Assembly: GCA_903900235.1 (NCBI GenBank)
Contig: CAIUMH010000038.1
Location: 1-64,000 of the forward strand
Length of the DNA: 64,000 bases
Source: an uncultured Actinomycetes bacterium
GTDB lineage: Bacteria; Actinomycetota; Acidimicrobiia; Acidimicrobiales; RAAP-2
Direction: 5' to 3'
Shown here: positions 1 to 64,000 of the stretch, in pieces
Layout of the letters: each line of letters opens with the position of its first letter
Position numbering within the stretch: position 1 is the stretch's first letter
Translations under genes and position numbers: made by a program
The notes under the pieces: model-generated
What the model saw: the letters and a program-made list of their open reading frames with translations, nothing else
Database searches by the model: none
What the model was told of the DNA's origin: nothing

Positions 1-23
1 CCGTAGGGTACCGCCACCGTCCA

Positions 24-283
24 ACCTCGCCATCTCGGGTTCCCTCCAGTGGGACCCGGAAGGCGATCTCTGATGTCTCGAGCCGTCGCCGCAGGACCCA
101 GTCCAAGCAAGCACAGGGCTGGCTCGCTTGTCCTCGCTCGGGCTGGATCCCCGGGGCACCCGCCGAGGGAGTGTTCGACGAGCCGGGGGAATCTGGGCCA
201 GCCCGGCGACGGCGCCCACTCCCGCCAGGAGTCCGGCCAGGGCCAGACCACTCTCAGCGTCACGCAGATGGGTGGAGGTGAAC
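24..283 (-). pseudogene. Degraded partial duplicate of the C-terminal part of the 2047-3225 reductase gene
   Basis: The stretch repeats, with few substitutions, the 3' part of the saccharopine-dehydrogenase-like gene at 2047-3225. Shared blocks include 'gacccggaaggcgat', 'tctcgagccgtcgccgcagg' and 'cgagccgggggaatctgggc'. Relative to the intact gene it has lost two internal blocks: about 55 bp after the 'cgccgcaggacc' block, and about 120 bp between two copies of a 'gctgRctcgctt' motif. Similarity fades after about position 283, so only a gutted C-terminal fragment remains and no long frame survives. The window starts just upstream, so whether more of the duplicate lies outside cannot be seen. 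Confidence 0.7.
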
Positions 284-520
284 GCCGGGCTTGGATGTCT
301 GGATCGATCCGGAACCCATCGATGGGCATTGTTCATGGCGGGGCGATGGCTCTCGCTGTCTTTCTCGAGGAGCCAGCAGTGATGGGGAACGAGTCACCTT
401 GATGCCATGGTGTTTGCACCGGCCCTCTGCTTGGGGGAGGATGCGGCGGGCACCGAGCAAGCGTCTTGGGAACGGTTGGTGCGCTTGAGTCCATCGTCAT
501 TCCAACGTCAGGGGAACCCA

Positions 521-829
521 ATGATCGAAGACGCAGCGGTCGCCGCACCAGAGGCCTACAAGGTGGTGTTCGAAAATGAGCGGGTACGTGTTCTCGAGTT
601 GCGCATGGAGCCAGCGGAGCGAACTGAGCCGCACGGCCACCCTGACATGGTGGTGGTGATGGTCGAAGGCGGAACCTTTCGGTTCGGTGGGCCCCATTCG
701 TCAAGCACCCCTGCCGATATTGAGATTCCCAGTGGGACCTTCAGTTTCCAACCGGCAGACCAGCACACGACCGAGAACATCGGTGGTGCCGCCGTCCACG
801 GCTTCCTTATTGAGCTAAAGGATTCCTGA
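521..829 (+). CDS. Small cupin-domain protein
   Basis: A 102-residue protein that fits a single cupin barrel. It has a histidine-containing first cupin motif (EPHGHPDMVVVMVEGG) followed by a second strand region (SGTFSFQPADQHTTENIG) that can supply the remaining metal ligands. I chose the ATG at 521 rather than the ORF-track ATG at 407 because the cupin fold starts here and the 38 upstream residues show no family features; a purine-rich 'caggggaa' precedes it. Such stand-alone cupins are typically small metal-binding enzymes or ligand-binding proteins, and the substrate cannot be read from sequence. It stands alone between the pseudogene fragment and a convergent secreted-protein gene. Confidence 0.6.
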   Translation: MIEDAAVAAPEAYKVVFENERVRVLELRMEPAERTEPHGHPDMVVVMVEGGTFRFGGPHSSSTPADIEIPSGTFSFQPADQHTTENIGGAAVHGFLIELKDS

Positions 830-964
830 GTTCTCTGCCGTTCGTGGCGGTGAGCGATGGCCAGAGGAAGTCGCCTTCGGCGCAAACGACCGACATCACT
901 GAAGCGTTGCTCTGGGGACGTTGATTGATGCGTGAACGATGCCTTGTTGGGTGCCCCTCCCAGT

Positions 965-1738
965 TCAGGGGCGCTCGCAGTGCCTCTCATACGAGTCGCA
1001 AAACAGCAAGTGGCCGCTATCGGCCAGCACGAGCATGCCTCCGGCCTTATACAACCTCGGTGCCCAGACGACGTAGTTGGGGTTTCCAGGAACCCGTCCT
1101 TTCAGCTCGAGATACCCCCTGCCAAAAATGCGAAGCCAGACGTTGGTTGCGTTGGGGATACCCGTCTGAAATACCACTGAATGATCGGCCACGCGGCGCT
1201 CAACGAGGTTCCCGTCGGCTTGCATCACAAGGTGGAAGAGGTGATTTTGAGACGAGAGGCGTTCTCCCGAATAGAGGTTCGACCGGTATCTCCAATCCAG
1301 TCGGTCATCAAGGGGAATTCCCTTAATCTCAGCCGTGCCGACCGAGTCACCCACGGCATTGACCGCCGTGACGGTGAAGGAAACGGGGGTATGCAGCGAG
1401 AGGCTGGGGAACCTATTGCCAGGAACGAACACGTGCCTGCACGCATCTCCACTGACGTGGACGCAGGTGGCCGAGGCCGCTAAGTCAACCAGCAGGACAT
1501 GGTCGCCATAGATCTTGTAGTGCGTCACCGGGGAACCCCCGTCGTAGCTCGGAGGGTTCCAGTGCAGATGAACGGCCTGATACCTGTCCGTGATGTTGAA
1601 TCCTGTCGGGGCATCAGGCGCAACAGCTGGGGTGCTCGCAGAGACCGCCGGGCTAGCGAACAGCAGTGCTCCACCGATCAACGACGCCGCAAGCAGGACC
1701 TTCGATCCCTCAGCGCGAATTCTCGTCACACGAGACAT
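965..1738 (-). CDS. Secreted fibronectin-III / bulb-lectin-like protein
   Basis: A 257-residue protein with a basic N-terminus, a hydrophobic core and an Ala-X-Ala-type cleavage region (signal peptide roughly residues 1-34). Residues about 40-125 read as a fibronectin type III domain (DAPTGFNITDRYQAVHLHW, then a PVSFTVTAVNAVG strand). The C-terminal half carries the bulb-type (mannose-binding) lectin signature 'LVMQADGNLV' and a second weaker 'GMLVLADSGHLLF' repeat. It is therefore probably an exported carbohydrate-binding or adhesion protein. No neighbour on the same strand is close enough for an operon. Base composition looks lower in GC than the flanking housekeeping genes, in keeping with an accessory locus. 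Confidence 0.55.
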   Translation of the reverse strand: MSRVTRIRAEGSKVLLAASLIGGALLFASPAVSASTPAVAPDAPTGFNITDRYQAVHLHWNPPSYDGGSPVTHYKIYGDHVLLVDLAASATCVHVSGDACRHVFVPGNRFPSLSLHTPVSFTVTAVNAVGDSVGTAEIKGIPLDDRLDWRYRSNLYSGERLSSQNHLFHLVMQADGNLVERRVADHSVVFQTGIPNATNVWLRIFGRGYLELKGRVPGNPNYVVWAPRLYKAGGMLVLADSGHLLFCDSYERHCERP

Positions 1739-2046
1739 GGTGCAACCCTTCCTTTCTAAGAATGTCGAACGACACCACTAGGCGGGTTCAATGGTGGAGG
1801 TCTTCTTGAGCAGTGACCAGCCAGGATCGGGACGCCAGCCCTCTGCTCGGGGGGTGCTGAGCGCCAGTGCGGCGATCCGCAGCCCTGACCTACCCCAACT
1901 CTGGTGCTCTCCGTTGACCACAGCCGCCCCACCTCGGCGTCGCGCTCTGATCACCCGTGACCTCGTGGCCCAACGTTGGGCTCCTGAATCACCGTCGCAC
2001 CCGAGGCATTACCGCTGATCGTCGATCTACCCCTGCGACTCGTTCA
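1739..2046. other. Intergenic region with no recognisable gene
   Basis: About 300 bp between two leftward genes. The ORF-track entry at 1791-2018 has an arginine/proline-rich composition typical of a shadow frame and no recognisable domain or ribosome-binding site. I see no tRNA, convincing terminator or repeat. The region presumably holds the promoter of the secreted lectin-like gene to its left. Confidence 0.5.
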
Positions 2047-3225
2047 TCACCCGACTTCGCCGCCTCGGATTCCCACCGGGAGGACCCGGAAGGCGATGTC
2101 TGATGTCTCGAGCCGTCGCCGCAGGACCGAGCCCATGGCCACGGCTGTCGTCACCTGACCCGACGTCGGGTTGAGATCGTCGAAGGCCAAGCACAGGGCT
2201 GACTCGCTGATCATCTTGGCCGTCTCCGAGTAGCCAGGGTCACCCCCGGACACCTCGGTGACAACCTGACGCCCCGCTGACTCGCCGAAGAAGCGGACCC
2301 GGAACCATGAGCTGGCTCGCTTGTCCTCGCTCGGGCCGGATCCCTGCGGCACCCGTCGAGAGAGTGCTCGACGAGCCGGGGGAATCTGGGCCAGCCCGGC
2401 GACGGCGCCCACGCCCGCCAGGAGTCCGGCCAGGGCCAGACCACTCTCAGCATCAAGAAGGTGGGTGTAGGTAAACGCCGGTCCATAGGCCGGAAGCGCA
2501 CGGGCCGAGTCGGCCACGATCTGCGGATCAATCGTCGGCATGGGAAGAGCCCATCGTCCGGTGTCGCTGCTGCGTCCGAGCCGTGGTGAACCGATCGTGA
2601 TGGTCCGGCCGGGGGTCGGCCCCTCGGATGCCAACCTCCGAGTTCGGGCCGATTTCGCCTGCTTCATCCGACTCATCGCCCCGAGCGCCGAGGCGAAGGT
2701 GCCGCCGGAGAAGGTCCCTGACATCCGCACATGGCCCCGCACGTCGATGGGCTGATCCCCTCCGAGCTGCTCGACCGTGAACTGGACGCCAAGATCGTGA
2801 GGGATCGAATCGAAGCCGCAGGCGTGGACCAGTCGAGCTCCTGATCCCACTGCGACCTCGTGGTGACGCAGGTAGGTCTCGTCAACGAACTCGGACTCGC
2901 CGCACAGGTCGAGGTAGTCCGTACCTGCGGCAGCGCAGGCGCCAACCACGGGATCGCCGTGCTCGGTGTAGGGACCGACAGTCGTGATCAGCACCCGTGT
3001 GGAATTGGCCAGCTGGCGCAGACCCACTGGATCGGTGGCATCGACCACCACTAGGCCGACCTCGCGTCCCAAGCTCGCCGCCACCTCAGCCAGCTTGGCC
3101 TCGCTCCGGCCCGCGAGGCCCAGTCGCGCCGATGGCGGCGCCGTCGAGGTCAGCCGTTCAGCAATCAGTCGGCCAGTGAAGCCTGTTGCACCCAACACTA
3201 CGATGTCGAACTCTCGGTCAGTCAT
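2047..3225 (-). CDS. Saccharopine dehydrogenase-like NAD(P)-binding reductase
   Basis: A 392-residue protein opening with a Rossmann motif typical of the saccharopine dehydrogenase family (VVLGATGFTGRLIAERL, then LGLAGRSEAKL), followed by 'CGESEFVDETYLRHHEVA' and 'GFDSIPHDLG', which are characteristic of the trans-acting enoyl-reductase/saccharopine-dehydrogenase-like branch found in mycobacteria. That branch acts on lipid or polyketide chains rather than lysine catabolism; the actual substrate here is unknown. The ATG at 3225 is preferred to the GTG two codons upstream because of a 'gggggaga' ribosome-binding site. It is divergent from the exporter at 3293, with a gap of about 67 bp. A broken partial copy lies at 24-283. 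Confidence 0.75.
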   Translation of the reverse strand: MTDREFDIVVLGATGFTGRLIAERLTSTAPPSARLGLAGRSEAKLAEVAASLGREVGLVVVDATDPVGLRQLANSTRVLITTVGPYTEHGDPVVGACAAAGTDYLDLCGESEFVDETYLRHHEVAVGSGARLVHACGFDSIPHDLGVQFTVEQLGGDQPIDVRGHVRMSGTFSGGTFASALGAMSRMKQAKSARTRRLASEGPTPGRTITIGSPRLGRSSDTGRWALPMPTIDPQIVADSARALPAYGPAFTYTHLLDAESGLALAGLLAGVGAVAGLAQIPPARRALSRRVPQGSGPSEDKRASSWFRVRFFGESAGRQVVTEVSGGDPGYSETAKMISESALCLAFDDLNPTSGQVTTAVAMGSVLRRRLETSDIAFRVLPVGIRGGEVG

Positions 3226-3292
3226 GACCACAGTCTCCCCCGGATCCTCGAGCGGTGGCGTGACACCTAGGCCTCGTCACTACGCTGTGGCG

Positions 3293-4810
3293 ATGACCTC
3301 CCCTGTTGTGGGCAACCACGTCCACGTTCCCGACCCTCGGCGATGGCGGGCCCTTGTGGTCATCGCCATCGCTCAGCTCATGGTGGTACTCGACGCATCG
3401 ATCGTCAACATCGCCCTGCCCGACGCCCAGCGGGAGCTCCACATCTCCGCTGCCAACCGCCAGTGGGTTGTGACTGCCTACACACTCGCGTTCGGTGGCC
3501 TCCTCCTCCTCGGCGGACGCATCGCCGACTACGCCGGCCGCAAGCGAGTGTTCGTGATCGGCCTGATCGGGTTCGCTGGAGCATCGGCCCTCGGAGGGTT
3601 CGCCCCCGACCAAGCCCTGCTGTTCACCGCCCGTGCTCTGCAAGGTGCCTTCGGTGCCATCCTCGCCCCTGCTGCCCTCTCGCTGATCTCGGTCACCTTC
3701 GTCGACTCGAAGGAACGAGCGAAGGCCTTTGGTGTCTACGGCGCGCTCTCGGGCGCCGGCGCCGCCATCGGTCTCATTGCCGGTGGCCTGCTTACGCAGT
3801 ACGCCTCTTGGCGCTGGTGCCTCTTCGTGAATATCCCCATGGCCCTGATCGCCGTCGCTCTGGCCATCCCCAACGTCCGCGAGAGCCGGATCCACGGCAC
3901 CACTCGCTACGACGTGCCCGGGGCACTGCTGTCGACGATGGGCTTCATCTCGCTGGTCTATGGCATCACCGAGGCTGCCAACCCGAGTCTCGGCTGGTCC
4001 TCTCCACGAGCCATCGGCTTCATCGCCGCCGGAGCCGTCCTTCTCGTCGCCTTCGTGGCCTTCGAGTCGAGGACCAGCAATCCCCTTCTCCCCATGAGCA
4101 TCCTGCTCGACCGGGTCCGCGGTGGTTCCTATCTGGCCCAGTTCCTCTTGGCCTCAGGTCTGTTCGGCATGTTCTTGTTCATGACCTTCTACTTCCAGGG
4201 TGTCCATGGCTTCAGCCCGGTCCGTGCCGGCCTGTGCTTCCTCCCCTTCTCCCTCGGCGTGGTCACCTCAGCCGGGGTCTCGAGCCAACTACTCCCTCGA
4301 GTTGGGCCTCGTCCGCTCGGAACCTTGGGGCTCCTCATGGCCAGCGGCGGCCTGCTGTACCTGTCGCGAATCACGTTTGACTCGAGCTACGTCTCCTCGG
4401 TGCTCCCGGCACTCATCCTGATGAGTCTCGGGCTCGGCGCCGTGTTCGTGGTGGTCTCCTCAACGGCACTGTTCAACGTGCCCTTCCATGAGTCCGGCGT
4501 GGCCTCGGCTGTGCTCAATACCACCCAGCAGATCGGGGGCTCGCTCGGCACGGCCATCTTCAACACGTTGGCGATCAGTGCCACCGCCGCCTACGCCATC
4601 GCCCATCCGTGGAGTGGTCCAACGTTGCCTCCCGGTGTCTCACCGCCCGACGCCCTCACCCATGGGTTCTCGGTCGCCTTCGAGCTCGGATCAGGCTGCA
4701 TGCTGGTGGCCGCCATCGTGTTCTTCACCCTGGTCAACGTCGATCGGCACCACCTCGGCCAGCACGATGACGTGGGTGAACCCGACGAGGATGAGGTGTT
4801 GAGCTCCTGA
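3293..4810 (+). CDS. MFS drug exporter, DHA2 (14-TMS, EmrB/QacA) family
   Basis: A 505-residue integral membrane protein. The first segment contains the DHA2 hallmark 'VVLDASIVNIALP', followed by the antiporter motif region (GGRIADYAGRKRVF) and motif C-like 'GALSGAGAAIGLIAGG'. Length and hydrophobicity fit 14 transmembrane segments. The ORF track extends far upstream to 2984, but that extension overlaps the divergent reductase in another frame and is not hydrophobic; the ATG at 3293 directly precedes the usual short cytoplasmic leader. Proton-driven export of hydrophobic or cationic drugs is the family role; the substrate is unknown. It converges on the NlpC/P60 gene. Confidence 0.85.
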   Translation: MTSPVVGNHVHVPDPRRWRALVVIAIAQLMVVLDASIVNIALPDAQRELHISAANRQWVVTAYTLAFGGLLLLGGRIADYAGRKRVFVIGLIGFAGASALGGFAPDQALLFTARALQGAFGAILAPAALSLISVTFVDSKERAKAFGVYGALSGAGAAIGLIAGGLLTQYASWRWCLFVNIPMALIAVALAIPNVRESRIHGTTRYDVPGALLSTMGFISLVYGITEAANPSLGWSSPRAIGFIAAGAVLLVAFVAFESRTSNPLLPMSILLDRVRGGSYLAQFLLASGLFGMFLFMTFYFQGVHGFSPVRAGLCFLPFSLGVVTSAGVSSQLLPRVGPRPLGTLGLLMASGGLLYLSRITFDSSYVSSVLPALILMSLGLGAVFVVVSSTALFNVPFHESGVASAVLNTTQQIGGSLGTAIFNTLAISATAAYAIAHPWSGPTLPPGVSPPDALTHGFSVAFELGSGCMLVAAIVFFTLVNVDRHHLGQHDDVGEPDEDEVLSS

Positions 4811-4829
4811 GCCCTGCTCGGCGGCCACG

Positions 4830-5921
4830 CTAGGGAGCGGTCACCCGTCCGAATCCGGCGAGATCCTTCCAGAAGATCGAGTTGAGCTGAACCAGAGACC
4901 CTGCGTGCGGGGCGTCGATCATGATCCCGTTGCCGACATAGATGCCGACGTGACCGATGTCGCGCTCGAAGAAGACGAGGTCGCCCGGCTGGAGGTCGGT
5001 GAACGAGATCCGAGTCGTTGCCGCGAACTGATCCTTGGCCACCCGAGGCAGGGTGACCCCTCCTGCCGACCATGCCTGTTGGACCAGCCCCGAGCAGTCG
5101 AAGGCCGTAGGACCGGCGGCCCCCCAAGAATACGGCTTGCCGATCTGATCGGTGGCGAACGTCAGTGCCGCTGGCGCACCGGCGAGGACGCCAGCAGGGT
5201 CCACCACGCCCTTGGGAAGCCCCAGACTCCCGGCCCGGAGCATCCTGGCCACCCCTGAGTCTCCAGCGAGCTCGAGCTGAGCCAAGGCCGCCTTGGTCGG
5301 GCCATCGATGGTGGCCAGCGTGACGAGTAACTCCGCCTCGCCGGCCCGGGCCTGATGCAGGGCCTTGGCCGCTACCCGCCGATGTGACGCCGCGGTGGCC
5401 TGGTTGGCGATCGCCTGCTCACTGGCAGTCCGGCGAAGGTTCCGGAGCCATTCGAGTTCGGAAAGCTTGGCGGCCAGCCCTTCACCCACCACAGCGCCAT
5501 AGGCTCGAGATATCTGCTGGACGTTGGCCGCCGACGGACTCATGAACTGCGCAAGTGCACCCGCATGGATGTCGCTACCGACATAGGCCCGAATCACCAG
5601 CCGCTGCGCCTGATGACGCAGGTCACGGTAGGCCCCGGCGGTGGCGGCCAACTGGCCCGCAGCCACTCGAGCGGCCGTGGTTGCAGAGTGTGCAGCTTGG
5701 GTGGCGCGCAAATACTGGGCATCGAGCCGATCGAGGGTCGTCGTCATCGCCCGGATCCGACTCAGGAGGTCGCTTGCGGCGCGCGTCTGCGCCACCGTTG
5801 GTTGAGGCGGGGGTGCCGCGGAGACTGCGGTCGCAGGAACGACCACCAGCCCTCCGGCCATCACCCAAACCAGAGCACGTTGAGCCCAAGCGGTCAGGAG
5901 CGGCGTTCGGACTCGGCACAT
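4830..5921 (-). CDS. Secreted NlpC/P60 peptidoglycan endopeptidase with coiled-coil N-terminus
   Basis: A 363-residue exported protein. Residues 1-36 form a signal peptide ending in VSAAPP. Residues about 40-210 are alanine-rich and predicted coiled coil, as in RipA- and CwlO-type hydrolases where this part binds FtsEX or masks the active site. The C-terminal NlpC/P60 domain carries the catalytic Cys276 (FDCSGLVQQAW), His324 (DIGHVGIYVG) and His339 (DAPHAG). Members cleave D-Glu-mDAP stem-peptide bonds during growth or septum splitting. It is probably monocistronic. A 14-bp palindrome lies about 45 bp upstream of the start. Confidence 0.85.
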   Translation of the reverse strand: MCRVRTPLLTAWAQRALVWVMAGGLVVVPATAVSAAPPPQPTVAQTRAASDLLSRIRAMTTTLDRLDAQYLRATQAAHSATTAARVAAGQLAATAGAYRDLRHQAQRLVIRAYVGSDIHAGALAQFMSPSAANVQQISRAYGAVVGEGLAAKLSELEWLRNLRRTASEQAIANQATAASHRRVAAKALHQARAGEAELLVTLATIDGPTKAALAQLELAGDSGVARMLRAGSLGLPKGVVDPAGVLAGAPAALTFATDQIGKPYSWGAAGPTAFDCSGLVQQAWSAGGVTLPRVAKDQFAATTRISFTDLQPGDLVFFERDIGHVGIYVGNGIMIDAPHAGSLVQLNSIFWKDLAGFGRVTAP

Positions 5922-5963
5922 CGGACCATCAGTCTCACAGCCAAAGGTGAACGTCGTCGGGTC

Positions 5964-5977
5964 AGGAGATATCTCCT
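5964..5977. promoter_or_regulatory. 14-bp perfect palindrome upstream of the NlpC/P60 gene
   Basis: AGGAGATATCTCCT is a perfect palindrome in the short gap between the GH79-like gene and the start of the wall hydrolase. Two direct copies of GGTGAAC flank it. The layout would suit a dimeric repressor or activator of the hydrolase gene, but no regulator is named by the sequence. Confidence 0.3.
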
Positions 5978-6003
5978 AGGCAACACCTGGGTGAACTCTC
6001 CGC

Positions 6004-7371
6004 CTACTGGCCAGAGAGCACCTCGATGGTCTGGGCTGGAAGCTTCGAGTGGTCGAGGATCCCATCGGACGGGATCGTGACCACCAGGTCCGGCACTGTC
6101 GTGGCCTCAAGGTCGGGCACCGCAAGGGTGGTCATCGACGTCACCCTGGTGGGTCCGCCGGTGATGCGCAGATCGGCGATATCGGTGGCGGTGGTGTTGG
6201 CCAAGACCAGGCGGCGGCCGCCTCCAGGCATACCGATGGCCCATGCCGACACACCAGGCGGCAGAGCTCCGGTGGTGGTTCGGATGCGCAACAGCCTGCC
6301 CCCTTCCAGGCCGGCCACCAGTTGGAGCCCGCTCATGATCGGCGTCCGGCTGAGCAGCTGGGGGGTCTGCGAATCTGATGGGCAGAGCGGTGAGTAGGTC
6401 TGACAGCGAAGGACATTGGTCTGGATACCCACACGGACCACACCACCGCTGGCCGCGGTGAGCAGGGCCCGAACCACCCAGAGTGCCGAGGCCGCCTGCC
6501 ACTGCACTGGAGCGGTCGAACCACACGAGACCGAGTTGAACTCATCGAGTGCGACCGGGATCCCGAGCACATCGGCCAGGCTGTGATCATTGGCGATGGC
6601 TGCGGCCTCTCGGGCAAGGGATCGATCCGAGAGCAGCGCCGAGATGCGCACACCCTTCTTGCCGCAGTCGGAGAAGGGGTAGAAGTGGTCACCGAACTCA
6701 GACAGACCCGCCGACACCCTTGGAGTCGCCAACAGCTGGTCGTACCAGGCGGGGAGATAGGAGTCGGGGCCGGTGAACCGCGTCCCTCGGGACCGAGCGA
6801 GGATGGCCCTCCGGACCGCTGACCATCGTTGGGCGTATTGCTCGAACGACATCGGGTTCCGATACATGTAGGTATAGAGCTCGGGCTCGTTGCCCAGATG
6901 CACGTTGCGCAGCGATGGGCCAAGGATCTTGGTGGCAGCCACCACCTCGTCGGCGGCTCTCGCTGGGTCGTCGTGGTAGAGGTTGATCGCGAGGTCGACC
7001 TTCCAGCCGGTGGCGGTCGCTAGTGCGGCCACCGTGCGGAGCTTGTCCGGGGTGATGGTCGCTGTGGCCCATGCGGGTATGGGGTCGTCGGGCTTCCGCT
7101 GCCAGACCGTGGAGCGGTCGGCTGACGACCCGGCGAAGGTTACGACGCCGGGCCCAAGTGCCAGCATCTCGTCGACCATGTTCGACACTGACGGGTCAAA
7201 GGCTGCCGAACCCATCGTCGAGGCCTCCACGGACAGGCCGAGGAACCCTTCGGGGATGGCGCCCACCGGACCGCGGACATCAAGGGTGATCGGCGAACTC
7301 GTGGCCCCCGCTGGCAACCCCGCCCCCATGGATGCCGCAAGCAGCAACATCACCACGATGCGACGAACCAT
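6004..7371 (-). CDS. Secreted GH79-like glycoside hydrolase (beta-glucuronidase/heparanase type)
   Basis: A 455-residue exported protein. A signal peptide (MVRRIVVMLLLAASMGAG) defines the ATG at 7371, so the 35 extra residues of the ORF-track call are rejected. The central TIM-barrel part shows 'NVHLGNEPELY', where the NEP glutamate is the expected acid/base, and 'VALDEFNSVSCGS', whose glutamate matches the GH79 nucleophile motif (E-x-N-S). The C-terminal part is a beta-domain. GH79 enzymes cleave beta-glucuronides of arabinogalactan or glycosaminoglycan type; the exact glycan cannot be told. It lies behind and on the same strand as no close partner; the next gene left encodes a wall hydrolase. 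Confidence 0.65.
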   Translation of the reverse strand: MVRRIVVMLLLAASMGAGLPAGATSSPITLDVRGPVGAIPEGFLGLSVEASTMGSAAFDPSVSNMVDEMLALGPGVVTFAGSSADRSTVWQRKPDDPIPAWATATITPDKLRTVAALATATGWKVDLAINLYHDDPARAADEVVAATKILGPSLRNVHLGNEPELYTYMYRNPMSFEQYAQRWSAVRRAILARSRGTRFTGPDSYLPAWYDQLLATPRVSAGLSEFGDHFYPFSDCGKKGVRISALLSDRSLAREAAAIANDHSLADVLGIPVALDEFNSVSCGSTAPVQWQAASALWVVRALLTAASGGVVRVGIQTNVLRCQTYSPLCPSDSQTPQLLSRTPIMSGLQLVAGLEGGRLLRIRTTTGALPPGVSAWAIGMPGGGRRLVLANTTATDIADLRITGGPTRVTSMTTLAVPDLEATTVPDLVVTIPSDGILDHSKLPAQTIEVLSGQ

Positions 7372-7475
7372 GGCCGAAGGATAGAGGCGGATGGTTGAGA
7401 ACCCGGTGCAGCCCGCGACCACCCTTCGTCCCAGCCGCGTCGTAGGGTTGGGGCTCAAGCGTTGGAGGGTTCGCA

Positions 7476-8018
7476 ATGTCTCATCTCGTGGTCGCTGGCC
7501 TAGTCGGTTTCATCGGTGCATTCCTCGGACTGATGGCGGCAGCCACATTGGTCTTTTTCTGGGCCAAGAAGCGTCTCGTGATGGTTCAAGCTCGACTGCT
7601 CACCCGGGTCGCTGCTGGCGATGTTTCCTGGCGAAGCCTCGTCGCCGCCCTCCGGATCCGCCGCCACGCGGTGACCATCGCCATGGTTCGTCGACAGCTG
7701 CTTCAAGACGCCAACCGTGCCTCCCTGGCGGTTGCGGAGGCAGAGCGCCTTGGCGTTGCGGGCGATCAGATGGGCATGGAGGCCGCCACCTTGACAGTGG
7801 CCGCCCGTGACCTCGATGCCCATCTTGGAAGGATCGCCACTGCTGGCATCGATCCGGTCCTCTTCGCTCGGGCCGGCGACCTCGGCATCGCTGCCCACCG
7901 CCTCCAGCGCGACGCCGAGCGGCTCGCCGGGCGGGCGGCTAGCGCTGGCGTTATCCGGCCGACACAGCCGACCGGACCGGATGATCACGGACCGTTCCGT
8001 CACCCCAGCCTCGGCTGA
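7476..8018 (+). CDS. Conserved hypothetical protein with N-terminal membrane anchor
   Basis: A 180-residue protein with one N-terminal transmembrane helix (LVVAGLVGFIGAFLGLMAAATLVFF), then a basic cytoplasmic segment and an alanine-rich helical region (about residues 75-160) likely to form a coiled coil. I recognise no catalytic motif. It is divergent from the GH79-like gene and about 50 bp upstream of the phosphoesterase gene, so it may be co-transcribed with it. Function is unknown. Confidence 0.55.
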   Translation: MSHLVVAGLVGFIGAFLGLMAAATLVFFWAKKRLVMVQARLLTRVAAGDVSWRSLVAALRIRRHAVTIAMVRRQLLQDANRASLAVAEAERLGVAGDQMGMEAATLTVAARDLDAHLGRIATAGIDPVLFARAGDLGIAAHRLQRDAERLAGRAASAGVIRPTQPTGPDDHGPFRHPSLG

Positions 8019-8067
8019 GGGTTCTGCCGTCGATACGCTGCTCCACGACAGGATCCACGGGGGAAGT

Positions 8068-9321
8068 ATGCGACGAGGTCTGATGCCAGGAGTGCTGGCC
8101 CTGGCTGCAGGGTTCGGATCATTACTCCCATCGGGGAGCGCAGCAGCCGTCTCGCCGGCACCAGGCATCGACCACGTCGTGGTCATCAACCTCGAGAACG
8201 AGTCCTATGCCACGACCTTCGGCAGCGGATCGCCGGCCACCTATCTGACCAAGACCCTGGTACCCCAAGGAACCCTGATCACCCACTACTACGCCACTGC
8301 TCACGTGAGCCTGCCCAACTATCTCGCCGAGGTATCCGGGCAGGCCCCCAACCCCACCACCCAATTCGACTGCGGGGGCAGGTTCGCCAATGTGAAGCCC
8401 GGGACCGAGGCGCCCGGTGGCCTCGGCCAGGTGCGGGCGAAGAGAGGCTGCGTCTATCCCGCCACGGTCAGCACCGTCGCCGATCAGATCGACCGTCTCT
8501 CCCCACCCGACCCGACCACTCATCTGGCCAGATGGCGGGCCTACCAGGAAGACATGGGGAGTGATCGTGTCCGCGATGGCGGCAGGACCTGCGCCCATCC
8601 CGCCGTTGGATCCCCCAACACCACGAACTTCGCCAGCCTGGCCAGCGGCTACGCCGCCCGCCACAACCCCTTCGTGTGGTTCCATTCGGTCATCGATCGC
8701 ACGGAGGTCTGCGCGGCCAACGTGCTCCCGCTCGGAACACTCGATCGATCGGGCCACCCCCGATCCTCTGGTCCATTGGCGCAGGACTTCTCCTCCACCT
8801 CGGCCGACCGCACCCCGGCATTGGCGTTCATCACCCCCAGCCTGTGCAACGACGGTCACGACGAGGTCTGCACCTCGAAGAGCGCTGCCGGCGGAACCAT
8901 CGGAGGACTGGTGGCCGCAGATGCGTGGCTGCGCGCTTGGGTGCCCCTGCTGCTCGCCTCCCGGGTGGCCCAGGAAGGCCATCTCCTCGTCGTGATCACC
9001 TTCGACGAGGCCTCGGTGTTCCAGGCCAAGGCCGGGGCGGCCTGCTGCTCCGAGCAATCCGGGCCCAATGTCACCTCGGCCGGGCTCGGCTTCGGGCCGG
9101 GTGGCGGCCAGGTCGGCGCCTTGTTGCTCGGCCCTGCCTCGGTGGTGGCCTCGGGCGCCCGTGACACCACCGACCACTTCAATCACTACAGCCTGCTGCG
9201 CACGATCGAGGATCTGCTGGGGATCACCGCTGGCGGATCCGATGGTCTTGGTCATCTCGGCATGGCCGGGGCGCCCGGTGTGACGAGTTTCGGAAGCAAT
9301 GTCTTCACCGAGGTCGGCTGA
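8068..9321 (+). CDS. Secreted phosphoesterase (PF04185-like, acid phosphatase/PLC superfamily)
   Basis: A 417-residue exported protein. The ATG at 8068 follows a strong 'gggggaag' ribosome-binding site and opens a signal peptide (MRRGLMPGVLALAAGFGS). The mature part starts with 'IDHVVVINLENESYATTFG', the metal/nucleophile region of the phosphoesterase family, where the residue after the conserved Glu-Asn acts as in alkaline-phosphatase relatives. Later motifs 'VVITFDEAS' and 'TTDHFNHYSLLRTIEDLLG' fit the metal-binding Asp and His residues. The family includes phospholipase C and acid phosphatases; this short version is closest to the single-domain phosphatases. It converges on the CoA-transferase gene with a 9-bp gap. 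Confidence 0.75.
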   Translation: MRRGLMPGVLALAAGFGSLLPSGSAAAVSPAPGIDHVVVINLENESYATTFGSGSPATYLTKTLVPQGTLITHYYATAHVSLPNYLAEVSGQAPNPTTQFDCGGRFANVKPGTEAPGGLGQVRAKRGCVYPATVSTVADQIDRLSPPDPTTHLARWRAYQEDMGSDRVRDGGRTCAHPAVGSPNTTNFASLASGYAARHNPFVWFHSVIDRTEVCAANVLPLGTLDRSGHPRSSGPLAQDFSSTSADRTPALAFITPSLCNDGHDEVCTSKSAAGGTIGGLVAADAWLRAWVPLLLASRVAQEGHLLVVITFDEASVFQAKAGAACCSEQSGPNVTSAGLGFGPGGGQVGALLLGPASVVASGARDTTDHFNHYSLLRTIEDLLGITAGGSDGLGHLGMAGAPGVTSFGSNVFTEVG

Positions 9322-9330
9322 GACGAAATC

Positions 9331-10632
9331 TCAAGGGCGGCCCAGGCGATCGGCGGCAGCGAGGAGCTCCTCGCGGAACTGCGGGTGGGCGATGCCGGCC
9401 AGCGCCAGCGCTCGCTCTCTCACCGTGAGTCCCGTCACGTCGGCCGCGCCGAACTCGGTAACGATGGTCCCGGTGTGGTGACGGGGAGTCGACACCACAC
9501 CTCCAGCGGGGAGCACCGGATAGATCCGACTGGTCAAGACGCCAGCCACCTCGATGGTTGAGCTGAGACAGACCAGACTCGTGTCATCGGTCTCAAGGCC
9601 CGCTCCGACCACGAAGTCCTCATGACCCCCCACCCCGGAGATCTGTCGACCATCCACGCAGTCCGCCACGATCTGGCCGTAGAGGTCGATGGCGATGGCC
9701 CCGTTGATGGAGATCAGCCGATCATTGGCGCTGATCACCATCGGGTCGTTCACCAGGCTCACCGGCGCGAACACCACGTCTTCGTTGTGATCGAGCCAGG
9801 TGTACAGCTCGGCTGAACCCAAGGCGAAGGTCGTCACCGAGCGCCCGGGAAAGATCCCCTTGTCAGCATTGGTGACCTTTCCGGCCAGATGGAGCTGCAT
9901 GAGGCCATCGGTGAGCATCTCGGAATGGATCCCGTAGCCCCCGCCAGGGCCAGCGGCAAGCCGCTCGGCGACCTTGGTCGGGATGCTCCCGATGCCGGTC
10001 TGGAGGGTGGCCCCGTCGGGGATGAGTCCGGCCGCCAACTCGGCGATCGCATCGTCGGCTGGCGCAGCTACCGATGCGGGAAGCTCGAAGGGGACGGCAT
10101 CGCCCTCAACGAGGATGTCGATCAACTCGAGGGGAATGGTGTTGGGCTGATCCTGCAGCGAGGAGGTCCACGGGAGGTGCGGGGAGGTCTCGACCATCAG
10201 GATCCGGTTCGGGTCTCGACCGGCAGCGATGAGCTCGTCATAGGTGGCGCCGTGATGGAGCGACAACGACACCCTCCCGTCCGAGCCGGGTGGAGTGGCG
10301 TGGACCATCATGATGCGTGGTGCGAGCTTCTTGAGGATGGGGGCGAATCGCCGAAACCCAGCCGGGACCAACTCCACGTTGGCTCCGATCGAGGCGTAGT
10401 AGCGCTCAGCCGGGCCGAAGAAGCCTGCGTGATAGCGAACTCCTGGGTGCTCGAAGAGGCCATAGAGGCCAAGGACCAGCGCTCCTCCGACAAGCAGATC
10501 CTCCCAGTCGCTGCGTTCGGACAAGGCCGACAGAAGCGTCGGCGGATTGGCAGGTCCCAACCCCATCCCCAGGGTGTCAACCGGTTGAACGAGCGCCGCG
10601 GCCTCGGAGGGGTTCATCGATAGGGGTGCCAT
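9331..10632 (-). CDS. Acetyl-CoA hydrolase/transferase family (4-hydroxybutyrate CoA-transferase-like)
   Basis: A 433-residue cytoplasmic enzyme of CoA-transferase family I. Signatures are 'TLQTGIGSIPTKVAERL', 'GIHSEMLTDGLMQL' (containing the likely catalytic glutamate) and 'VGGHEDFVVGA'. Such enzymes move CoA between acetyl-CoA and short carboxylic acids or, less often, hydrolyse it. The ATG at 10632 is chosen over the ORF-track start at 10719 because the latter would overlap the divergent FrnE-like gene and the extra 29 residues are low complexity. An ATG five codons further in is also possible. It reads divergently from the FrnE-like gene. Confidence 0.75.
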   Translation of the reverse strand: MAPLSMNPSEAAALVQPVDTLGMGLGPANPPTLLSALSERSDWEDLLVGGALVLGLYGLFEHPGVRYHAGFFGPAERYYASIGANVELVPAGFRRFAPILKKLAPRIMMVHATPPGSDGRVSLSLHHGATYDELIAAGRDPNRILMVETSPHLPWTSSLQDQPNTIPLELIDILVEGDAVPFELPASVAAPADDAIAELAAGLIPDGATLQTGIGSIPTKVAERLAAGPGGGYGIHSEMLTDGLMQLHLAGKVTNADKGIFPGRSVTTFALGSAELYTWLDHNEDVVFAPVSLVNDPMVISANDRLISINGAIAIDLYGQIVADCVDGRQISGVGGHEDFVVGAGLETDDTSLVCLSSTIEVAGVLTSRIYPVLPAGGVVSTPRHHTGTIVTEFGAADVTGLTVRERALALAGIAHPQFREELLAAADRLGRP

Positions 10633-10717
10633 GTCCCGATCATTGCGCGCTCCGAGACCGCCTGCCGCATCACCTTCGGCCGCGTGGTCCTGCTCGGCCG
10701 GCGATAGGGTCGGCTCC

Positions 10718-11365
10718 ATGCGAATCGACGTGTGGAGCGATGTGGCCTGCCCGTGGTGCTACATAGGAAAGCGCAACCTCGAGGCAGCGCTGCTCGAGCT
10801 CGATCTCGACAACGACGTCGAGGTGCGATGGCGCGCCTATGAGCTCGATCCCGGGGCTCCTGCATCGTCCAAGCTCGGCATGGCCGAGGTTCTCAGCCGC
10901 AAATATGGGGTGAGTGTCGAGCAGGCGACTGAGATGAATGCACAGATGACCGAAGTGGCGGCCAAGGTGGGCCTCGAGTACCACCTCGACACCGCGCAGC
11001 TCGGCAACTCCTTCGATGCTCACCGGTTGGCCAAGCTCGCCGACGATCGTGGCCTCGGTGGGGAGATGGCCGAGCGCCTCTTCCGAGCACACTTCACCGA
11101 GAACCGGCTCATCTCCGACCACGCCACCTTGGTGGAACTAGCCGTCGAGGTTGGGCTCGACCAGATCGAGGCGGCAGCAGTCCTGGCATCCGATGCCTAT
11201 GCCGACGAGGTGCGCGGCGACGAAGAACTGGCCAGCGAAGCGGGATTCAGCGGTGTTCCCACCTATGTGATCGACGGAAAGCTCGCCATCCCGGGTGCAC
11301 AGCCGCCCGACGTGCTGGTCCGACTGCTCGGTCGCATGGCGGCCGGCCAGCCGATCGACGACTGA
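10718..11365 (+). CDS. FrnE-like DsbA-family thiol oxidoreductase
   Basis: A 215-residue cytoplasmic protein of the DsbA/2-hydroxychromene-2-carboxylate isomerase fold. The active site CPWC is at residues 11-14 (DVACPWCYIGK), and the cis-proline loop is 'FSGVPTYVID'. The helical insert between them has the usual FrnE length, and there is no signal peptide. FrnE proteins act as disulfide isomerases in stress resistance or polyketide biosynthesis. The ATG at 10718 gives the standard N-terminus; the ORF-track extension is not supported. Its stop lies 20 bp from the convergent gyrA stop. Confidence 0.8.
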   Translation: MRIDVWSDVACPWCYIGKRNLEAALLELDLDNDVEVRWRAYELDPGAPASSKLGMAEVLSRKYGVSVEQATEMNAQMTEVAAKVGLEYHLDTAQLGNSFDAHRLAKLADDRGLGGEMAERLFRAHFTENRLISDHATLVELAVEVGLDQIEAAAVLASDAYADEVRGDEELASEAGFSGVPTYVIDGKLAIPGAQPPDVLVRLLGRMAAGQPIDD

Positions 11366-11385
11366 AGCGCCAGCGAGGTCCGCTG

Positions 11386-13872
11386 CTAGGACTCCTCGGT
11401 GGGAGCCTCCTCGGCCACCCTCGCCACGGCGGCGACCGATTGGCCGTCGTCGAGGTTCATGACCCGCACGCCGGTGGCATCGCGACCCTGGGACGAGATC
11501 TCACGCACGGCGGTCCGGATCAGGATCCCACCGGAGGAGACCAGCAGGATCTGCTCCTCAAGGTTGACCATGAAGGCCGACACCACACGTCCGCGTGCAG
11601 CGGTGAGCTTGATGCCCCGGACCCCTTGGCCGCCGCGGCCCTGAGCGTTGAAGCGTTCGACCTTGACGCGCTTGCCGTAGCCGGCGTCGGTCACGAGCAG
11701 CAGGTCGGCGTCCTCCCGGGCGACATCAAGGCTCACCACCTCGTCATCAGCCTTGAGGCGGATCCCTCGGACCCCCGCCGCCGACCGACCCATGTCGCGA
11801 ACATCAGACGCCTTGAATCGAATCGTCATTCCTCGGAGGGTCACGATGAAACAGTGATCCTCCGCTTGGGTCTCGACCACTCGGACTAGTTCATCGCCAT
11901 CCTTGAGGTTGATGGCAATGAAGCCCTCACGGCGAGACTTGTCGTACTCGGTGAACGGCGTCTTCTTCACCACACCCTGCTTGGTGGCGAAGACCAGCGA
12001 CGAGGTCTCCGGGAAATCCTTGGTCGACACAATCGCTTCGATGGTCTCCGAGGGCGACAGGTTGAGCAGGTTCACAACCGCGGTGCCCTTGGCCGTCCGT
12101 TCCTTCATCGGGATCTCGTGGCCCCGCAGGCGGAAGACCCGGCCGCGGTTGGAGAACAGGAGCAGGTGGCTGAGGCTCGTGGTGTGGAGGATCTGAGTGA
12201 CCAGATCCTCTTCCTTGAGCTTGGCGCCCTGGACGCCCCGGCCACCACGCTGCTGGGTGCGGAAGGCTCCAGCGGCGACAGCTTTGATGTAGCCCGCCTG
12301 GGTCATCGTGACGACGACGTCTTCGTCGTCGATCAGGTCCTCCACGCCGAGCTCGCCCGGGTCATGGGTGATGATGCTCCGGCGCTCGTTGGCGAACTTG
12401 TTCCGGACCTCGGTCATCTCCGTGGAGATGACCCCTCTGAGAATCTTGTCATCACCGAGGATGGCCTCGAGGCCGGAGATCTCCTCGCGCAGCTTGGTCA
12501 TCTCGTCTTCGAGGTCGGTCCGGCCGAGTCGAGTGAGCCGGCCGAGGGTCATGTCGAGGATGTGCTTGGCCTGCTCCTCGGAGAACTCGAAGGGCACCGC
12601 CATCAGGGCGACCTGAGCGGCTGGCCGGTCGTCGGAGTTGCGGATCGTTGCGATGACCGCGTCGAGCATGTCGATGGCCTTGAGGAGGCCCTCAACGATG
12701 TGGGCCCGACGCAGGGCCTTGTCGAGGCGGTATTGCGTCCGGCGGGTCAGAACTTCGACCTGGTGGGCGATGTAGTGCGTGAGGACCTGGGCGAGGTTCA
12801 GCGTGCGAGGCACACCATCGACCAACGCCAGGGTGTTGACACCGAACGAGGTCTGCATGGCTGTCTGCTTGAACAGCTTGTTGAGCACCACGTTGGCGTT
12901 GGCGTCACGCTTGAGCTTGATGACGAGTCGCGGCTTTCGTCCGGCCGAGTCATTCTGCAGTGCGGAGATCCCATCGAGCTCGCCGGCCTTGACGAGGTCA
13001 TGGATGCGCTCCTCGATGGCCTCAACCGAGACCTGGAAGGGGAACTCGGTGACCACGATCCGGGTTGCGTCGCGCACCTCCTCGATCTCAGCGACGGCGC
13101 GCATCTTGATCGACCCTCGCCCCGTCCGGATGGCGTCCATGATTCCTTGTCGACCCAGGATCTGAGCACCGGTGGGGAAGTCGGGACCCTTGACGAAGGC
13201 CATGAGGTCGTCGGGGGTGGCATCCGGGTTCTCGAGGAGGTGGAGCGTTGCGTCGATGACCTCGCCGAGGTTGTGCGGCGGGATGTTCGTGGCCATGCCG
13301 ACGGCGATGCCCTGAGAGCCATTGACCAACAGGTTCGGGTATCGCGACGGAAGAACGACGGGCTCCTCGTCGGTGTTGTCGTAGTTCGGGGTGAAGTTGA
13401 CGGTCTCCTCGTCGATGCCCGCCATGAGTTCGAGAGCCAGGGGGGCGAGGCGGCACTCGGTGTAGCGCATGGCCGCTGCGCCCTCGTCCTTGCCGGTGCC
13501 ACCGAAGTTTCCGTGTCCGTCGACGAGTGGGTGCCGCATGGAGAAGTCTTGGACCATCCGGACGAGGGCGTCATAGATGGCCGTGTCACCGTGGGGGTGG
13601 TAGGTGCCCATGACTTCTCCGACGACCTTGGCGCACTTGGTGTGCGGTCGATCAGGCCGAAGACCCTGGGCGAACATCGAGTACAAGATTCGGCGATGCA
13701 CCGGCTTGAGGCCGTCACGAACGTCGGGCAGGGCACGACTGACGATGACGGACATCGAATATTCGAGGAAGGAGCGCTCCATCTCCTCCTGGATCTCGAT
13801 GGGCTGGATATAGCCCTCTACCGGGGCATCGAGCTCCGGTGTCCCGTCGTCGCTGGTCTTCTTGCGTGCCAT
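11386..13872 (-). CDS. gyrA: DNA gyrase subunit A
   Basis: An 828-residue subunit of the type IIA topoisomerase that introduces negative supercoils. Landmarks are '[19 protein letters not shown]' near the N-terminus, the quinolone-resistance region '[20 protein letters not shown]', the catalytic tyrosine in '[13 protein letters not shown]', and the GyrA-box '[13 protein letters not shown]' that marks gyrase rather than topoisomerase IV. The residue equivalent to E. coli Ser83 is threonine and the Asp87 equivalent is kept. The acidic tail ends in EEAPTEES. It follows gyrB by 20 bp in the same operon. Confidence 0.97.
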
Positions 13873-13892
13873 CGGCTCCCCTTCGTCCGTCC

Positions 13893-17115
<3,223 letters not shown>

Positions 17116-17127
17116 CCGGGGGGCGTC

Positions 17128-17442
17128 CTAGGTTCTGCGAACCACGACCTCGATCTGCTCGACTGGGGTTGCCGCCATCTGACCAAGCTTTTCCAAGATC
17201 TCCCTGGTCATCAGCCTCACCTGGCCGGCCCAGACCGAGCTTGGCACTGACACCAGCAGACGCCCGTCCCTGAGCGTCATCGGCTGGGCCTCGGTGGCGA
17301 GACGTTCGCCGACGACCGCTGTCCAGACGCTGGAGATCTCCGCAATGCCAAGAAGGTCGGTCTGGGTGACTCGGCCCGCCACCGTCCGGAGTGCTTCGCC
17401 GATTGGGATCGGGTTGTCGCCGGACCACCGGGCCCTAGCCAT
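17128..17442 (-). CDS. dciA: DUF721/DciA-family helicase-loading protein
   Basis: A 104-residue protein matching DUF721, with the family pattern 'GIAEISSVWTAVVGERLATEAQPM...GRLLVSVPSSVWAGQVRLM' that forms a KH-like fold. DciA proteins bind the replicative helicase DnaB and DNA and help load the helicase in bacteria lacking DnaC/DnaI; dnaB is at 42103. The ATG at 17442 overlaps the recF stop by 8 bp, so translation is coupled, and the ORF-track extension runs inside recF in another frame. In mycobacteria the same gene (Rv0004 position) sits between recF and gyrB, as it does here apart from the inserted monooxygenase. Confidence 0.85.
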   Translation of the reverse strand: MARARWSGDNPIPIGEALRTVAGRVTQTDLLGIAEISSVWTAVVGERLATEAQPMTLRDGRLLVSVPSSVWAGQVRLMTREILEKLGQMAATPVEQIEVVVRRT

Positions 17443-18520
17443 CAGCCACGAGGAGTTGTGCCACGTCGATGACGCTCGTCGGGGCGATCCCCGCTGGCAA
17501 CGGGGAAGCGGTCGACACCAGGGTCTGGCCGGCGGGAAGTTCAGCGACCAGCCGGCGGCCGCGGTCGGGGTCGAGCTCACTGAAGACGTCGTCGAGGATG
17601 AGGATCGGCGGGCTGCCGTGGCGTTCAGCTGCCGCCAAATGGACGGCGAGACGCAGCGCCAAGGCGAAGGTCCTCTGCTCACCTTGGGATGCCTGGGTCC
17701 TGGCGTCGCGGCCCGACAGCACTAGAGCAATGTCATCGCGATGGGGTCCGGTGGAGGTCACTCCTCGCCGAAGGTCCTCGCTTCGGTTGGCGGCCAAGGA
17801 GGCCGCCAACCCCTCTGGAGCAGTGGCCTCGTAGCCGGCGGTGGCCATCTGCGGCTTCGTGGCTCCCGCCAGGGCTCGGTAGGCGTGATCAATGGGGTCG
17901 GTCAAGTCGTCAAGGAGGGCTCGGCGCATGGCCACCAGGCGATCTCCAGATTCTGTGAGGCGGTCATCCCAGACGTCGAGGGTGGTGGCCACGTCGTCGG
18001 TCAGCCGCCCTCCCGACTGACGGAGCAGCGCGTTGCGTTGGGTCACGGTCTTCTCCACCACTGCGATGACGGAACCTGCTGCGGGGTCGAGCAGGGCCAG
18101 GGCATCATCGATCAGGTCACGGCGGCCCGCCGGTCCTCCCTGGACCACCCCCATGTCATCGGGGCAGAAGGTGCTCACCGGAACCGCCTCCGCCATGTCT
18201 CGTCTTGAGCGCACGGCTTGTCGGTTGATCTGCATCCGCGAGCGCGAACTCCGGGAGATCTCCGCCTCGACCAGGATCGGGCGGTCGCCATCGAGCAGCT
18301 CGGCCCGAAGGATCGAGGCTTCGGCGCCATTGCGGATCATGGCCTCCCGGGGACTACCCCGAAACGATCGCCCGAGGCCGAGGTAGGCCACCGCTTCGAG
18401 CAGTGAGGTTTTCCCGGTGCCGTTCGGGCCGGTGAGGATGGTTGTGCCGTCGGGATCAGGGCTGAAAACGAGTGACGCGAAGGGGCGGAAATCCGTCAGC
18501 TCGAGACGGTGGAGGCCCAC
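17435..18520 (-). CDS. recF: DNA replication and repair protein RecF
   Basis: A 361-residue SMC-like ATPase that binds gapped DNA and helps RecOR load RecA. The Walker A motif is 'ILTGPNGTGKTSLLEAV', the ABC signature region is near 'TQASQGEQRTFALALRLA', and Walker B is 'PPILILDDVFSELD'. The N-terminus 'MGLHRLELTDFRPFASL' is standard. It lies 7 bp after dnaN and overlaps dciA by 8 bp, forming the dnaN-recF-dciA part of the operon. Confidence 0.96.
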   Translation of the reverse strand: MGLHRLELTDFRPFASLVFSPDPDGTTILTGPNGTGKTSLLEAVAYLGLGRSFRGSPREAMIRNGAEASILRAELLDGDRPILVEAEISRSSRSRMQINRQAVRSRRDMAEAVPVSTFCPDDMGVVQGGPAGRRDLIDDALALLDPAAGSVIAVVEKTVTQRNALLRQSGGRLTDDVATTLDVWDDRLTESGDRLVAMRRALLDDLTDPIDHAYRALAGATKPQMATAGYEATAPEGLAASLAANRSEDLRRGVTSTGPHRDDIALVLSGRDARTQASQGEQRTFALALRLAVHLAAAERHGSPPILILDDVFSELDPDRGRRLVAELPAGQTLVSTASPLPAGIAPTSVIDVAQLLVADG

Positions 18521-18527
18521 CGGCCGG

Positions 18528-19628
18528 TCAACTCACCCGGACGGGCATCAGCAGGTAGCGGTAGCTGTCCTGCTCCCCGCTGCGCACGGTGGCTGGGCGA
18601 GTTGCGTCGGACGTCTCGATGATGACCTCGTCACCAGCGACCGCCTCGATCCCCTCGATCAGGTAGCTCGGATTGAAGGCGATCGTCAGATCCTCGCCGG
18701 TGTAGTCACCGTCGACGGTCTCGGTGCCCTCACCAACCTCCTGGCTGACCACCTTCAAGTCAACGCCACCATTGCGCATCGACATCCTCACCGGGGTGGT
18801 GTTGTCCTTGACGAGGATGCGTACACGTCGCAGGGCGCCCAGCAACGTCTCCTTGCCAAGGTGGAGGCTGTTTGGGTACGACTCGGGGATCAGTTGGCGA
18901 TAGTCCGGGTAGGTGCCGGAGATCAGCCGCGTCGAGATGGCGACACCACCAACAAGGAAGGTGATCTCTGAGTCGGTGGTGTGAATTCCAATCGATCCTT
19001 CGTCGGATGGATTCACGAGGCGCTTGAGTTCCTCGAGCGCTCTCGCCGGAACCAAGATGTCGTCTTCTCCAACCACCCCAGCGACCTCAGGGAGCTCCCG
19101 AAGGGCCAGGCGATACGAATCGGTGGCAACGAGTCGCAGGCCGCCGTCCGTCTTCGTCAAGAGGACGCCGGTCAGCAGGGGTCGCGCCTCGTCATTCGAC
19201 GCGGCGCGCACCACCTGGTCGAGGCCCTCGGCCAGCGCCGAGATGGGAATCTGAGCGGAGGTCTGCGTTGTGATTGAGACAGCGGGGAACTCAACCGGAG
19301 GGAAGGCCCGAAGAGAAAACTGGGACCGGCTGGCCGAGATCTCCACTTGCTCAGATGTGGCGTCGAGTGTCACCGCTCCAGGCTCAAGCCGCCGAATGAT
19401 GTCGGTGGCGAGCCTGGCGGGGATCACTGCGGTGCCGTCCTCGATCCCAATCACCTCGAGGGTGACGCGAATCGATAGGTCGTTGTCGGTGCCGATGATG
19501 GTCAGCTGGTTGCCCTCGGTGGTCATCAGGACCCCAGAAAGCACCGGCATGCTCATGCGGGTGCTGACCGCCTGGCGGGCGGTGGAGAGGGCCTCGACGA
19601 GGGAGTCGCGCTCAGATCGGAACTTCAT
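18528..19628 (-). CDS. dnaN: DNA polymerase III beta sliding clamp
   Basis: A 366-residue clamp subunit made of three similar domains; two beta subunits form the ring around DNA that tethers the polymerase. Recognisable segments are 'MKFRSERDSLVEALSTA', 'GVLLTKTDGGLRLVATDSYRLA' and the C-terminal 'SYRYLLMPVRVS'. The ATG at 19628 gives the canonical MKF start; the 12 upstream residues of the ORF track reach into the origin region and are rejected. The gene lies 263 bp from the dnaA stop, with the origin element between. Confidence 0.97.
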   Translation of the reverse strand: MKFRSERDSLVEALSTARQAVSTRMSMPVLSGVLMTTEGNQLTIIGTDNDLSIRVTLEVIGIEDGTAVIPARLATDIIRRLEPGAVTLDATSEQVEISASRSQFSLRAFPPVEFPAVSITTQTSAQIPISALAEGLDQVVRAASNDEARPLLTGVLLTKTDGGLRLVATDSYRLALRELPEVAGVVGEDDILVPARALEELKRLVNPSDEGSIGIHTTDSEITFLVGGVAISTRLISGTYPDYRQLIPESYPNSLHLGKETLLGALRRVRILVKDNTTPVRMSMRNGGVDLKVVSQEVGEGTETVDGDYTGEDLTIAFNPSYLIEGIEAVAGDEVIIETSDATRPATVRSGEQDSYRYLLMPVRVS

Positions 19629-19891
19629 CGTGTCGGATCCTTTCATTCGGTGTGCAGTACACAACCGAGATGTTCTCTATAGAGAGGCTGTAGTAGTAGG
19701 GGCTGTGGATTGGGGAGAACTGAGAGTCTTCCCTGTTCAGGGGGGTTCTAGCAATCCCCAGTGTCAAAGAGGGTTGTGGGCCGGATGGAGTGATGTTCGC
19801 GCAATCCTGCATCCTCTGTGGATAGCAGGGTTCCATGTCCCCAACTTATGCGCCCAGGATCACCCGCGCAGGCGTGAGTTCTCCACATGTT
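19629..19891. other. oriC candidate region between dnaA and dnaN
   Basis: This 263-bp gap is the usual actinobacterial origin position. Near-consensus DnaA boxes are at 19817-19825 (TGTGGATAG) and 19879-19887 (TTCTCCACA), plus a weaker one at 19704-19712 (TGTGGATTG) next to a TAG-triplet run. The dnaN-proximal part (about 19650-19700) is the most AT-rich and includes the 12-bp palindrome TCTCTATAGAGA (19674-19685). Leading-strand gene orientation diverges from this neighbourhood. The dnaN promoter must also lie here. Confidence 0.7.
19691..19712 (+). promoter_or_regulatory. Putative DnaA-trio basal unwinding element
   Basis: The sequence TAGTAGTAG is followed by a GC cluster (GGGC) and then the DnaA box TGTGGATTG. 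This is the order reported for the Bacillus subtilis unwinding system, where DnaA assembles from a box across a GC-rich spacer onto TAG-type trios and opens the flanking DNA. The expected unwinding region would be on the dnaN side (about 19629-19690). Confidence 0.55.
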
Positions 19892-21283
19892 TCACCCACC
19901 TGCCTTGATCTGCTGGATGAGGGTGGTGACCTGCTCGTAGAGCTGGCGCTTCTCTCCCATCTGATCGGTGATCTTGTCAACGGCGCTGATCACCGTGGAG
20001 TGATCCCGACCACCGAAGACCTTGCCGATCGATGGATAGGAGTAGTCGGTGAGTGAGCGGACGAGGTACATGGCCACATGGCGGGCGGTGACGAGGGGGC
20101 GGGCCCGTCGGGGACCGGTGAGCTCCTCGACGCTGAGGTGGTAGTACTCGGCAACGGCCGCGAGGATCATGTCCGGGGTAATCATGGCGGCCTCGGAGCC
20201 GATGTCAGGCAGCACCTGAATAGCCAACGCCAGAGAGATGGGCTCGCCGGTTAATGATGCGAAGGCGGCGACCCGGGTTAGCGCCCCTTCGAGCTCCCGG
20301 ATGTTGTCGCGCACGTTGGTGGCGATGAACTCACAGACGTCATCGGGTAGGTCGATTCCCTCGAACTGTGCTTTCGCCCGCAAGATAGCCATCCGGGTCT
20401 CGAGGTCGGGGGCCTCGATCTCGGCGACAAGACCCGAGAGGAGCCGGCTACGGAGACGATCTTCGAGCTTCTCGATGGACTTGGGCGGACGATCAGAGGT
20501 CAGCACGATCTGCTTGCCAGCCGAGTGCAGCGTGTTGTACGTGTGGAACAGCTCTTCTTGGATCGCATCCTTGTTCTGGATGAATTGGATGTCGTCGACG
20601 AGTAGGACGTCGCATTCCCGGTAGTTCCGTTTCAGCGCCAACTGGGTCTTGCGCTGGATTGATTCGACGAAGTCGTTGAAGAAGGTCTCCGTCGTGACGT
20701 AGAGCACCCGGCTCGAGGGTCGGGTCTGGACCATCCAGTTACCAATGGCATGGAGGAGGTGAGTCTTGCCGAGACCAGATCCGCCATAGATGAAGAGGGG
20801 GTTGTAGGACCGGCCGGGGGACTCGGCCACGGTCTGGGCGGCGGCTAACGCCATACGGTTGGACTGGGCAGACACGAAGGTATCGAACGTAAACCGGGGA
20901 TCGAGCCGAATCCCGTCAGCCGGGGCGGCCGACACCCGGGGCGCAATGGTTCGGTTGTCGGACTGCGGTGGTGTCGCAGCCGGGGCGTCAGCGCCGATCG
21001 GGAACACCTCTTCAAAGGCGAACTCGGGAGCTTCGGCGACCACCAGCTCGAGGCTGATCTCGACGGGCCGACCTGCCGCCGCTGACGCCAGGTCTCGGAT
21101 CAGCCCAAGGAAACGCTCAGCCACCTTGCTTCGGACATAGTGGCTTGGAACACCAAGGATCAAGTTGTCCCCAGACATATCCACAGGTGTGACGAGTGAC
21201 AGACAAGTTTTCCACACAACATCAGAGACGGATTCCTGCAGGGAAGGCCTGCATTTTCCCCAGATCTCGGTCATCTCGTTCAT
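19892..21283 (-). CDS. dnaA: Chromosomal replication initiator DnaA
   Basis: A 463-residue AAA+ initiator. Domain I opens with 'EIWGKCRPSLQESVSDVVW'. Domain III holds Walker A 'YGGSGLGKTHLLHAIG', Walker B 'VLLVDDIQFIQ' and the arginine-finger region 'LRSRLLSGL'. Domain IV ends with the DNA-binding signature 'GKVFGGRDHSTVISAV'. The protein binds DnaA boxes at oriC and opens the duplex for DciA/DnaB loading. Boxes at 21177-21185 and 21208-21216 lie inside its own first codons and others just upstream, suggesting autoregulation. Confidence 0.97.
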   Translation of the reverse strand: MNEMTEIWGKCRPSLQESVSDVVWKTCLSLVTPVDMSGDNLILGVPSHYVRSKVAERFLGLIRDLASAAAGRPVEISLELVVAEAPEFAFEEVFPIGADAPAATPPQSDNRTIAPRVSAAPADGIRLDPRFTFDTFVSAQSNRMALAAAQTVAESPGRSYNPLFIYGGSGLGKTHLLHAIGNWMVQTRPSSRVLYVTTETFFNDFVESIQRKTQLALKRNYRECDVLLVDDIQFIQNKDAIQEELFHTYNTLHSAGKQIVLTSDRPPKSIEKLEDRLRSRLLSGLVAEIEAPDLETRMAILRAKAQFEGIDLPDDVCEFIATNVRDNIRELEGALTRVAAFASLTGEPISLALAIQVLPDIGSEAAMITPDMILAAVAEYYHLSVEELTGPRRARPLVTARHVAMYLVRSLTDYSYPSIGKVFGGRDHSTVISAVDKITDQMGEKRQLYEQVTTLIQQIKAGG

Positions 21284-21361
21284 TGAAGCCCCACCGTCCT
21301 TCTCACTCTTTTATCCACACCACTGTCCACACCTGTGGAGCGCGAAGATCCCTGTGGACAT
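21177..21361. promoter_or_regulatory. DnaA-box cluster at the dnaA start and upstream region
   Basis: Sites are ATATCCACA (21177-21185), TTTTCCACA (21208-21216), a perfect TTATCCACA (21311-21319), CTGTCCACA (21323-21331) and, in the other orientation, TGTGGACAT (21353-21361). Two lie inside the dnaA coding start and three in the dnaA-rpmH gap. The cluster can serve dnaA autoregulation, form the second half of a bipartite origin, or both. Confidence 0.6.
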
Positions 21362-21531
21362 CCCCCGCGCGCAGAGCGGGTAAGCGAACATAGCCGACCG
21401 AGCGAGCTTCGACTAGTGGTGATGGCCGCGCGCCGTCTAGCATGGGCAGACCGTCACGCACGACCGCCGGCTCGCATCCTCGAGCATGGCTCCGCAGTGC
21501 CGACGCACGAACGGAAGGTCAGGAAGAAAAC

Positions 21532-21666
21532 ATGAAGCGCACGTACCAGCCCAACACCCGCAAGCGAGCCAAGACCCACGGGTTTCGGTCGCGCATGGCC
21601 ACCAAAGCGGGCCGCAACATCCTTCGCTCACGCCGGGCCAAGGGCCGCCACAAGCTGACCGTCTGA
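21532..21666 (+). CDS. rpmH: 50S ribosomal protein L34
   Basis: A 44-residue, very basic protein identical in pattern to L34 ([22 protein letters not shown]...[18 protein letters not shown]). It is a late-assembling large-subunit protein. The ATG at 21532 follows an 'aggaagaaaa' ribosome-binding site; the ORF-track extension upstream is ignored. It heads the rightward rpmH-rnpA-yidD-yidC-jag-rsmG cluster and diverges from dnaA across a 248-bp gap. Confidence 0.97.
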
Positions 21667-21669
21667 TAG

Positions 21670-22023
21670 ATGGAGGGTCGCAGCGTGGGACCAGTGGTCT
21701 CCCGTGCGACGTTTCTGGCGTTGCGCCGGCCCGCCGGCCGATCCAGGCAGGGTCCACTGCACGTCCGTTGGGTCCCTCTTCCGGGGGATAATGACGAGGT
21801 GCAGGTGTCCTATGTCATCTCGAAGCGCTGCGGGAATGCCGTCCGGAGGAACCGGATCAGACGGCGGACCAAGGGGGCGATTGCCCTGATATCCCAAGGG
21901 ATTCCCGCAGGCGCCTACCTGATTACCACTGAAGCCGAGGTAGCCACCATGAATTTCCAGGAGTTGGTCGAGCGAGTCACCAGCGCGCTCGCTCGCGCTG
22001 GCGGTTCCGAGGTGCGACCATGA
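21670..22023 (+). CDS. rnpA: Ribonuclease P protein component
   Basis: A 117-residue basic protein that helps RNase P RNA process tRNA 5' ends. The signature is '[23 protein letters not shown]', which contains the conserved RNR motif. The start is 4 bp after the rpmH stop and the gene overlaps yidD by 4 bp (ATGA). The segment before the core (about 40 residues) is normal for the family. Confidence 0.93.
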
Positions 22024-22274
22024 CGGAACGGCTGGCGACGGGACCGGCTCGGGCGGCGCAGCGCGCCGTCGAGGCCTACCAGGTGGCCCGGAGAGGGAGT
22101 CTGTCCCCCTGTCGGTTCACCCCAAGCTGCTCCGAGTATGCGCACGAAGCACTGGGGGAGCACGGCCTGACACGCGGCCTAGTCCTCGCCGCATGGCGCG
22201 TCCTGCGCTGTAATCCCATCGGCGGCCGAGGTGTCGACCTCGTGCCGCTCAACACCCGAGGGGGAACCCGATGA
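22020..22274 (+). CDS. yidD: Membrane protein insertion efficiency factor YidD
   Basis: An 84-residue protein with the family motif '[21 protein letters not shown]' and '[17 protein letters not shown]'. YidD is a small membrane-associated protein that improves YidC-dependent insertion. It overlaps rnpA by 4 bp upstream and yidC by 4 bp downstream, so the three are translationally coupled. Confidence 0.93.
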
Positions 22275-23305
22275 ACGATCACGTCCTGCTACTCGGCAAC
22301 ATCATCAGCTCGGTTGGCGCAATCTTCCAGCCAGTCCTGCATCTCTTCGCCTCCATCCTGGCCTTCATCTACTCGGTGATCCCCAACTACGCCTTGGCTA
22401 TCACCATCCTCACCATCTTGATCATGGGGGCGCTTACTCCCCTGACGGTGAAGAGCACGAAGTCCATGATCGCCATGCAGCGAGTGCAGCCCGAGATCAA
22501 GAAACTCCAGCAGAAGTACAAGGGGGCGGAGAACCGGGCACAGCTGAACGAAGAGCTGATGCGCCTCTACAAAGAGGAGAAAGTGAACCCGGCTGGCGGC
22601 TGCCTCCCGATGTTCATCCAGTTCCCCTTCCTGATCATCCTCTACGACGTTATTCGTGGCATTACCAATACGGTGAACCCCTCGGCGGCCATCAAGCAAC
22701 ATGTCATCGATGCCTGCCACCTCACCATCACTCACTCAATAGCGGCACCCCGTTATATCCCCGATACATCAAAGATGTACTGCGACCTAGTTGCCAATAA
22801 TGGTCAAATGAAGTCCTTCGGACTTGACTTGGCTCTCAAGCCATTCTCCCACCACTCCTCGTGGATCGCAGCGATACCATTTTTCGCATTGGTTGGAATT
22901 GCCGTTGCACTTCAGTACGTACAGATGTCAAGGATGAGCAAGCGCAATCCCGCCTCGCAGCAGAATTCGCAGATGGCCACAATTCAGAAGTTCATGCCAA
23001 TTGTGTTTGCCTATATCTATTTTTTGATCCCTGCAGCCGTCCTGATCTACATGGTTGTGTCGTCGACCATCCGAATCCTCACCCAAGAGGCCATCTTCGC
23101 CAGCGGGGTTGCAACCCCGCTGGCGGCATCGTCGGGCACGCAACGGCCGGCAGCTGGGAAGGCTGGAGCAATCGCAGCCACCAGCACAGAGAAATCAGAA
23201 AAGAAAGGGGACGTCGTCCCCGCCGCGTCGGAGGAGGAGATGGACAAGCCAATAGCGAATCCCTCGACGCGTTCGAAGAACAAGCGCAAGAGGAAGGAGC
23301 GCTAG
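22271..23305 (+). CDS. yidC: Membrane protein insertase YidC/Oxa1 family
   Basis: A 344-residue polytopic protein of the short (gram-positive) YidC type without the large periplasmic domain. It has the core helices around '[21 protein letters not shown]' and '[23 protein letters not shown]', and later '[29 protein letters not shown]'. It inserts membrane proteins alone or with SecYEG. The tail after about residue 270 is polar and basic and ends in [11 protein letters not shown], as expected for ribosome contact. A perfect 26-bp DNA palindrome lies within the tail-coding part. Confidence 0.93.
23099..23124. repeat. Perfect 26-bp inverted repeat inside yidC
   Basis: GCCAGCGGGGTTG is followed immediately by its reverse complement CAACCCCGCTGGC. 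In the mRNA this would form a long GC-rich stem, though the tight centre must open a few bases. It codes for part of [11 protein letters not shown] just after the last transmembrane helix. No U-run follows, so it is not a classical terminator. Confidence 0.7.
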
Positions 23306-23308
23306 ATC

Positions 23309-24196
23309 GTGGAATGGGTTGAGATCACCGCAAACACCGTCGAGGCGGCCAAAGAGAAGGCACTCGAGCAGCTTGGCGTCGCCGAGGGCGACGCCGAGAT
23401 CCAGGTTGTCCAGGAACCCAAGACGGGGCTGTTCGGGAGGGTTCGTCAGGAGGCACGAGTCCGGGCGCGTGTCCAACCGTCGTCGCCGAGACCAAAGCGA
23501 TCCCGAGGGGGCGGCAAGAGTCGCAACGAAGGGCAACGGGGCCAGAAGCCGCGTGCTGAGGGTCAAGGTGGCCAGCGCTCACCGAAGCCCAAGGCGGAGA
23601 AGCAGCAAGGTGGGCGGCAAGAAGGCGGCCGCAACGCAGATCGGAAGGCAGCCGGCGCTGCCGCAGTATCGAGTGTGGCGCCCGCCGGTGGCGCATCAAG
23701 GAACAAGGAAGAGGACGAGATGGCAGATGGTGTGACGCTGGAGGAGCAGGCCGCTGTGGCCAAGGAGTTCCTCGTCGGGTTGATCGAGGTTATGGACCTC
23801 GAAGCGACAGTGGAAATCCGAACTCTCGACGACGAGACCGTGGAGCTGGCGGTCGACGGCGAGGGCCTCGGCATGCTCGTCGGTCCTCGTGGAACGACGC
23901 TCGCTGCCCTGCAGGACATCACCCGCACGGTGGTGCAGGGTCGCTATACGGCAAAGACGGACCGCATCCTCGTTGATGTCGCCCGCTATCGTGAGCGTCG
24001 CTCAGCAGCACTGACCCGCTTCACCAAGGAGCAGGCCGAGCTCGTTCTGTCCTCCGGTGAGGAGCGAGCACTCGAGCCGATGTCACCAGCTGACCGCAAG
24101 GTCATCCATGACGCCGTCAACGAGATCGAGGGCGTGACCACCCGTTCCGAGGGCGAAGATGCCCGCCGGCACGTGGTGCTTGCCCCCGCGGGCTGA
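23309..24196 (+). CDS. jag: Jag/KhpB-type RNA-binding protein
   Basis: A 295-residue protein. Residues 1-55 form the Jag_N domain (EWVEITANTVEAAKEKALEQ...GLFG). Residues about 56-135 are a K/R/G/Q-rich low-complexity linker. A KH domain follows (LVGPRGTTLAALQDI) and then an R3H domain (RYRERRSAALTRFTKEQ). It starts with GTG 3 bp after yidC. An internal in-frame ATG at 23720, just downstream of a 'ggaagagg' purine run, would give a KH-R3H-only form. KhpB proteins bind mRNAs and influence cell division and wall growth. Confidence 0.9.
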   Translation: MEWVEITANTVEAAKEKALEQLGVAEGDAEIQVVQEPKTGLFGRVRQEARVRARVQPSSPRPKRSRGGGKSRNEGQRGQKPRAEGQGGQRSPKPKAEKQQGGRQEGGRNADRKAAGAAAVSSVAPAGGASRNKEEDEMADGVTLEEQAAVAKEFLVGLIEVMDLEATVEIRTLDDETVELAVDGEGLGMLVGPRGTTLAALQDITRTVVQGRYTAKTDRILVDVARYRERRSAALTRFTKEQAELVLSSGEERALEPMSPADRKVIHDAVNEIEGVTTRSEGEDARRHVVLAPAG

Positions 24197-24203
24197 ACCG
24201 TAA

Positions 24204-24836
24204 ATGGCCTCCACGCCACTTGACGACGTGGAGGCCGTCCTGGTGAAGAGCCGGGATTTGGGCTTCCTGGGGCCCGGCGATGTCGGGCCCCAGATCACCC
24301 ATGCTGCAGCCTTTGCGGCAGCAGCGGAGGTTTCACTCCCCCACCCACCCCAGCGAGTGGTGGACATGGGGTCTGGAGGAGGACTCCCGGGCCTTGTGCT
24401 GGCGGCACTCTGGCCTGAATCGGCGATTGTCTTGCTCGACGGATCTACCCGCCGCTGTGAATTCCTCGAGATGGCGGTCGACGAACTCAATGCCGCTGAC
24501 CATGTGACGGTACGGTGCGGCCGAGCTGAAGACCTGGCGCAAGATCCATCGATGCGGGGAACCGCCGACCTCGTGGTGGCGCGCTCCTTCGGAGCCCCAG
24601 CTGTGCTGGCGGAGTGCTCGGCGGGAATCCTTGAGGTTGGGGGACATCTGCTCGTGTCGGAGCCACCGGATGAGGACCTGGGGCGCTGGCCCTCTGCAGG
24701 ACTCGCTCAGCTTGGTTTCGGACCCGCCCAACTGGTCACGGCCGGAGCCCGGTTCGCGCTGATCCCGCTGAACAGCGCATGTCCCGATCGCTTTCCTCGG
24801 CGAGTCGGAGTTCCCAGCAAGCGTCCCCTCTTCTGA
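24204..24836 (+). CDS. rsmG: 16S rRNA (guanine-N7) methyltransferase RsmG
   Basis: A 210-residue SAM-dependent methyltransferase that modifies G527 of 16S rRNA (E. coli numbering). Motif I is 'VVDMGSGGGLPGLVLAALWP', followed by 'IVLLDGSTRRCEFLEMA' and 'DLVVARSFGAPAVLAECSA', the family catalytic region. It begins 7 bp after jag. Its last codons (PSKRPLF, 'agcaagcgtcccct') are echoed in the tandem parS units immediately downstream. Confidence 0.93.
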   Translation: MASTPLDDVEAVLVKSRDLGFLGPGDVGPQITHAAAFAAAAEVSLPHPPQRVVDMGSGGGLPGLVLAALWPESAIVLLDGSTRRCEFLEMAVDELNAADHVTVRCGRAEDLAQDPSMRGTADLVVARSFGAPAVLAECSAGILEVGGHLLVSEPPDEDLGRWPSAGLAQLGFGPAQLVTAGARFALIPLNSACPDRFPRRVGVPSKRPLF

Positions 24837-24843
24837 CGCAACA

Positions 24844-24859
24844 CGTTTCACGTGAAACA
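24844..24859. promoter_or_regulatory. parS: parS site 1
   Basis: CGTTTCACGTGAAACA differs from the consensus TGTTTCACGTGAAACA only at the first base. It is the ParB loading site for chromosome segregation and lies 8 bp after the rsmG stop. Confidence 0.92.
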
Positions 24860-24957
24860 TGCCGGGAGAACCGATGCTGGAGTCCTTGAGGTGGCCCGGC
24901 TGGTACCTCTTGCTGGTTTGATGAGATCGAGCAAGCGCCCTCTGTCCTCACCCAACA

Positions 24958-24973
24958 CGTTTCACGTGAAACA
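24958..24973. promoter_or_regulatory. parS: parS site 2
   Basis: CGTTTCACGTGAAACA, identical to site 1 and exactly 114 bp from it, with matching flanks (acA...tg). Confidence 0.92.
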
Positions 24974-25071
24974 TGCCGCGGGAGCCGCTGTTGGAGTTCT
25001 CCGGACGACTTAGTTGGAACTCCTGGTGGGCGTGATGACAGCGAGCAAGCGTCCCCTGCCCTGGTTCGACA

Positions 25072-25087
25072 CGTTTCACGTGAAACA
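25072..25087. promoter_or_regulatory. parS: parS site 3
   Basis: CGTTTCACGTGAAACA, identical to sites 1 and 2 and again 114 bp further on. Confidence 0.92.
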
Positions 25088-25142
25088 TGACGAGGTGCGT
25101 GCTGCTGGCCGGCGACCCTTCGAGATTCAGTCCCGGGGATCA

Positions 25143-25158
25143 GGTTTCACGTGGAACA
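25143..25158. promoter_or_regulatory. parS: parS site 4, diverged
   Basis: GGTTTCACGTGGAACA keeps the core TTTCACGTG but has changes in the outer arms, so ParB may bind it more weakly. It lies about 100 bp before parA and could couple ParB to parAB regulation. Confidence 0.7.
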
Positions 25159-25253
25159 TTACGATCACCGCACCTGCTCAGATCCTCGCTTGACGTCAGT
25201 GAGCAGACGGGGCAGTATTGGTCGGTGCTCACCCCGTCAACTCAAGGCTACTG

Positions 25254-26309
25254 ATGGCAATCTGGCGAAAGAACCGGGAGGGCTCGTTCTCCCCTGAGCC
25301 GACCGAGATGACTGACGCTCCAGGAGTGGATTCTGGGACCCAGCCTGTATCGTCGGTAGACGCTGTATCAGGCCCGGAGAGCACCGAGGTTCCCGAGGTG
25401 ACCGCGACCACAACCCACCAGGATGGCCCGCCCGCCTCGCCGGATCCTGAGGTTGCTGAAGCCCCGCAAGCGCCGACAATTGAGCCTGTGGCCGAGATCG
25501 ACGGAGAACCATCGATCGATACATACCGCCCACTCCCCCGCATCCTGGCCGTGGCAAACCAAAAGGGTGGGGTGGGCAAGACCACGACCACCATCAATCT
25601 TGGTGCCGGTTTGGCGGAGTTGGGCTATCGCGTGCTGGTCGTGGACTTGGACCCCCAGGGCAATGCCACCACGGGCCTGGGAATCCAGCGGAAGAACTTT
25701 GAGCACTCGATGTACGACGTCATTATGCGAGAGCACCCCCTTGAGGATGTCATCGAGCCCACAAGCGTCAAGAACCTCTTCGTGGCCCCTGCAACGCTGG
25801 ACCTTTCGGGGGTGGAGATCGAGCTGGTCCCGGCGTTCAGCCGTGAGATGAGGCTCAAGCGAGCTCTTGAGCCGCTTGAGGAGGACTTCGACTTCGTTCT
25901 GATCGATTGTCCCCCCTCCCTTGGGCTGATCACGATCAACGCTCTCTCGGCCGCCGGGGAGGTGCTGGTTCCGATCCAGTGCGAGTACTACGCCCTTGAA
26001 GGCCTCAGCCAGCTGCGCAACACGCTGAAACTGGTGGCGGGCAACCTGAATCCCAGTCTCGAGATGTCCACCATCGTGCTGACCATGTTCGACTCGAGGA
26101 CGCGGCTGGCTTCCGACGTCCGAGACGACGTTCGAGCACACTTCCCCGATCAGGTGTGCGACACCATCATCCCTCGGACCGTCCGCCTCTCTGAGGCTCC
26201 GTCCTTCGGGCAGCCGATCACGACATTCGACACGAACTCCCGGGGAGCACATGCTTATCGGGCCCTGGCACAGGAGGTGAGCGGTGGCGCGCCGAAGCGG
26301 GCTGGGTAA
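25254..26309 (+). CDS. parA: Chromosome partitioning ATPase ParA
   Basis: A 351-residue ParA/Soj ATPase. The deviant Walker A is 'VANQKGGVGKTTTTINLG', Walker B-like 'FVLIDCPPSLGLITINAL', and the later 'MFDSRTRLASDV' and 'RLSEAPSFGQPI' are family landmarks. About 100 acidic, proline-rich residues precede the ATPase core and look disordered. The ATG at 25254 is preferred to the TTG at 25218 used by the ORF track, but neither has a strong ribosome-binding site. ParA moves ParB-parS complexes over the nucleoid. It overlaps parB by 26 bp. Confidence 0.93.
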   Translation: MAIWRKNREGSFSPEPTEMTDAPGVDSGTQPVSSVDAVSGPESTEVPEVTATTTHQDGPPASPDPEVAEAPQAPTIEPVAEIDGEPSIDTYRPLPRILAVANQKGGVGKTTTTINLGAGLAELGYRVLVVDLDPQGNATTGLGIQRKNFEHSMYDVIMREHPLEDVIEPTSVKNLFVAPATLDLSGVEIELVPAFSREMRLKRALEPLEEDFDFVLIDCPPSLGLITINALSAAGEVLVPIQCEYYALEGLSQLRNTLKLVAGNLNPSLEMSTIVLTMFDSRTRLASDVRDDVRAHFPDQVCDTIIPRTVRLSEAPSFGQPITTFDTNSRGAHAYRALAQEVSGGAPKRAG

Positions 26310-27228
26310 GGGTCTCGGGGCGCTGATCCCCGGTGACACGAGTGAAGCGGCTGACGGAGTCCTTCGTGAGGTTCCGATCGGATCCATCACGCCGAACTCC
26401 TTCCAGCCCCGCGACCATTTCGATGAGGAGCAGATCGCCTCACTTGCGGCCTCCATCCGTGAATTGGGTGTCCTCCAACCGATCCTGGTGCGCCCAGTGG
26501 GCGACGAGGGAGACTCCTTCGAGCTCATCGCCGGGGAGCGCCGATGGAGGGCGGCTCGCCGAGCCGGCTTGGCAACCATCCCGGTGCTGGTCCGGATCGA
26601 CACGTCGGACCAGAGCAGCCTTGAGCAGGCCCTGGTGGAAAACCTCCACCGGGCTGACCTGAACGCCCTTGAGGAGGCGGCTGCCTACCAGCAGCTGATC
26701 GACGAGTTTGAGCTTACGCATGATGATGTGGCCACAAGGGTCGGCAAAAGCCGGGTTGCGGTCACCAATACCCTGCGACTGCTTCAGCTCCCCGCTGGTG
26801 TCCAGCGGGCGATCGCCGACGGTGAACTCACGGCTGGCCACGGACGGGCCCTCCTCGGTACTCCAGACAGGGCCCTGCAGGAGTCCTTGGCGGCAACAGT
26901 GGTGGCACAGGGCCTTTCTGTCCGGGCTACCGAGGAGCTGGTGCGCTCGGGCGGTGTTGTCGAGGAGGATGAGACGACCGACGAGGAGGCCACCGCCACC
27001 ACGGCGGGAACCCGACCGCCAGAGCCTCGCCGCACGGCACCGCGCCCACTGCCCCCCGCGGGCATCGTGGAGCTCGAAGACTTGCTGTCGTCCCATCTTG
27101 AGACCCGGGTAAAAGTGGACCTCTCGGCGAAGCGGGGCCGGCTCATGGTTGAGTTCGCAACCCTTGAGGATCTTGAGCGAATCTACCGCCAGATGCTTGG
27201 TTCGCAGCGCTCTCCCGACACTCCCTAA
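26284..27228 (+). CDS. parB: Chromosome partitioning CTPase/clamp ParB
   Basis: A 314-residue ParB. The N-terminus 'RRSGLGKGLGALIP' is typical. The CTP-binding box is 'LIAGERRWRAARRAG', followed by 'ALVENLHRADLNALEEA' and the helix-turn-helix 'THDDVATRVGKSRVAVTNTLRLL'. The C-terminal dimerisation part ends in 'TLEDLERIYRQMLG' after an acidic/proline linker. It starts at GTG 26284 inside the end of parA and acts on the parS sites upstream. Confidence 0.95.
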   Translation: MARRSGLGKGLGALIPGDTSEAADGVLREVPIGSITPNSFQPRDHFDEEQIASLAASIRELGVLQPILVRPVGDEGDSFELIAGERRWRAARRAGLATIPVLVRIDTSDQSSLEQALVENLHRADLNALEEAAAYQQLIDEFELTHDDVATRVGKSRVAVTNTLRLLQLPAGVQRAIADGELTAGHGRALLGTPDRALQESLAATVVAQGLSVRATEELVRSGGVVEEDETTDEEATATTAGTRPPEPRRTAPRPLPPAGIVELEDLLSSHLETRVKVDLSAKRGRLMVEFATLEDLERIYRQMLGSQRSPDTP

Positions 27229-27243
27229 CCACTTGATGGTTCG

Positions 27244-27266
27244 CTGAACTGGCCGTTCAGAGTTTT
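27244..27266 (+). terminator. Possible intrinsic terminator after parB
   Basis: CTGAAC-TGGCC-GTTCAG followed by 'agtttt' forms a short hairpin with a T-run 16 bp after the parB stop. The stem is only 6 bp, so strength is uncertain. A DnaA-box-like TGTGGATTG occurs at 27287-27295 in the same gap. Confidence 0.45.
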
Positions 27267-27384
27267 CCCCACCCTGTGCATTAGGTTGTGGATTGTCACA
27301 TTCCTGTCGCGTGCCGTTCGCGTCGGATCACGGTGCCGCACGAGCCTTCAGAAGGACGGGGTGAAGCGAACGGGAGCGGAATGG

Positions 27385-28356
27385 TTAGGACTCAGCCCAG
27401 GTGGAGATCGCCCTTGCGAGGGCATCGGCCAGTGGTCCGCTCCGCTCGATGACCGCCTCGAGAGGACCGATCTCAACCACGACGGCGGGCATCCGCGTCT
27501 CGCGCAGGATGGCCAAGCTCATACCCTCCACCGACCCCGAACCACCAATCACGAGGGGGACCTCAGCCACCACGGCCATGGCCAGCTCGCGGCCCCGAAG
27601 CGATTCGGCGGCATACCCGGACCAGTAGGACACATTGCAACTTAAAGTTGCAACTGTGAGCCTCAGGCCGATGAAGGCGTCGATCTGGGCGGTATTCGCC
27701 TCCTGGGCCTGGGCTGATTCGTCTGGGTGACCGAGGAGCGTGACGCGGGCTCCCGCTGCGGTCAGGCGCCGGGTGAGGGCGCCGGCGATGGTTCCGAGAC
27801 CGCCGCTCTCTCCGATGCCAATGTGTCGGCCCCGAAGAGTCGGTGGCTCGTCGCGCCGTCGCTCGGCCTCACGGAGAGGGGTGACGAGGGAGAGGGTCTG
27901 GTGATTGGCGGTCACTCGGTTGATCTCGTTGACCGTGAGGCGCCCGGCGATCCCGTCGACAGGAAGCTGGACGTTGCGCTGGAACACCGCCACGGCCTCG
28001 GCCGTGTTGTCACCGAAGATCCCATCAACCCGGCCCGTGTCGAAACCCAGCGAGCACAGACGACTCTGGAGGTCGGCCACGTCGTCTCCGCGCAACATGG
28101 GATGGGTCCGATACAGAGGCCGATCGCCCAATGACACACCGGCCTCGATCAGGGTGGCCCAGGTGTGGGCTCCCACAACCCCGTCGATGCGTAGACCCCG
28201 CTGGCGCTGGAAGGCCTCGACGGCAGCGCGAGTCGAGGGCCCGAAGGAGCCTTCGGGGTCGGTGATCGGTGTTGCCCCAATCCTGGTCAGTCGCCCCTGC
28301 AGGTCAGCGACTGCCGGTCCGGAGGACCCGTCGAGCAGCGGCAGGGTCGTGCTCAG
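27385..28356 (-). CDS. cwlM: CwlM-like regulatory pseudo-amidase with two peptidoglycan-binding domains
   Basis: The coding frame continues upstream of the ORF-track start (GTG 28176) through a full first peptidoglycan-binding repeat (VADLQGRL...FGPSTRAAVEAFQ) up to the trxA stop. No ATG, GTG or TTG is available there, but a CTG at 28356 overlaps the trxA TGA by 4 bp; that start (323 residues) is inference. A second repeat follows (GDDVADLQSRLCSLGFDTG...FGDNTAEAVAVFQ) and then an Amidase_3-like domain. The zinc-binding His of the usual DPGHGG is lost (GIGESGG) and only the late Glu (VVVEIGPL) is kept, matching mycobacterial CwlM, which regulates MurA rather than cutting wall. It follows trxB-trxA as in mycobacteria. 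Confidence 0.75.
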   Translation of the reverse strand: MSTTLPLLDGSSGPAVADLQGRLTRIGATPITDPEGSFGPSTRAAVEAFQRQRGLRIDGVVGAHTWATLIEAGVSLGDRPLYRTHPMLRGDDVADLQSRLCSLGFDTGRVDGIFGDNTAEAVAVFQRNVQLPVDGIAGRLTVNEINRVTANHQTLSLVTPLREAERRRDEPPTLRGRHIGIGESGGLGTIAGALTRRLTAAGARVTLLGHPDESAQAQEANTAQIDAFIGLRLTVATLSCNVSYWSGYAAESLRGRELAMAVVAEVPLVIGGSGSVEGMSLAILRETRMPAVVVEIGPLEAVIERSGPLADALARAISTWAES

Positions 28357-28682
28357 GACAGGTGCTTGGAGAGGTCCTGCAGCAGGGCGCCCTTGGGCTT
28401 GGCCCCAACGAGGCGCTCGACAACCTCGCCATCTTTGAACAGGAGCATGGTCGGGATGCTCATCACGCCGTACTTCTGGGTCTGGGCCAGGTTGGCGTCG
28501 ATGTCGAGCTTGGCGATGGTGATGCGCCCAGCCTGCTCTGCAGCGATCTCCTCAAGGATCGGCGCGATCTGCTTGCAGGGTCCGCACCACTCGGCCCAGA
28601 AGTCCACGAGGACTGGCACCGAGGCGGACCCGATGGTCTCATCGAAGGTGTCGTCGGTGAGGGTGATGATGTTGGCGCTCAT
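28353..28682 (-). CDS. trxA: Thioredoxin
   Basis: A 109-residue thioredoxin with the redox site at Cys33-Cys36 (DFWAEWCGPCKQIAP) and the cis-proline 'MSIPTMLLFKDG'. It reduces protein disulfides using electrons from TrxB, encoded just upstream. Its stop overlaps the proposed CTG start of the cwlM-like gene. Confidence 0.96.
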   Translation of the reverse strand: MSANIITLTDDTFDETIGSASVPVLVDFWAEWCGPCKQIAPILEEIAAEQAGRITIAKLDIDANLAQTQKYGVMSIPTMLLFKDGEVVERLVGAKPKGALLQDLSKHLS

Positions 28683-28756
28683 GGCATGCTCCTTGGGTTG
28701 TCGTCGTTCACAACGCCGGAGGACCGGCAGATGTTCCCGAAGGATCTGGTCCTAGC

Positions 28757-29716
28757 CTAGGACCCCTGTGCCTCGAGCCAGCGTTCTGCGTCGATGGCGG
28801 CCATGCAGCCGGTCCCCGCAGCAGTGATGGCCTGGCGGTAGGTGTGGTCGGCTACGTCGCCGCAGGCGAACACTCCGTCGATTGAGGTGCGCGAGCCGTC
28901 GTGGACCGCCAGGTAGCCGTTGCCATGAAGGTCGAGCTGGTCAGCGAAGATATCGGTGGCGGGCTGGTGACCGATGGCCACGAAGACCCCGGCGATATCC
29001 CGGGTGAAGGCGGCGCCGGTGACCGTATCGACGAGCGACACCGAGGCGACCTTGGTGTCGCCATGGATCTCGGTGATCTGGGCATTCCAGAGGAATTCGA
29101 TCTTCTCGTTGGCCATCGCTCGCTCCTGCATGATCTTGCTGGCCCGAAGCGAGTCGCGGCGGTGGACGAGGATTACCTTGTCGGCGAATCGCGTGAGGAA
29201 TGTGGCCTCTTCGAGGGCGGAGTCGCCGCCACCGACCACCATGATCTCCTGGCCTCGGAAGAAGAAGCCGTCGCAGGTGGCGCAAGTCGACACTCCATGG
29301 CCGAGGAGTCGGTCCTCGCCGGGGACGTTGAGCATCAGCGCCCGTGCGCCGGTAGCCAGGATCACGACGCTCGCCTCATAGGTGGCCTCTGCGGCCTCGG
29401 TGTCGCCCACCCAGGCCCGGAACGGCCGGGCGGAGAGGTCAAGGCGAGAGATCTTCTCGCTGCGCAGGTCGGCTCCGAAGCGTTCGGCCTGGGCCCGCAT
29501 CTGGCCCATGAGCTCGGGCCCCATGATCCCGTCAGTGAAGCCGGGGAAGTTCTCGACCTCGGTGGTCAGCATGAGTTGACCACCGGGCTGGTCGGAGGTG
29601 GAGGAGGGCTCACCCTCGATCACGATGGGCCCAAGCTGGGCCCGGGCGGCGTAGATCGCCGAGGTGAGTCCAGCGGGGCCGGAGCCGATGATGAGGACCT
29701 TCGTGGAGATCGCCAT
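28757..29716 (-). CDS. trxB: Thioredoxin-disulfide reductase
   Basis: A 319-residue FAD/NADPH enzyme. FAD motif 'VLIIGSGPAGLTSAIYAARA', redox pair 'STCATCDGFFF', NADPH motif 'VVGGGDSALEEATFL' and C-terminal 'VFACGDVADHTYRQAITAAGTGC' are all present. The ATG at 29716 follows an 'aaggaacg' ribosome-binding site, which the longer ORF-track start would place inside the coding region. It heads the trxB-trxA-cwlM group. Confidence 0.96.
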   Translation of the reverse strand: MAISTKVLIIGSGPAGLTSAIYAARAQLGPIVIEGEPSSTSDQPGGQLMLTTEVENFPGFTDGIMGPELMGQMRAQAERFGADLRSEKISRLDLSARPFRAWVGDTEAAEATYEASVVILATGARALMLNVPGEDRLLGHGVSTCATCDGFFFRGQEIMVVGGGDSALEEATFLTRFADKVILVHRRDSLRASKIMQERAMANEKIEFLWNAQITEIHGDTKVASVSLVDTVTGAAFTRDIAGVFVAIGHQPATDIFADQLDLHGNGYLAVHDGSRTSIDGVFACGDVADHTYRQAITAAGTGCMAAIDAERWLEAQGS

Positions 29717-29747
29717 GGGCGTTCCTTTCAACTCGTTGCCAGCGACT

Positions 29748-30083
29748 TCAGCTGGTGGGCTGGTCGACGTGACGTGGTGCGCGCTTGGTCCAAATGAACA
29801 GTCCGGCGACCGTCACGATCGTGCCGAGGACCAAGTAGGAGGCCCAGACGTCGTTCGGGAAGACATAGTTGTCAAGGACACGCAGAATGGCCACCCCTGC
29901 GGCAACGGCAATCACGATCAAGAGGGTGGCGATCAGCAGGCCGAAGACGATGGCCCGGCCAACCAAGATGATGGGACGGATGACCCGGTCGCGCAGGGTG
30001 TCGACCACCAGATCGATCAGATCGACGGCCTTGACCGGCCAATCGTCTCCGAGCTTGCCTGACTCCTTGGTCTCGTCGCCCAC
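29748..30083 (-). CDS. Small two-helix membrane protein, unknown function
   Basis: A 111-residue protein with two hydrophobic helices (AIVFGLLIATLLIVIAVAAGVAIL and YLVLGTIVTVAGLFIW) and a charged N-terminus. It lies 31 bp upstream of trxB on the same strand and 30 bp after degV, so it may be co-transcribed with either. No known domain is evident to me; function is unknown. Confidence 0.6.
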   Translation of the reverse strand: MGDETKESGKLGDDWPVKAVDLIDLVVDTLRDRVIRPIILVGRAIVFGLLIATLLIVIAVAAGVAILRVLDNYVFPNDVWASYLVLGTIVTVAGLFIWTKRAPRHVDQPTS

Positions 30084-30113
30084 GACAGAGAACCTAGCGC
30101 GGACTCCCGCTGA

Positions 30114-30953
30114 TCACGCTCGATCCATCCAGCAGATGCCGATGATGCCTGGCCCCCCATGGGTGCCCACCACCGAGCCGATCTCGGTGACCACGATCGG
30201 CGAGTCGCATTCGACGCCGTCGATCTTGGCCATGAGGACATCGAGGTCAGGAGCCGATCCGTGGGCCACTGCGAGCCGGGCATAGGGCGCACCGTCGAGG
30301 ATGGCCTTGGCGAGGTGGCTGATGGCCTTGGCCCTGGTCCGCTGGCGACCGGCCTCACCCACCTTGCCGTCCTTGAGCTCAAGCAGTGGCTTGATCGCCA
30401 GCACCGATCCCAGCAGGGCCTGCGCACTGCCGACACGACCACCCTTCTTGAGGTGTTCGAGGGTGTCGAGCGAGCCGATGACGCCGATCCGACCGATGTT
30501 CGCTGCCGTGAGCTCGACGATCGAGGCCACGGAGGCGCCGTCTCTGGCGGCCTCAGCCGCTGCGATGGTCAAGAACCCCTCGGCCATGGTCACCGCTCGG
30601 GTGTCGATGACCGCCACGTCGAAGTCCCCGAGCGACTCGGCGGCGGTCAGGGCGGACTGGTAGGTCCCGGACAGTTCGGCCGAGATGGTGAGGCAGACGA
30701 CGCCGGTCGCTCCGGCATCGCGCGCTGCGGTGAAGGCGGCGACGAAGGCCCCCGGTGAAGGGGCGGCGGTTTCGGGGAGAGCGGAGGAACTGGCGCACTT
30801 GGCCCAGAAGTCCGCGGGCGTGAGGTCGACGCAGTCGGTGAACTCTTCGTCGCCGAAGCGGATGGACAGTGGGACGACGACGATGCCGAGGTCGGCAGCG
30901 ATGTTGGGTGGGATGTCGCCGGCTGAGTCGGTGATGATGGTGACGGTTGGCAT
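30114..30953 (-). CDS. DegV family fatty-acid-binding protein
   Basis: A 279-residue DegV/FakB-type protein. Family landmarks are 'VTIITDSAGDIPPNIAADL', 'VVCLTISAELSGTYQSAL' and 'LDTLEHLKKGGRVGSAQALLGSVLAIKPLL'. FakB relatives hold a fatty acid for phosphorylation by the FakA kinase; no fakA is seen in this window. The ATG at 30953 is chosen because the ORF-track extension runs through murJ in another frame. It lies 26 bp after murJ. Confidence 0.85.
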   Translation of the reverse strand: MPTVTIITDSAGDIPPNIAADLGIVVVPLSIRFGDEEFTDCVDLTPADFWAKCASSSALPETAAPSPGAFVAAFTAARDAGATGVVCLTISAELSGTYQSALTAAESLGDFDVAVIDTRAVTMAEGFLTIAAAEAARDGASVASIVELTAANIGRIGVIGSLDTLEHLKKGGRVGSAQALLGSVLAIKPLLELKDGKVGEAGRQRTRAKAISHLAKAILDGAPYARLAVAHGSAPDLDVLMAKIDGVECDSPIVVTEIGSVVGTHGGPGIIGICWMDRA

Positions 30954-30979
30954 TGTGGCTCCTAGGGCAGATCCGGACA

Positions 30980-32602
30980 TCATGAGTCTTGCAGACGTCC
31001 CGGTCGATCTCGGGTCTGGCTGGTGTGCACGAGCGCGGCAGTGCCGAGATAGGCACCGGCGCCGAGGATGGCGGCCCCAAGGACCCGGGCGACGAGCGCC
31101 GGACCAGCGAGGGCGCCCGAGAGGTTCGAGACCACGGCGATGACCAGGCCCATGACGGCGCTCGACGCACAGATGCGCCCGAGCGGCCGGTAGCAGCCGG
31201 GACTTCCGAGGTGACCCAGCCAGTGCTCGAGCAGCAAGAGACCGGCTACGGCGGCCACCGAGTAGCCAACCGAGACCGACAGGGCGATGCCGGCGAGCCC
31301 AAGAGGGCCCACCAGGAGCAGTGCGGCACCGACGTTGATGACGTTCTCGCCGAGGTAGAGCCAGAAGGCGGCCTTGGTCCGGTGCATGGCCTGAAGGGCC
31401 CGGACCACATACTGGAACACCGAGAAGCCCACGAGGCCTAGCGAGAGCTCGGCGAGGGCCATGCCGGTCTCCGCTGTCTGGCGAGGCTGGGTGTTGCCAT
31501 GGCCGAGAAGCAGAGCGATGGCGGGTTTGGCCAACAGGAACAGCGCCACCGAAGCCGGAATCATCATGGCGAGGACCGAACGCAGGCCGGAGCCGAAGCG
31601 GGCGATGAAAGCGATCTCGTCCTCGGTGGAGTGGTGGGTGGCGAGGTCTGGGGTGACGGCACTCATCACCGAGACGGCGACGATGGCATAGGGCATCTGC
31701 CAGAAGGCATAGGCATAGGTATAGGACGAGACGGGCCCGGACCCGCCGACGCTGAAGGCCAGGGCGATGACGAAAAACAGCGCTGCCTGGTTGATGACGA
31801 CGAACCCGAAGGTCCATGAGCCGAGGCGAGCCACGGTCCTTACGGCGGGGTCCTTGAGGTCCCATCGCCAGCGGAGGCGGCCGAGCTTGGCCTTGGTCAG
31901 GCTGGGCAGCAGCAGAAGGAACTGGACCAGCACGCCCGCCGTGGTGCCGGCGCCGAGCAAGGCGAGCTGGCCGGGACTCATCGACACCGAGTGCAACGAC
32001 GGCGACGGTGCCACGGTGGCGAAGGTGAGCAGTACGCCGATGCAGACCACGTTGTTGGCGATCGGAACCCACATGGGGGCGCCGAAGCGGCGACGGACGT
32101 TGAGCAGCGCCCCACCGATGCTGAGGAGGCCGTAGAGGAAGACCTGGGGAACGAACCAGCGCAGCAGGACGGTCGCCACGTGGCGCTGTGTGGCGAGGTG
32201 CTGTGCCGAGCCGGTGTGCTGGACGTGCTCGAGCGAGGTGAACGCGTCGATCAGGAGGGGTGCGAGGGCGAGGAAGATGGCGGTGGTGGCGGCAAGGAGC
32301 ACGACGGCCAGGGTGACGACAGCCGAGATCGACTTCCAGGCCTCGCGTTCGCTGGTCGAGGTCAGACGTTGAATGAAGACGGGGATGAAGGTGGCCCCGA
32401 GGACGCCGCCGAGGACGACGTCGTAGACCATGTTGGGGATGGTGTTGGCGAGGTTGTAGGCGTCAGCGAGTGGGGAGATCCCAAGCACGTAGACCAGGGC
32501 GAGAACCCGGAGGACGCCGGTGGCGCGTGAGATGGCCGTGCCGGCGGCCATGGAGCCCACGGCGGCCATGAGCCCGGAGCGGGGTGCCGCGACCTCGCTC
32601 AC
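30980..32602 (-). CDS. murJ: Lipid II flippase MurJ
   Basis: A 540-residue MOP-superfamily membrane protein with about 14 helices. 'GTAISRATGVLRVLALVYVLG' and 'PNMVYDVVLGGVLGATFIPVF' are typical MurJ N-terminal sequences. It flips the wall precursor lipid II outward. The GTG at 32602 overlaps the DUF6049 stop by 4 bp (GTGA), a junction style used repeatedly in this window, so I prefer it to the ORF-track ATG at 32647, which would overlap by 49 bp. The same DUF6049-murJ pair occurs in mycobacteria. Confidence 0.9.
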   Translation of the reverse strand: MSEVAAPRSGLMAAVGSMAAGTAISRATGVLRVLALVYVLGISPLADAYNLANTIPNMVYDVVLGGVLGATFIPVFIQRLTSTSEREAWKSISAVVTLAVVLLAATTAIFLALAPLLIDAFTSLEHVQHTGSAQHLATQRHVATVLLRWFVPQVFLYGLLSIGGALLNVRRRFGAPMWVPIANNVVCIGVLLTFATVAPSPSLHSVSMSPGQLALLGAGTTAGVLVQFLLLLPSLTKAKLGRLRWRWDLKDPAVRTVARLGSWTFGFVVINQAALFFVIALAFSVGGSGPVSSYTYAYAFWQMPYAIVAVSVMSAVTPDLATHHSTEDEIAFIARFGSGLRSVLAMMIPASVALFLLAKPAIALLLGHGNTQPRQTAETGMALAELSLGLVGFSVFQYVVRALQAMHRTKAAFWLYLGENVINVGAALLLVGPLGLAGIALSVSVGYSVAAVAGLLLLEHWLGHLGSPGCYRPLGRICASSAVMGLVIAVVSNLSGALAGPALVARVLGAAILGAGAYLGTAALVHTSQTRDRPGRLQDS

Positions 32603-34593
32603 CGGCGCGCCCGGCGGCGGGGACGCCGCGTTGAGGTCCGGATCCACCAGACCAGCAGGACCATGGCGTCGCCGATGGTCAGGACGATGGCGACCACTGA
32701 GGTCTGGGTGGCCCGGACGACAATTCGCTGATGGGCAAGCACAAGCCCCTCAGAAGGGGTGGAGAGCGTCACTGTCACGGTGAGATCACCGGTGGTCTCG
32801 GCCACGACGGGGATGCGCAGCGACTGCGTGGGGTGGTCGAGGAGGAGGTGTCTGGTCTGTCCTCGAGGAAAGCGAAGGTGATCTCCGTGGACCGTGAGGA
32901 CCCCGCGGAGCGACCAGGCGGCGGTCTTGGTCAGGGTGATGGGCAGGGTGCCCTTGAGTGATGTCAGCGTGATGTCGCTGCCACCGATTCCCACCTGGCC
33001 GATCTCGCGGTCCACCTCGCTACTAGCCGCGCTGATGGAGGATCCCCGGCCGGCGATGCCGAGTCGATCACTCTCGGCAGCGAGAAAGTTGTCCGTCAGG
33101 CGGCGGATCACATGGTGCCCTTGGGTGATGGATCCGGAGAGGGCAGCCACCCGCGCCTGGCCAGCGGTCAGCGAGTTGGTCTGGGGGGTAGGCCAGGGCG
33201 CGCTGGGGGAGGTGGTGGCCAGGGAGCGAATGGCGGGTACCCCGTTGCTCCCGGGGCGGAGGCTCCCATAGAGCGAGCTGAGGGTCGAAGAGGCGACCAG
33301 GGGATTGCCGCTCAGTCCACGAAGGAGGGTCGAGACGAACGCGGGATTGGGGGACCATGGGTTCGGAGGCAAGAGCACGACGCCGAGCGGCGCCGACAGG
33401 CTGGGTCGCTCAAGGTGCAGCAGGGCGAGATCGGCCAGGAGCCGCTCGGCTGAGAGAACCGGGTCCGATCCGGGAGTCATCTGAGCCGAGAGGATGGAGT
33501 CGGCCGCCAGGGCGGTCAAGGCAGGTGCGCCGGCCGGAGCGAAGGGCTCACCCCATGAGAGGCTGGCGGACGTCGGAGTGGCCAGCGAGGTGTCCGGGAT
33601 GACCATCCGGTCGACACCGGCTGACGTCAGACCCCCGACGGTGCTTGCGGTGACTTGAGAGCTCGCGATCCACCCGGCGCTGCTGGTCGATGGGATGCCG
33701 GCTCGGCGCAGCAGTCGAGCGCCACGGGTGATCTGAAGGGGGATCTGGGCCGAGAGACCCGAGGCGGACAGCGCACCGGGGTCGATGGACACGAAGGGTG
33801 ACCGCACCACCTCGTGGGTTTCGGATCTGGTCGCTGTGGCCAGCTGAGCGAGGGCCCGACGGCCGGTCGAGGAGGTCGCCAGCCGCTTGGCAGCAGTCGG
33901 TGCCAGCATGACGTCGGCGGACGTGGCGGGAGATGAGCGCAGTGCCCCGGCGAGGCCCGCTACCTGGTCAGCGGTTGCTCCTGGCCCGAGCGTCAGAATC
34001 GGACTGGCCCGGAGGGCTTCGACGGCCGGAGCCTCGGCAACCGTGAGGAAGGTGGTGAGAGACGCCACCTGCGAGCCCGATCGCACGCTGAGGACCACGG
34101 GATAGACGCCGCTGCAGCGGCCGCCCCCGAGGCTGCAGCGGAGGATCCAGACCGGGTTGGTCGGTGCGCCGGCACACAGTCGAGGGGCGCGAGCTCCCGA
34201 GGCACTGGCCATCACGGTGATGCTGAGACGACGGCCCGAGCCGTCGTCGCCGGTCCGGGGAAGACAGCCGAGCGACAAAGGAGCGGTCTCGGCAATCTCT
34301 GAGATCGGACCAGCAGGCGACAGGGCGGCGAGGAATCCTGATCGCGTCGACAGTGGCGCGTAGAGCCGAGTGGTGACGGTGGCTCCGCCGGTGCCGGAAG
34401 GTCGGGTGAAAGCGATCTGAAAGCGACCTGATCCGTCGGAGCCGGGCTGGACTGTGGTCGTCTGTGAGACCAGACGCAGGCCATTGGGAGCCGGCGCCGA
34501 GCCGGCGGGCACACTGAGCGGTGCGACGACGGCCATGATCACGACGGCGATCGCCGCGCCGAGCCGGTGTCTCGCCCTCGCCGCCACAGTCAC
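32599..34593 (-). CDS. Secreted, C-terminally anchored DUF6049 family protein
   Basis: A protein of about 664 residues. It begins with a signal sequence (HRLGAAIAVVIMAVVAPLSVPAGSA) and ends in a transmembrane helix (VVAIVLTIGDAMVLLVWWI) plus an arginine-rich cytoplasmic tail, so most of it faces outside. The layout and position next to murJ and opposite pcnA match the mycobacterial Rv3909 gene. No enzymatic motif is visible; a role with MurJ in envelope assembly is an inference from the conserved pairing. The start is uncertain: GTG codons at 34593 and 34587 both precede the signal sequence. Confidence 0.7.
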   Translation of the reverse strand: MTVAARARHRLGAAIAVVIMAVVAPLSVPAGSAPAPNGLRLVSQTTTVQPGSDGSGRFQIAFTRPSGTGGATVTTRLYAPLSTRSGFLAALSPAGPISEIAETAPLSLGCLPRTGDDGSGRRLSITVMASASGARAPRLCAGAPTNPVWILRCSLGGGRCSGVYPVVLSVRSGSQVASLTTFLTVAEAPAVEALRASPILTLGPGATADQVAGLAGALRSSPATSADVMLAPTAAKRLATSSTGRRALAQLATATRSETHEVVRSPFVSIDPGALSASGLSAQIPLQITRGARLLRRAGIPSTSSAGWIASSQVTASTVGGLTSAGVDRMVIPDTSLATPTSASLSWGEPFAPAGAPALTALAADSILSAQMTPGSDPVLSAERLLADLALLHLERPSLSAPLGVVLLPPNPWSPNPAFVSTLLRGLSGNPLVASSTLSSLYGSLRPGSNGVPAIRSLATTSPSAPWPTPQTNSLTAGQARVAALSGSITQGHHVIRRLTDNFLAAESDRLGIAGRGSSISAASSEVDREIGQVGIGGSDITLTSLKGTLPITLTKTAAWSLRGVLTVHGDHLRFPRGQTRHLLLDHPTQSLRIPVVAETTGDLTVTVTLSTPSEGLVLAHQRIVVRATQTSVVAIVLTIGDAMVLLVWWIRTSTRRPRRRARR

Positions 34594-34642
34594 GACGCTA
34601 GACGGTACCGATGCACTGGCTGGCGACAACTACCGTGAAGAG

Positions 34643-36040
34643 GTGCCCGATGAGAACGTTCCTGAGCGCTTCCGGGGCCTCGTGGCCGACACGGCGACGC
34701 TGGTCGAGCGATTCGTGGCGGCCGGGCACCGGATCTACCTCGTCGGTGGCTCGGTGCGCGATGCCCTGCTCGACGGAGCGGCACCCGTGGAGGCCAAGAC
34801 CGACCTCGACCTGACTACCGATGCCCTTCCGGACGAGATCGAAGCCCTGGTCAAGGGATGGGCTGACGCCGTCTGGACCCAGGGCAAGCGATTCGGAACC
34901 ATCGGGGCGCGCCACCGGGGCAAGGTTTTTGAGATCACGACCCACCGGGCCGAGCACTACCATCCTGACTCGCGCAAGCCCGAGGTGACCTTCGGCGACT
35001 CGATCGACACTGATCTCTCCCGGCGCGATTTCACGATCAATGCCATGGCCCTCGAGTTGCCCGGCCTGACGCTCCACGACCCGCACGGGGGGTTGGGCGA
35101 TCTCGCCGCCGGGGTCCTGCGGACCCCGCTTGACCCCAGGGTCAGCTTCGAAGACGATCCCCTCCGGATGCTTCGCGCCGCCCGGTTCTCGTGCCGATTC
35201 GACCTGGCGCCGGATCCCGATCTTCTGCGGGCGATCGCCGAACTCGCCGATCGACTCTCGATCGTCTCGGCCGAGCGGATCCGCGAGGAGCTCGATCGTC
35301 TGATGATGCTCGAGGTCCCCTCCCGGGGGCTCTGGTTCATCGTGCAGACCGGGTTGGCGGAGCACTTCTTGCCCGAGCTCCCGGGCCTCGCACTCGAGCA
35401 GGACCCGATCCATCACCACAAGGACGTGCTGGCTCACACGATGGCGGTGATCGACAAGACCTCGCCGATTCGACTTCTGCGGCTCGCCGCCATGTTTCAC
35501 GACGTCGGGAAGCCCAAGACCAGGAACTTCGTCAATGGTGGCGTGACCTTCCATCACCACGAGGTGGTGGGAGCCCGGATGACGCGCCGCCGGATGGAGG
35601 CCCTGCGGTACTCGAACGAGGACACCGACACGGTCGTGGCACTCGTCGAGCTCCACCTGCGGTTCCACACCTACCGGCTCGGCTGGACCGACAAGGCGGT
35701 CCGACGCTATGTGCGCGACGCCGGGCCACTGCTCGACCTGCTCAACGAGCTCACCCGCTGCGATTGCACGACCCGCAATGCTCGCAAGGCCCGGCAGCTC
35801 GACGCCCGGATGGACGAGCTCGAGGTCAGGATCGCCGAGCTGCGCGACCAAGAGGAGCTCGACGCCATCCGGCCAGATCTCGACGGGGCGCAGATCATGG
35901 AGCACCTTGGCATCGAGCCAAGCCGCGATGTGGGCCAGGCGCTGGACTTCCTGCTCGAGCTCCGGATGGACGAGGGCCCGCTCGGCGAAGAGGAGGCCCG
36001 CCGCCGACTCGACGCCTGGTGGGCGGACCGGAAGACCTGA
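34643..36040 (+). CDS. pcnA: CCA tRNA nucleotidyltransferase
   Basis: A 465-residue class II nucleotidyltransferase fused to an HD domain. The head shows 'IYLVGGSVRDALLDG', 'TDLDLTTDA' and 'DLSRRDFTINAMAL'. The HD part contains 'VLAHTMAVIDKT' and 'LAAMFHDVGKP'. It adds or repairs the 3'-CCA of tRNA. The GTG at 34643, after 'gaagag', gives the usual N-terminus; the ORF-track start at 34454 lies inside the divergent DUF6049 gene. The pairing with DUF6049-murJ is conserved in mycobacteria. Confidence 0.92.
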   Translation: MPDENVPERFRGLVADTATLVERFVAAGHRIYLVGGSVRDALLDGAAPVEAKTDLDLTTDALPDEIEALVKGWADAVWTQGKRFGTIGARHRGKVFEITTHRAEHYHPDSRKPEVTFGDSIDTDLSRRDFTINAMALELPGLTLHDPHGGLGDLAAGVLRTPLDPRVSFEDDPLRMLRAARFSCRFDLAPDPDLLRAIAELADRLSIVSAERIREELDRLMMLEVPSRGLWFIVQTGLAEHFLPELPGLALEQDPIHHHKDVLAHTMAVIDKTSPIRLLRLAAMFHDVGKPKTRNFVNGGVTFHHHEVVGARMTRRRMEALRYSNEDTDTVVALVELHLRFHTYRLGWTDKAVRRYVRDAGPLLDLLNELTRCDCTTRNARKARQLDARMDELEVRIAELRDQEELDAIRPDLDGAQIMEHLGIEPSRDVGQALDFLLELRMDEGPLGEEEARRRLDAWWADRKT

Positions 36041-36055
36041 TCGCCCGGAGGTGGC

Positions 36056-36937
36056 TCATCCGATTGAGGCGCCGCCCACATAGGTCCAGGTGCCGCACCC
36101 TTGTGAGGCGAATCCGCCATGGTTGTCGCCGGTCTGGTCGCCCCCGACGGCCATCGCCATGGTGACGCTGGTCGGTCCCGTGCTCGAGCCGGCGTCCATC
36201 ACGTCCGCCGGGGTCCCGGTGAACCCCCGCAGAACCTCCCAGCGACAGTCGGGCCCACCGCTGGCCTGCCATGTCCCGTCGGCGATCCCGAGCCAGAAGG
36301 GGTGGGTCCCATCGCCGAACGGCGCCGTCGACGGGCTGGGCTGGCCGAGCCAGTAGGAGTCCGAGGCCGGCCAGGGCACCCAGGCCCCGCAGCCCGTCGC
36401 CCGGACGGCGGCGACTCCGTCGGTGAAGGCCATGAGGGACGGCCCGCTTCCCGTCCGGGTGGCGATGACCGACCCTGGGCCTGCGGAGGGGTCGGCGTAG
36501 GTCGTCCACGTGCAACTCGACGGGGACCCCGCGGTGATCCACTGGGTCCTCGATGGGACCTCGACGCCGGTGACGATCCCGCAGGTCGGAGCGACGGTGC
36601 CCGCCACCGACCCGTCGACGACCGGCCAGACCCCATCACCGGCGAGGGGTGGGACCAGACAGGGGGTTTCGACGACGGAGGTCGAGGGGGCCGAGGTCGC
36701 GGGCGTGGGGCTGGTGACCGGGCCCGCCGCGAGCTCTGACAACGGCGAGGGTTTCGACCCTGGCCCGTGAGCGGCCACCATGGCGCCCGGAACGCGGCTC
36801 GCTGTCGCCGACCGCTCGGTGCGATGGGCCGTGCCCGCGGCTGGGTGGTGCCTGCCGATGGTCACGACGACGACAGCAGAAGCGACGACCGCGGCCATGA
36901 GAGCCGCGGTCGCCGGGCGGGTCGGAATTTTGCGCAT
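36056..36937 (-). CDS. Secreted protein with cysteine/tryptophan repeats
   Basis: A 293-residue protein with an N-terminal hydrophobic helix (ATAALMAAVVASAVVVVTIG), a Ser/Thr/Pro-rich spacer, and then two or three related modules. Each runs from 'C.W' (SCTWTTYADPSAGPG; DCRWEVLRGFTGTPA) to 'GCG.W' (TGCGAWVPW; QGCGTWTYVGG), with a 'GSGPSLMAF/ GPTSVTMAM' strand between. The paired cysteines suggest disulfide-bonded beta modules outside the cell. I know similar repeats from actinobacterial secreted proteins but no function. It converges on pcnA. Confidence 0.55.
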   Translation of the reverse strand: MRKIPTRPATAALMAAVVASAVVVVTIGRHHPAAGTAHRTERSATASRVPGAMVAAHGPGSKPSPLSELAAGPVTSPTPATSAPSTSVVETPCLVPPLAGDGVWPVVDGSVAGTVAPTCGIVTGVEVPSRTQWITAGSPSSCTWTTYADPSAGPGSVIATRTGSGPSLMAFTDGVAAVRATGCGAWVPWPASDSYWLGQPSPSTAPFGDGTHPFWLGIADGTWQASGGPDCRWEVLRGFTGTPADVMDAGSSTGPTSVTMAMAVGGDQTGDNHGGFASQGCGTWTYVGGASIG

Positions 36938-36983
36938 GACCCCGAGGCTAGGGATCGCCGGGGTCGATGTCTGGTCGTCGACC

Positions 36984-38084
36984 TCAGTCCTGGGGCCAGA
37001 CCGGGCCAGTCTGGCCAGCGGCGAACTCCTCGACCATGGTCATGGCCACGTCGTCGTGGTACTGCACGGGCGGCGACTTCATGAAGTAGGCCGAAGGTCC
37101 GAGCAGCGGGCCACCGATGCCCCGATCGAGGGCGAGACGGGCGCAGCGAACGGCGTCGATGATCACACCGGCCGAGTTTGGTGAGTCCCAGACCTCGAGC
37201 TTGAGCTCAAGGTCGAGTGGCACGTCGCCGAAGTTGCGTCCCTCCATGCGGATGTAGCACCACTTGCGGTCCTTGAGCCACGGCACGTGGTCCGACGGGC
37301 CGATGTGGACATCGTCGGCGTCGAGCACCTTGTGGTCCATCTGTGAGGTGACCGATTGCGTCTTTGAGATCTTCTTCGACTCAAGCCGATCACGGTCGAG
37401 CATGTTCTTGAAGTCCATGTTCCCGCCGACGTTGAGTTGGTAGGTGTGGTCGAGGGCGAGGCCCCGGTCCTCGAACAAGCGGGTCAGGATCCGGTGGACG
37501 ATGGTTGCGCCGACCTGGCTCTTGATGTCGTCACCGATGATCGGCACGTTGGCGTCGCGGAACTTGCGGGCCCAGTCGGCGTCAGAGGCGATGAAGACCG
37601 GCACGGCATTGACGAAGGCCACCCCCGCGTCGATGGCGGCCTGGGCATAGGCTCGCTGGGCGACCTCGGATCCGACCGGCAGGTAGGACACAAGCACCTC
37701 AGCCCCGGAATCCCGAAGGGCTTGGGCGACATCGACCGCCTCGGCAGCGGACTCCTCGATCACCTCGCGGTAGTACTTCGAAAGGCCGTCGTGAGTCGGC
37801 CCCCGCTGGACCTCGACCCCAAGACCGGGGACGTCGGCGAACTTGATGGTGTTGTTCTGGCTGGCGAGGATGGCCTTGGACAGGTCGTGGCCCACCTTGA
37901 GGGCGTCGACGTCGAAGGCGGCCACAAACTCGAGGTCACTGACGTGGTAGCCGCCGAGGACGACGTGCATGAGTCCCGGGACGATCTCGTCGGGGTCGGC
38001 GCCCCGGTAGTACTCGACGCCCTGGATGAGCGAGCTGGCGCAGTTCCCGACGCCGGCGATGGCGACCTTGATGGGGGTGGGCAT
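36984..38084 (-). CDS. ino1: Myo-inositol-1-phosphate synthase
   Basis: A 366-residue NAD-dependent enzyme that cyclises glucose 6-phosphate to inositol 3-phosphate, the entry to phosphatidylinositol and mycothiol in actinobacteria. Signatures are '[20 protein letters not shown]', '[19 protein letters not shown]' and '[17 protein letters not shown]'. It lies 20 bp after the PadR gene on the same strand, as in mycobacteria (Rv0046c-Rv0047c). Confidence 0.93.
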
Positions 38085-38104
38085 GATGTCTCCTTGCTTC
38101 TTGG

Positions 38105-38761
38105 TCAGACTCCGGGCGAGGCCGGAGCGGATGGGGGGGCCGAGGCGGCCTGGTCGGATGTGAGCGGTTGAGCAGCTCGCTCGGCGGCGATGAGGTCATC
38201 GAGCCAGGCGATGTCACGGGCCACGCCATCGGCAGCGTGCTCGACGACGCTGCGGGCGTAGGTGTCGAGCCCATCGGTCCCCGCTGCTTCGTCGAGGTGC
38301 TGGACGAGCTGGGCCCGACGGCGCTCAAGCAGGGCCAGCCGGGCGGTCGGGGCGAGGTGCCGGGCGAAGGACCAGCGCAGACCGAAGGTGCGCGAATCAT
38401 CCTTCGAGGGAGCGGCATTGAGCAGTTCGGCGAAGTGGAGTAGGCCCGCATCGGTGATCCGATAGACCTTCTTGCTCCGTCGGGACCGAGTCCCGACGAG
38501 GCGACGGGCCTTGAGTGCCGCTCGTTCACCACTGAGTGACCCGGTTGAGGGCAGGATCGCTGCCTCGGTCTCGCCTTCGAGGGCGATCAGATCACCGGCG
38601 GCTTCGAGGCGAGCCAACGCGGGGTAGAGCGAGCCGAAGGAGATGTTGGCGACAAGGCCCATCTGGGCGCGAAGGCGACGACGGATCTCGTAGCCGTGGA
38701 GAGGTCCGTCTCCGAGGAGTCCAAGGATGGCGAGCTCAAGCACGAGATAATCATATCGCAT
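38105..38761 (-). CDS. PadR family transcriptional regulator
   Basis: A 218-residue regulator. The N-terminal winged helix matches PadR ([23 protein letters not shown]...[18 protein letters not shown]), and the C-terminal helical part fits the dimerisation domain. The ATG at 38761 is the family start; the ORF-track extension overlaps the divergent DUF5318 gene. An inverted repeat covers the start codon, suggesting autoregulation. Co-transcription with ino1 suggests control of inositol synthesis. Confidence 0.88.
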
Positions 38762-38767
38762 CGATAT
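38753..38767. promoter_or_regulatory. Inverted repeat over the PadR start, candidate operator
   Basis: ATATCG-cat-CGATAT is a perfect 6-3-6 inverted repeat centred on the PadR start codon and 16 bp before the divergent DUF5318 gene. The local AT-rich character stands out from the GC-rich surroundings. Confidence 0.45.
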
Positions 38768-38783
38768 AACGAATGGGTAGTTC

Positions 38784-39248
38784 ATGCTGCAGGAGATCAG
38801 GCTGGCCATCGCCGCTAGGGTTCTGGAGGTGAGTCGGACCAAGGGCGTCACGGGACCGGGAGAGGCATCAGTCGAGTACCGGCTGGTGCGCAATGCCAAG
38901 GCAGCGGCGGTTCGATCGGGACGTCTGTCGGCCGAGGACGTCTGCGACGCTCACCCTGAACTTCTTCGAGCGGCGCGCAACATCGGGCGTCCCACCGAGG
39001 ACCGGTGCCCGGTGTGCGACGGCGCCGTCACGGTCGAGGTCACCTATGTGTTCGGGGCCAAGCTTCCCGCCGGGGGGACCTGCCCCGGGACGGCCACCGA
39101 GCTCAAGCGCCTTCTGCGTCGAGAGGAGCCGGTTCAGGCCTACACGGTCGAGGTCTGCACCGCCTGCAAGTTCCATCACCTGCTTCGCCGGTTCCCCGGA
39201 GATGCAGCAGCCACGCCGGCTTCCCGGCGGTCGAGGAGCGGATCATGA
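38784..39248 (+). CDS. DUF5318 family zinc-ribbon-like protein
   Basis: A 154-residue protein with two Cys pairs (DRCPVCDGAV and VCTACKFHH) that could bind zinc. The N-terminal helix and overall pattern match the actinobacterial DUF5318 family, found next to ino1-PadR in mycobacteria. Function is unknown. It overlaps panB by 4 bp (ATGA) and reads away from the PadR gene. Confidence 0.75.
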   Translation: MLQEIRLAIAARVLEVSRTKGVTGPGEASVEYRLVRNAKAAAVRSGRLSAEDVCDAHPELLRAARNIGRPTEDRCPVCDGAVTVEVTYVFGAKLPAGGTCPGTATELKRLLRREEPVQAYTVEVCTACKFHHLLRRFPGDAAATPASRRSRSGS

Positions 39249-40087
39249 GAACACGTCGCACGTCAGTCCCTGCGATCCGGACCACCAAGGCCTCCGCCGG
39301 CGGGCCGCGACTGGCAATGATGACGGCCTATGACGAACCCACGGCCCGCCTGGTCGACGCTGGTGGGGTCGACCTGATCCTCGTCGGTGACTCGGTGGGC
39401 AACGTCGTCCTCGGTCACGAGGACACGCTTCGGGTCACCGTCGACGACATGGTGCATCACACCGCAGCGGTGGCCGCTGCCCGACCGGCGGCACTGATCA
39501 TCGGCGACCTGCCGTGGCTGAGCTACCACGTGACCGTGGAAGAGGCCGTGCGGTCGGCGGCGGCACTGGTGCGAGCCGGTGCCGACGCCGTCAAGCTCGA
39601 AGGCGGTGTCAACCGACTTGAGGTGATCGGGGCCATCATCGACGCGGAGATTCCGGTCATGGGACATCTCGGGCTCACCCCGCAGTCGGTCCGAGCCTTC
39701 GGCGGCTTCAAGGTTCAAGGCCGCTCCGCCGATGCCGCCGACGTGATCCGCCAGGATGCGGCGGCGCTTGAGGAGGCCGGTTGCTTCGCTGTCGTGCTCG
39801 AGGGCGTACCCGACGGCCTCGGGGCGGCGATCACCCTCGAGCGCTCGATCCCGACCATCGGCATCGGTGCGGGGCCGGCCACCGATGGTCAGGTCCTTGT
39901 CTTCCACGACGCCATGGGTCTCGGCGCCGGCACGCCGCCCAAATTCGTCCGCCAGTACCTTGACGGCGCGACCCTGCTGACCGGAGCGGTGGCGGCCTTT
40001 GTGGCGGACGTCCGCTCCGGCGGCTTCCCCGGCCCGGCTGAGTCCTATGTGACCTCCGAGGATCTGCGCAGCCACCTCAAGGGCTGA
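39245..40087 (+). CDS. panB: 3-methyl-2-oxobutanoate hydroxymethyltransferase
   Basis: A 280-residue TIM-barrel enzyme of pantothenate synthesis that transfers a hydroxymethyl group from methylene-tetrahydrofolate to ketoisovalerate. 'MMTAYDEPTARLVDAGGVDLILVGDSVGNVVLGHEDTL' and 'DAVKLEGG', 'PVMGHLGLTPQS', 'TIGIGAGPATDGQVLVFHD' are family signatures. The ATG at 39245 overlaps the DUF5318 stop. In mycobacteria the ponA1 gene occupies this place between DUF5318 and rpsF. Confidence 0.93.
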   Translation: MRTRRTSVPAIRTTKASAGGPRLAMMTAYDEPTARLVDAGGVDLILVGDSVGNVVLGHEDTLRVTVDDMVHHTAAVAAARPAALIIGDLPWLSYHVTVEEAVRSAAALVRAGADAVKLEGGVNRLEVIGAIIDAEIPVMGHLGLTPQSVRAFGGFKVQGRSADAADVIRQDAAALEEAGCFAVVLEGVPDGLGAAITLERSIPTIGIGAGPATDGQVLVFHDAMGLGAGTPPKFVRQYLDGATLLTGAVAAFVADVRSGGFPGPAESYVTSEDLRSHLKG

Positions 40088-40135
40088 TCGAGTCCGGCCG
40101 GCGGTGCTGTCGCCGAAGAACGTCTAGAGTGGTCA

Positions 40136-40209
40136 GTCCCTCGTCACACAGACGAGGGACAGTTGAGACCCTGCCCCGCGAGAGTCGTGGGGCCCGGCCA
40201 CCAGGCCGG
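40136..40209 (+). promoter_or_regulatory. Structured 5' leader of rpsF operon
   Basis: Three successive hairpins precede rpsF: GTCCCTCGTC-acaca-GACGAGGGAC (10-bp stem, 40136-40160), GCCCC...GGGGC (40173-40193) and CCGGCC-acca-GGCCGG (40194-40209). The S6:S18 complex is known to bind a leader motif of its own operon in many bacteria; whether this leader matches that motif needs a covariance search. Confidence 0.45.
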
Positions 40210-40227
40210 TCCAGAGGGAGGTTGCAC

Positions 40228-40533
40228 ATGCGGCACTACGAAGCCGTAATCATCTATGACGTATCGATTGAGCCCCAGGCCATCCAGGCCTCGCTTGATC
40301 GGTCGCTGGCACTGATCGATGAGGTTGACGGCAAGGCCGGCGCCCTCGATCGCTGGGGACGGCGTCCCTTCGCCTACGAGGTGAAGCACAAGACCGAGGG
40401 TTACTACGTCATCGTCAGCTTCACTGGCGAGCCGTCAACCGTCGCCGAGCTCGACCGGACACTGCGGATCGCCGATGAGGTGCTTCGCCACAAGATCATC
40501 CGCATCCCCGACGCCGTCGTGGCTGCGGCCTAG
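40228..40533 (+). CDS. rpsF: 30S ribosomal protein S6
   Basis: A 101-residue protein with the S6 pattern 'MRHYEAVIIYDVSIEPQAIQ' and 'DRWGRRPFAYEVKHKTEGYYVIVSF'. It pairs with S18 in the small subunit. The ATG at 40228 follows 'agagggagg'. It heads the rpsF-ssb-rpsR-rplI operon. Confidence 0.95.
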   Translation: MRHYEAVIIYDVSIEPQAIQASLDRSLALIDEVDGKAGALDRWGRRPFAYEVKHKTEGYYVIVSFTGEPSTVAELDRTLRIADEVLRHKIIRIPDAVVAAA

Positions 40534-40549
40534 GTCTGAGGAGCGCACC

Positions 40550-41011
40550 ATGGCTGACAGCACCGTGACCATCGTGGGCAACTTGGCCCGCGACCCCGAG
40601 CTCCGGTTCACCAACAGCGGCCAGGCCAACGCCTCCTTCGGCGTGGCCGTGAACCGTCGCTGGCAGAACCGACAGACCCAAGAGTGGGAGGAGCAGGTCT
40701 CCTTCTTCAATGTGGTCTGTTGGGCTGAGATGGCCGAGAACGCCGCCGAGTCCCTGACCAAGGGCATGCGCGTGGTGGTGACCGGACGTCTCGAGCAGCG
40801 CTCCTGGGAGACCAAGGAGGGCGACAAGCGCTCGGTGGTCGAAATTAGGGCTGATGAGATCGGACCTTCCCTTCGCTGGGCCAGCGCCCAGGTGACCCGA
40901 AATGAACGCAGCGATGGTGGTGGCGGCCGACCGGCCCCCCGCCCCACTGCCACAACCCAGAATGAGCCGGCGGCAGGCGCCGGCTATGGATACGACGAGG
41001 AGCCTTTCTAA
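40550..41011 (+). CDS. ssb: Single-stranded DNA-binding protein
   Basis: A 153-residue SSB with an OB fold at residues 1-110 ([20 protein letters not shown]...[18 protein letters not shown]), a glycine/proline-rich linker and the acidic interaction tip 'YDEEPF'. It coats single strands at forks and recruits partners by the tip. It follows rpsF by 16 bp and overlaps rpsR by one base. Confidence 0.95.
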
Positions 41012-41460
41012 TGGCCGCACGACCCCCTACCCGAACGACGAAGAGGAATCCCAAGGACCTCAAGCGCGGCTTCAAGAAGAAGCCATGCCAGTTCTGTCGC
41101 GACAAGACGGTCTGGATTGACTACAAGGACCTGAACACGCTCCGCAAGTTCATGTCCGACCGGGGCAAGATCCGCGCCCGTCGGGTGACCGGAAACTGCG
41201 AGCAGCACCAGCACGACGTTGCCGAGGCCATCAAGACGGCTCGTGAGCTCGTCCTGCTGCCCTACACCCAGCGCACGGTGACCGAGCGTCCGGCCCGTCG
41301 GGACCGTGGCGACCGCCCAGAGCGTTCGGATCGCGGCCCGCGTCGTGACGAGGGGGCTGCGAAGGAGGCCGAGGTGTCCGACGAGGTCGCCGAGACCCTT
41401 GAGGACGCTGCCGTCGTCGAGGCCGTCGAGGCCGTCGAGAGCACCGAGGAGGAGATCTGA
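41011..41460 (+). CDS. rpsR: 30S ribosomal protein S18 with long acidic tail
   Basis: The first 90 residues are S18 of the zinc-ligand (C+) type, with 'KPCQFCRDK' and '[25 protein letters not shown]'. About 60 further residues form an unusual tail: an Arg/Asp-rich part ([18 protein letters not shown]) and then a very acidic part ending in VESTEEEI. Ordinary S18 is about 75-90 residues. The tail is in one uninterrupted frame up to the TGA that overlaps the rplI ATG, so it looks genuine. Confidence 0.92.
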
Positions 41461-41909
41461 TGAAGGTGTTGCTTCGTGAGGACATCAGGGGCGTCGGCCG
41501 TCGCGGCGACGTCGTCGAGGTGGCAGGCGGCTACGCCCGCAACTTCCTCTTCCCTGGTGGCAAGGCCCTTGAGGCCAACGGCAAGATGGAAGAGCAGGCG
41601 GAGTCGATGCGCAAGTCTCGCGACATGCGTGACGCCAAGGACCGCGCCGCCGCCCAGGCGCAAGCCGGGGTGCTCGGAGGTGCCGTCATCGGCATTCAGG
41701 CCCGCGCTGCCGCCGGTGGCCGACTCTTCGGTTCGGTGGGTCCCGTGGAGATCGTCGCGGCGATCGCCAGCCAGAAGGGCATCGAGATCGACCAGCACAA
41801 GGTCATCCTCCCAGAGCACCTCAAGGAGGTCGGTTCGAGCCAGGTGGCCATCGAGCTGTTCGACGGCGTGGTCGTCGAGGTCTCGATCGAGGTCATCGCA
41901 CAGGGCTGA
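41460..41909 (+). CDS. rplI: 50S ribosomal protein L9
   Basis: A 149-residue protein with the L9 N-terminal motif '[32 protein letters not shown]', the long connecting helix and the C-terminal RNA-binding domain (LFGSVGPVEIVAAIASQKGIEID). The ATG overlaps the rpsR stop by one base. It is the last gene before a strong terminator. Confidence 0.95.
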   Translation: MKVLLREDIRGVGRRGDVVEVAGGYARNFLFPGGKALEANGKMEEQAESMRKSRDMRDAKDRAAAQAQAGVLGGAVIGIQARAAAGGRLFGSVGPVEIVAAIASQKGIEIDQHKVILPEHLKEVGSSQVAIELFDGVVVEVSIEVIAQG

Positions 41910-41930
41910 GTACCAGCTCCCAGCAGTGCG

Positions 41931-41957
41931 ACGAGGCGCCCCATCGGGGCGCCTCGT
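41931..41957 (+). terminator. Strong hairpin terminator after rplI
   Basis: ACGAGGCGCCCC-atc-GGGGCGCCTCGT is a perfect 12-bp stem with a 3-nt loop, 21 bp after the rplI stop. Only a short 'ttcg' follows, so it is a GC-rich, U-poor terminator of the type common in actinobacteria. Confidence 0.75.
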
Positions 41958-42102
41958 TCGCGTCCCGCCATTGGTTGTCACAGGCGCCAGCGAGACTGGT
42001 CGCGTGGATCCATCTTTCGGTTGCCCACAGGGTTGTCCCCACAAGATCCACGGGCTTTCCCCCTATCGCTCCCCAGCCTCGATAGGCGACAGTTGAGGTC
42101 TC

Positions 42103-43479
42103 ATGGTCCAAGCCTTCGATACTCCTCGCCCCCGTCAGCTCCACCCATCTCCCGGATCGAGCGGGCCTCGTACCCCACCGCATGATCTGAGTGCCGAGGA
42201 ATCGCTCCTCGGCGCCATGCTGCTGAGCGGCGATGCCATCAACATCGCCGCCGCGGTCTGCACGGCGCAGGACTTCTACAAGCCCCGCCACGGCAACCTC
42301 TTCCGAGCCATGACCCAATTGAGCGACCGTGGCGAAGCGGTCGACGTGGTGACCGTCACCGACGAGATGAAGCGGACCTTGGCCGCAGATCTGGTCGCCG
42401 ATCCGGCAGAGCTTGTCGAGCTGCAGTCGACGACCCCATCGGTGGCCAATGTGCAGCACTACGCCACCATCGTCAAGGAACTCTCCACCCTGCGGCGTCT
42501 CGCAGCGGTGGCAGGAGAGATCTCCGACCTGGCCTACTCCTCTCCGTCCGATGTCGAGCAGGCCGTCGACGAGGCCGAGATCAAGCTCATGGAGATCTCC
42601 GATTCGCGCAGCGCCGACACCATGGTGCTGCTGAACGATCTGATCGACCCCAGTCTCGACAGGATCGACCAGTTGTCCAAGAATGGTGGTCAGGTCACCG
42701 GCATCCGTACTGGTTACATCGACGTCGACCGGGTGCTATCCGGCCTCCAGCCGTCTTCACTCTCGATCATTGGCGCTCGACCAGCCATGGGAAAGACAGC
42801 CTTTGCTCTCGGGATCCTCGTCCACGTGGGCGTGATGGAGCGCAAGCCGGCACTGCTGTTCTCTCTCGAGATGAGCCACCTCGAGCTGACCCAACGCCTC
42901 TTGGCCTCAGAATCGAGCGTCGATGCTCAGAAGATGAAGCTCGGCCAGCTCAACGAGTCTGACTGGGTGAAGGTGAACAACCAGGTCACCCGGCTCTCCA
43001 ACGCACCGATCTATATCGACGACAACCCCCATCTGACCGTGATGGACATCCGGAGCCGGGCTCGCCGACTCAAGAAGCAGCACGGTGAGCTGGGCCTGGT
43101 GATGATCGACTACCTGCAGCTGATGACGGGCCGCTCCAAAGCAGAGAATCGGCAGGTTGAGGTGGCTGAGATGAGCCGTGGCCTCAAGATCCTGGCGCGT
43201 GAGCTCGAGTGCCCGGTGGTGGCGCTCTCACAGCTGTCCCGTGGCCTCGAGCAGCGCCAAGACAAGCGCCCGATGCTCTCGGACCTCCGAGAGTCCGGCT
43301 CGCTCGAGCAGGACGCCGATGTCGTGATGTTCCTCTACCGCGAGCAGGCCTACGATCCCCAGGCCTCCCCTGAGGCCGAGGTCATCATCGCCAAGCACCG
43401 CAATGGACCGACCGACACTGCACGTCTGGTGTTCCGCAGCCACCTGGCCCGCTTCGACAACCTCGGCCGCGGCAACTGA
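42103..43479 (+). CDS. dnaB: Replicative DNA helicase DnaB
   Basis: A 458-residue hexameric helicase. The N-terminal domain starts around 'HDLSAEESLLGAMLLSGDAI'. The RecA-like domain has Walker A 'IGARPAMGKTAFALGI' and Walker B 'GLVMIDYLQLMTG', followed by 'LSRGLEQRQDKRPMLSDLRESGSLEQDADVVMFLYR'. The frame is continuous and of normal length, so there is no intein, unlike several mycobacterial dnaB genes. It has its own upstream gap after the rplI terminator and works with DciA. Confidence 0.96.
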   Translation: MVQAFDTPRPRQLHPSPGSSGPRTPPHDLSAEESLLGAMLLSGDAINIAAAVCTAQDFYKPRHGNLFRAMTQLSDRGEAVDVVTVTDEMKRTLAADLVADPAELVELQSTTPSVANVQHYATIVKELSTLRRLAAVAGEISDLAYSSPSDVEQAVDEAEIKLMEISDSRSADTMVLLNDLIDPSLDRIDQLSKNGGQVTGIRTGYIDVDRVLSGLQPSSLSIIGARPAMGKTAFALGILVHVGVMERKPALLFSLEMSHLELTQRLLASESSVDAQKMKLGQLNESDWVKVNNQVTRLSNAPIYIDDNPHLTVMDIRSRARRLKKQHGELGLVMIDYLQLMTGRSKAENRQVEVAEMSRGLKILARELECPVVALSQLSRGLEQRQDKRPMLSDLRESGSLEQDADVVMFLYREQAYDPQASPEAEVIIAKHRNGPTDTARLVFRSHLARFDNLGRGN

Positions 43480-43544
43480 CGGTCCCCTCCTCTTGACTCC
43501 CCGCGCTGTAATTTTTGGCGCACACAACCTAGGGGGGTCACACC

Positions 43545-43922
43545 ATGTCGGGAATCATCGCAGCGAGCTCGGCGCTCTCGACGCCGTTCATGGTCGGCAG
43601 CGCGATAGTCCTCGTCCTCGAGATCCTCGCCTTCTGGATGATCTTCTTCAAGGCCGGTCGCCCCGGATGGGCAGCCATCATCCCGATCTACAACCTCTAC
43701 ACGATGTGCAAGGTTGCCGGCCGGCCCGGGTGGTGGTGGATCCTGTTCCTGATCCCGTTCGTCAACATCGTGGTTGTCTTCATCGTCTACATCGAGATCG
43801 CCAAAGCCTTCGGCAAGGGGACGTTCTTCGGCGTGATGATGGTGGTCTTCCCCATGATCTGCGCACTGATCCTCGGCCTCGGCTCCTCGACCTACACCTT
43901 GCCCGAGCGGGCTCGAGCCTGA
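43545..43922 (+). CDS. DUF5684-like small membrane protein
   Basis: A 125-residue protein with three or four hydrophobic segments and a duplicated 'GRPGW' element (FKAGRPGWAAIIPIYN and VAGRPGWWWILFLIPFVN), which is typical of the DUF5684 family. Function is unknown. A 'gggggg' run precedes the ATG. It stands alone between dnaB and a convergent methyltransferase gene. Confidence 0.7.
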   Translation: MSGIIAASSALSTPFMVGSAIVLVLEILAFWMIFFKAGRPGWAAIIPIYNLYTMCKVAGRPGWWWILFLIPFVNIVVVFIVYIEIAKAFGKGTFFGVMMVVFPMICALILGLGSSTYTLPERARA

Positions 43923-43941
43923 TCGGGAGCTGGGCTAGGTC

Positions 43942-44541
43942 TCAGCCTGTCGGTCGCCGGGCGACCACCACGGTGTCGATGGCCTCGGCCGGACCCTCCG
44001 GCGTCGACACGACGCGGATCCGGCGACCCGTCTCGATGGTCTCGAGGTCGCCGAGCACCCTTGTGACGTCGTCGGGCTGGTAGCAGACTGACGGATCCTG
44101 AGGACCGCCGTGGCCACTCGTCACGTTCTCGATGTCATGGGCCACCACGACCAGGGTCCCGCCCGGTGCCACGGAGGCCACGGCGGCCTCAAGGGCGCGG
44201 GCGCGCCCTGGCTCAGGGAGCTGAAGGTACAGCATCACGACCAGGTCGAATGGGTCCTCGCAGCGCCATGAGGTGGCGTCGGCCTCGATGGTGGTGACGG
44301 TCACCCCTCGAGCGGCGGCCAGATTGGCGGCCTTGTCCAGTCCGACGGGCGAGAAGTCCACGCAGGTGGCATCCCAGCCCCGCTCGGCGAGCCAGACCGA
44401 GCTCCGGCCTTCACCCCCGGCGAGATCCAGCGATCGGCCGGGAGAGAGGCTTCTGGTGAACTCCACCAGAAACTCGTTCGCTCGATCGGTCCAGACGAGC
44501 TCTCGGCCCGCGTAGCGCTCGTCCCAGTCACTCGAATCCAT
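43942..44541 (-). CDS. Class I SAM-dependent methyltransferase
   Basis: A 199-residue protein of the TehB/UbiE-like class. It has 'WDERYAGRELVWTDRANEFLVEF' at the N-terminus, motif I 'SLDLAGGEGRSSVWLAERG', motif II-like 'ATCVDFSPVGLDKAANLA' and the post-I region 'DPFDLVVMLYLQLPEP'. The substrate is unknown; the short N-terminus is typical of small-molecule or thiopurine-type enzymes. It is downstream of a strong terminator that separates it from the SDR gene. Confidence 0.75.
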   Translation of the reverse strand: MDSSDWDERYAGRELVWTDRANEFLVEFTRSLSPGRSLDLAGGEGRSSVWLAERGWDATCVDFSPVGLDKAANLAAARGVTVTTIEADATSWRCEDPFDLVVMLYLQLPEPGRARALEAAVASVAPGGTLVVVAHDIENVTSGHGGPQDPSVCYQPDDVTRVLGDLETIETGRRIRVVSTPEGPAEAIDTVVVARRPTG

Positions 44542-44614
44542 GGTCGACCTCCTGGTCTCATCCTGAGGCTACCCACGTTGACGGAGGCCGCGACCGTCGG
44601 GCTGAGCCGGGACG

Positions 44615-44650
44615 CGACGATCCCCGGGCCATGGGGCCCGGGGATCGTCG
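44615..44650 (-). terminator. Very strong hairpin terminator after the SDR gene
   Basis: CGACGATCCCCGGGCC-atgg-GGCCCGGGGATCGTCG is a perfect 16-bp stem with a 4-nt loop, 30 bp beyond the SDR stop on the minus strand. No U-run follows. The symmetry means it could act in either direction. Confidence 0.7.
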
Positions 44651-44680
44651 GAGATCAGCGGCGGATCGCTCCGCCCGTCA

Positions 44681-45457
44681 TCACTTCGGCTGCATGCGGA
44701 TGCCGGCGTCGATACGGATCGACTCGGCATTGATGTAGCTGTTCGACAGCAGCTCGACGGCAAGCGTGGCGAACTCCTCGGAGCGGCCGAGACGCTTGGG
44801 GAACAGGACGCCGGCGCCGAGCCGAGCCTTGAACTCCTCGGACGCCTCGCCGGTGCCGTAGATCGGGGTGTCGATCAGGCCCGGGAGGATGCAGTTGGCG
44901 CGAACACCGATGGCCGAGAGGTCGCGGGCCAACGGAAGGGTGAGGCCGACGACCCCGCCCTTCGATGACGAGTAGGCAACCTGGCCGATCTGGCCGTCCT
45001 CGGCCGCCACCGAGGCGGTGTTGACGATGGCGCCACGGCAGCCGTCCTCGTCAGGGGTGTTGGCGCTCATCTTGGTTGCCGCGATCCGGCAGACGTTGAA
45101 GGTGCCGACCAGGTTGATCTCGATGACTCGACGGTAGAGCTCGAGGTCGTGGGCGCTGGCGTACTCGCCGTCCTTGCCGATGGTGCGGGTGGCCCAGCCG
45201 ACGCCGGCGCAGTTGACGACGCTGAAGAGCGGTGCCGCCGCCGCAGCTGCCTCGACGGCGGCGATCACCTGGTCGGTGTCGGTGACGTTGCACGACACGA
45301 AGGTGCCGCCGATCTCCTTGGCCAAGGCCTCGCCGGCTTCGGCGTTCAGGTCGGCCACGACGACGTGAGCGCCGCGGTTGGCGAGGGTGCGGGCGGTGGC
45401 CTCACCGAGGCCCGAGGCCCCTCCGGTGACGATGGCTGACGTTCCCTTGAGCTCCAT
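44681..45457 (-). CDS. SDR family dehydrogenase, 3-hydroxyacyl-CoA dehydrogenase type II-like
   Basis: A 258-residue classical short-chain dehydrogenase. Cofactor motif '[18 protein letters not shown]', the 'VVNCAGVG' strand, catalytic Ser in '[18 protein letters not shown]' and 'YSSSKGG' are present. The pattern, with '[14 protein letters not shown]' and '[15 protein letters not shown]', is close to HSD17B10/fadB2-like enzymes that oxidise 3-hydroxyacyl-CoA with NAD. It is apparently monocistronic, with a strong terminator behind it. Confidence 0.8.
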
Positions 45458-45575
45458 GGGGGTCCTTCTTTCGATATCGATCCGTGTGCGACCCCCTGTG
45501 GGCCGACACCAGAGGGCATTCTGCCCCGCGAATGGCCTGTCCGGCCACCCGAGGTGTCCGGCGTAGCGTGGAGAC

Positions 45576-46622
45576 GTGCGCTCTGCCTATGACCTCGAGC
45601 TCGAGGACCTCTCAGAACTTCTCCCCGAAGAGCCGGCCTACCGGGCTCGGCAGGTCTTCGATGGACTCCATGGTGGTCTCCGACGGGTCGACGAGATGAC
45701 GGAGATTCCCGCTGCGCTGCGAGGTCGGTTGGCCGAGATTCTCCCCGCTGGCTTGACGGTGGTGTCGGAGCGATCGGCTGACGACGGAGGCACGGTCAAG
45801 TGGGCGCTCGAGCTCGATGATGGTGCGCTGATCGAGACCGTACTGATGCACTACGAGCGACGATCGACGGTGTGCGTCTCGACGCAGGCCGGCTGCGCCA
45901 TGGCGTGCAGCTTCTGCGCGACGGGCCAGGCCGGGTTCACCCGGCACCTGACCACCGGGGAAATCGTCGAGCAGGTGGTGATCGCGGCGCGCGCCGCCGC
46001 CCCTCGCCGGGTGTCCAACATCGTCTTCATGGGGATGGGTGAGCCATTGGCCAACTGGAAGAACCTGGCCCCGGCCCTCCACCGTCTCAACGGCCCCCTC
46101 GGTCTCGGCGCCCGGCGCCTCACCGTGTCGACGGTCGGTCACGTGCCGGGTATCCGGAACCTGACCGCGGAGCCTCTGGCCGTGAACCTTGCGGTGTCGC
46201 TCCACTCCGCTGACGACCGTCGGCGCGACGCGCTGATCCCGTTGAACCGGACCTACCCGCTCGGCGTGCTGGCCGAGGTGCTGGCTGATTACGTGGAGAC
46301 AACCCATCGGCGCCTCTCGTTCGAGTGGGCCCTGATCGACGGGGTGAACGACACCGACCGGGATCTCGACGAGCTGGCGGCCTATGCCCGGCCGCTGGCG
46401 GCACATGTCAACCTGATCCCGCTGAACCCGACTCCGGGCTACCTGGTTCGCGGCTCGACGCCCCGGCGCGTGGCCGAATTCGCCGCCGGCCTAGCCCAGC
46501 GGCAGGTGACGGCCACCGTCCGGATGACCCGTGGCCAGGAGATCGACGCTGCCTGCGGACAGCTGGCGGGACGCACCAAGGTGGAATTGCGGACCAAGGA
46601 GGAGACCGATGTTGGACCGTGA
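45576..46622 (+). CDS. rlmN: 23S rRNA (adenine-C2)/tRNA methyltransferase RlmN
   Basis: A 348-residue radical SAM enzyme. The cluster motif is 'CAMACSFCATGQAGFTRHL', preceded by 'TVCVSTQAGC', one of the catalytic/structural cysteine regions, and the C-terminal methyl-carrying Cys lies in 'RGQEIDAACGQLAGR'. It methylates A2503 of 23S rRNA and A37 of some tRNAs. The start is GTG at 45576. Its end overlaps the next SDR gene by 14 bp. Confidence 0.94.
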   Translation: MRSAYDLELEDLSELLPEEPAYRARQVFDGLHGGLRRVDEMTEIPAALRGRLAEILPAGLTVVSERSADDGGTVKWALELDDGALIETVLMHYERRSTVCVSTQAGCAMACSFCATGQAGFTRHLTTGEIVEQVVIAARAAAPRRVSNIVFMGMGEPLANWKNLAPALHRLNGPLGLGARRLTVSTVGHVPGIRNLTAEPLAVNLAVSLHSADDRRRDALIPLNRTYPLGVLAEVLADYVETTHRRLSFEWALIDGVNDTDRDLDELAAYARPLAAHVNLIPLNPTPGYLVRGSTPRRVAEFAAGLAQRQVTATVRMTRGQEIDAACGQLAGRTKVELRTKEETDVGP

Positions 46623-47382
46623 GCAACTCAAAGCGAGCTTCGATCTCGACGGCCAGGTGGCCATTGTGACTGGAGGCTCGCGCGGGATCGGCCGAGCGCT
46701 GGCCTTCGCGCTGGCATCGTGTGGGGCGAAGGTGGTGGTGTCGAGTCGCAAGGCAGACGCCTGTGTCGAGACGGTGGCTGAGCTGGTGGATGCCGGAGGC
46801 GAGGCGATTGCCGTGCCAGGCAACATGGGCAACCTGGCCGACATCGATGCCTTGGTGTCGGCCACGGTCAAGGCCTACGGGGCCATCGATCTGGTGGTGA
46901 ACAACGCCGCCAATGCCCTGGCTCAGCGCTTCGGGGACATCACGCCCGAAGGCTGGGAGAAGTCTCAGGCGGTCAATGAGCGAGGACCGCTGTTCTTGGC
47001 TCAGGCCGCCGCCCCCTACCTCGAAGCATCGACCCACGCCAGCATCCTCAACGTGGTCTCGGTGGGTGTCTTCACCTCGGGCAACGGCCTGGCGCTCTAT
47101 GCGGCCGCCAAGGCCGGCCTGCTCATGCTCACCCGCTCGATGGCGGCCGAGCTGGCGCCGAAGGGGATCCGGGTCAATGCCCTGGCTCCCGGAGCCGTGG
47201 ACACCGACATGATGGCCGCCAACCCGCCGGCGGCCATCGAGGCGATGCGGGCGAGCTCGGTGATGCGCCGGTTGGCCGACCCTGATGAGATGGTCGGCCC
47301 GGCCCTGTTCCTGCTCTCGGACCTGGCCAGCTTTGTGACCGGCTCGGTGCTGGTGGCCGACGGAGGCATGACCTTCCACTGA
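46609..47382 (+). CDS. SDR family oxidoreductase
   Basis: A 257-residue short-chain dehydrogenase with 'VAIVTGGSRGIGRALAFAL', 'VVNNAANALAQRFGDI', 'SILNVVSVGVF' (catalytic Ser) and 'YAAAKAGLLMLTRSMA'. The Ser and YxxxK residues are intact. The substrate is unknown. The ATG at 46609 overlaps rlmN, so the two are co-transcribed, although no functional link is obvious. Confidence 0.8.
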   Translation: MLDREQLKASFDLDGQVAIVTGGSRGIGRALAFALASCGAKVVVSSRKADACVETVAELVDAGGEAIAVPGNMGNLADIDALVSATVKAYGAIDLVVNNAANALAQRFGDITPEGWEKSQAVNERGPLFLAQAAAPYLEASTHASILNVVSVGVFTSGNGLALYAAAKAGLLMLTRSMAAELAPKGIRVNALAPGAVDTDMMAANPPAAIEAMRASSVMRRLADPDEMVGPALFLLSDLASFVTGSVLVADGGMTFH

Positions 47383-47398
47383 CTCGCCGGGTGAACCC

Positions 47399-48643
47399 TC
47401 AGGTCGGAGCGAGTTCGCCGGGCTGGTGACGCTCCTCCCAGAAGCCCGGCAGGAGCCGGGCGATGGCGATGGCCCCAAGGACGCAGGCCACCCCGCCAGA
47501 GATCACCGAGAGCTCGGTGGACGACACCGCGGCGACGGCGCCCGCCTCGGCGTCTCCGAGGCGAGGGCCACCTTGAACCACGGCCATCTGGAACGAAGAG
47601 AGCCGACTGCGCATGGCGTCGGGGATCGATGTCTGCAGGATGGTGTTGCGCAGCACGGCGGAGATGACATCGGCCCACCCGGCGATGGCCAGCAGGACCA
47701 GTGCCACCCAGAGCCACGGCACTGCTCCCATCACGGCCACGGCGGCGCCCCAGATGATGACCGCCACAACCACCGCCCGCCCGCGTCGCTCGACGCGCTC
47801 GGCCCAGCCGGTGGTGGAGGCTCCCACGAGGGCTCCGATGCCGGGGGCGGCGTAGAGGAGGCCGAGGCCCTGGGGGCCGACGTGGAAGAGGCCCGCCGCC
47901 AGGGCTGGGAAGAGGGCCCGGGGCATGCCGAAGATCATGGCGTTGAGGTCGATCAGGTAGATGCCCTGGAGTGCCTGGCGGCCCCGGAGATACGACATGC
48001 CGGCCAGGATCGAGCGCAGGCCGGCGGTCTGGCCACCGTGCTGAGGTGGGAGCGGCCGGAGCAGGAGCGAGGTGACGAGAAGCCCGCCGAAGCTGGCGGC
48101 GTCGAGGCCGAAGGTCCAGGGGAGCCCGACCGTGGCGATCAGGATCCCGGCGATGGCGGGACCAACGATGGTGGCCACCTGGATGACGATCTGGTTGAAC
48201 GAGTACGCGGCGACGAGCAGTTCAGGCCGAACCATCCGAGGGATGGCGGCGGTGCGGGCCGGACTGGCGAGGCCGAGGAGTCCGGCGGCCAGGGCGCTGA
48301 TCAGGTAGATGGCCACCAAGGAGGGATGGGGCAGGAGGGCATTGGCCATGAGGCCGGCGGCGGCCAGTGCGCTCAAGGCAGATGAGATGACCATGAGCCG
48401 GCGGCGGTCCATGACGTCTCCGAGGGTTCCGCCGATCAAGGAGCCCACCACCAGGGGCACCAGCTGAGCGAGGCTGACCAGGCCGACCTGCAGCGAGGAG
48501 TGGGTCATGGAGAACACCTGGAACGGGATGGCCACCGTGGTGAGCTGATTCCCGAGCATGGACACGAGCAGACCGGCGAAGAGCAGCCGGAAGTCTCGGC
48601 TCTCGCGCAATGGCGCGAGGTCAACGGCGATGCGGGGAGCCAC
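47399..48643 (-). CDS. MFS transporter, EntS/enterobactin-exporter-like
   Basis: A 414-residue 12-helix transporter. The N-terminus 'LRESRDFRLLFAGLLVSMLGNQLTTVAIPFQVF' and 'GGTLGDVMDRRRLM' (motif A) are typical of the EntS/MFS_3 group, whose members export siderophores or macrolides. No siderophore genes are adjacent, so the substrate stays open. It converges on the SDR gene and diverges from the 2OG oxygenase gene. Confidence 0.8.
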   Translation of the reverse strand: MAPRIAVDLAPLRESRDFRLLFAGLLVSMLGNQLTTVAIPFQVFSMTHSSLQVGLVSLAQLVPLVVGSLIGGTLGDVMDRRRLMVISSALSALAAAGLMANALLPHPSLVAIYLISALAAGLLGLASPARTAAIPRMVRPELLVAAYSFNQIVIQVATIVGPAIAGILIATVGLPWTFGLDAASFGGLLVTSLLLRPLPPQHGGQTAGLRSILAGMSYLRGRQALQGIYLIDLNAMIFGMPRALFPALAAGLFHVGPQGLGLLYAAPGIGALVGASTTGWAERVERRGRAVVVAVIIWGAAVAVMGAVPWLWVALVLLAIAGWADVISAVLRNTILQTSIPDAMRSRLSSFQMAVVQGGPRLGDAEAGAVAAVSSTELSVISGGVACVLGAIAIARLLPGFWEERHQPGELAPT

Positions 48644-48701
48644 AGCCCAAGGCTACGGATGCGTGGACCGCGTCGTGCGATGGTGGCTAGGTTCGTGGGT
48701 G

Positions 48702-49547
48702 ATGACCTCTGCGGACCCCGCCCTCGCGCTCATCGATCTTGATCGCTACCCCGTTGATGACCCGACGAGCGAAGTGCTGGCCACGGTGATTGCCACGGGT
48801 CGAGCCCAGCTGGCCGAGTCGGGATATGCCGAGCTGCCGGCCTTCGTCACCCCCGAGGCCATCGAGGCCTTGGTTGCCGACGCGGCGGCGCACGCACCGC
48901 GGGCGCACCGATCCACCGGTCCGGGCACCGCCTATCTCGAGCTCCCTGACGAGGAGGCCTTCGCCGAGAATCACCCCCGCCGCCGGTGGATGCCCTATGA
49001 CGTCGGCGCAGTGGCCTACGACCTGATCGGCCTCGACTCGCCGCTGCGGGCGGTCTACGAGTCCGATGCCGTTCTCGGCCTCATCGAGGCGATCCTCGAC
49101 CGGGGCCAGATCTATCGCTACGCAGACCCCTTCGGGGCCCTCAACCTGGCGGTCATGGGTGAGGGCGACCAGCTGCAGTGGCACTTCGACCAGACCGACT
49201 TCGTGGTCTCGCTCGCGGTCCAGTCGGCCGCGGAAGGCGGGGCCTTCGAGGTGGTTCCCAAGGTGCGTGCCGACCATGACGAGCACTATGACATTGTCGA
49301 GCGGGTGCTTGACGGGGACGCCACCGGGATCGTGACCCTGCCGATGGTTGCCGGGACATTGCTCGTCTTCGAGGGTCGCCGCTCTCTGCATCGCGTCAGC
49401 CCCATCGCTGGGTCGGTGCTGCGCCACGTGGGCCTCCTCGGCTACGACACGGCGCCTGGGACCCAGAGCTCAGAGCTGCTCCGGGCTATCCGATACGGTC
49501 GGACGATGCCCCACGATGTCCCCCCGAACCATTGGCCGGCCGCATGA
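48702..49547 (+). CDS. Fe(II)/2-oxoglutarate-dependent oxygenase-like protein
   Basis: A 281-residue protein with the cupin-type metal triad of the 2OG oxygenase superfamily: 'QWHFDQTDFVVSLAV' gives His-x-Asp, 'RSLHRVSPIAG' the distal His, and 'RHVGLLGYD' a plausible 2OG-binding Arg. The N-terminal helical part resembles the ArpA/HalD-type group. Substrate is unknown. The ATG at 48702 is chosen over the upstream ORF-track start inside the divergent MFS gene. Its stop overlaps the fae start by 4 bp (ATGA), so the oxygenase and Fae are translationally coupled. Confidence 0.65.
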   Translation: MTSADPALALIDLDRYPVDDPTSEVLATVIATGRAQLAESGYAELPAFVTPEAIEALVADAAAHAPRAHRSTGPGTAYLELPDEEAFAENHPRRRWMPYDVGAVAYDLIGLDSPLRAVYESDAVLGLIEAILDRGQIYRYADPFGALNLAVMGEGDQLQWHFDQTDFVVSLAVQSAAEGGAFEVVPKVRADHDEHYDIVERVLDGDATGIVTLPMVAGTLLVFEGRRSLHRVSPIAGSVLRHVGLLGYDTAPGTQSSELLRAIRYGRTMPHDVPPNHWPAA

Positions 49548-50062
49548 TCGAGATCGGGGAGTCCTTCGTGGGCGAGGGCCCAGAGGCCGCGCACCTCAAC
49601 ACCATGCTCGGCGACGTGGAGGGTCCTGTCGGCCAGGCCTGGGCCACGGCCTTGGCGACGCCGCGCCAGGGCCATGCGGCCTTCGTGGTGGTGGCCCGAC
49701 CCAATGTGCCGGTCAAGCCGATGACCCTCTTTGTGAACAAGGCCACCATTGCGTCGGATGGCCACGGAGATCTCACCTGGGGAGCAGCGCAGCTGGGCGT
49801 GGCCTCGGGGGTGCTCGATGCCGTTGCCGACGGGACCATCTCGGCCGAGGCCGCGGACAGGAGCGTCTTGATCGCCGCCGTCTGGGTGGACCCGGCGGCG
49901 ACTGATGCCGACCTCGTCTACACCAACAACCGCCAAGCCACGGCCGAGGCCCTCCGTAACGGTTCGGCGCGCCTCCCGGCACTGGCCGATGTGCTGGCAG
50001 TGCGCGAGACGCCGATCAACGGCTACTACGTCCCCGCCTCGCTCCGACCCGACGAACCATGA
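49544..50062 (+). CDS. fae: Formaldehyde-activating enzyme (Fae) family protein
   Basis: A 172-residue Fae homologue. It has the family N-terminus 'IGESFVGEGPEAAHLN' with the conserved catalytic-region His, the central 'GHAAFVVVARPNVPVKPMTLFVNKATI' and 'WGAAQLGVASGVLDAVADGTI'. Fae joins formaldehyde to tetrahydromethanopterin in methylotrophs and archaea; Fae-like proteins also occur without that cofactor. No methanopterin-pathway genes are in this window. The ATG at 49544 overlaps the oxygenase stop, and the gene overlaps the DUF1543 gene by 4 bp. Confidence 0.8.
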   Translation: MIEIGESFVGEGPEAAHLNTMLGDVEGPVGQAWATALATPRQGHAAFVVVARPNVPVKPMTLFVNKATIASDGHGDLTWGAAQLGVASGVLDAVADGTISAEAADRSVLIAAVWVDPAATDADLVYTNNRQATAEALRNGSARLPALADVLAVRETPINGYYVPASLRPDEP

Positions 50063-50331
50063 GTCGGTTGTTCGCTGTCCTGCTTGGTGGCAGCGGTGGA
50101 CCCGGCCGTTTGGCTGAGGATCACGAGACCGTCTTCGTGGTGGCTGACGACACCGTGACCGCCAAAGCGCAGGCCAAGGCCAAGTGGAGCGGGTCGGGAC
50201 GACCCCATGTCGATGCCCTGATGGAGGTGGACGTGGTCGATGGCTATGCCATCACCGCCGTGCCGACCTCGGCCACCGGTGACTCCGAGCTGGTGGACTT
50301 CAACGACGTGCCGCACGACGAGGCAGGCTGA
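50059..50331 (+). CDS. DUF1543 domain protein
   Basis: A 90-residue protein resembling DUF1543: 'LFAVLLGGSGGPGRLAEDHETVFVVADD', then 'AKAKWSGSGRPHVDALMEVDVVDGYAI'. Function is unknown. It is the third gene of an operon with ATGA overlaps (2OG oxygenase, Fae, DUF1543) and ends 1 bp from the convergent peroxiredoxin stop. Confidence 0.7.
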   Translation: MSRLFAVLLGGSGGPGRLAEDHETVFVVADDTVTAKAQAKAKWSGSGRPHVDALMEVDVVDGYAITAVPTSATGDSELVDFNDVPHDEAG

Positions 50332-50332
50332 A

Positions 50333-50785
50333 TCAGCCGGCCTGGCGGAGCACCTCGAGCGCCTTGTCGGCGTGTGTGGTCATGGACAGCTCGGAGGAGA
50401 TGACGCTGAGCACCGTCCGATCGGTCCCGATGACGAAGGTCGAGCGCTTGGTCCGCAGCAGACTGATGCGGCGCTTCACGCCGAAGGCTTGGGCGACCTC
50501 GCCGTCGGTGTCGGCGAGGAGCGGGTAGTCGAAGCCATGTTTGGCTGAGAACTCGGCCTGCTTGGCCACGTCGTCCATGGAGATCCCGACCCGCTGGGCT
50601 CCGAGGGCCGTGAACTCGGCACCGATGTCTCGGAAGTGGCAGGCCTCCTTGGTGCACCCGGTCGTCATCGCCGCTGGGTAGAAGAACAGCACCACTGGAC
50701 CGTCGGTGAGCAGGCCAGAGAGTGTCCGCTCTGTGCCGTCTTGGTCGGTGAGGGTGAAGTCGGGTGCGAGGTCGCCAGTGTGCAT
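50333..50785 (-). CDS. Peroxiredoxin, Bcp/PrxQ family
   Basis: A 150-residue thiol peroxidase. The peroxidatic Cys lies in 'YPAAMTTGCTKEACHFRD', with the PrxQ-type resolving Cys five residues later. 'MHTGDLAPDFTLTDQDG' is the standard N-terminus. It reduces H2O2 and organic peroxides with thioredoxin. It is probably monocistronic. Confidence 0.88.
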   Translation of the reverse strand: MHTGDLAPDFTLTDQDGTERTLSGLLTDGPVVLFFYPAAMTTGCTKEACHFRDIGAEFTALGAQRVGISMDDVAKQAEFSAKHGFDYPLLADTDGEVAQAFGVKRRISLLRTKRSTFVIGTDRTVLSVISSELSMTTHADKALEVLRQAG

Positions 50786-50819
50786 GATCCAAACCTATCG
50801 GCGGTGGCTCGGCTGTGCG

Positions 50820-51551
50820 CTAGGACTGGAACCGGAAGCCCACGCCGCGCACGGTGATGAGGTGGCGCGGTTCGGCGGGATCCGCCTCGATCTTGCGACG
50901 GAGTCGTTTGACATGTGCGTCGAGGGTGCGAGAGTCGAGCAGGTCCTGGCCCCACCAGAGGGCGTCGAGGCACTCTTCGCGGGTCACCACCATTGAGGAC
51001 CGTGACATCAGCAGGAGCAGGAGGTCGAATTCCTTGCGCGACAGATCGACGCGGTCATCATGAACCCGAACCTCGCGGCGCTCGGGATCGAGGCTCACGG
51101 GGCCAACGCGCAGGACGCGGTCGCGGCGTTCCGAGGTCTCCTCCGACGAGGCTCGCCGGAGCACGGCGCGGATCCGGGCCGTCAGCTCGCGCAGCCGATA
51201 GGGCTTGGCGATGTAGTCAGCCGCGCCGAGCTCGAGACCGACGACCACGTCGACCTCCTCGGACCGAGCTGACACCATGACGACCGGGACGTTCGAGGTG
51301 GCCTTGATCTCCTTGCAGACCTCGAGACCAGAGCGATCGGGGAGCATCACGTCAAGCAGGACCAGGTCAGGGGTGCGACTCGAGAAGGCGACGAGGGCCT
51401 CGGCAGCATCGGCGGCCGTCACGACCTCGAAGCCTTCGGCGGCGAGGCCCAGGCTGAGGGCCTCGCGATAGGAAAACTCGTCGTCAACCACCAAGATGAG
51501 CGGGGCTCCGCCGGCGCGATTGCCAAAGCGCATCTCAAGCAGATTTGTCAT
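50820..51551 (-). CDS. OmpR-family response regulator (orphan)
   Basis: A 243-residue regulator. The receiver domain has the acidic pair 'LVVDDEF', phospho-acceptor Asp in 'DLVLLDVMLPD' and the Lys in 'YIAKPYRLREL'. The C-terminal winged helix has 'VDLSRKEFDLLLLLM' and 'LDAHVKRLRRKIE...VRGVGFRFQ'. It resembles RegX3, but no histidine kinase gene is adjacent, so its sensor is elsewhere. A long hairpin lies in its upstream region. Confidence 0.88.
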   Translation of the reverse strand: MTNLLEMRFGNRAGGAPLILVVDDEFSYREALSLGLAAEGFEVVTAADAAEALVAFSSRTPDLVLLDVMLPDRSGLEVCKEIKATSNVPVVMVSARSEEVDVVVGLELGAADYIAKPYRLRELTARIRAVLRRASSEETSERRDRVLRVGPVSLDPERREVRVHDDRVDLSRKEFDLLLLLMSRSSMVVTREECLDALWWGQDLLDSRTLDAHVKRLRRKIEADPAEPRHLITVRGVGFRFQS

Positions 51552-51899
51552 CGCTCAGCCTGCGACGCGCCACACGATGGCTTGGCGGGGAGCCGTCGAA
51601 CTAGAGACGCCCCCGTCGGCTGAGGGGGACAGCCGAGGGGGAGCGTCTCGAGACAGCCGCGACGGCGGGCGGAGCACCGCGCGGCAGGCCGCCCCATCCA
51701 CAGGGTGGTCGGGGCGAACCGGGTGGGCCGCGGCGACGATGTCATCGGGATCGCCGGCGTGGCCATGGAATGGATGGTACGAGGGGGAGGTAAACCGAAG
51801 GCGACTTCGGTGGGAAAGCGGGGTGATCCCGAGGTGAACTCTTGGAATGCGAGTCGCCCGGGGGTCTATCCTGCGGCGAGGACTCTGAGGGGAGACGAG
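51552..51899. other. Divergent intergenic region with a large hairpin
   Basis: This 348-bp gap separates the response-regulator gene from the PPOX/FDOR gene. At 51601-51652 a long hairpin can form from GAGACGC/GCGTCTC, CCCC/GGGG and TCGGCT/AGCCGA around a 'gagggggac' loop. The rest shows purine-rich stretches (gagggggaggtaaacc) but no coding potential I trust. Both genes' promoters should lie here. Confidence 0.5.
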
Positions 51900-52406
51900 A
51901 TGGCCGATCATGAGGCACCGGCACCGCTGGGTGTGAACCAGCGAGCGCAGATCAAGATGAGTGACGACGAGGTGACGGCCTTTCTCCACGAGCGACGCCC
52001 CATGACGATGTGCACGCTCAACCACGATGGAACGATCCACGCCGTGGCCATGTGGTACGGATTCGTCGATGGCTGCATCGCCATCGAGACCAAGGCCAAG
52101 TCGCAGAAGGCCCGCAACCTGGCCCGCAACCCGATGATGACCTGCCTGTTCGAAGACGGTGACACCTACGACCAGCTGCGCGGCGTCGAGCTGGTCGGCC
52201 GCGCCGAAATCGTTGACGACCCCGAACAGATCTGGGAGGTCGGCGTGAGCGTCTTCGACCGCTACCAGGCTGAGTACACCGAGGAGATGCGGCCGTTTGT
52301 CGAGGTGATGCTCAACAACCGGACCATCTACAAGCTTGTCGTGGACCGCACGGTCACGTGGGACCACCGCAAGCTGGGGATGCCCCCGATGGAGCCGAGG
52401 GCCTGA
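51900..52406 (+). CDS. PPOX/FDOR split-barrel flavin- or F420-binding protein
   Basis: A 168-residue split beta-barrel protein: 'MSDDEVTAFLHERRPMTMCTLNHDGTIHAVAMWYGFVDGCIAIETKAKSQKARNLARNP' is the classic pyridoxamine-oxidase-like pattern. Actinobacterial members often bind F420 and reduce small molecules, but the cofactor cannot be assigned here. The ATG at 51900 follows 'ggggagacg'. It is 4 bp upstream of the DUF2505 gene and so likely in one operon. Confidence 0.75.
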   Translation: MADHEAPAPLGVNQRAQIKMSDDEVTAFLHERRPMTMCTLNHDGTIHAVAMWYGFVDGCIAIETKAKSQKARNLARNPMMTCLFEDGDTYDQLRGVELVGRAEIVDDPEQIWEVGVSVFDRYQAEYTEEMRPFVEVMLNNRTIYKLVVDRTVTWDHRKLGMPPMEPRA

Positions 52407-52410
52407 GCCA

Positions 52411-52908
52411 ATGAGGTTTTCGGCCTCCGAGCGCATCGCCGCACCGCGCCATGCCGTGGAGGCGGCGCTGGCCAACCCGGCCTACTACGCCTCCTTGGCG
52501 ACTGCCGCCTCCAACCTCGAGGCCCCAGTGCTGCTGAGCGCGACGGTCACCGACAACACCTTGCACACAAGCGTGCGGTATCGCTTCGCCGGTGACATCT
52601 CGGGCCCGGCAGCCATGGCCCTCGATCGCGACAAGCTGACGTGGGTCATCGACTCGACCATCGATCTCACCCATCATGAGGGCCAGCTCACCGTGATCCC
52701 CGACCACTACGACGGCCTGCTCCGCTGTCAGGCGTCCATCGCGTTTGCCGACGAGACCGGACAGACGGTTGAGACCATCGCCGGGAACCTCGACGTCTCA
52801 ATCCCACTGATCGGTGCCACGGCCGAGAAGGTCATCTTGGCCGGGTTCACCCAGCACCTCGAGCGAGAGGCGGTGGCGTTGGCCGCCTTCTGCTCGGCAG
52901 AAATCTGA
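52411..52908 (+). CDS. DUF2505 (SRPBCC-like) protein
   Basis: A 165-residue protein matching the actinobacterial DUF2505 family: 'RFSASERIAAPRHAVEAALANPAYYASLATAASNL', a hydrophobic-ligand-binding START-like fold by family knowledge, and the ending 'IPLIGATAEKVILAGFTQHLEREAVAL'. No enzymatic residues stand out. It follows the PPOX/FDOR gene closely and faces the acyltransferase gene. Confidence 0.7.
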   Translation: MRFSASERIAAPRHAVEAALANPAYYASLATAASNLEAPVLLSATVTDNTLHTSVRYRFAGDISGPAAMALDRDKLTWVIDSTIDLTHHEGQLTVIPDHYDGLLRCQASIAFADETGQTVETIAGNLDVSIPLIGATAEKVILAGFTQHLEREAVALAAFCSAEI

Positions 52909-53009
52909 TCGGGTGATCGACCAATTTCGCCTCCATCCCAAGGCTCATGCGCCGATCTGATCGCCCGAGCCACCGAGCGGTTGACGCGAGGTCACGAACC
53001 CGATGGTGG

Positions 53010-55034
53010 TCATCGCCTCAGGCCTAGACCGAGTCGACCGATCGTCGGGAGGAGTCGGGACCGCAACCACAGACCACCGAACTTGGTGAAGTGGATGCCA
53101 TCGGAGTTCCGGATGGTGACGCCGTCGATGATCGAGGTGTAGCTCCCGTCTGGCCCGACGATCCGGTTCAGGTCGACCACCGTCACCTCGCCGGGGTGTC
53201 GATCCGCCACCGAGCGGACCAGCCGGTTGTAGGCATCGACTCGGGCCGGATTGTTCTCCGGCCACACCGATCCGTCGGGGGCCTCAGGAGGATCGACATA
53301 GGGCATCGTGAACAGCACGGTGGTGGCACCGTGGGACGAGACGATACCGATCGCCCGGTTGAGTTGCTCGGAGAGGTGGGCATCCCAGACCTGCTGGCCG
53401 ATATGCATCCAACGACCATCGTGGAGGCGATCAACGATCTCCCACCTTCCGAGAAGGAGGCCGACGACCTCAGGGTGCTCCGCCGCGATGGCATCAGACC
53501 AGACTGCCTGCCAGTCCCGACAACCAGGGGAGGCAGGGACGGTCGAACCGGAGACCACGATGGTGTCGGCCGGGTCGAGATCGCAGCCGAGGTCGGTGTG
53601 GGTGAATTGCGTGTCGATTCCCCATCGGCCCTGCGCCTCGGACCGGAGACCGAGGGCCATCGTCGTGGCCACCGAGTCGCCGAGGAGCATGAAGCGCACC
53701 GGATGCCCGGCGAAGGCCCCGTGGTCGACGAGGGCCTGCTGCTCGGACGAGGTGAGGCCGGTTCCGGCGGCTGGGTGCGCCCCGGTCGTTCCCCTCGTGG
53801 CCGTCACCAACAGTGCCACCGTGAGGGCCACTGCGATGACCGCCGCCACCGCCCCGCGCCAGCCGGGAAGGGCACCGCGTCGGATCGGCATCTCAAGCAG
53901 GTGGTACGAGGCGATGGCCACGGCGAAGGAAGCGAGGAGCCGCAGGCCGAGCAACCAGAGCCCCGACAGACCGGTTCGACTGTGATCGAGCAGCACATAG
54001 AGCGGCCAGTGCCAGAGGTAGAGGCCGTACGAGATGGCGCCGATGAAGCGGATCGGACCCACCGAGAGCGCTCGGGCGAGGAGGCTGTCGGGCACGAGGG
54101 CCACCGAGGCGATGAGACCGACCGTGGCCACGCCGAGCAGTCCGAACCCGCCGAAGTAGGGCCACTGCGAGCTGGCGTCGACGGTGGCAGTCATCCACCC
54201 GATGATGATGATGCCGATGATCCCGACCGTCACCAGTCGGGTGCGCCCTCGGGCGGTGAGCTGACGATCCCGAACCAGTGCGCCGGAGAGATCTCGACTG
54301 CCGCCAAGACCCAGGGGTCGGGCCAGCATGATGGCGAGGGCTGCACCGAGCAGGAGGGCTTGGACCCGGGTGTCGGTTCCGAAGTACGAGCGATTGGCCG
54401 CCAGCCCCGGGGCGAACAGCACCGCCATGGCCACGGCGCTGGCCGCCGCCCCGACCAGGGTGACGACCAGGAGGGCGACGAGGGAGCGGGTGAGCGCAAG
54501 GATCCCGAGGACGAGGAGGGGCCAGAGCAGGTAGAACTGCTCTTCGATCGAGAGGCTCCACGCGTGCAGGAGCGGCTGCGGAGTGACGAGCTGGGCAAAA
54601 TAGCCCTGAGCGTTGAGGATCTGGTGCCAGTTGTTGACGTAGAGCAGGGTCGAGAGCCCATCGCTGCGCAGCTTGCCCAGCGTGTCGGTCGGTGCCCCGA
54701 TCCAGGCGACGATGACCACGGCCGACAGCATGGCCAGCAGGGCCGGCAGCAGGCGACGGACCCGGTGGGCCCAGAACCGCCGCAGTGCGATGCCTCGGTG
54801 CTGGCGGAACTCCGCCACCAAGAGGCCGGTGATCAAGAAGCCGGACAGGACGAAGAAGACGTCGACGCCGAAGAAGCCGCCCGATGCCCAGGACAGGCCG
54901 CCATGGAAGGCCAAGACCAAGAGGATCCCGAGAGCACGAATCCCGTCGAGGCCGGCGATCCGCACGACCGTTGCCTCAGGGTCAGGGCCCACCGGGATGC
55001 TGGAGCGTCTCTCCGCCTCGGATGCCTGCGTCAC
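53010..55034 (-). CDS. Membrane acyltransferase 3 with C-terminal SGNH domain (OatA-like)
   Basis: A 674-residue protein. Residues about 25-400 form the acyltransferase-3 membrane domain with the catalytic His in 'LVLAFHGGLSWASGGFFGVDVFFVLSGFLITGLL'. After a linker, an extracellular SGNH esterase-like domain has the Ser in 'FMLLGDSVATTMAL' and the Asp-x-x-His pair in 'SDGIHFTKFGG'. Such fusions O-acetylate peptidoglycan or polysaccharides outside the cell. It is 10 bp downstream of the GT-C-like gene, in the sulfotransferase operon. Confidence 0.85.
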   Translation of the reverse strand: MTQASEAERRSSIPVGPDPEATVVRIAGLDGIRALGILLVLAFHGGLSWASGGFFGVDVFFVLSGFLITGLLVAEFRQHRGIALRRFWAHRVRRLLPALLAMLSAVVIVAWIGAPTDTLGKLRSDGLSTLLYVNNWHQILNAQGYFAQLVTPQPLLHAWSLSIEEQFYLLWPLLVLGILALTRSLVALLVVTLVGAAASAVAMAVLFAPGLAANRSYFGTDTRVQALLLGAALAIMLARPLGLGGSRDLSGALVRDRQLTARGRTRLVTVGIIGIIIIGWMTATVDASSQWPYFGGFGLLGVATVGLIASVALVPDSLLARALSVGPIRFIGAISYGLYLWHWPLYVLLDHSRTGLSGLWLLGLRLLASFAVAIASYHLLEMPIRRGALPGWRGAVAAVIAVALTVALLVTATRGTTGAHPAAGTGLTSSEQQALVDHGAFAGHPVRFMLLGDSVATTMALGLRSEAQGRWGIDTQFTHTDLGCDLDPADTIVVSGSTVPASPGCRDWQAVWSDAIAAEHPEVVGLLLGRWEIVDRLHDGRWMHIGQQVWDAHLSEQLNRAIGIVSSHGATTVLFTMPYVDPPEAPDGSVWPENNPARVDAYNRLVRSVADRHPGEVTVVDLNRIVGPDGSYTSIIDGVTIRNSDGIHFTKFGGLWLRSRLLPTIGRLGLGLRR

Positions 55035-55043
55035 GGGCCGATG

Positions 55044-56489
55044 CTACGTGGCCGATCGGCCGGGGACCGCCTCGGTCGGCGTCCCGCCAGCGGCCGCGGT
55101 GGCACCGACGATCGTCCACACGGCCACGATGAGCCACCCGGTGATGGCCGGAAACTGCGTCACCCGGTGGACGCTGCCTTCGATCCACGGTCCGATCGCG
55201 GCCGAGCCAGTGATGAGCACGCCACCGACCACGACGAGCCCGGCCGTCAGCCCCGCCCACCCCCACAGGTCATGGCCGAGCTCGAGGCGGCGGCGCGTGG
55301 ATCGCAGGAGGAGGCCGCCCACGATCGATACCGCCAAGGCGACCGCCAGCACATGGAGCGAGGGTGAGAATCCGGTCGCCACGGCGTGGGCTCGGTGGAC
55401 CCAGGTGCTCGAGGCCGACAGCGGCGACGACACCTGTCGGGATCCGGTGATGGCGATGGCCGTCGGCCAGGCCGCCATCGCTCCAACGGCTGCGCCAGCG
55501 GTGGCCAAGAGGACTAGCAGTCTCGCGGAGCGCCGAGGGGCGCGAGGAAGGCGCCCGAGCTGTCGGGCCACGATGAGGCCGAGGATGCACAGAGCGGTGA
55601 ACATCCCCTCCTGCTTCGACATTCCTGCGGCCGTGAGGAGCACGACGGCGGCAGCCTGGTTCGAACGGGTCGAGGGAAGGATAAGGCCGAAGAGGACGGC
55701 CCCGGCGGCAGAGAGTGACCACATCGGATCGGCATAGCCATTGGTCAGGAACGGCTCGGTGATCCCGGCGCCGATGAGGACGACCGCGGGCGCCACGATG
55801 GCTGCCACCACCGCCGGCAGAAGGCCTCGCCAACCATCTCGCAGCGCGGTGGCTCGGTGACCGAGACTGAGGATCCCGATTGCTAGGCCAAGCAGGCAGA
55901 GCATGTCGATCAGGGCCACCACCACCACCTCGAGGCGGGCGGTGTGGAGGCCAGTCATCCCCCAGATGAAGGCGGCCTCGGAGCTCACCAGTGGGGGGTA
56001 GCCCGACTGCCCGATGAGGAACTCGGGCACCTTGAAGTCGAGGAGCATCTGTTGGTGGTCGTGGAGCATCCAACCGGCTCGCAGCGACCACAGGGCTCGG
56101 GTGTCGAAGCCGACGGTTGGGGTGGCCAGGCCGCGGAGGCTGAGGCCGGCGGCCACGATGCTGAGCAGCCCACCGAGGACCAGGGGCCCGAACCGGGCGG
56201 TTGCATCGCCTGGGGCCTTCGGGGTCCGGGGCCATGGGCGCAGTTCGGGCCGCCATGCCCACCACGCGATGGTCAGAACCGCCCCGAGCCCGGCCAGAAG
56301 CCAAGACCACACGAGCAGGGGACCGCCGCACGACAGGGCGGCTGCCGCGGCCAGCCCGGTGACGATGGCGCCGGCGACCGGCGACAGGACCAGGCTGAGC
56401 CACCGGACGCCGAGGAGGGCGATAACGGGCAGCACCCCAAGCACCCCAAGCAGGGCGAGGCCCAGTGCGGCGGCCGCCAGCGTGCTCAC
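55044..56489 (-). CDS. Polytopic membrane protein, possible GT-C glycosyltransferase
   Basis: A 481-residue protein with about 11-13 hydrophobic segments. An early extracytoplasmic loop carries 'TPTVGFDTRALWSLRAGWML', a position where lipid-linked-sugar GT-C enzymes carry a catalytic Asp, and later 'AGMSKQEGMFTALCIL'. Assignment to GT-C is tentative. The GTG at 56489 overlaps the stop of the preceding small gene (GTGA) and is preferred to the ORF-track ATG at 56555. Confidence 0.55.
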   Translation of the reverse strand: MSTLAAAALGLALLGVLGVLPVIALLGVRWLSLVLSPVAGAIVTGLAAAAALSCGGPLLVWSWLLAGLGAVLTIAWWAWRPELRPWPRTPKAPGDATARFGPLVLGGLLSIVAAGLSLRGLATPTVGFDTRALWSLRAGWMLHDHQQMLLDFKVPEFLIGQSGYPPLVSSEAAFIWGMTGLHTARLEVVVVALIDMLCLLGLAIGILSLGHRATALRDGWRGLLPAVVAAIVAPAVVLIGAGITEPFLTNGYADPMWSLSAAGAVLFGLILPSTRSNQAAAVVLLTAAGMSKQEGMFTALCILGLIVARQLGRLPRAPRRSARLLVLLATAGAAVGAMAAWPTAIAITGSRQVSSPLSASSTWVHRAHAVATGFSPSLHVLAVALAVSIVGGLLLRSTRRRLELGHDLWGWAGLTAGLVVVGGVLITGSAAIGPWIEGSVHRVTQFPAITGWLIVAVWTIVGATAAAGGTPTEAVPGRSAT

Positions 56490-56956
56490 AGGGGTGGCGC
56501 CGGTGGCGGGCCTGCTCCGGGAACGCTTGCCCCATGGCCAGTGCGCAGGATCCACGAACCGTCAGCCCCGCGAGCCCGCAGGGTCACGACATCACCCAGG
56601 CAGGTTCCAGGGCCGCCGATGTGCCGGAGGCCCAGCCAGCCATCAGGCTCAGTGCCAGGGGGACTCAGGGTGATCCACGAGGCCACCGCCTTGTTCAGCA
56701 CCACAGCCTCGCCGAGCGAGGCCCCGGATCGATAGGCGACGGGGGTGGCGGGCGTGATCAGGCTTCGGGCCTGGCGATCGACACAGGAGTAATACGCCGC
56801 ATCGAGCCGGGCGTCGGCCACCACACTGGCGGAACGCTGCGCCGAGATGGTGGCATTGGCTCGGGTGGCCTGGAGCCCCAGGCAGCCGAGACCGATCACT
56901 GCTACCACGACGCCGGCGATCGTGATGGCGAGCGAGGAGCGGAGTCTCGCGCTCAC
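56486..56956 (-). CDS. Small membrane-anchored protein, unknown function
   Basis: A 156-residue protein with one N-terminal transmembrane helix ([20 protein letters not shown]) and an outside domain with two cysteines ([18 protein letters not shown]). The GTG at 56956 overlaps the sulfotransferase stop by 4 bp (GTGA) and the gene's own stop overlaps the next GTG in the same way, so the ORF-track extension is rejected. Position between sulfotransferase and GT-C-like genes suggests a role in the same surface pathway. Confidence 0.55.
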
Positions 56957-57723
56957 CGCGGGGCTCGGGCTCGGTTGATGGTTCCAGCCGACCAGCCGAG
57001 CAGCCGTTCGGTGGCACGGGTGTCCCGGCGCAGCTCGAGTCGCAGCATGGTCTCGCGCCACGAATGATCGGAGCCCCGGTGGCCATTGAGCTTGGGCAGG
57101 GGACCGGTCTCGTCGAGGGGGGTCAGGCCCAGGTGAGCCAGCGCCATCGCCACCGTGGGGGCGGGTCGGATGACAAGGTCATCGAACCGCAGGAAGAGGG
57201 CATCGGGGAAGTACTCGAGAACTCGAGCCACCTGTCGGTGGTAGCGGCCTCGCGTCCGATAGGCGAAGACCCGTGTGGGGGACCGCAGACTCATGGGATC
57301 TGGGTCCTCGGCCAGACGCTCATCTTCGACTCGGAGGGCGTGGGCGAAGTCGAGCTTCTCCCATCCTCGGGCCTTCTCGAGGGCGTGGTGGGACCTGGCC
57401 CGCTCGGCTGGATCGCGGAGCACGGTGATGACCCGCATCGCCGGGTTGTGACGTTTCAGGGCAGCGAGGCAACCTGGCATGTAGAGGTACGCAGGAGTGG
57501 CATCGAGGAGAACCGATCCCGGCCGGCGCTTGGCGAAGAGCTCATCGAGCCTCTCCGGATCGGGTCCGTGCTCCTGGACGTCGGCACGGTCGAAGAGGTG
57601 GGCTTCCTTGCCCTCGGCGAGGCAGATCTCAGGGTGCGCCGCCATGGCCGCAGCCAGAGAAGAGGTGCCGCCGCGCTGCACGCCGATGATGGCAGCGTCG
57701 ATCGTCACGGGGCCTTGGTCCAC
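56953..57723 (-). CDS. PAPS-dependent sulfotransferase
   Basis: A 256-residue sulfotransferase. The 5'-phosphosulfate loop is '[16 protein letters not shown]', the 3'-phosphate segment is '[20 protein letters not shown]', and a middle '[13 protein letters not shown]' is typical of the heparan-sulfate-type bacterial family. It transfers sulfate from PAPS to a glycan or lipid. It is the first gene of a four-gene overlapping operon (sulfotransferase, small anchor, GT-C-like, acyltransferase), pointing to sulfated, acylated surface glycan. Confidence 0.82.
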
Positions 57724-57783
57724 GCTCGAGAGTCTGCCACGGCAGGACCACGATCGTCCGGCCTGCCGATAGGGTCGAGCGTG

Positions 57784-58785
57784 ATGACCGCGCTCTCACT
57801 GCACGAGCTCGCCACGGTGGTCGCCGGGGCCACGCCCGTGCAGGCAGTGGCCGAAGCCACTCGCATGGCCCAGGCGGCTGAGGTGGCGGGCCTGTCTCGA
57901 GTCTGGGTGGCCGAGCACCATGGAATGCCCGGCGTGGCGAGTGCCGCACCGGCCGTGCTCGCGGCTCATCTCGCGGCACGCACCACAACCATTCGTATCG
58001 GGTCAGGCGGGGTGATGCTGCCGAACCATGCGCCCCTGGTCGTCGCCGAGCAGTTCGGGACCCTCGAGGCACTGCACCCGGGACGGATCGACCTTGGCAT
58101 AGGACGAGCGCCCGGGACGGACCTCAAGACGGCTCGAGCGCTCGGTCGGGGCAATGCGAACCAGTTTCCCGACGACCTGGTCGAGCTCATCGGCTACTTC
58201 ACTGGGGCCAGCGAGCAGCTGGCCATGCCGGGTCGAGGTCCGCTTCCAGAGATCTGGCTGCTGGGTTCGTCGACCTATTCAGCTCACCTCGCCGGCATGC
58301 TGGGTCTGCCGTTCAGCTTCGCGTACCACTTCAGCCCCGAGCCCCTTGAGGCCGCGCTGGCCACCTATCGAGAGCAATTCCGACCCTCCGCCGTCCTTGA
58401 GGAGCCCCATGTGATGCTCGGCGTGGCGGTGGTGTGTGCACCTGATGACGACGAGGCAGCCTGGCTGGCAGGCCCCTCTCGGCTCAGCACGCTGTTCCTG
58501 CGACAGGGCCGGCCGGCACAGTTGCCAAGCCCCGAGGAGGCCGCCGCCTTCCCGTACACCCCGGCCGAGACCTCGCTGATCGACCATGCCTGTGCCTCCC
58601 ATGTGGTGGGGAGCCCTGAGCGAGTAGCCGAAGGCCTCGCCGCACTCGCCGACAGAACCGGGGCCGATGAGCTCATGCTCGGTGCCCGGCTCTTTGACGT
58701 CGCTGACCGGGAGCGCTCAGTGGCGCTGACCGCCGCCGCGAGTGGCATCAGGCCGCGACCCGTCAGTGTCGCCGCCTCAGGCTGA
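57784..58785 (+). CDS. Luciferase-like (LLM class) flavin-dependent oxidoreductase
   Basis: A 333-residue monooxygenase-like TIM barrel of the MsnO8/group 1 type: '[75 protein letters not shown]'. It uses FMNH2 or F420; substrate unknown. The ATG at 57784 (or the GTG just before it) is the true start; the ORF-track extension lies antisense to the sulfotransferase. It overlaps the convergent GS-like gene by 9 bp. Confidence 0.85.
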
Positions 58786-60087
58786 CCAGACGAAGCGGAG
58801 TCGCTCGACGATCGCCTCAGGACCAAGCTCGTCGAACAGAGCCACCTCGTGGCGACGCACTGCGACGAGTGGGCCGAGGAGACCCTCGCCGAGGATCTCG
58901 GCGGCCAGCGACGAGGCGGCGAAGGCATCGAGCGTGACGCCGTGGTTCGCTCCAAGCGGTCGCACGCCCCGCCGGGCGAGCTCATGGGCGGGCAGGGTTC
59001 CCGGGTCCACCGTGATCTCCTCGGGAAGGTCGAGTGGCGTAGCGATCGCCATCCGAACCGTCCCGAGCAGGAGGGCCCCGGCCACGTAGACATTGGCGGA
59101 AGGGTCGATGACCTTGACCTCGAGATGGGCGCCATGGTGGTTTCCGTGATTGGCCTCGCAGAGGCGCACGGCCGCTTCACGGTTCTCGAGGCCCCAGCAG
59201 GCGAAGGCTCCGGACCACGACTCGGGCGCAAGGCGGAGCGCCGAGGGTGCCGACGGGGCGAGGCCACCGAGGATCTCAGGGAGGTGGTGGACGAGGCCGG
59301 CCACGACGGCCTGACCGGGGGCAGTGAGCCCATGGGGACCCTGGCCGCCGGAGAGCAGGGCCACGCCATCGCGGGCAATTGAGAGGTGATGGTGCGCCCC
59401 GGTCCCGACGTCGTCGAGCGAGTGCTTGGGCGAGAAGGAGGCGACGCAGCCATGGCGACGGGCCACGGTGGAGATCACGATGCGGGCGAGCACGTTGCCG
59501 TCGGCGGTGGCCAAGGGGTCGGACGGGGCGAAAGAGACCTCGAAGCGGCCCGGGCCATACTCGGCATGGAGCTGCTCGGGGGTGAGTCCGACGTCGATCA
59601 GGCTCGCCATGAGGTCGTCGATGAGGGCCTCATGGGCATCGAGGCTGGACAGCCCGTAGGCCTGGCTGGCCATCGGCCTGCCGGTCGAGTCTTCGTAGAG
59701 CACAAACTCCACCTCGATGGCGGTCCGCAGGAGCAGCCCGGCCGACTCGGCCAGGGCAACCTGCCGGCGCAGCGCCGTGCGGGGGCACGTGGCGACCGCC
59801 TGGCCGTCCTGGTCGATGAGGTCGGTGGGCGCCCAGAGGATCCCGCCGCCGATGGGCACTGCCGCCTCGAGGTCGGCCCGCAGACGGAGGTCGCCCACCG
59901 GGCCGATGCCGGGGGAGGCGGCGACCTGGTCGTCGGCGGTGAAGGTGGAGAAGACAGGCGAGGCCCCGAGGCCAGCGTCGCCGAACACCTCTGCGTGCTC
60001 AATGGGGACCTGCTTGGCGCGCAGCACACCGGCCGAGTCGACGAAGGTGCCGCGCAGTGTCGTGAGCGGTTCGTGATGACCGGACAT
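58777..60087 (-). CDS. Glutamine synthetase-like gamma-glutamyl ligase
   Basis: A 436-residue GS-fold enzyme. Metal-binding regions '[12 protein letters not shown]' and '[11 protein letters not shown]' are recognisable. The substrate region deviates from true GlnA: it reads '[24 protein letters not shown]' and '[22 protein letters not shown]' where GlnA has a VPGYEAP loop and an NPYLA motif. This is the pattern of GS-like ligases acting on amines or other acceptors (PuuA/FluG relatives). The exact acceptor is unknown. It is 38 bp downstream of the GH3 gene. Confidence 0.75.
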
Positions 60088-60125
60088 GGGTTCAGGCTAG
60101 GCCGGACCTCGTCCCCGGGCGAGGC

Positions 60126-62297
60126 TCAGGCCAGGTCGAGGGTGATCGGCTCCGGGGTCTCGCCGAGGTGCTGGCACACCCAGAACCGCCAGGTCCCGGG
60201 ACGACGCACCATGGCGTGGGCCACCACGTCGCGCTCGAGGAGGGCACGCTCGTCGAGGGTGAGTTCTATGGTCGCCAGCTCTCCGGCGGCAACATCGACG
60301 CGGCGGAACCCGACCAGGCGGCGGCGCTCGGTGCCGTCGCGCTGGCCGAGGACGAGGACCAGCGCCCGGTCGTCGCGATCTCCGGTGTTGCGCACCGCGG
60401 CGCTCGCCACCAGGTCGCCGCCGACGACGCGGACCTCGGCGTCTGCGATCTCGGTGCTCGAGTAGGACAAGCCCCAGCCGAAGGGCCGCGCCACCTCGCT
60501 GCCCTCGCGCTCGAGTTTCCACCACCCGTGCCACTCGTCGTAGACGATGTGCTCGGCGAAGGGGTCAAAGCTTGGCAGGTCGGCCTCGTGACGCGGCACG
60601 GAGAAGGGCAGTCGGCCCTCCGGGGAGGCATCGCCGAAGAGGACCTCGCCGAGCGCGGTTCCACCCTCGACCCCGGCGTAGAAGCGCTGGAGCACCACGG
60701 GGACACGGTCATCCCACTCGTCGGTGAGCACCGCTGAGCCGGCTTCGATGACCACGATGGTCTGGGCGCAGCGAGCGGCGACCATCTCGATCAGGGCCAC
60801 GTCGTTCTCGGTCAGGCGCAGCGAGGTGCGGTCGCCGCCCTTGGCGAATCCCGTCGGGTCCTTCGTCTTGAGATCCTTGGGGATGACCACCTCGGGGGTG
60901 GATTCGACGAATCGGGCATAGGCGGCCACGTCGGCGTCGTCATCGGCTCCAGGAAAGAGCGCCGAGAGGGCCGCCATGCCATCGGATCCCAGGTACTCGC
61001 CCTCGTCGGCTGCCGTGCAACCCACGACCAGCACCACCGCGTCGGCAGCGCTAGCGAGCGCTGCGGCCCGGTCGAGGTCGGACCCGTCATCGACCACCAC
61101 GGTGTCGTGGCGTGACGCGATGCCGGCAGCGGCGGTGACGACGTCAACGGCCCAGACCTCGCTCGATCCCTGGTCGCCAAGGTTGACGGCGTCGCCGAGG
61201 CGGCCGATGACTGCCACGGTCCCGGTCGTCGCCGGATCGAGGGGGAGCACGGGTTGGTCGCCAACGGCATCGTTCTTGAGCATCACCAAGGTACGTCTCG
61301 CGGCCTCGGCGGCAAGTGCGCGGTGGGGCGCGCAATTGAGCACGTCGCGGCCTTGGACCGATGCACTGAGGATCGGTGCGAAGCGCAGGAGCGTGGCCAT
61401 GGTCCGCACCACGCAGGCGTCGACCTGGTCCCACGTCAACGACCCATCGGCGAGCGCCTCGGGCACCGAGATCGAGCGTCGCATGCGGTAGGGCATCTCG
61501 ACATCGAGGCCGGCTGCCACCGACGCCGCACCGTCGCGCACGCCGAAAATCCAGTCGCTGATCGAGAAACCCTTGAACCCCCACTCGTCATGGAGGATCT
61601 CGCTGAGCAGTTGGTGGCTTTCCCCGGCCCACTGCCCATTGACCTGGTTGTAGGCGGTCATGACGCAGGCCACACCCTCGGCGACGATCCGCCGGAAGTG
61701 GGGCAGGAAGACCTCGTGGAGGGGAATCTCGGCGATCTCGACATCCACCTGGAATCGGGCGTTCTCGATGGAGTTGGCGGCGAAGTGCTTGACCGTCGCC
61801 ATGGCGTGGCGCTGGATGCCCCGGGTCAGGGCTGCGCCCATCTCACCGACGTGGTGAGGATCCTCACCGTAGGTCTCCTGGGCTCGGCCCCAGGCTGGAT
61901 GACGGAGCAGGTTGACACAGACCCCGCCATAGAGAGTGGCCCCCACGGCCCGCAGTTCAGTGCCGATGACGTTGCCGATCCGCTCCTCGAGGTCCACGTC
62001 GAAGGAGGCTCCACGAGCCATCGAGACGGGGAAGGCGGTGGCACGGTCCACCACCACGCCTCGTGGTCCGTCGGAGAAGGTGAATCCGGGGATGCCGAGT
62101 CGTGACACCCCGGCGGCTGGGAAGCAGCGAAGGTGGTAGCCCAGCCGACCGAGCTCAGAGAGGCCGGCCCAGAACGGCCCGTCGCCCTCGAGACACCCCA
62201 GCCGCTCCTCGGGGGTCATGGCGGCGACCAGCGCGCTGGCGGCCTCATGAGGGTCCACTCCCTCGTCGATCGCGTCCAGTGCCATGGCGAAGTCCAT
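60126..62297 (-). CDS. GH3 family beta-glucosidase-type hydrolase
   Basis: A 723-residue GH3 enzyme without an evident signal peptide. The N-terminal barrel has 'TVKHFAANSIENARF' and the nucleophile Asp in 'GFKGFSISDWIFGVRD'. The second domain has 'AAEAARRTLVMLKNDAV' and 'VAVIGRLGDAVNLGDQGSSEVW', and a fibronectin III-like C-terminal domain ends the protein (ERDVVAHAMVRRPGTWRFWV). It probably removes beta-linked glucose or xylose from oligosaccharides in the cytoplasm. Confidence 0.88.
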   Translation of the reverse strand: MDFAMALDAIDEGVDPHEAASALVAAMTPEERLGCLEGDGPFWAGLSELGRLGYHLRCFPAAGVSRLGIPGFTFSDGPRGVVVDRATAFPVSMARGASFDVDLEERIGNVIGTELRAVGATLYGGVCVNLLRHPAWGRAQETYGEDPHHVGEMGAALTRGIQRHAMATVKHFAANSIENARFQVDVEIAEIPLHEVFLPHFRRIVAEGVACVMTAYNQVNGQWAGESHQLLSEILHDEWGFKGFSISDWIFGVRDGAASVAAGLDVEMPYRMRRSISVPEALADGSLTWDQVDACVVRTMATLLRFAPILSASVQGRDVLNCAPHRALAAEAARRTLVMLKNDAVGDQPVLPLDPATTGTVAVIGRLGDAVNLGDQGSSEVWAVDVVTAAAGIASRHDTVVVDDGSDLDRAAALASAADAVVLVVGCTAADEGEYLGSDGMAALSALFPGADDDADVAAYARFVESTPEVVIPKDLKTKDPTGFAKGGDRTSLRLTENDVALIEMVAARCAQTIVVIEAGSAVLTDEWDDRVPVVLQRFYAGVEGGTALGEVLFGDASPEGRLPFSVPRHEADLPSFDPFAEHIVYDEWHGWWKLEREGSEVARPFGWGLSYSSTEIADAEVRVVGGDLVASAAVRNTGDRDDRALVLVLGQRDGTERRRLVGFRRVDVAAGELATIELTLDERALLERDVVAHAMVRRPGTWRFWVCQHLGETPEPITLDLA

Positions 62298-62409
62298 CGA
62301 CGGATCTTCGCGCCGGAGGGGCCCGGCTGGCGAGATTCGCTTCCTCCCGTGTCGGGCTCCCTGGATCAGATGGCCTCAGCGAGCACGAGGAAGTGGGAGC
62401 ATCGACACC

Positions 62410-64000
62410 ATGAGCACTCCTGCGTCGGGTCGGTCCAAGTGGCTTCCCATGCCATTTGTGGCACTGGGAGTCTCGATGATCATCGTGGATGCCACGATCG
62501 TGAACGTCGCGGTCCCGACGATCATCAAGGACCTCCACGTCAGCGCCAACACCTCGGAGTGGTTCAACTCGATCTACTCGCTGGTCTTTGCCTCACTGCT
62601 GATCTCGCTCGGCCACCTTGGCGACGTCTGGGGCCGTCGCCGGCTCTTCGCTCTGGGCACCGTCGTCTTCGTGGCCGCCAGCATGCTCGCCGCTCTCGCC
62701 CCGAGCGGCGGTGCGCTGATCGTGGCACGTCTGCTCCAGGGCATCGGCGGGGCCATGATCCTGCCGGCCACGCTCTCGACGGTCAATGCCACCTACGTGG
62801 GCCAGGACCGCGCCATCGCCTTCGCCATCTGGGGGTCGACCATCGGCGGGATGGCGGCGGTGGGACCACTGCTCGGCGGGTGGCTCACCACTGACCTCTC
62901 ATGGCGGTGGGCCTTCTTCATCAACATCCCCATCGGCCTCATCGTGCTTCTCGGCATCGCTCGCTTCGTCCCCGAGACCAAGGACCCAACCGTGCGACGG
63001 GGGATGGACTGGTGGGGCAACGTGGCGATCATCGTCGGCTTCTCCACCTTGGTCTTCGGCCTGATTGAGGGGGAGCACTATGGCTGGTGGGCCCAGGTCA
63101 CCCCGTTCAGCGTTGGAACACTCCACTGGCCGGTCTCGTGGCCGTCGCCAGCCCTGGTTGCCTTCGTGGTCGCTGCGCTGGCACTGCTGAGCTTCGTCGC
63201 CCTCGAACGTCAGCGATCGGCCGCCGGCCGGGTGGTCCTCGTCGACCTTGGCCTGTTCGGGATCCGGAGCTTCTCCGCCGGCAACGTTGCGGTGACGGTG
63301 GTCTCCTTCGGGGAGTTCGGGATGCTCTTCGTGCTCCCGCTCTTCATTCAGGGGGTCCTCGGCTTCAGTGCCCTCGACACAGGATGGCTGTTCTTGTCCA
63401 TGGCTGTCGGCACCTTCGTGATCGGCGGGGCGACCCCGCAGCTGGCCAAGGCGATGGGAGCACGAGGGGTGGCTCGGCTCGGCCTTGGACTCGAGGTGCT
63501 TGGCATCGCCGGGCTGGGGCTGCTCCTGAGCCCCACGGTGGCGACGGCTGCGCTGGCCGGCTGCCTGTTCGTCTACGGCCTCGGCGTCGGGATGGCCACG
63601 GCCCAGCTGACCGGAGTGATCTTGGTGGACGTGCCCGTGGAGGTCTCGGGCCAGGCCTCGGGTATCCAGTCGACGGCTCGTCAGGTGGGCTCCGCCCTCG
63701 GCGTCGCCGTCCTCGGCACCATCTTGTTGACCCAGCTCGGCGGGCGCACGGCCTCTGCTCTCGCCGGCATTCCCGGTCTCCCGGTGTCGGCTCAGGAGCA
63801 GATCACCCACGTGGTGCGCAGCTCGGGTGGTTCAGCCATCAGCTCACTCGGCACCATGCCACATGGAACCGCCGTGGTGGCGGCCGCATCGCAGGCGGCC
63901 GCTGACGCCGCCAGCATCGTCGCCCTCAGCGCTGCGGGATTCATCCTCGTGGGTCTGCTGGCCACCATGGCGCTGCCCCGCACCACCGCCACGAGATCCA
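62410..64000 (+). CDS. MFS transporter, DHA2 (EmrB/QacA) family, cut by window end
   Basis: The ORF track omits this gene because it has no stop before the window ends; the frame from ATG 62410 is open through 64000 (530 codons). The protein opens with 'MPFVALGVSMIIVDATIVNVAVPTI', contains motif A 'GHLGDVWGRRRLFALG', and 'GSTIGGMAAVGPLLGGWL' (motif C-like), so it is a 14-segment drug exporter like the one at 3293. It is divergent from the GH3 gene across about 112 bp. The shadow ORFs at 62133-63905 on both strands are discarded. Confidence 0.88.
   Translation, partial: MSTPASGRSKWLPMPFVALGVSMIIVDATIVNVAVPTIIKDLHVSANTSEWFNSIYSLVFASLLISLGHLGDVWGRRRLFALGTVVFVAASMLAALAPSGGALIVARLLQGIGGAMILPATLSTVNATYVGQDRAIAFAIWGSTIGGMAAVGPLLGGWLTTDLSWRWAFFINIPIGLIVLLGIARFVPETKDPTVRRGMDWWGNVAIIVGFSTLVFGLIEGEHYGWWAQVTPFSVGTLHWPVSWPSPALVAFVVAALALLSFVALERQRSAAGRVVLVDLGLFGIRSFSAGNVAVTVVSFGEFGMLFVLPLFIQGVLGFSALDTGWLFLSMAVGTFVIGGATPQLAKAMGARGVARLGLGLEVLGIAGLGLLLSPTVATAALAGCLFVYGLGVGMATAQLTGVILVDVPVEVSGQASGIQSTARQVGSALGVAVLGTILLTQLGGRTASALAGIPGLPVSAQEQITHVVRSSGGSAISSLGTMPHGTAVVAAASQAAADAASIVALSAAGFILVGLLATMALPRTTATRS

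Follow-up and report, generated by a model that had tools for sequence, protein, structure and literature searches.

An oxygenase-Fae gene pair kept without the Fae cofactor pathway in Acidimicrobiia suggests a Fae branch independent of methanopterin

The locus

The stretch of DNA analyzed here, hereafter the window, comprises 64 kb of a contig (CAIUMH010000038.1) from an uncultured member of the Acidimicrobiia, whose genome assembly is of 2.4 Mb, 96.6% complete and endowed with a single Fae copy. Three genes of the window lie on the plus strand and are joined by two 4-base ATGA overlaps, coding in this order for a predicted Fe(II)/2-oxoglutarate (2OG) oxygenase (OXY), a protein of the Fae family (FAE, belonging to a branch here called Fae-N) and a DUF1543 protein. 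An initial annotation had placed the three genes and their overlaps at these positions, and it is borne out by both the coordinates and the Pfam and NCBIfam assignments. The genes and the residues of interest are the following:

48702-49547, plus strand: OXY, predicted Fe(II)/2OG oxygenase of the HalB/BesD/HalD fold group, 281 aa (PF23169; AlphaFold pLDDT 94.0; PDB fold matches)
49182-49190, plus strand: OXY iron ligands His161-Phe-Asp163 (HxD, oxygenase-type, carboxylate ligand retained; WHxD in 55/55 family rows)
49389-49391, plus strand: third OXY iron ligand His230, adjoining Arg231 (both invariant in a 22-sequence alignment; His230 in 54/55 rows of a wider set)
49422-49424, plus strand: OXY Arg241, presumed 2OG binder (invariant in the 22-sequence alignment)
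49544-50062, plus strand: FAE, Fae-family protein of the predicted methanopterin-independent branch (Fae-N), 172 aa (PF08714; TIGR03126 over cut-off; 1y5y/1y60 match)
49592-49600, plus strand: Fae His17-Leu-Asn19, catalytic His retained (corresponding to His22 of Methylobacterium extorquens Fae) and Asp24 replaced by Asn, from comparison with canonical Fae proteins
50059-50331, plus strand: DUF1543 protein, 90 aa, overlapping third gene outside the conserved module (PF07566)

OXY and FAE can be regarded as real genes, since tens of genomes share them, their catalytic residues do not vary, and both structural models are of high confidence. Between 45576 and 51551, the window also carries genes for RlmN, an SDR, an MFS transporter (divergent from OXY), a peroxiredoxin and a response regulator, and this order is syntenic in the window's family (f1). 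The arrangement looks like plain synteny within the family, with no conserved further partners of the pair.

The third gene does not share in this conservation. DUF1543, which matches PF07566 over the cut-off (E 3e-11), had been proposed as the third member of a trio. In our class survey, an even draw of 296 genomes in which Fae was counted over the cut-off, it occurs in only 11 genomes, several of them without Fae, and in three (G052, G060 and G170) the two genes lie on different contigs. DUF1543 comes next after FAE, in the same order as in the window, in two congeners (L002, L004), and further downstream, beyond an intervening gene, in another relative (L013). The class scan, with so few genomes and mostly no linkage to Fae, rules it out as a module partner: DUF1543 is a genus-level passenger, incidental to the module.

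A predicted oxygenase of the halogenase fold group

OXY matches the Pfam family HalD (PF23169) over the curated cut-off (E 9e-12). The best PDB matches of its AlphaFold model (mean pLDDT 94.0, pTM 0.90) are HalB (7u6j, E 1.6e-14), a BesD hydroxylase homologue (7jsd), HalD (7u6h), HalA and BesD, with E values from 1.6e-14 to 1e-11 and identities of 13-18%. In other words, both the Pfam family and the fold are common to OXY, to BesD, HalB and HalD, and to 7jsd. Five residues (His161, Asp163, His230, Arg231 and Arg241) are invariant in the 22-sequence alignment, in which the HxD...H triad and the presumed 2OG-binding Arg, the mark of hydroxylase-type Fe/2OG oxygenases, are both present; in the wider OXY-family set, WHxD is found in 55 of 55 rows and His230 in 54 of them. 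The catalytic residues of the oxygenase put forward in the initial annotation are, in fact, intact.

The halogenases of the HalB/BesD/HalD group are devoid of the carboxylate ligand that hydroxylases have (PMC10187165). As this ligand is present in OXY (HFD) and Asp163 is invariant, a function as halogenase was discarded, and OXY is predicted to be an oxygenase, with a chemistry like that of 7jsd rather than that of BesD, HalB and HalD. Moreover, free amino acids are the substrates of the fold relatives, which makes a small zwitterionic compound a reasonable candidate for the substrate of OXY. No known demethylase was found among the best 50 PDB matches of OXY, the nearest solved proteins being amino-acid halogenases and hydroxylases; N-demethylation is put forward as a hypothesis.

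OXY homologues of 36-39% identity were also observed on Pantoea and Klebsiella plasmids (L105, L118), where the gene is divergent from a LysR-type gene and adjoins genes for a DUF2817/M14 metallopeptidase and an ABC-type substrate-binding protein.

A separate branch of the Fae family

The Fae protein of the window matches PF08714 (E 1.5e-49, 168.5 bits, above the curated cut-off) and NCBIfam TIGR03126 (139.6 bits against a cut-off of 118.05). Among PDB entries, its AlphaFold model (mean pLDDT 92.6) strongly matches only the M. extorquens Fae structures 1y5y and 1y60 (E 1.6e-17), with TM-scores of 0.83-0.87 by query length and 31-33% identity. Family, fold (TM about 0.85), catalytic His and conserved core are thus common to Fae-N and the H4MPT-dependent Fae of M. 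extorquens (EC 4.2.1.147). In particular, His22, the catalytic residue of the latter, is present in Fae-N as His17, and most of the other invariant Fae residues are likewise retained.

The two proteins differ in the residue beside this His. Seven of seven canonical Fae sequences, one of them encoded in an Azospirillum cluster together with mch, fhc and beta-RFAP synthase genes, have His-Ile-Asp, whereas the window protein has His-Leu-Asn. His-x-Asn is found in the relatives of Fae-N from the window's class, S. clavuligerus, other actinobacteria and Burkholderiales. Three copies in which the His is missing and a single His-x-Thr copy are the exceptions within the branch. In the Fae tree, whose bootstrap is not fully settled, the canonical sequences are set apart by a branch of 100/100 support and a length of 2.96. 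Judged by motif and phylogeny, what had been taken for an ordinary Fae belongs to a separate, well-separated branch of the family with an altered motif. One of its members, 60% identical to the window protein, is found in Streptomyces clavuligerus, a culturable host.

Some Fae homologues lack both the catalytic His (Ser or Arg instead) and the conserved Lys (Gln or Ala), namely those at L087:7643-8125, L086:7801-8286 and L091:7865-8326, all on the minus strand. They are second copies in G029 and G193 and the sole copy in G162, and are presumably non-catalytic or repurposed.

Co-inheritance of OXY and FAE

In the 296 genomes of the class survey, Fae is present in 38 and OXY in 48. The two occur together in 34 genomes, Fae alone in 4, OXY alone in 14 and neither in 244 (Fisher p = 5.8e-29, a value that ignores shared ancestry), and this pattern recurs in nine families. 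The genes are adjacent in 25 genomes, in 24 of which FAE follows OXY. In eight genomes they are unlinked, being on different contigs or 275 kb apart; a ninth (G069) has both of them at the ends of contigs. Within family f1, 7 of the 19 listed genomes have both genes and 12 have neither. The retention of both genes after unlinking and the both-or-neither distribution in f1 (19/19) suggest a shared pathway. An independent set of public genomes gave a comparable picture, with Fae adjoining OXY at 20 of 23 OXY loci (19 downstream, 1 divergent); the loci related to the window come mostly from MAGs whose names place them in Acidimicrobiia or elsewhere among the actinobacteria.

The tree of OXY unites the sampled genes of Fae-bearing genomes in one clade (SH-aLRT 97), which also includes two sequences without a neighboring Fae (L018, L025). 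The other family members in the tree fall outside, and distant OXY relatives have no Fae nearby or in the genome. Taken together, these data support OXY and FAE as a conserved functional pair outside any methylotrophy locus. Of the operon that had been proposed as a self-contained module, the pair stands, given its presence in 34 of the 38 Fae-bearing genomes and its adjacency in 25, while the trio with DUF1543 does not.

As for further partners, no betaine transporter or amine gene was recognized beside the pair in the window or its nearest relatives. Acyl-CoA dehydrogenase, SDR and citrate synthase genes in the surroundings of unlinked copies belong to common families and were given no weight. 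Where Fae is unlinked or a second copy, a family of about 390-410 aa without Pfam match (E <= 1e-5) lies directly after it, its members being 61-81% identical:

L075:6752-7978, minus strand: member of the Pfam-less family after Fae
L077:8113-9327, plus strand: member of the same family
L086:5895-7757, minus strand: member of the same family
L087:6443-7615, minus strand: member of the same family

In two other relatives, Fae is followed by an alkylsulfatase-like metallo-beta-lactamase protein (L013:7343-9259, L058:6791-8713). A search of the literature, covering subscription journals in part, returned nothing relevant on an acidimicrobial Fae or on a Fae associated with 2OG oxygenases or mandelate racemase.

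Absence of the H4MPT pathway

The profile search found Mch, beta-RFAP synthase and FTR over the cut-off in 0 of 41 Fae-bearing genomes each, with a single sub-cut-off match for FTR, and Mch was not found in 17 further Fae-bearing actinobacteria. Used as positive controls, genes of methanogens and of the bacterial Azospirillum H4MPT cluster do score over the cut-off. With three markers absent and both archaeal and bacterial controls scoring, a hidden H4MPT pathway is ruled out; it follows that Fae-N does not work with H4MPT from any known pathway in these organisms. Fae-N hence differs from the H4MPT-dependent Fae not only in motif and branch, but also in the lack of an H4MPT pathway in its genomes and in its partner, which is an oxygenase and not the mch or fhc genes. 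That the usual cofactor pathway of Fae was not visible had been remarked for the locus, and holds genome-wide.

A mycothiol-dependent formaldehyde dehydrogenase scores over the cut-off in 21 of 47 genomes, scattered among them, and is absent from the window's genome, which rules it out as an obligatory downstream enzyme. The two-gene module is confirmed as real and conserved, with a Fae that stands outside H4MPT. On the pair and on the lack of the cofactor pathway the initial annotation was correct, and on DUF1543 it was wrong; the demethylation that it suggested stays a hypothesis.

Gene contexts of related Fae and OXY proteins

Neighboring genes are named here at the superfamily level, the betaine-binding, GbcA and MttB matches being below curated cut-offs. 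The fae gene of S. clavuligerus shares an overlap with the end of an operon for a betaine-type ABC transporter, and HIBADH-like and SSADH-like genes come after it. A gene for an OsmF-like betaine-binding protein directly precedes fae in this species, in the streptomycete-type genome G681 and in G268, and lies nearby in G727; in G681, a choline-dehydrogenase-like gene also adjoins the Fae operon. In most streptomycete-type genomes, genes for an enolase-superfamily protein, ALDH, HIBADH and Fe-ADH come after Fae, and an SSADH gene lies not far away; the same order of Fae and these four genes, together with betaine ABC genes, is found in G268, which belongs to the window's class but has no OXY. 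These loci are as follows:

L137:1-18501, L138-L144, L106 and L088: Fae, enolase-superfamily, ALDH, HIBADH and Fe-ADH operon, with nearby SSADH and in some loci a betaine ABC transporter (from genomes of streptomycete type and from one genome of the window's class)

That the enolase-superfamily partner is a known betaine epimerase was not borne out, its best PDB matches being sugar-acid dehydratases and putative racemases.

Other contexts include genes for GABA permease, an agmatinase-like protein, SSADH and GABA transaminase beside Fae in family f66, aldo-keto reductase and SSADH genes in Burkholderiales, and class III-ADH-like genes flanking more distant actinobacterial Fae genes (L110-L112). 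On the side of the oxygenase, a distant OXY relative of Mesorhizobium lies between an MttB-like methyltransferase gene with an Ldh-type oxidoreductase gene and a Rieske oxygenase gene, whose best named match is GbcA. The theme that unites these contexts is amine or betaine uptake and oxidation, with dehydrogenases of the semialdehyde type. An oxygenase-Fae pair kept without the Fae cofactor pathway, with related fae genes in betaine and amine operons, points to a methanopterin-independent branch of Fae.

Proposed function and alternatives

Computation demonstrates the gene structure, the co-inheritance, the intact triad, the Fae fold, the lack of H4MPT genes and the separate Fae branch. Starting from these, we tentatively favor a model in which OXY oxidizes a small zwitterionic, probably N-methylated amine and the formaldehyde set free in this step is captured by Fae-N together with a non-H4MPT carrier; the substrate, the release of formaldehyde and the carrier are steps that we infer beyond the triad and the fold. 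Specifically, OXY would bind Fe(II) through the HxD...H triad and use O2 and 2OG to hydroxylate a small zwitterionic substrate, most likely at the N-methyl, or another N-alpha C-H, group of an amine or betaine-like compound. The resulting carbinolamine would collapse into the dealkylated amine and formaldehyde, which Fae-N would take up, speeding its condensation with the carrier. Tetrahydrofolate, which is present in nearly all bacteria, would be the first candidate for this carrier, and a thiol the second.

Partial analogies exist for both halves of the model. Rieske-type, GbcA-like betaine demethylation is an oxidative N-demethylation with release of formaldehyde, that is, the outcome proposed for OXY, a distant relative of which adjoins such a Rieske gene. 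OXY, however, is an Fe/2OG and not a Rieske protein, and no GbcA-like genes were recognized in the neighborhood of the window. On the Fae side, Fae2 and Fae3 of Methyloversatilis universalis FAM5 are distant Fae homologues, and Fae3 is a precedent for a Fae relative tied to amines: fae3 is induced almost tenfold on methylamine, and fae2 and fae3 single mutants have no growth defect (PMC5023235). In contrast to the genomes with Fae-N, the methylotroph hosts of these paralogues possess the H4MPT pathway. Gfa, for which an acceleration of formaldehyde capture by a non-H4MPT carrier has been proposed (PMC8879981), is likened to Fae-N by this role, being a different, glutathione-based protein.

The model draws on the co-occurrence of OXY and Fae, their joint retention when unlinked, the absence of H4MPT, the separate branch, the betaine neighbors and the class III-ADH-like flanks. 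Against it stand the lack of demethylases among the proteins closest to OXY in sequence or fold and the lack of recognized amine genes beside the window pair; the link of OXY to N-methyl compounds is indirect, through the neighborhoods of relatives. The sub-cut-off betaine-binding, GbcA and MttB matches and the missing mycothiol formaldehyde dehydrogenase weigh in the same direction, as do the enolase-superfamily, HIBADH, Fe-ADH, aldo-keto reductase and SSADH partners in Streptomyces and Burkholderiales, which by themselves need no formaldehyde.

These partners lead to the strongest rival, a possible though doubtful reading according to which Fae-N would no longer be a formaldehyde enzyme. It might instead act on a different carbonyl intermediate, through (de)hydration or imine chemistry, in the catabolism of quaternary or C4 amines (betaine, butyrobetaine- or GABA-like), with OXY as a C-H hydroxylase feeding the same intermediate, which elsewhere would be supplied by the enolase-superfamily, aldo-keto reductase or HIBADH enzymes. 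Its strength lies in the several Fae-N operons without an obvious formaldehyde source and in the changed residue beside the catalytic His, His-x-Asn being consistent with a changed ligand. It also agrees with the five-gene operons of most streptomycete-type loci (SSADH nearby) and of G268, with the association of Fae, aldo-keto reductase and SSADH in Burkholderiales, and with fold relatives of OXY that oxidize amino-acid C-H bonds. Yet Fae-N retains the catalytic His and most invariant Fae residues, betaine uptake and class III-ADH-like neighbors fit formaldehyde equally well, and no reaction can be named for the branch.

It is unlikely that Fae-N is a general scavenger or buffer of formaldehyde, paired with OXY by co-regulation while the latter has a separate oxidative role: eight or nine genomes with unlinked genes and the Fae of G268 and Streptomyces without an adjacent OXY would fit, but the unlinked genomes retain both genes, and f1 has both or neither throughout. 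Quite improbable is a biosynthetic role for OXY as hydroxylase of an amino acid, in the manner of the BesD/HalB systems, with Fae as an incidental neighbor; the nearest fold relatives of OXY are indeed lysine/ornithine halogenases and hydroxylases, but no biosynthetic enzymes were recognized around the pair in the annotated neighborhoods, and the co-inheritance with Fae is too strong for such a neighbor. Finally, the initial reading, in which the three genes with DUF1543 among them make up a single module of demethylation and detoxification, is hardly credible, the ATGA overlaps of the window and the order repeated in two congeners being outweighed by the rarity of DUF1543 and its occurrence in Fae-less genomes, which largely refute it.

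Returning to the demethylation model, its widest form would hold that a branch of Fae has left methanopterin in Acidimicrobiia, streptomycetes and Burkholderiales, handling formaldehyde from the catabolism of N-methylated amines with another carrier, and that its acidimicrobial members are coupled to an oxygenase that would be the first N-demethylase in the HalB/BesD fold group. As a whole, this seems to us rather unlikely.

Significance

The presence of Fae is commonly taken as a sign of methylotrophy and of formaldehyde oxidation linked to H4MPT. This annotation misleads, because a coherent branch of Fae is found in actinobacteria free of H4MPT, where it is inherited together with an oxygenase or sits in betaine and amine operons. 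Through the Fae-N branch, one can test directly for a new formaldehyde carrier system or, failing that, for a novel function of the Fae fold.
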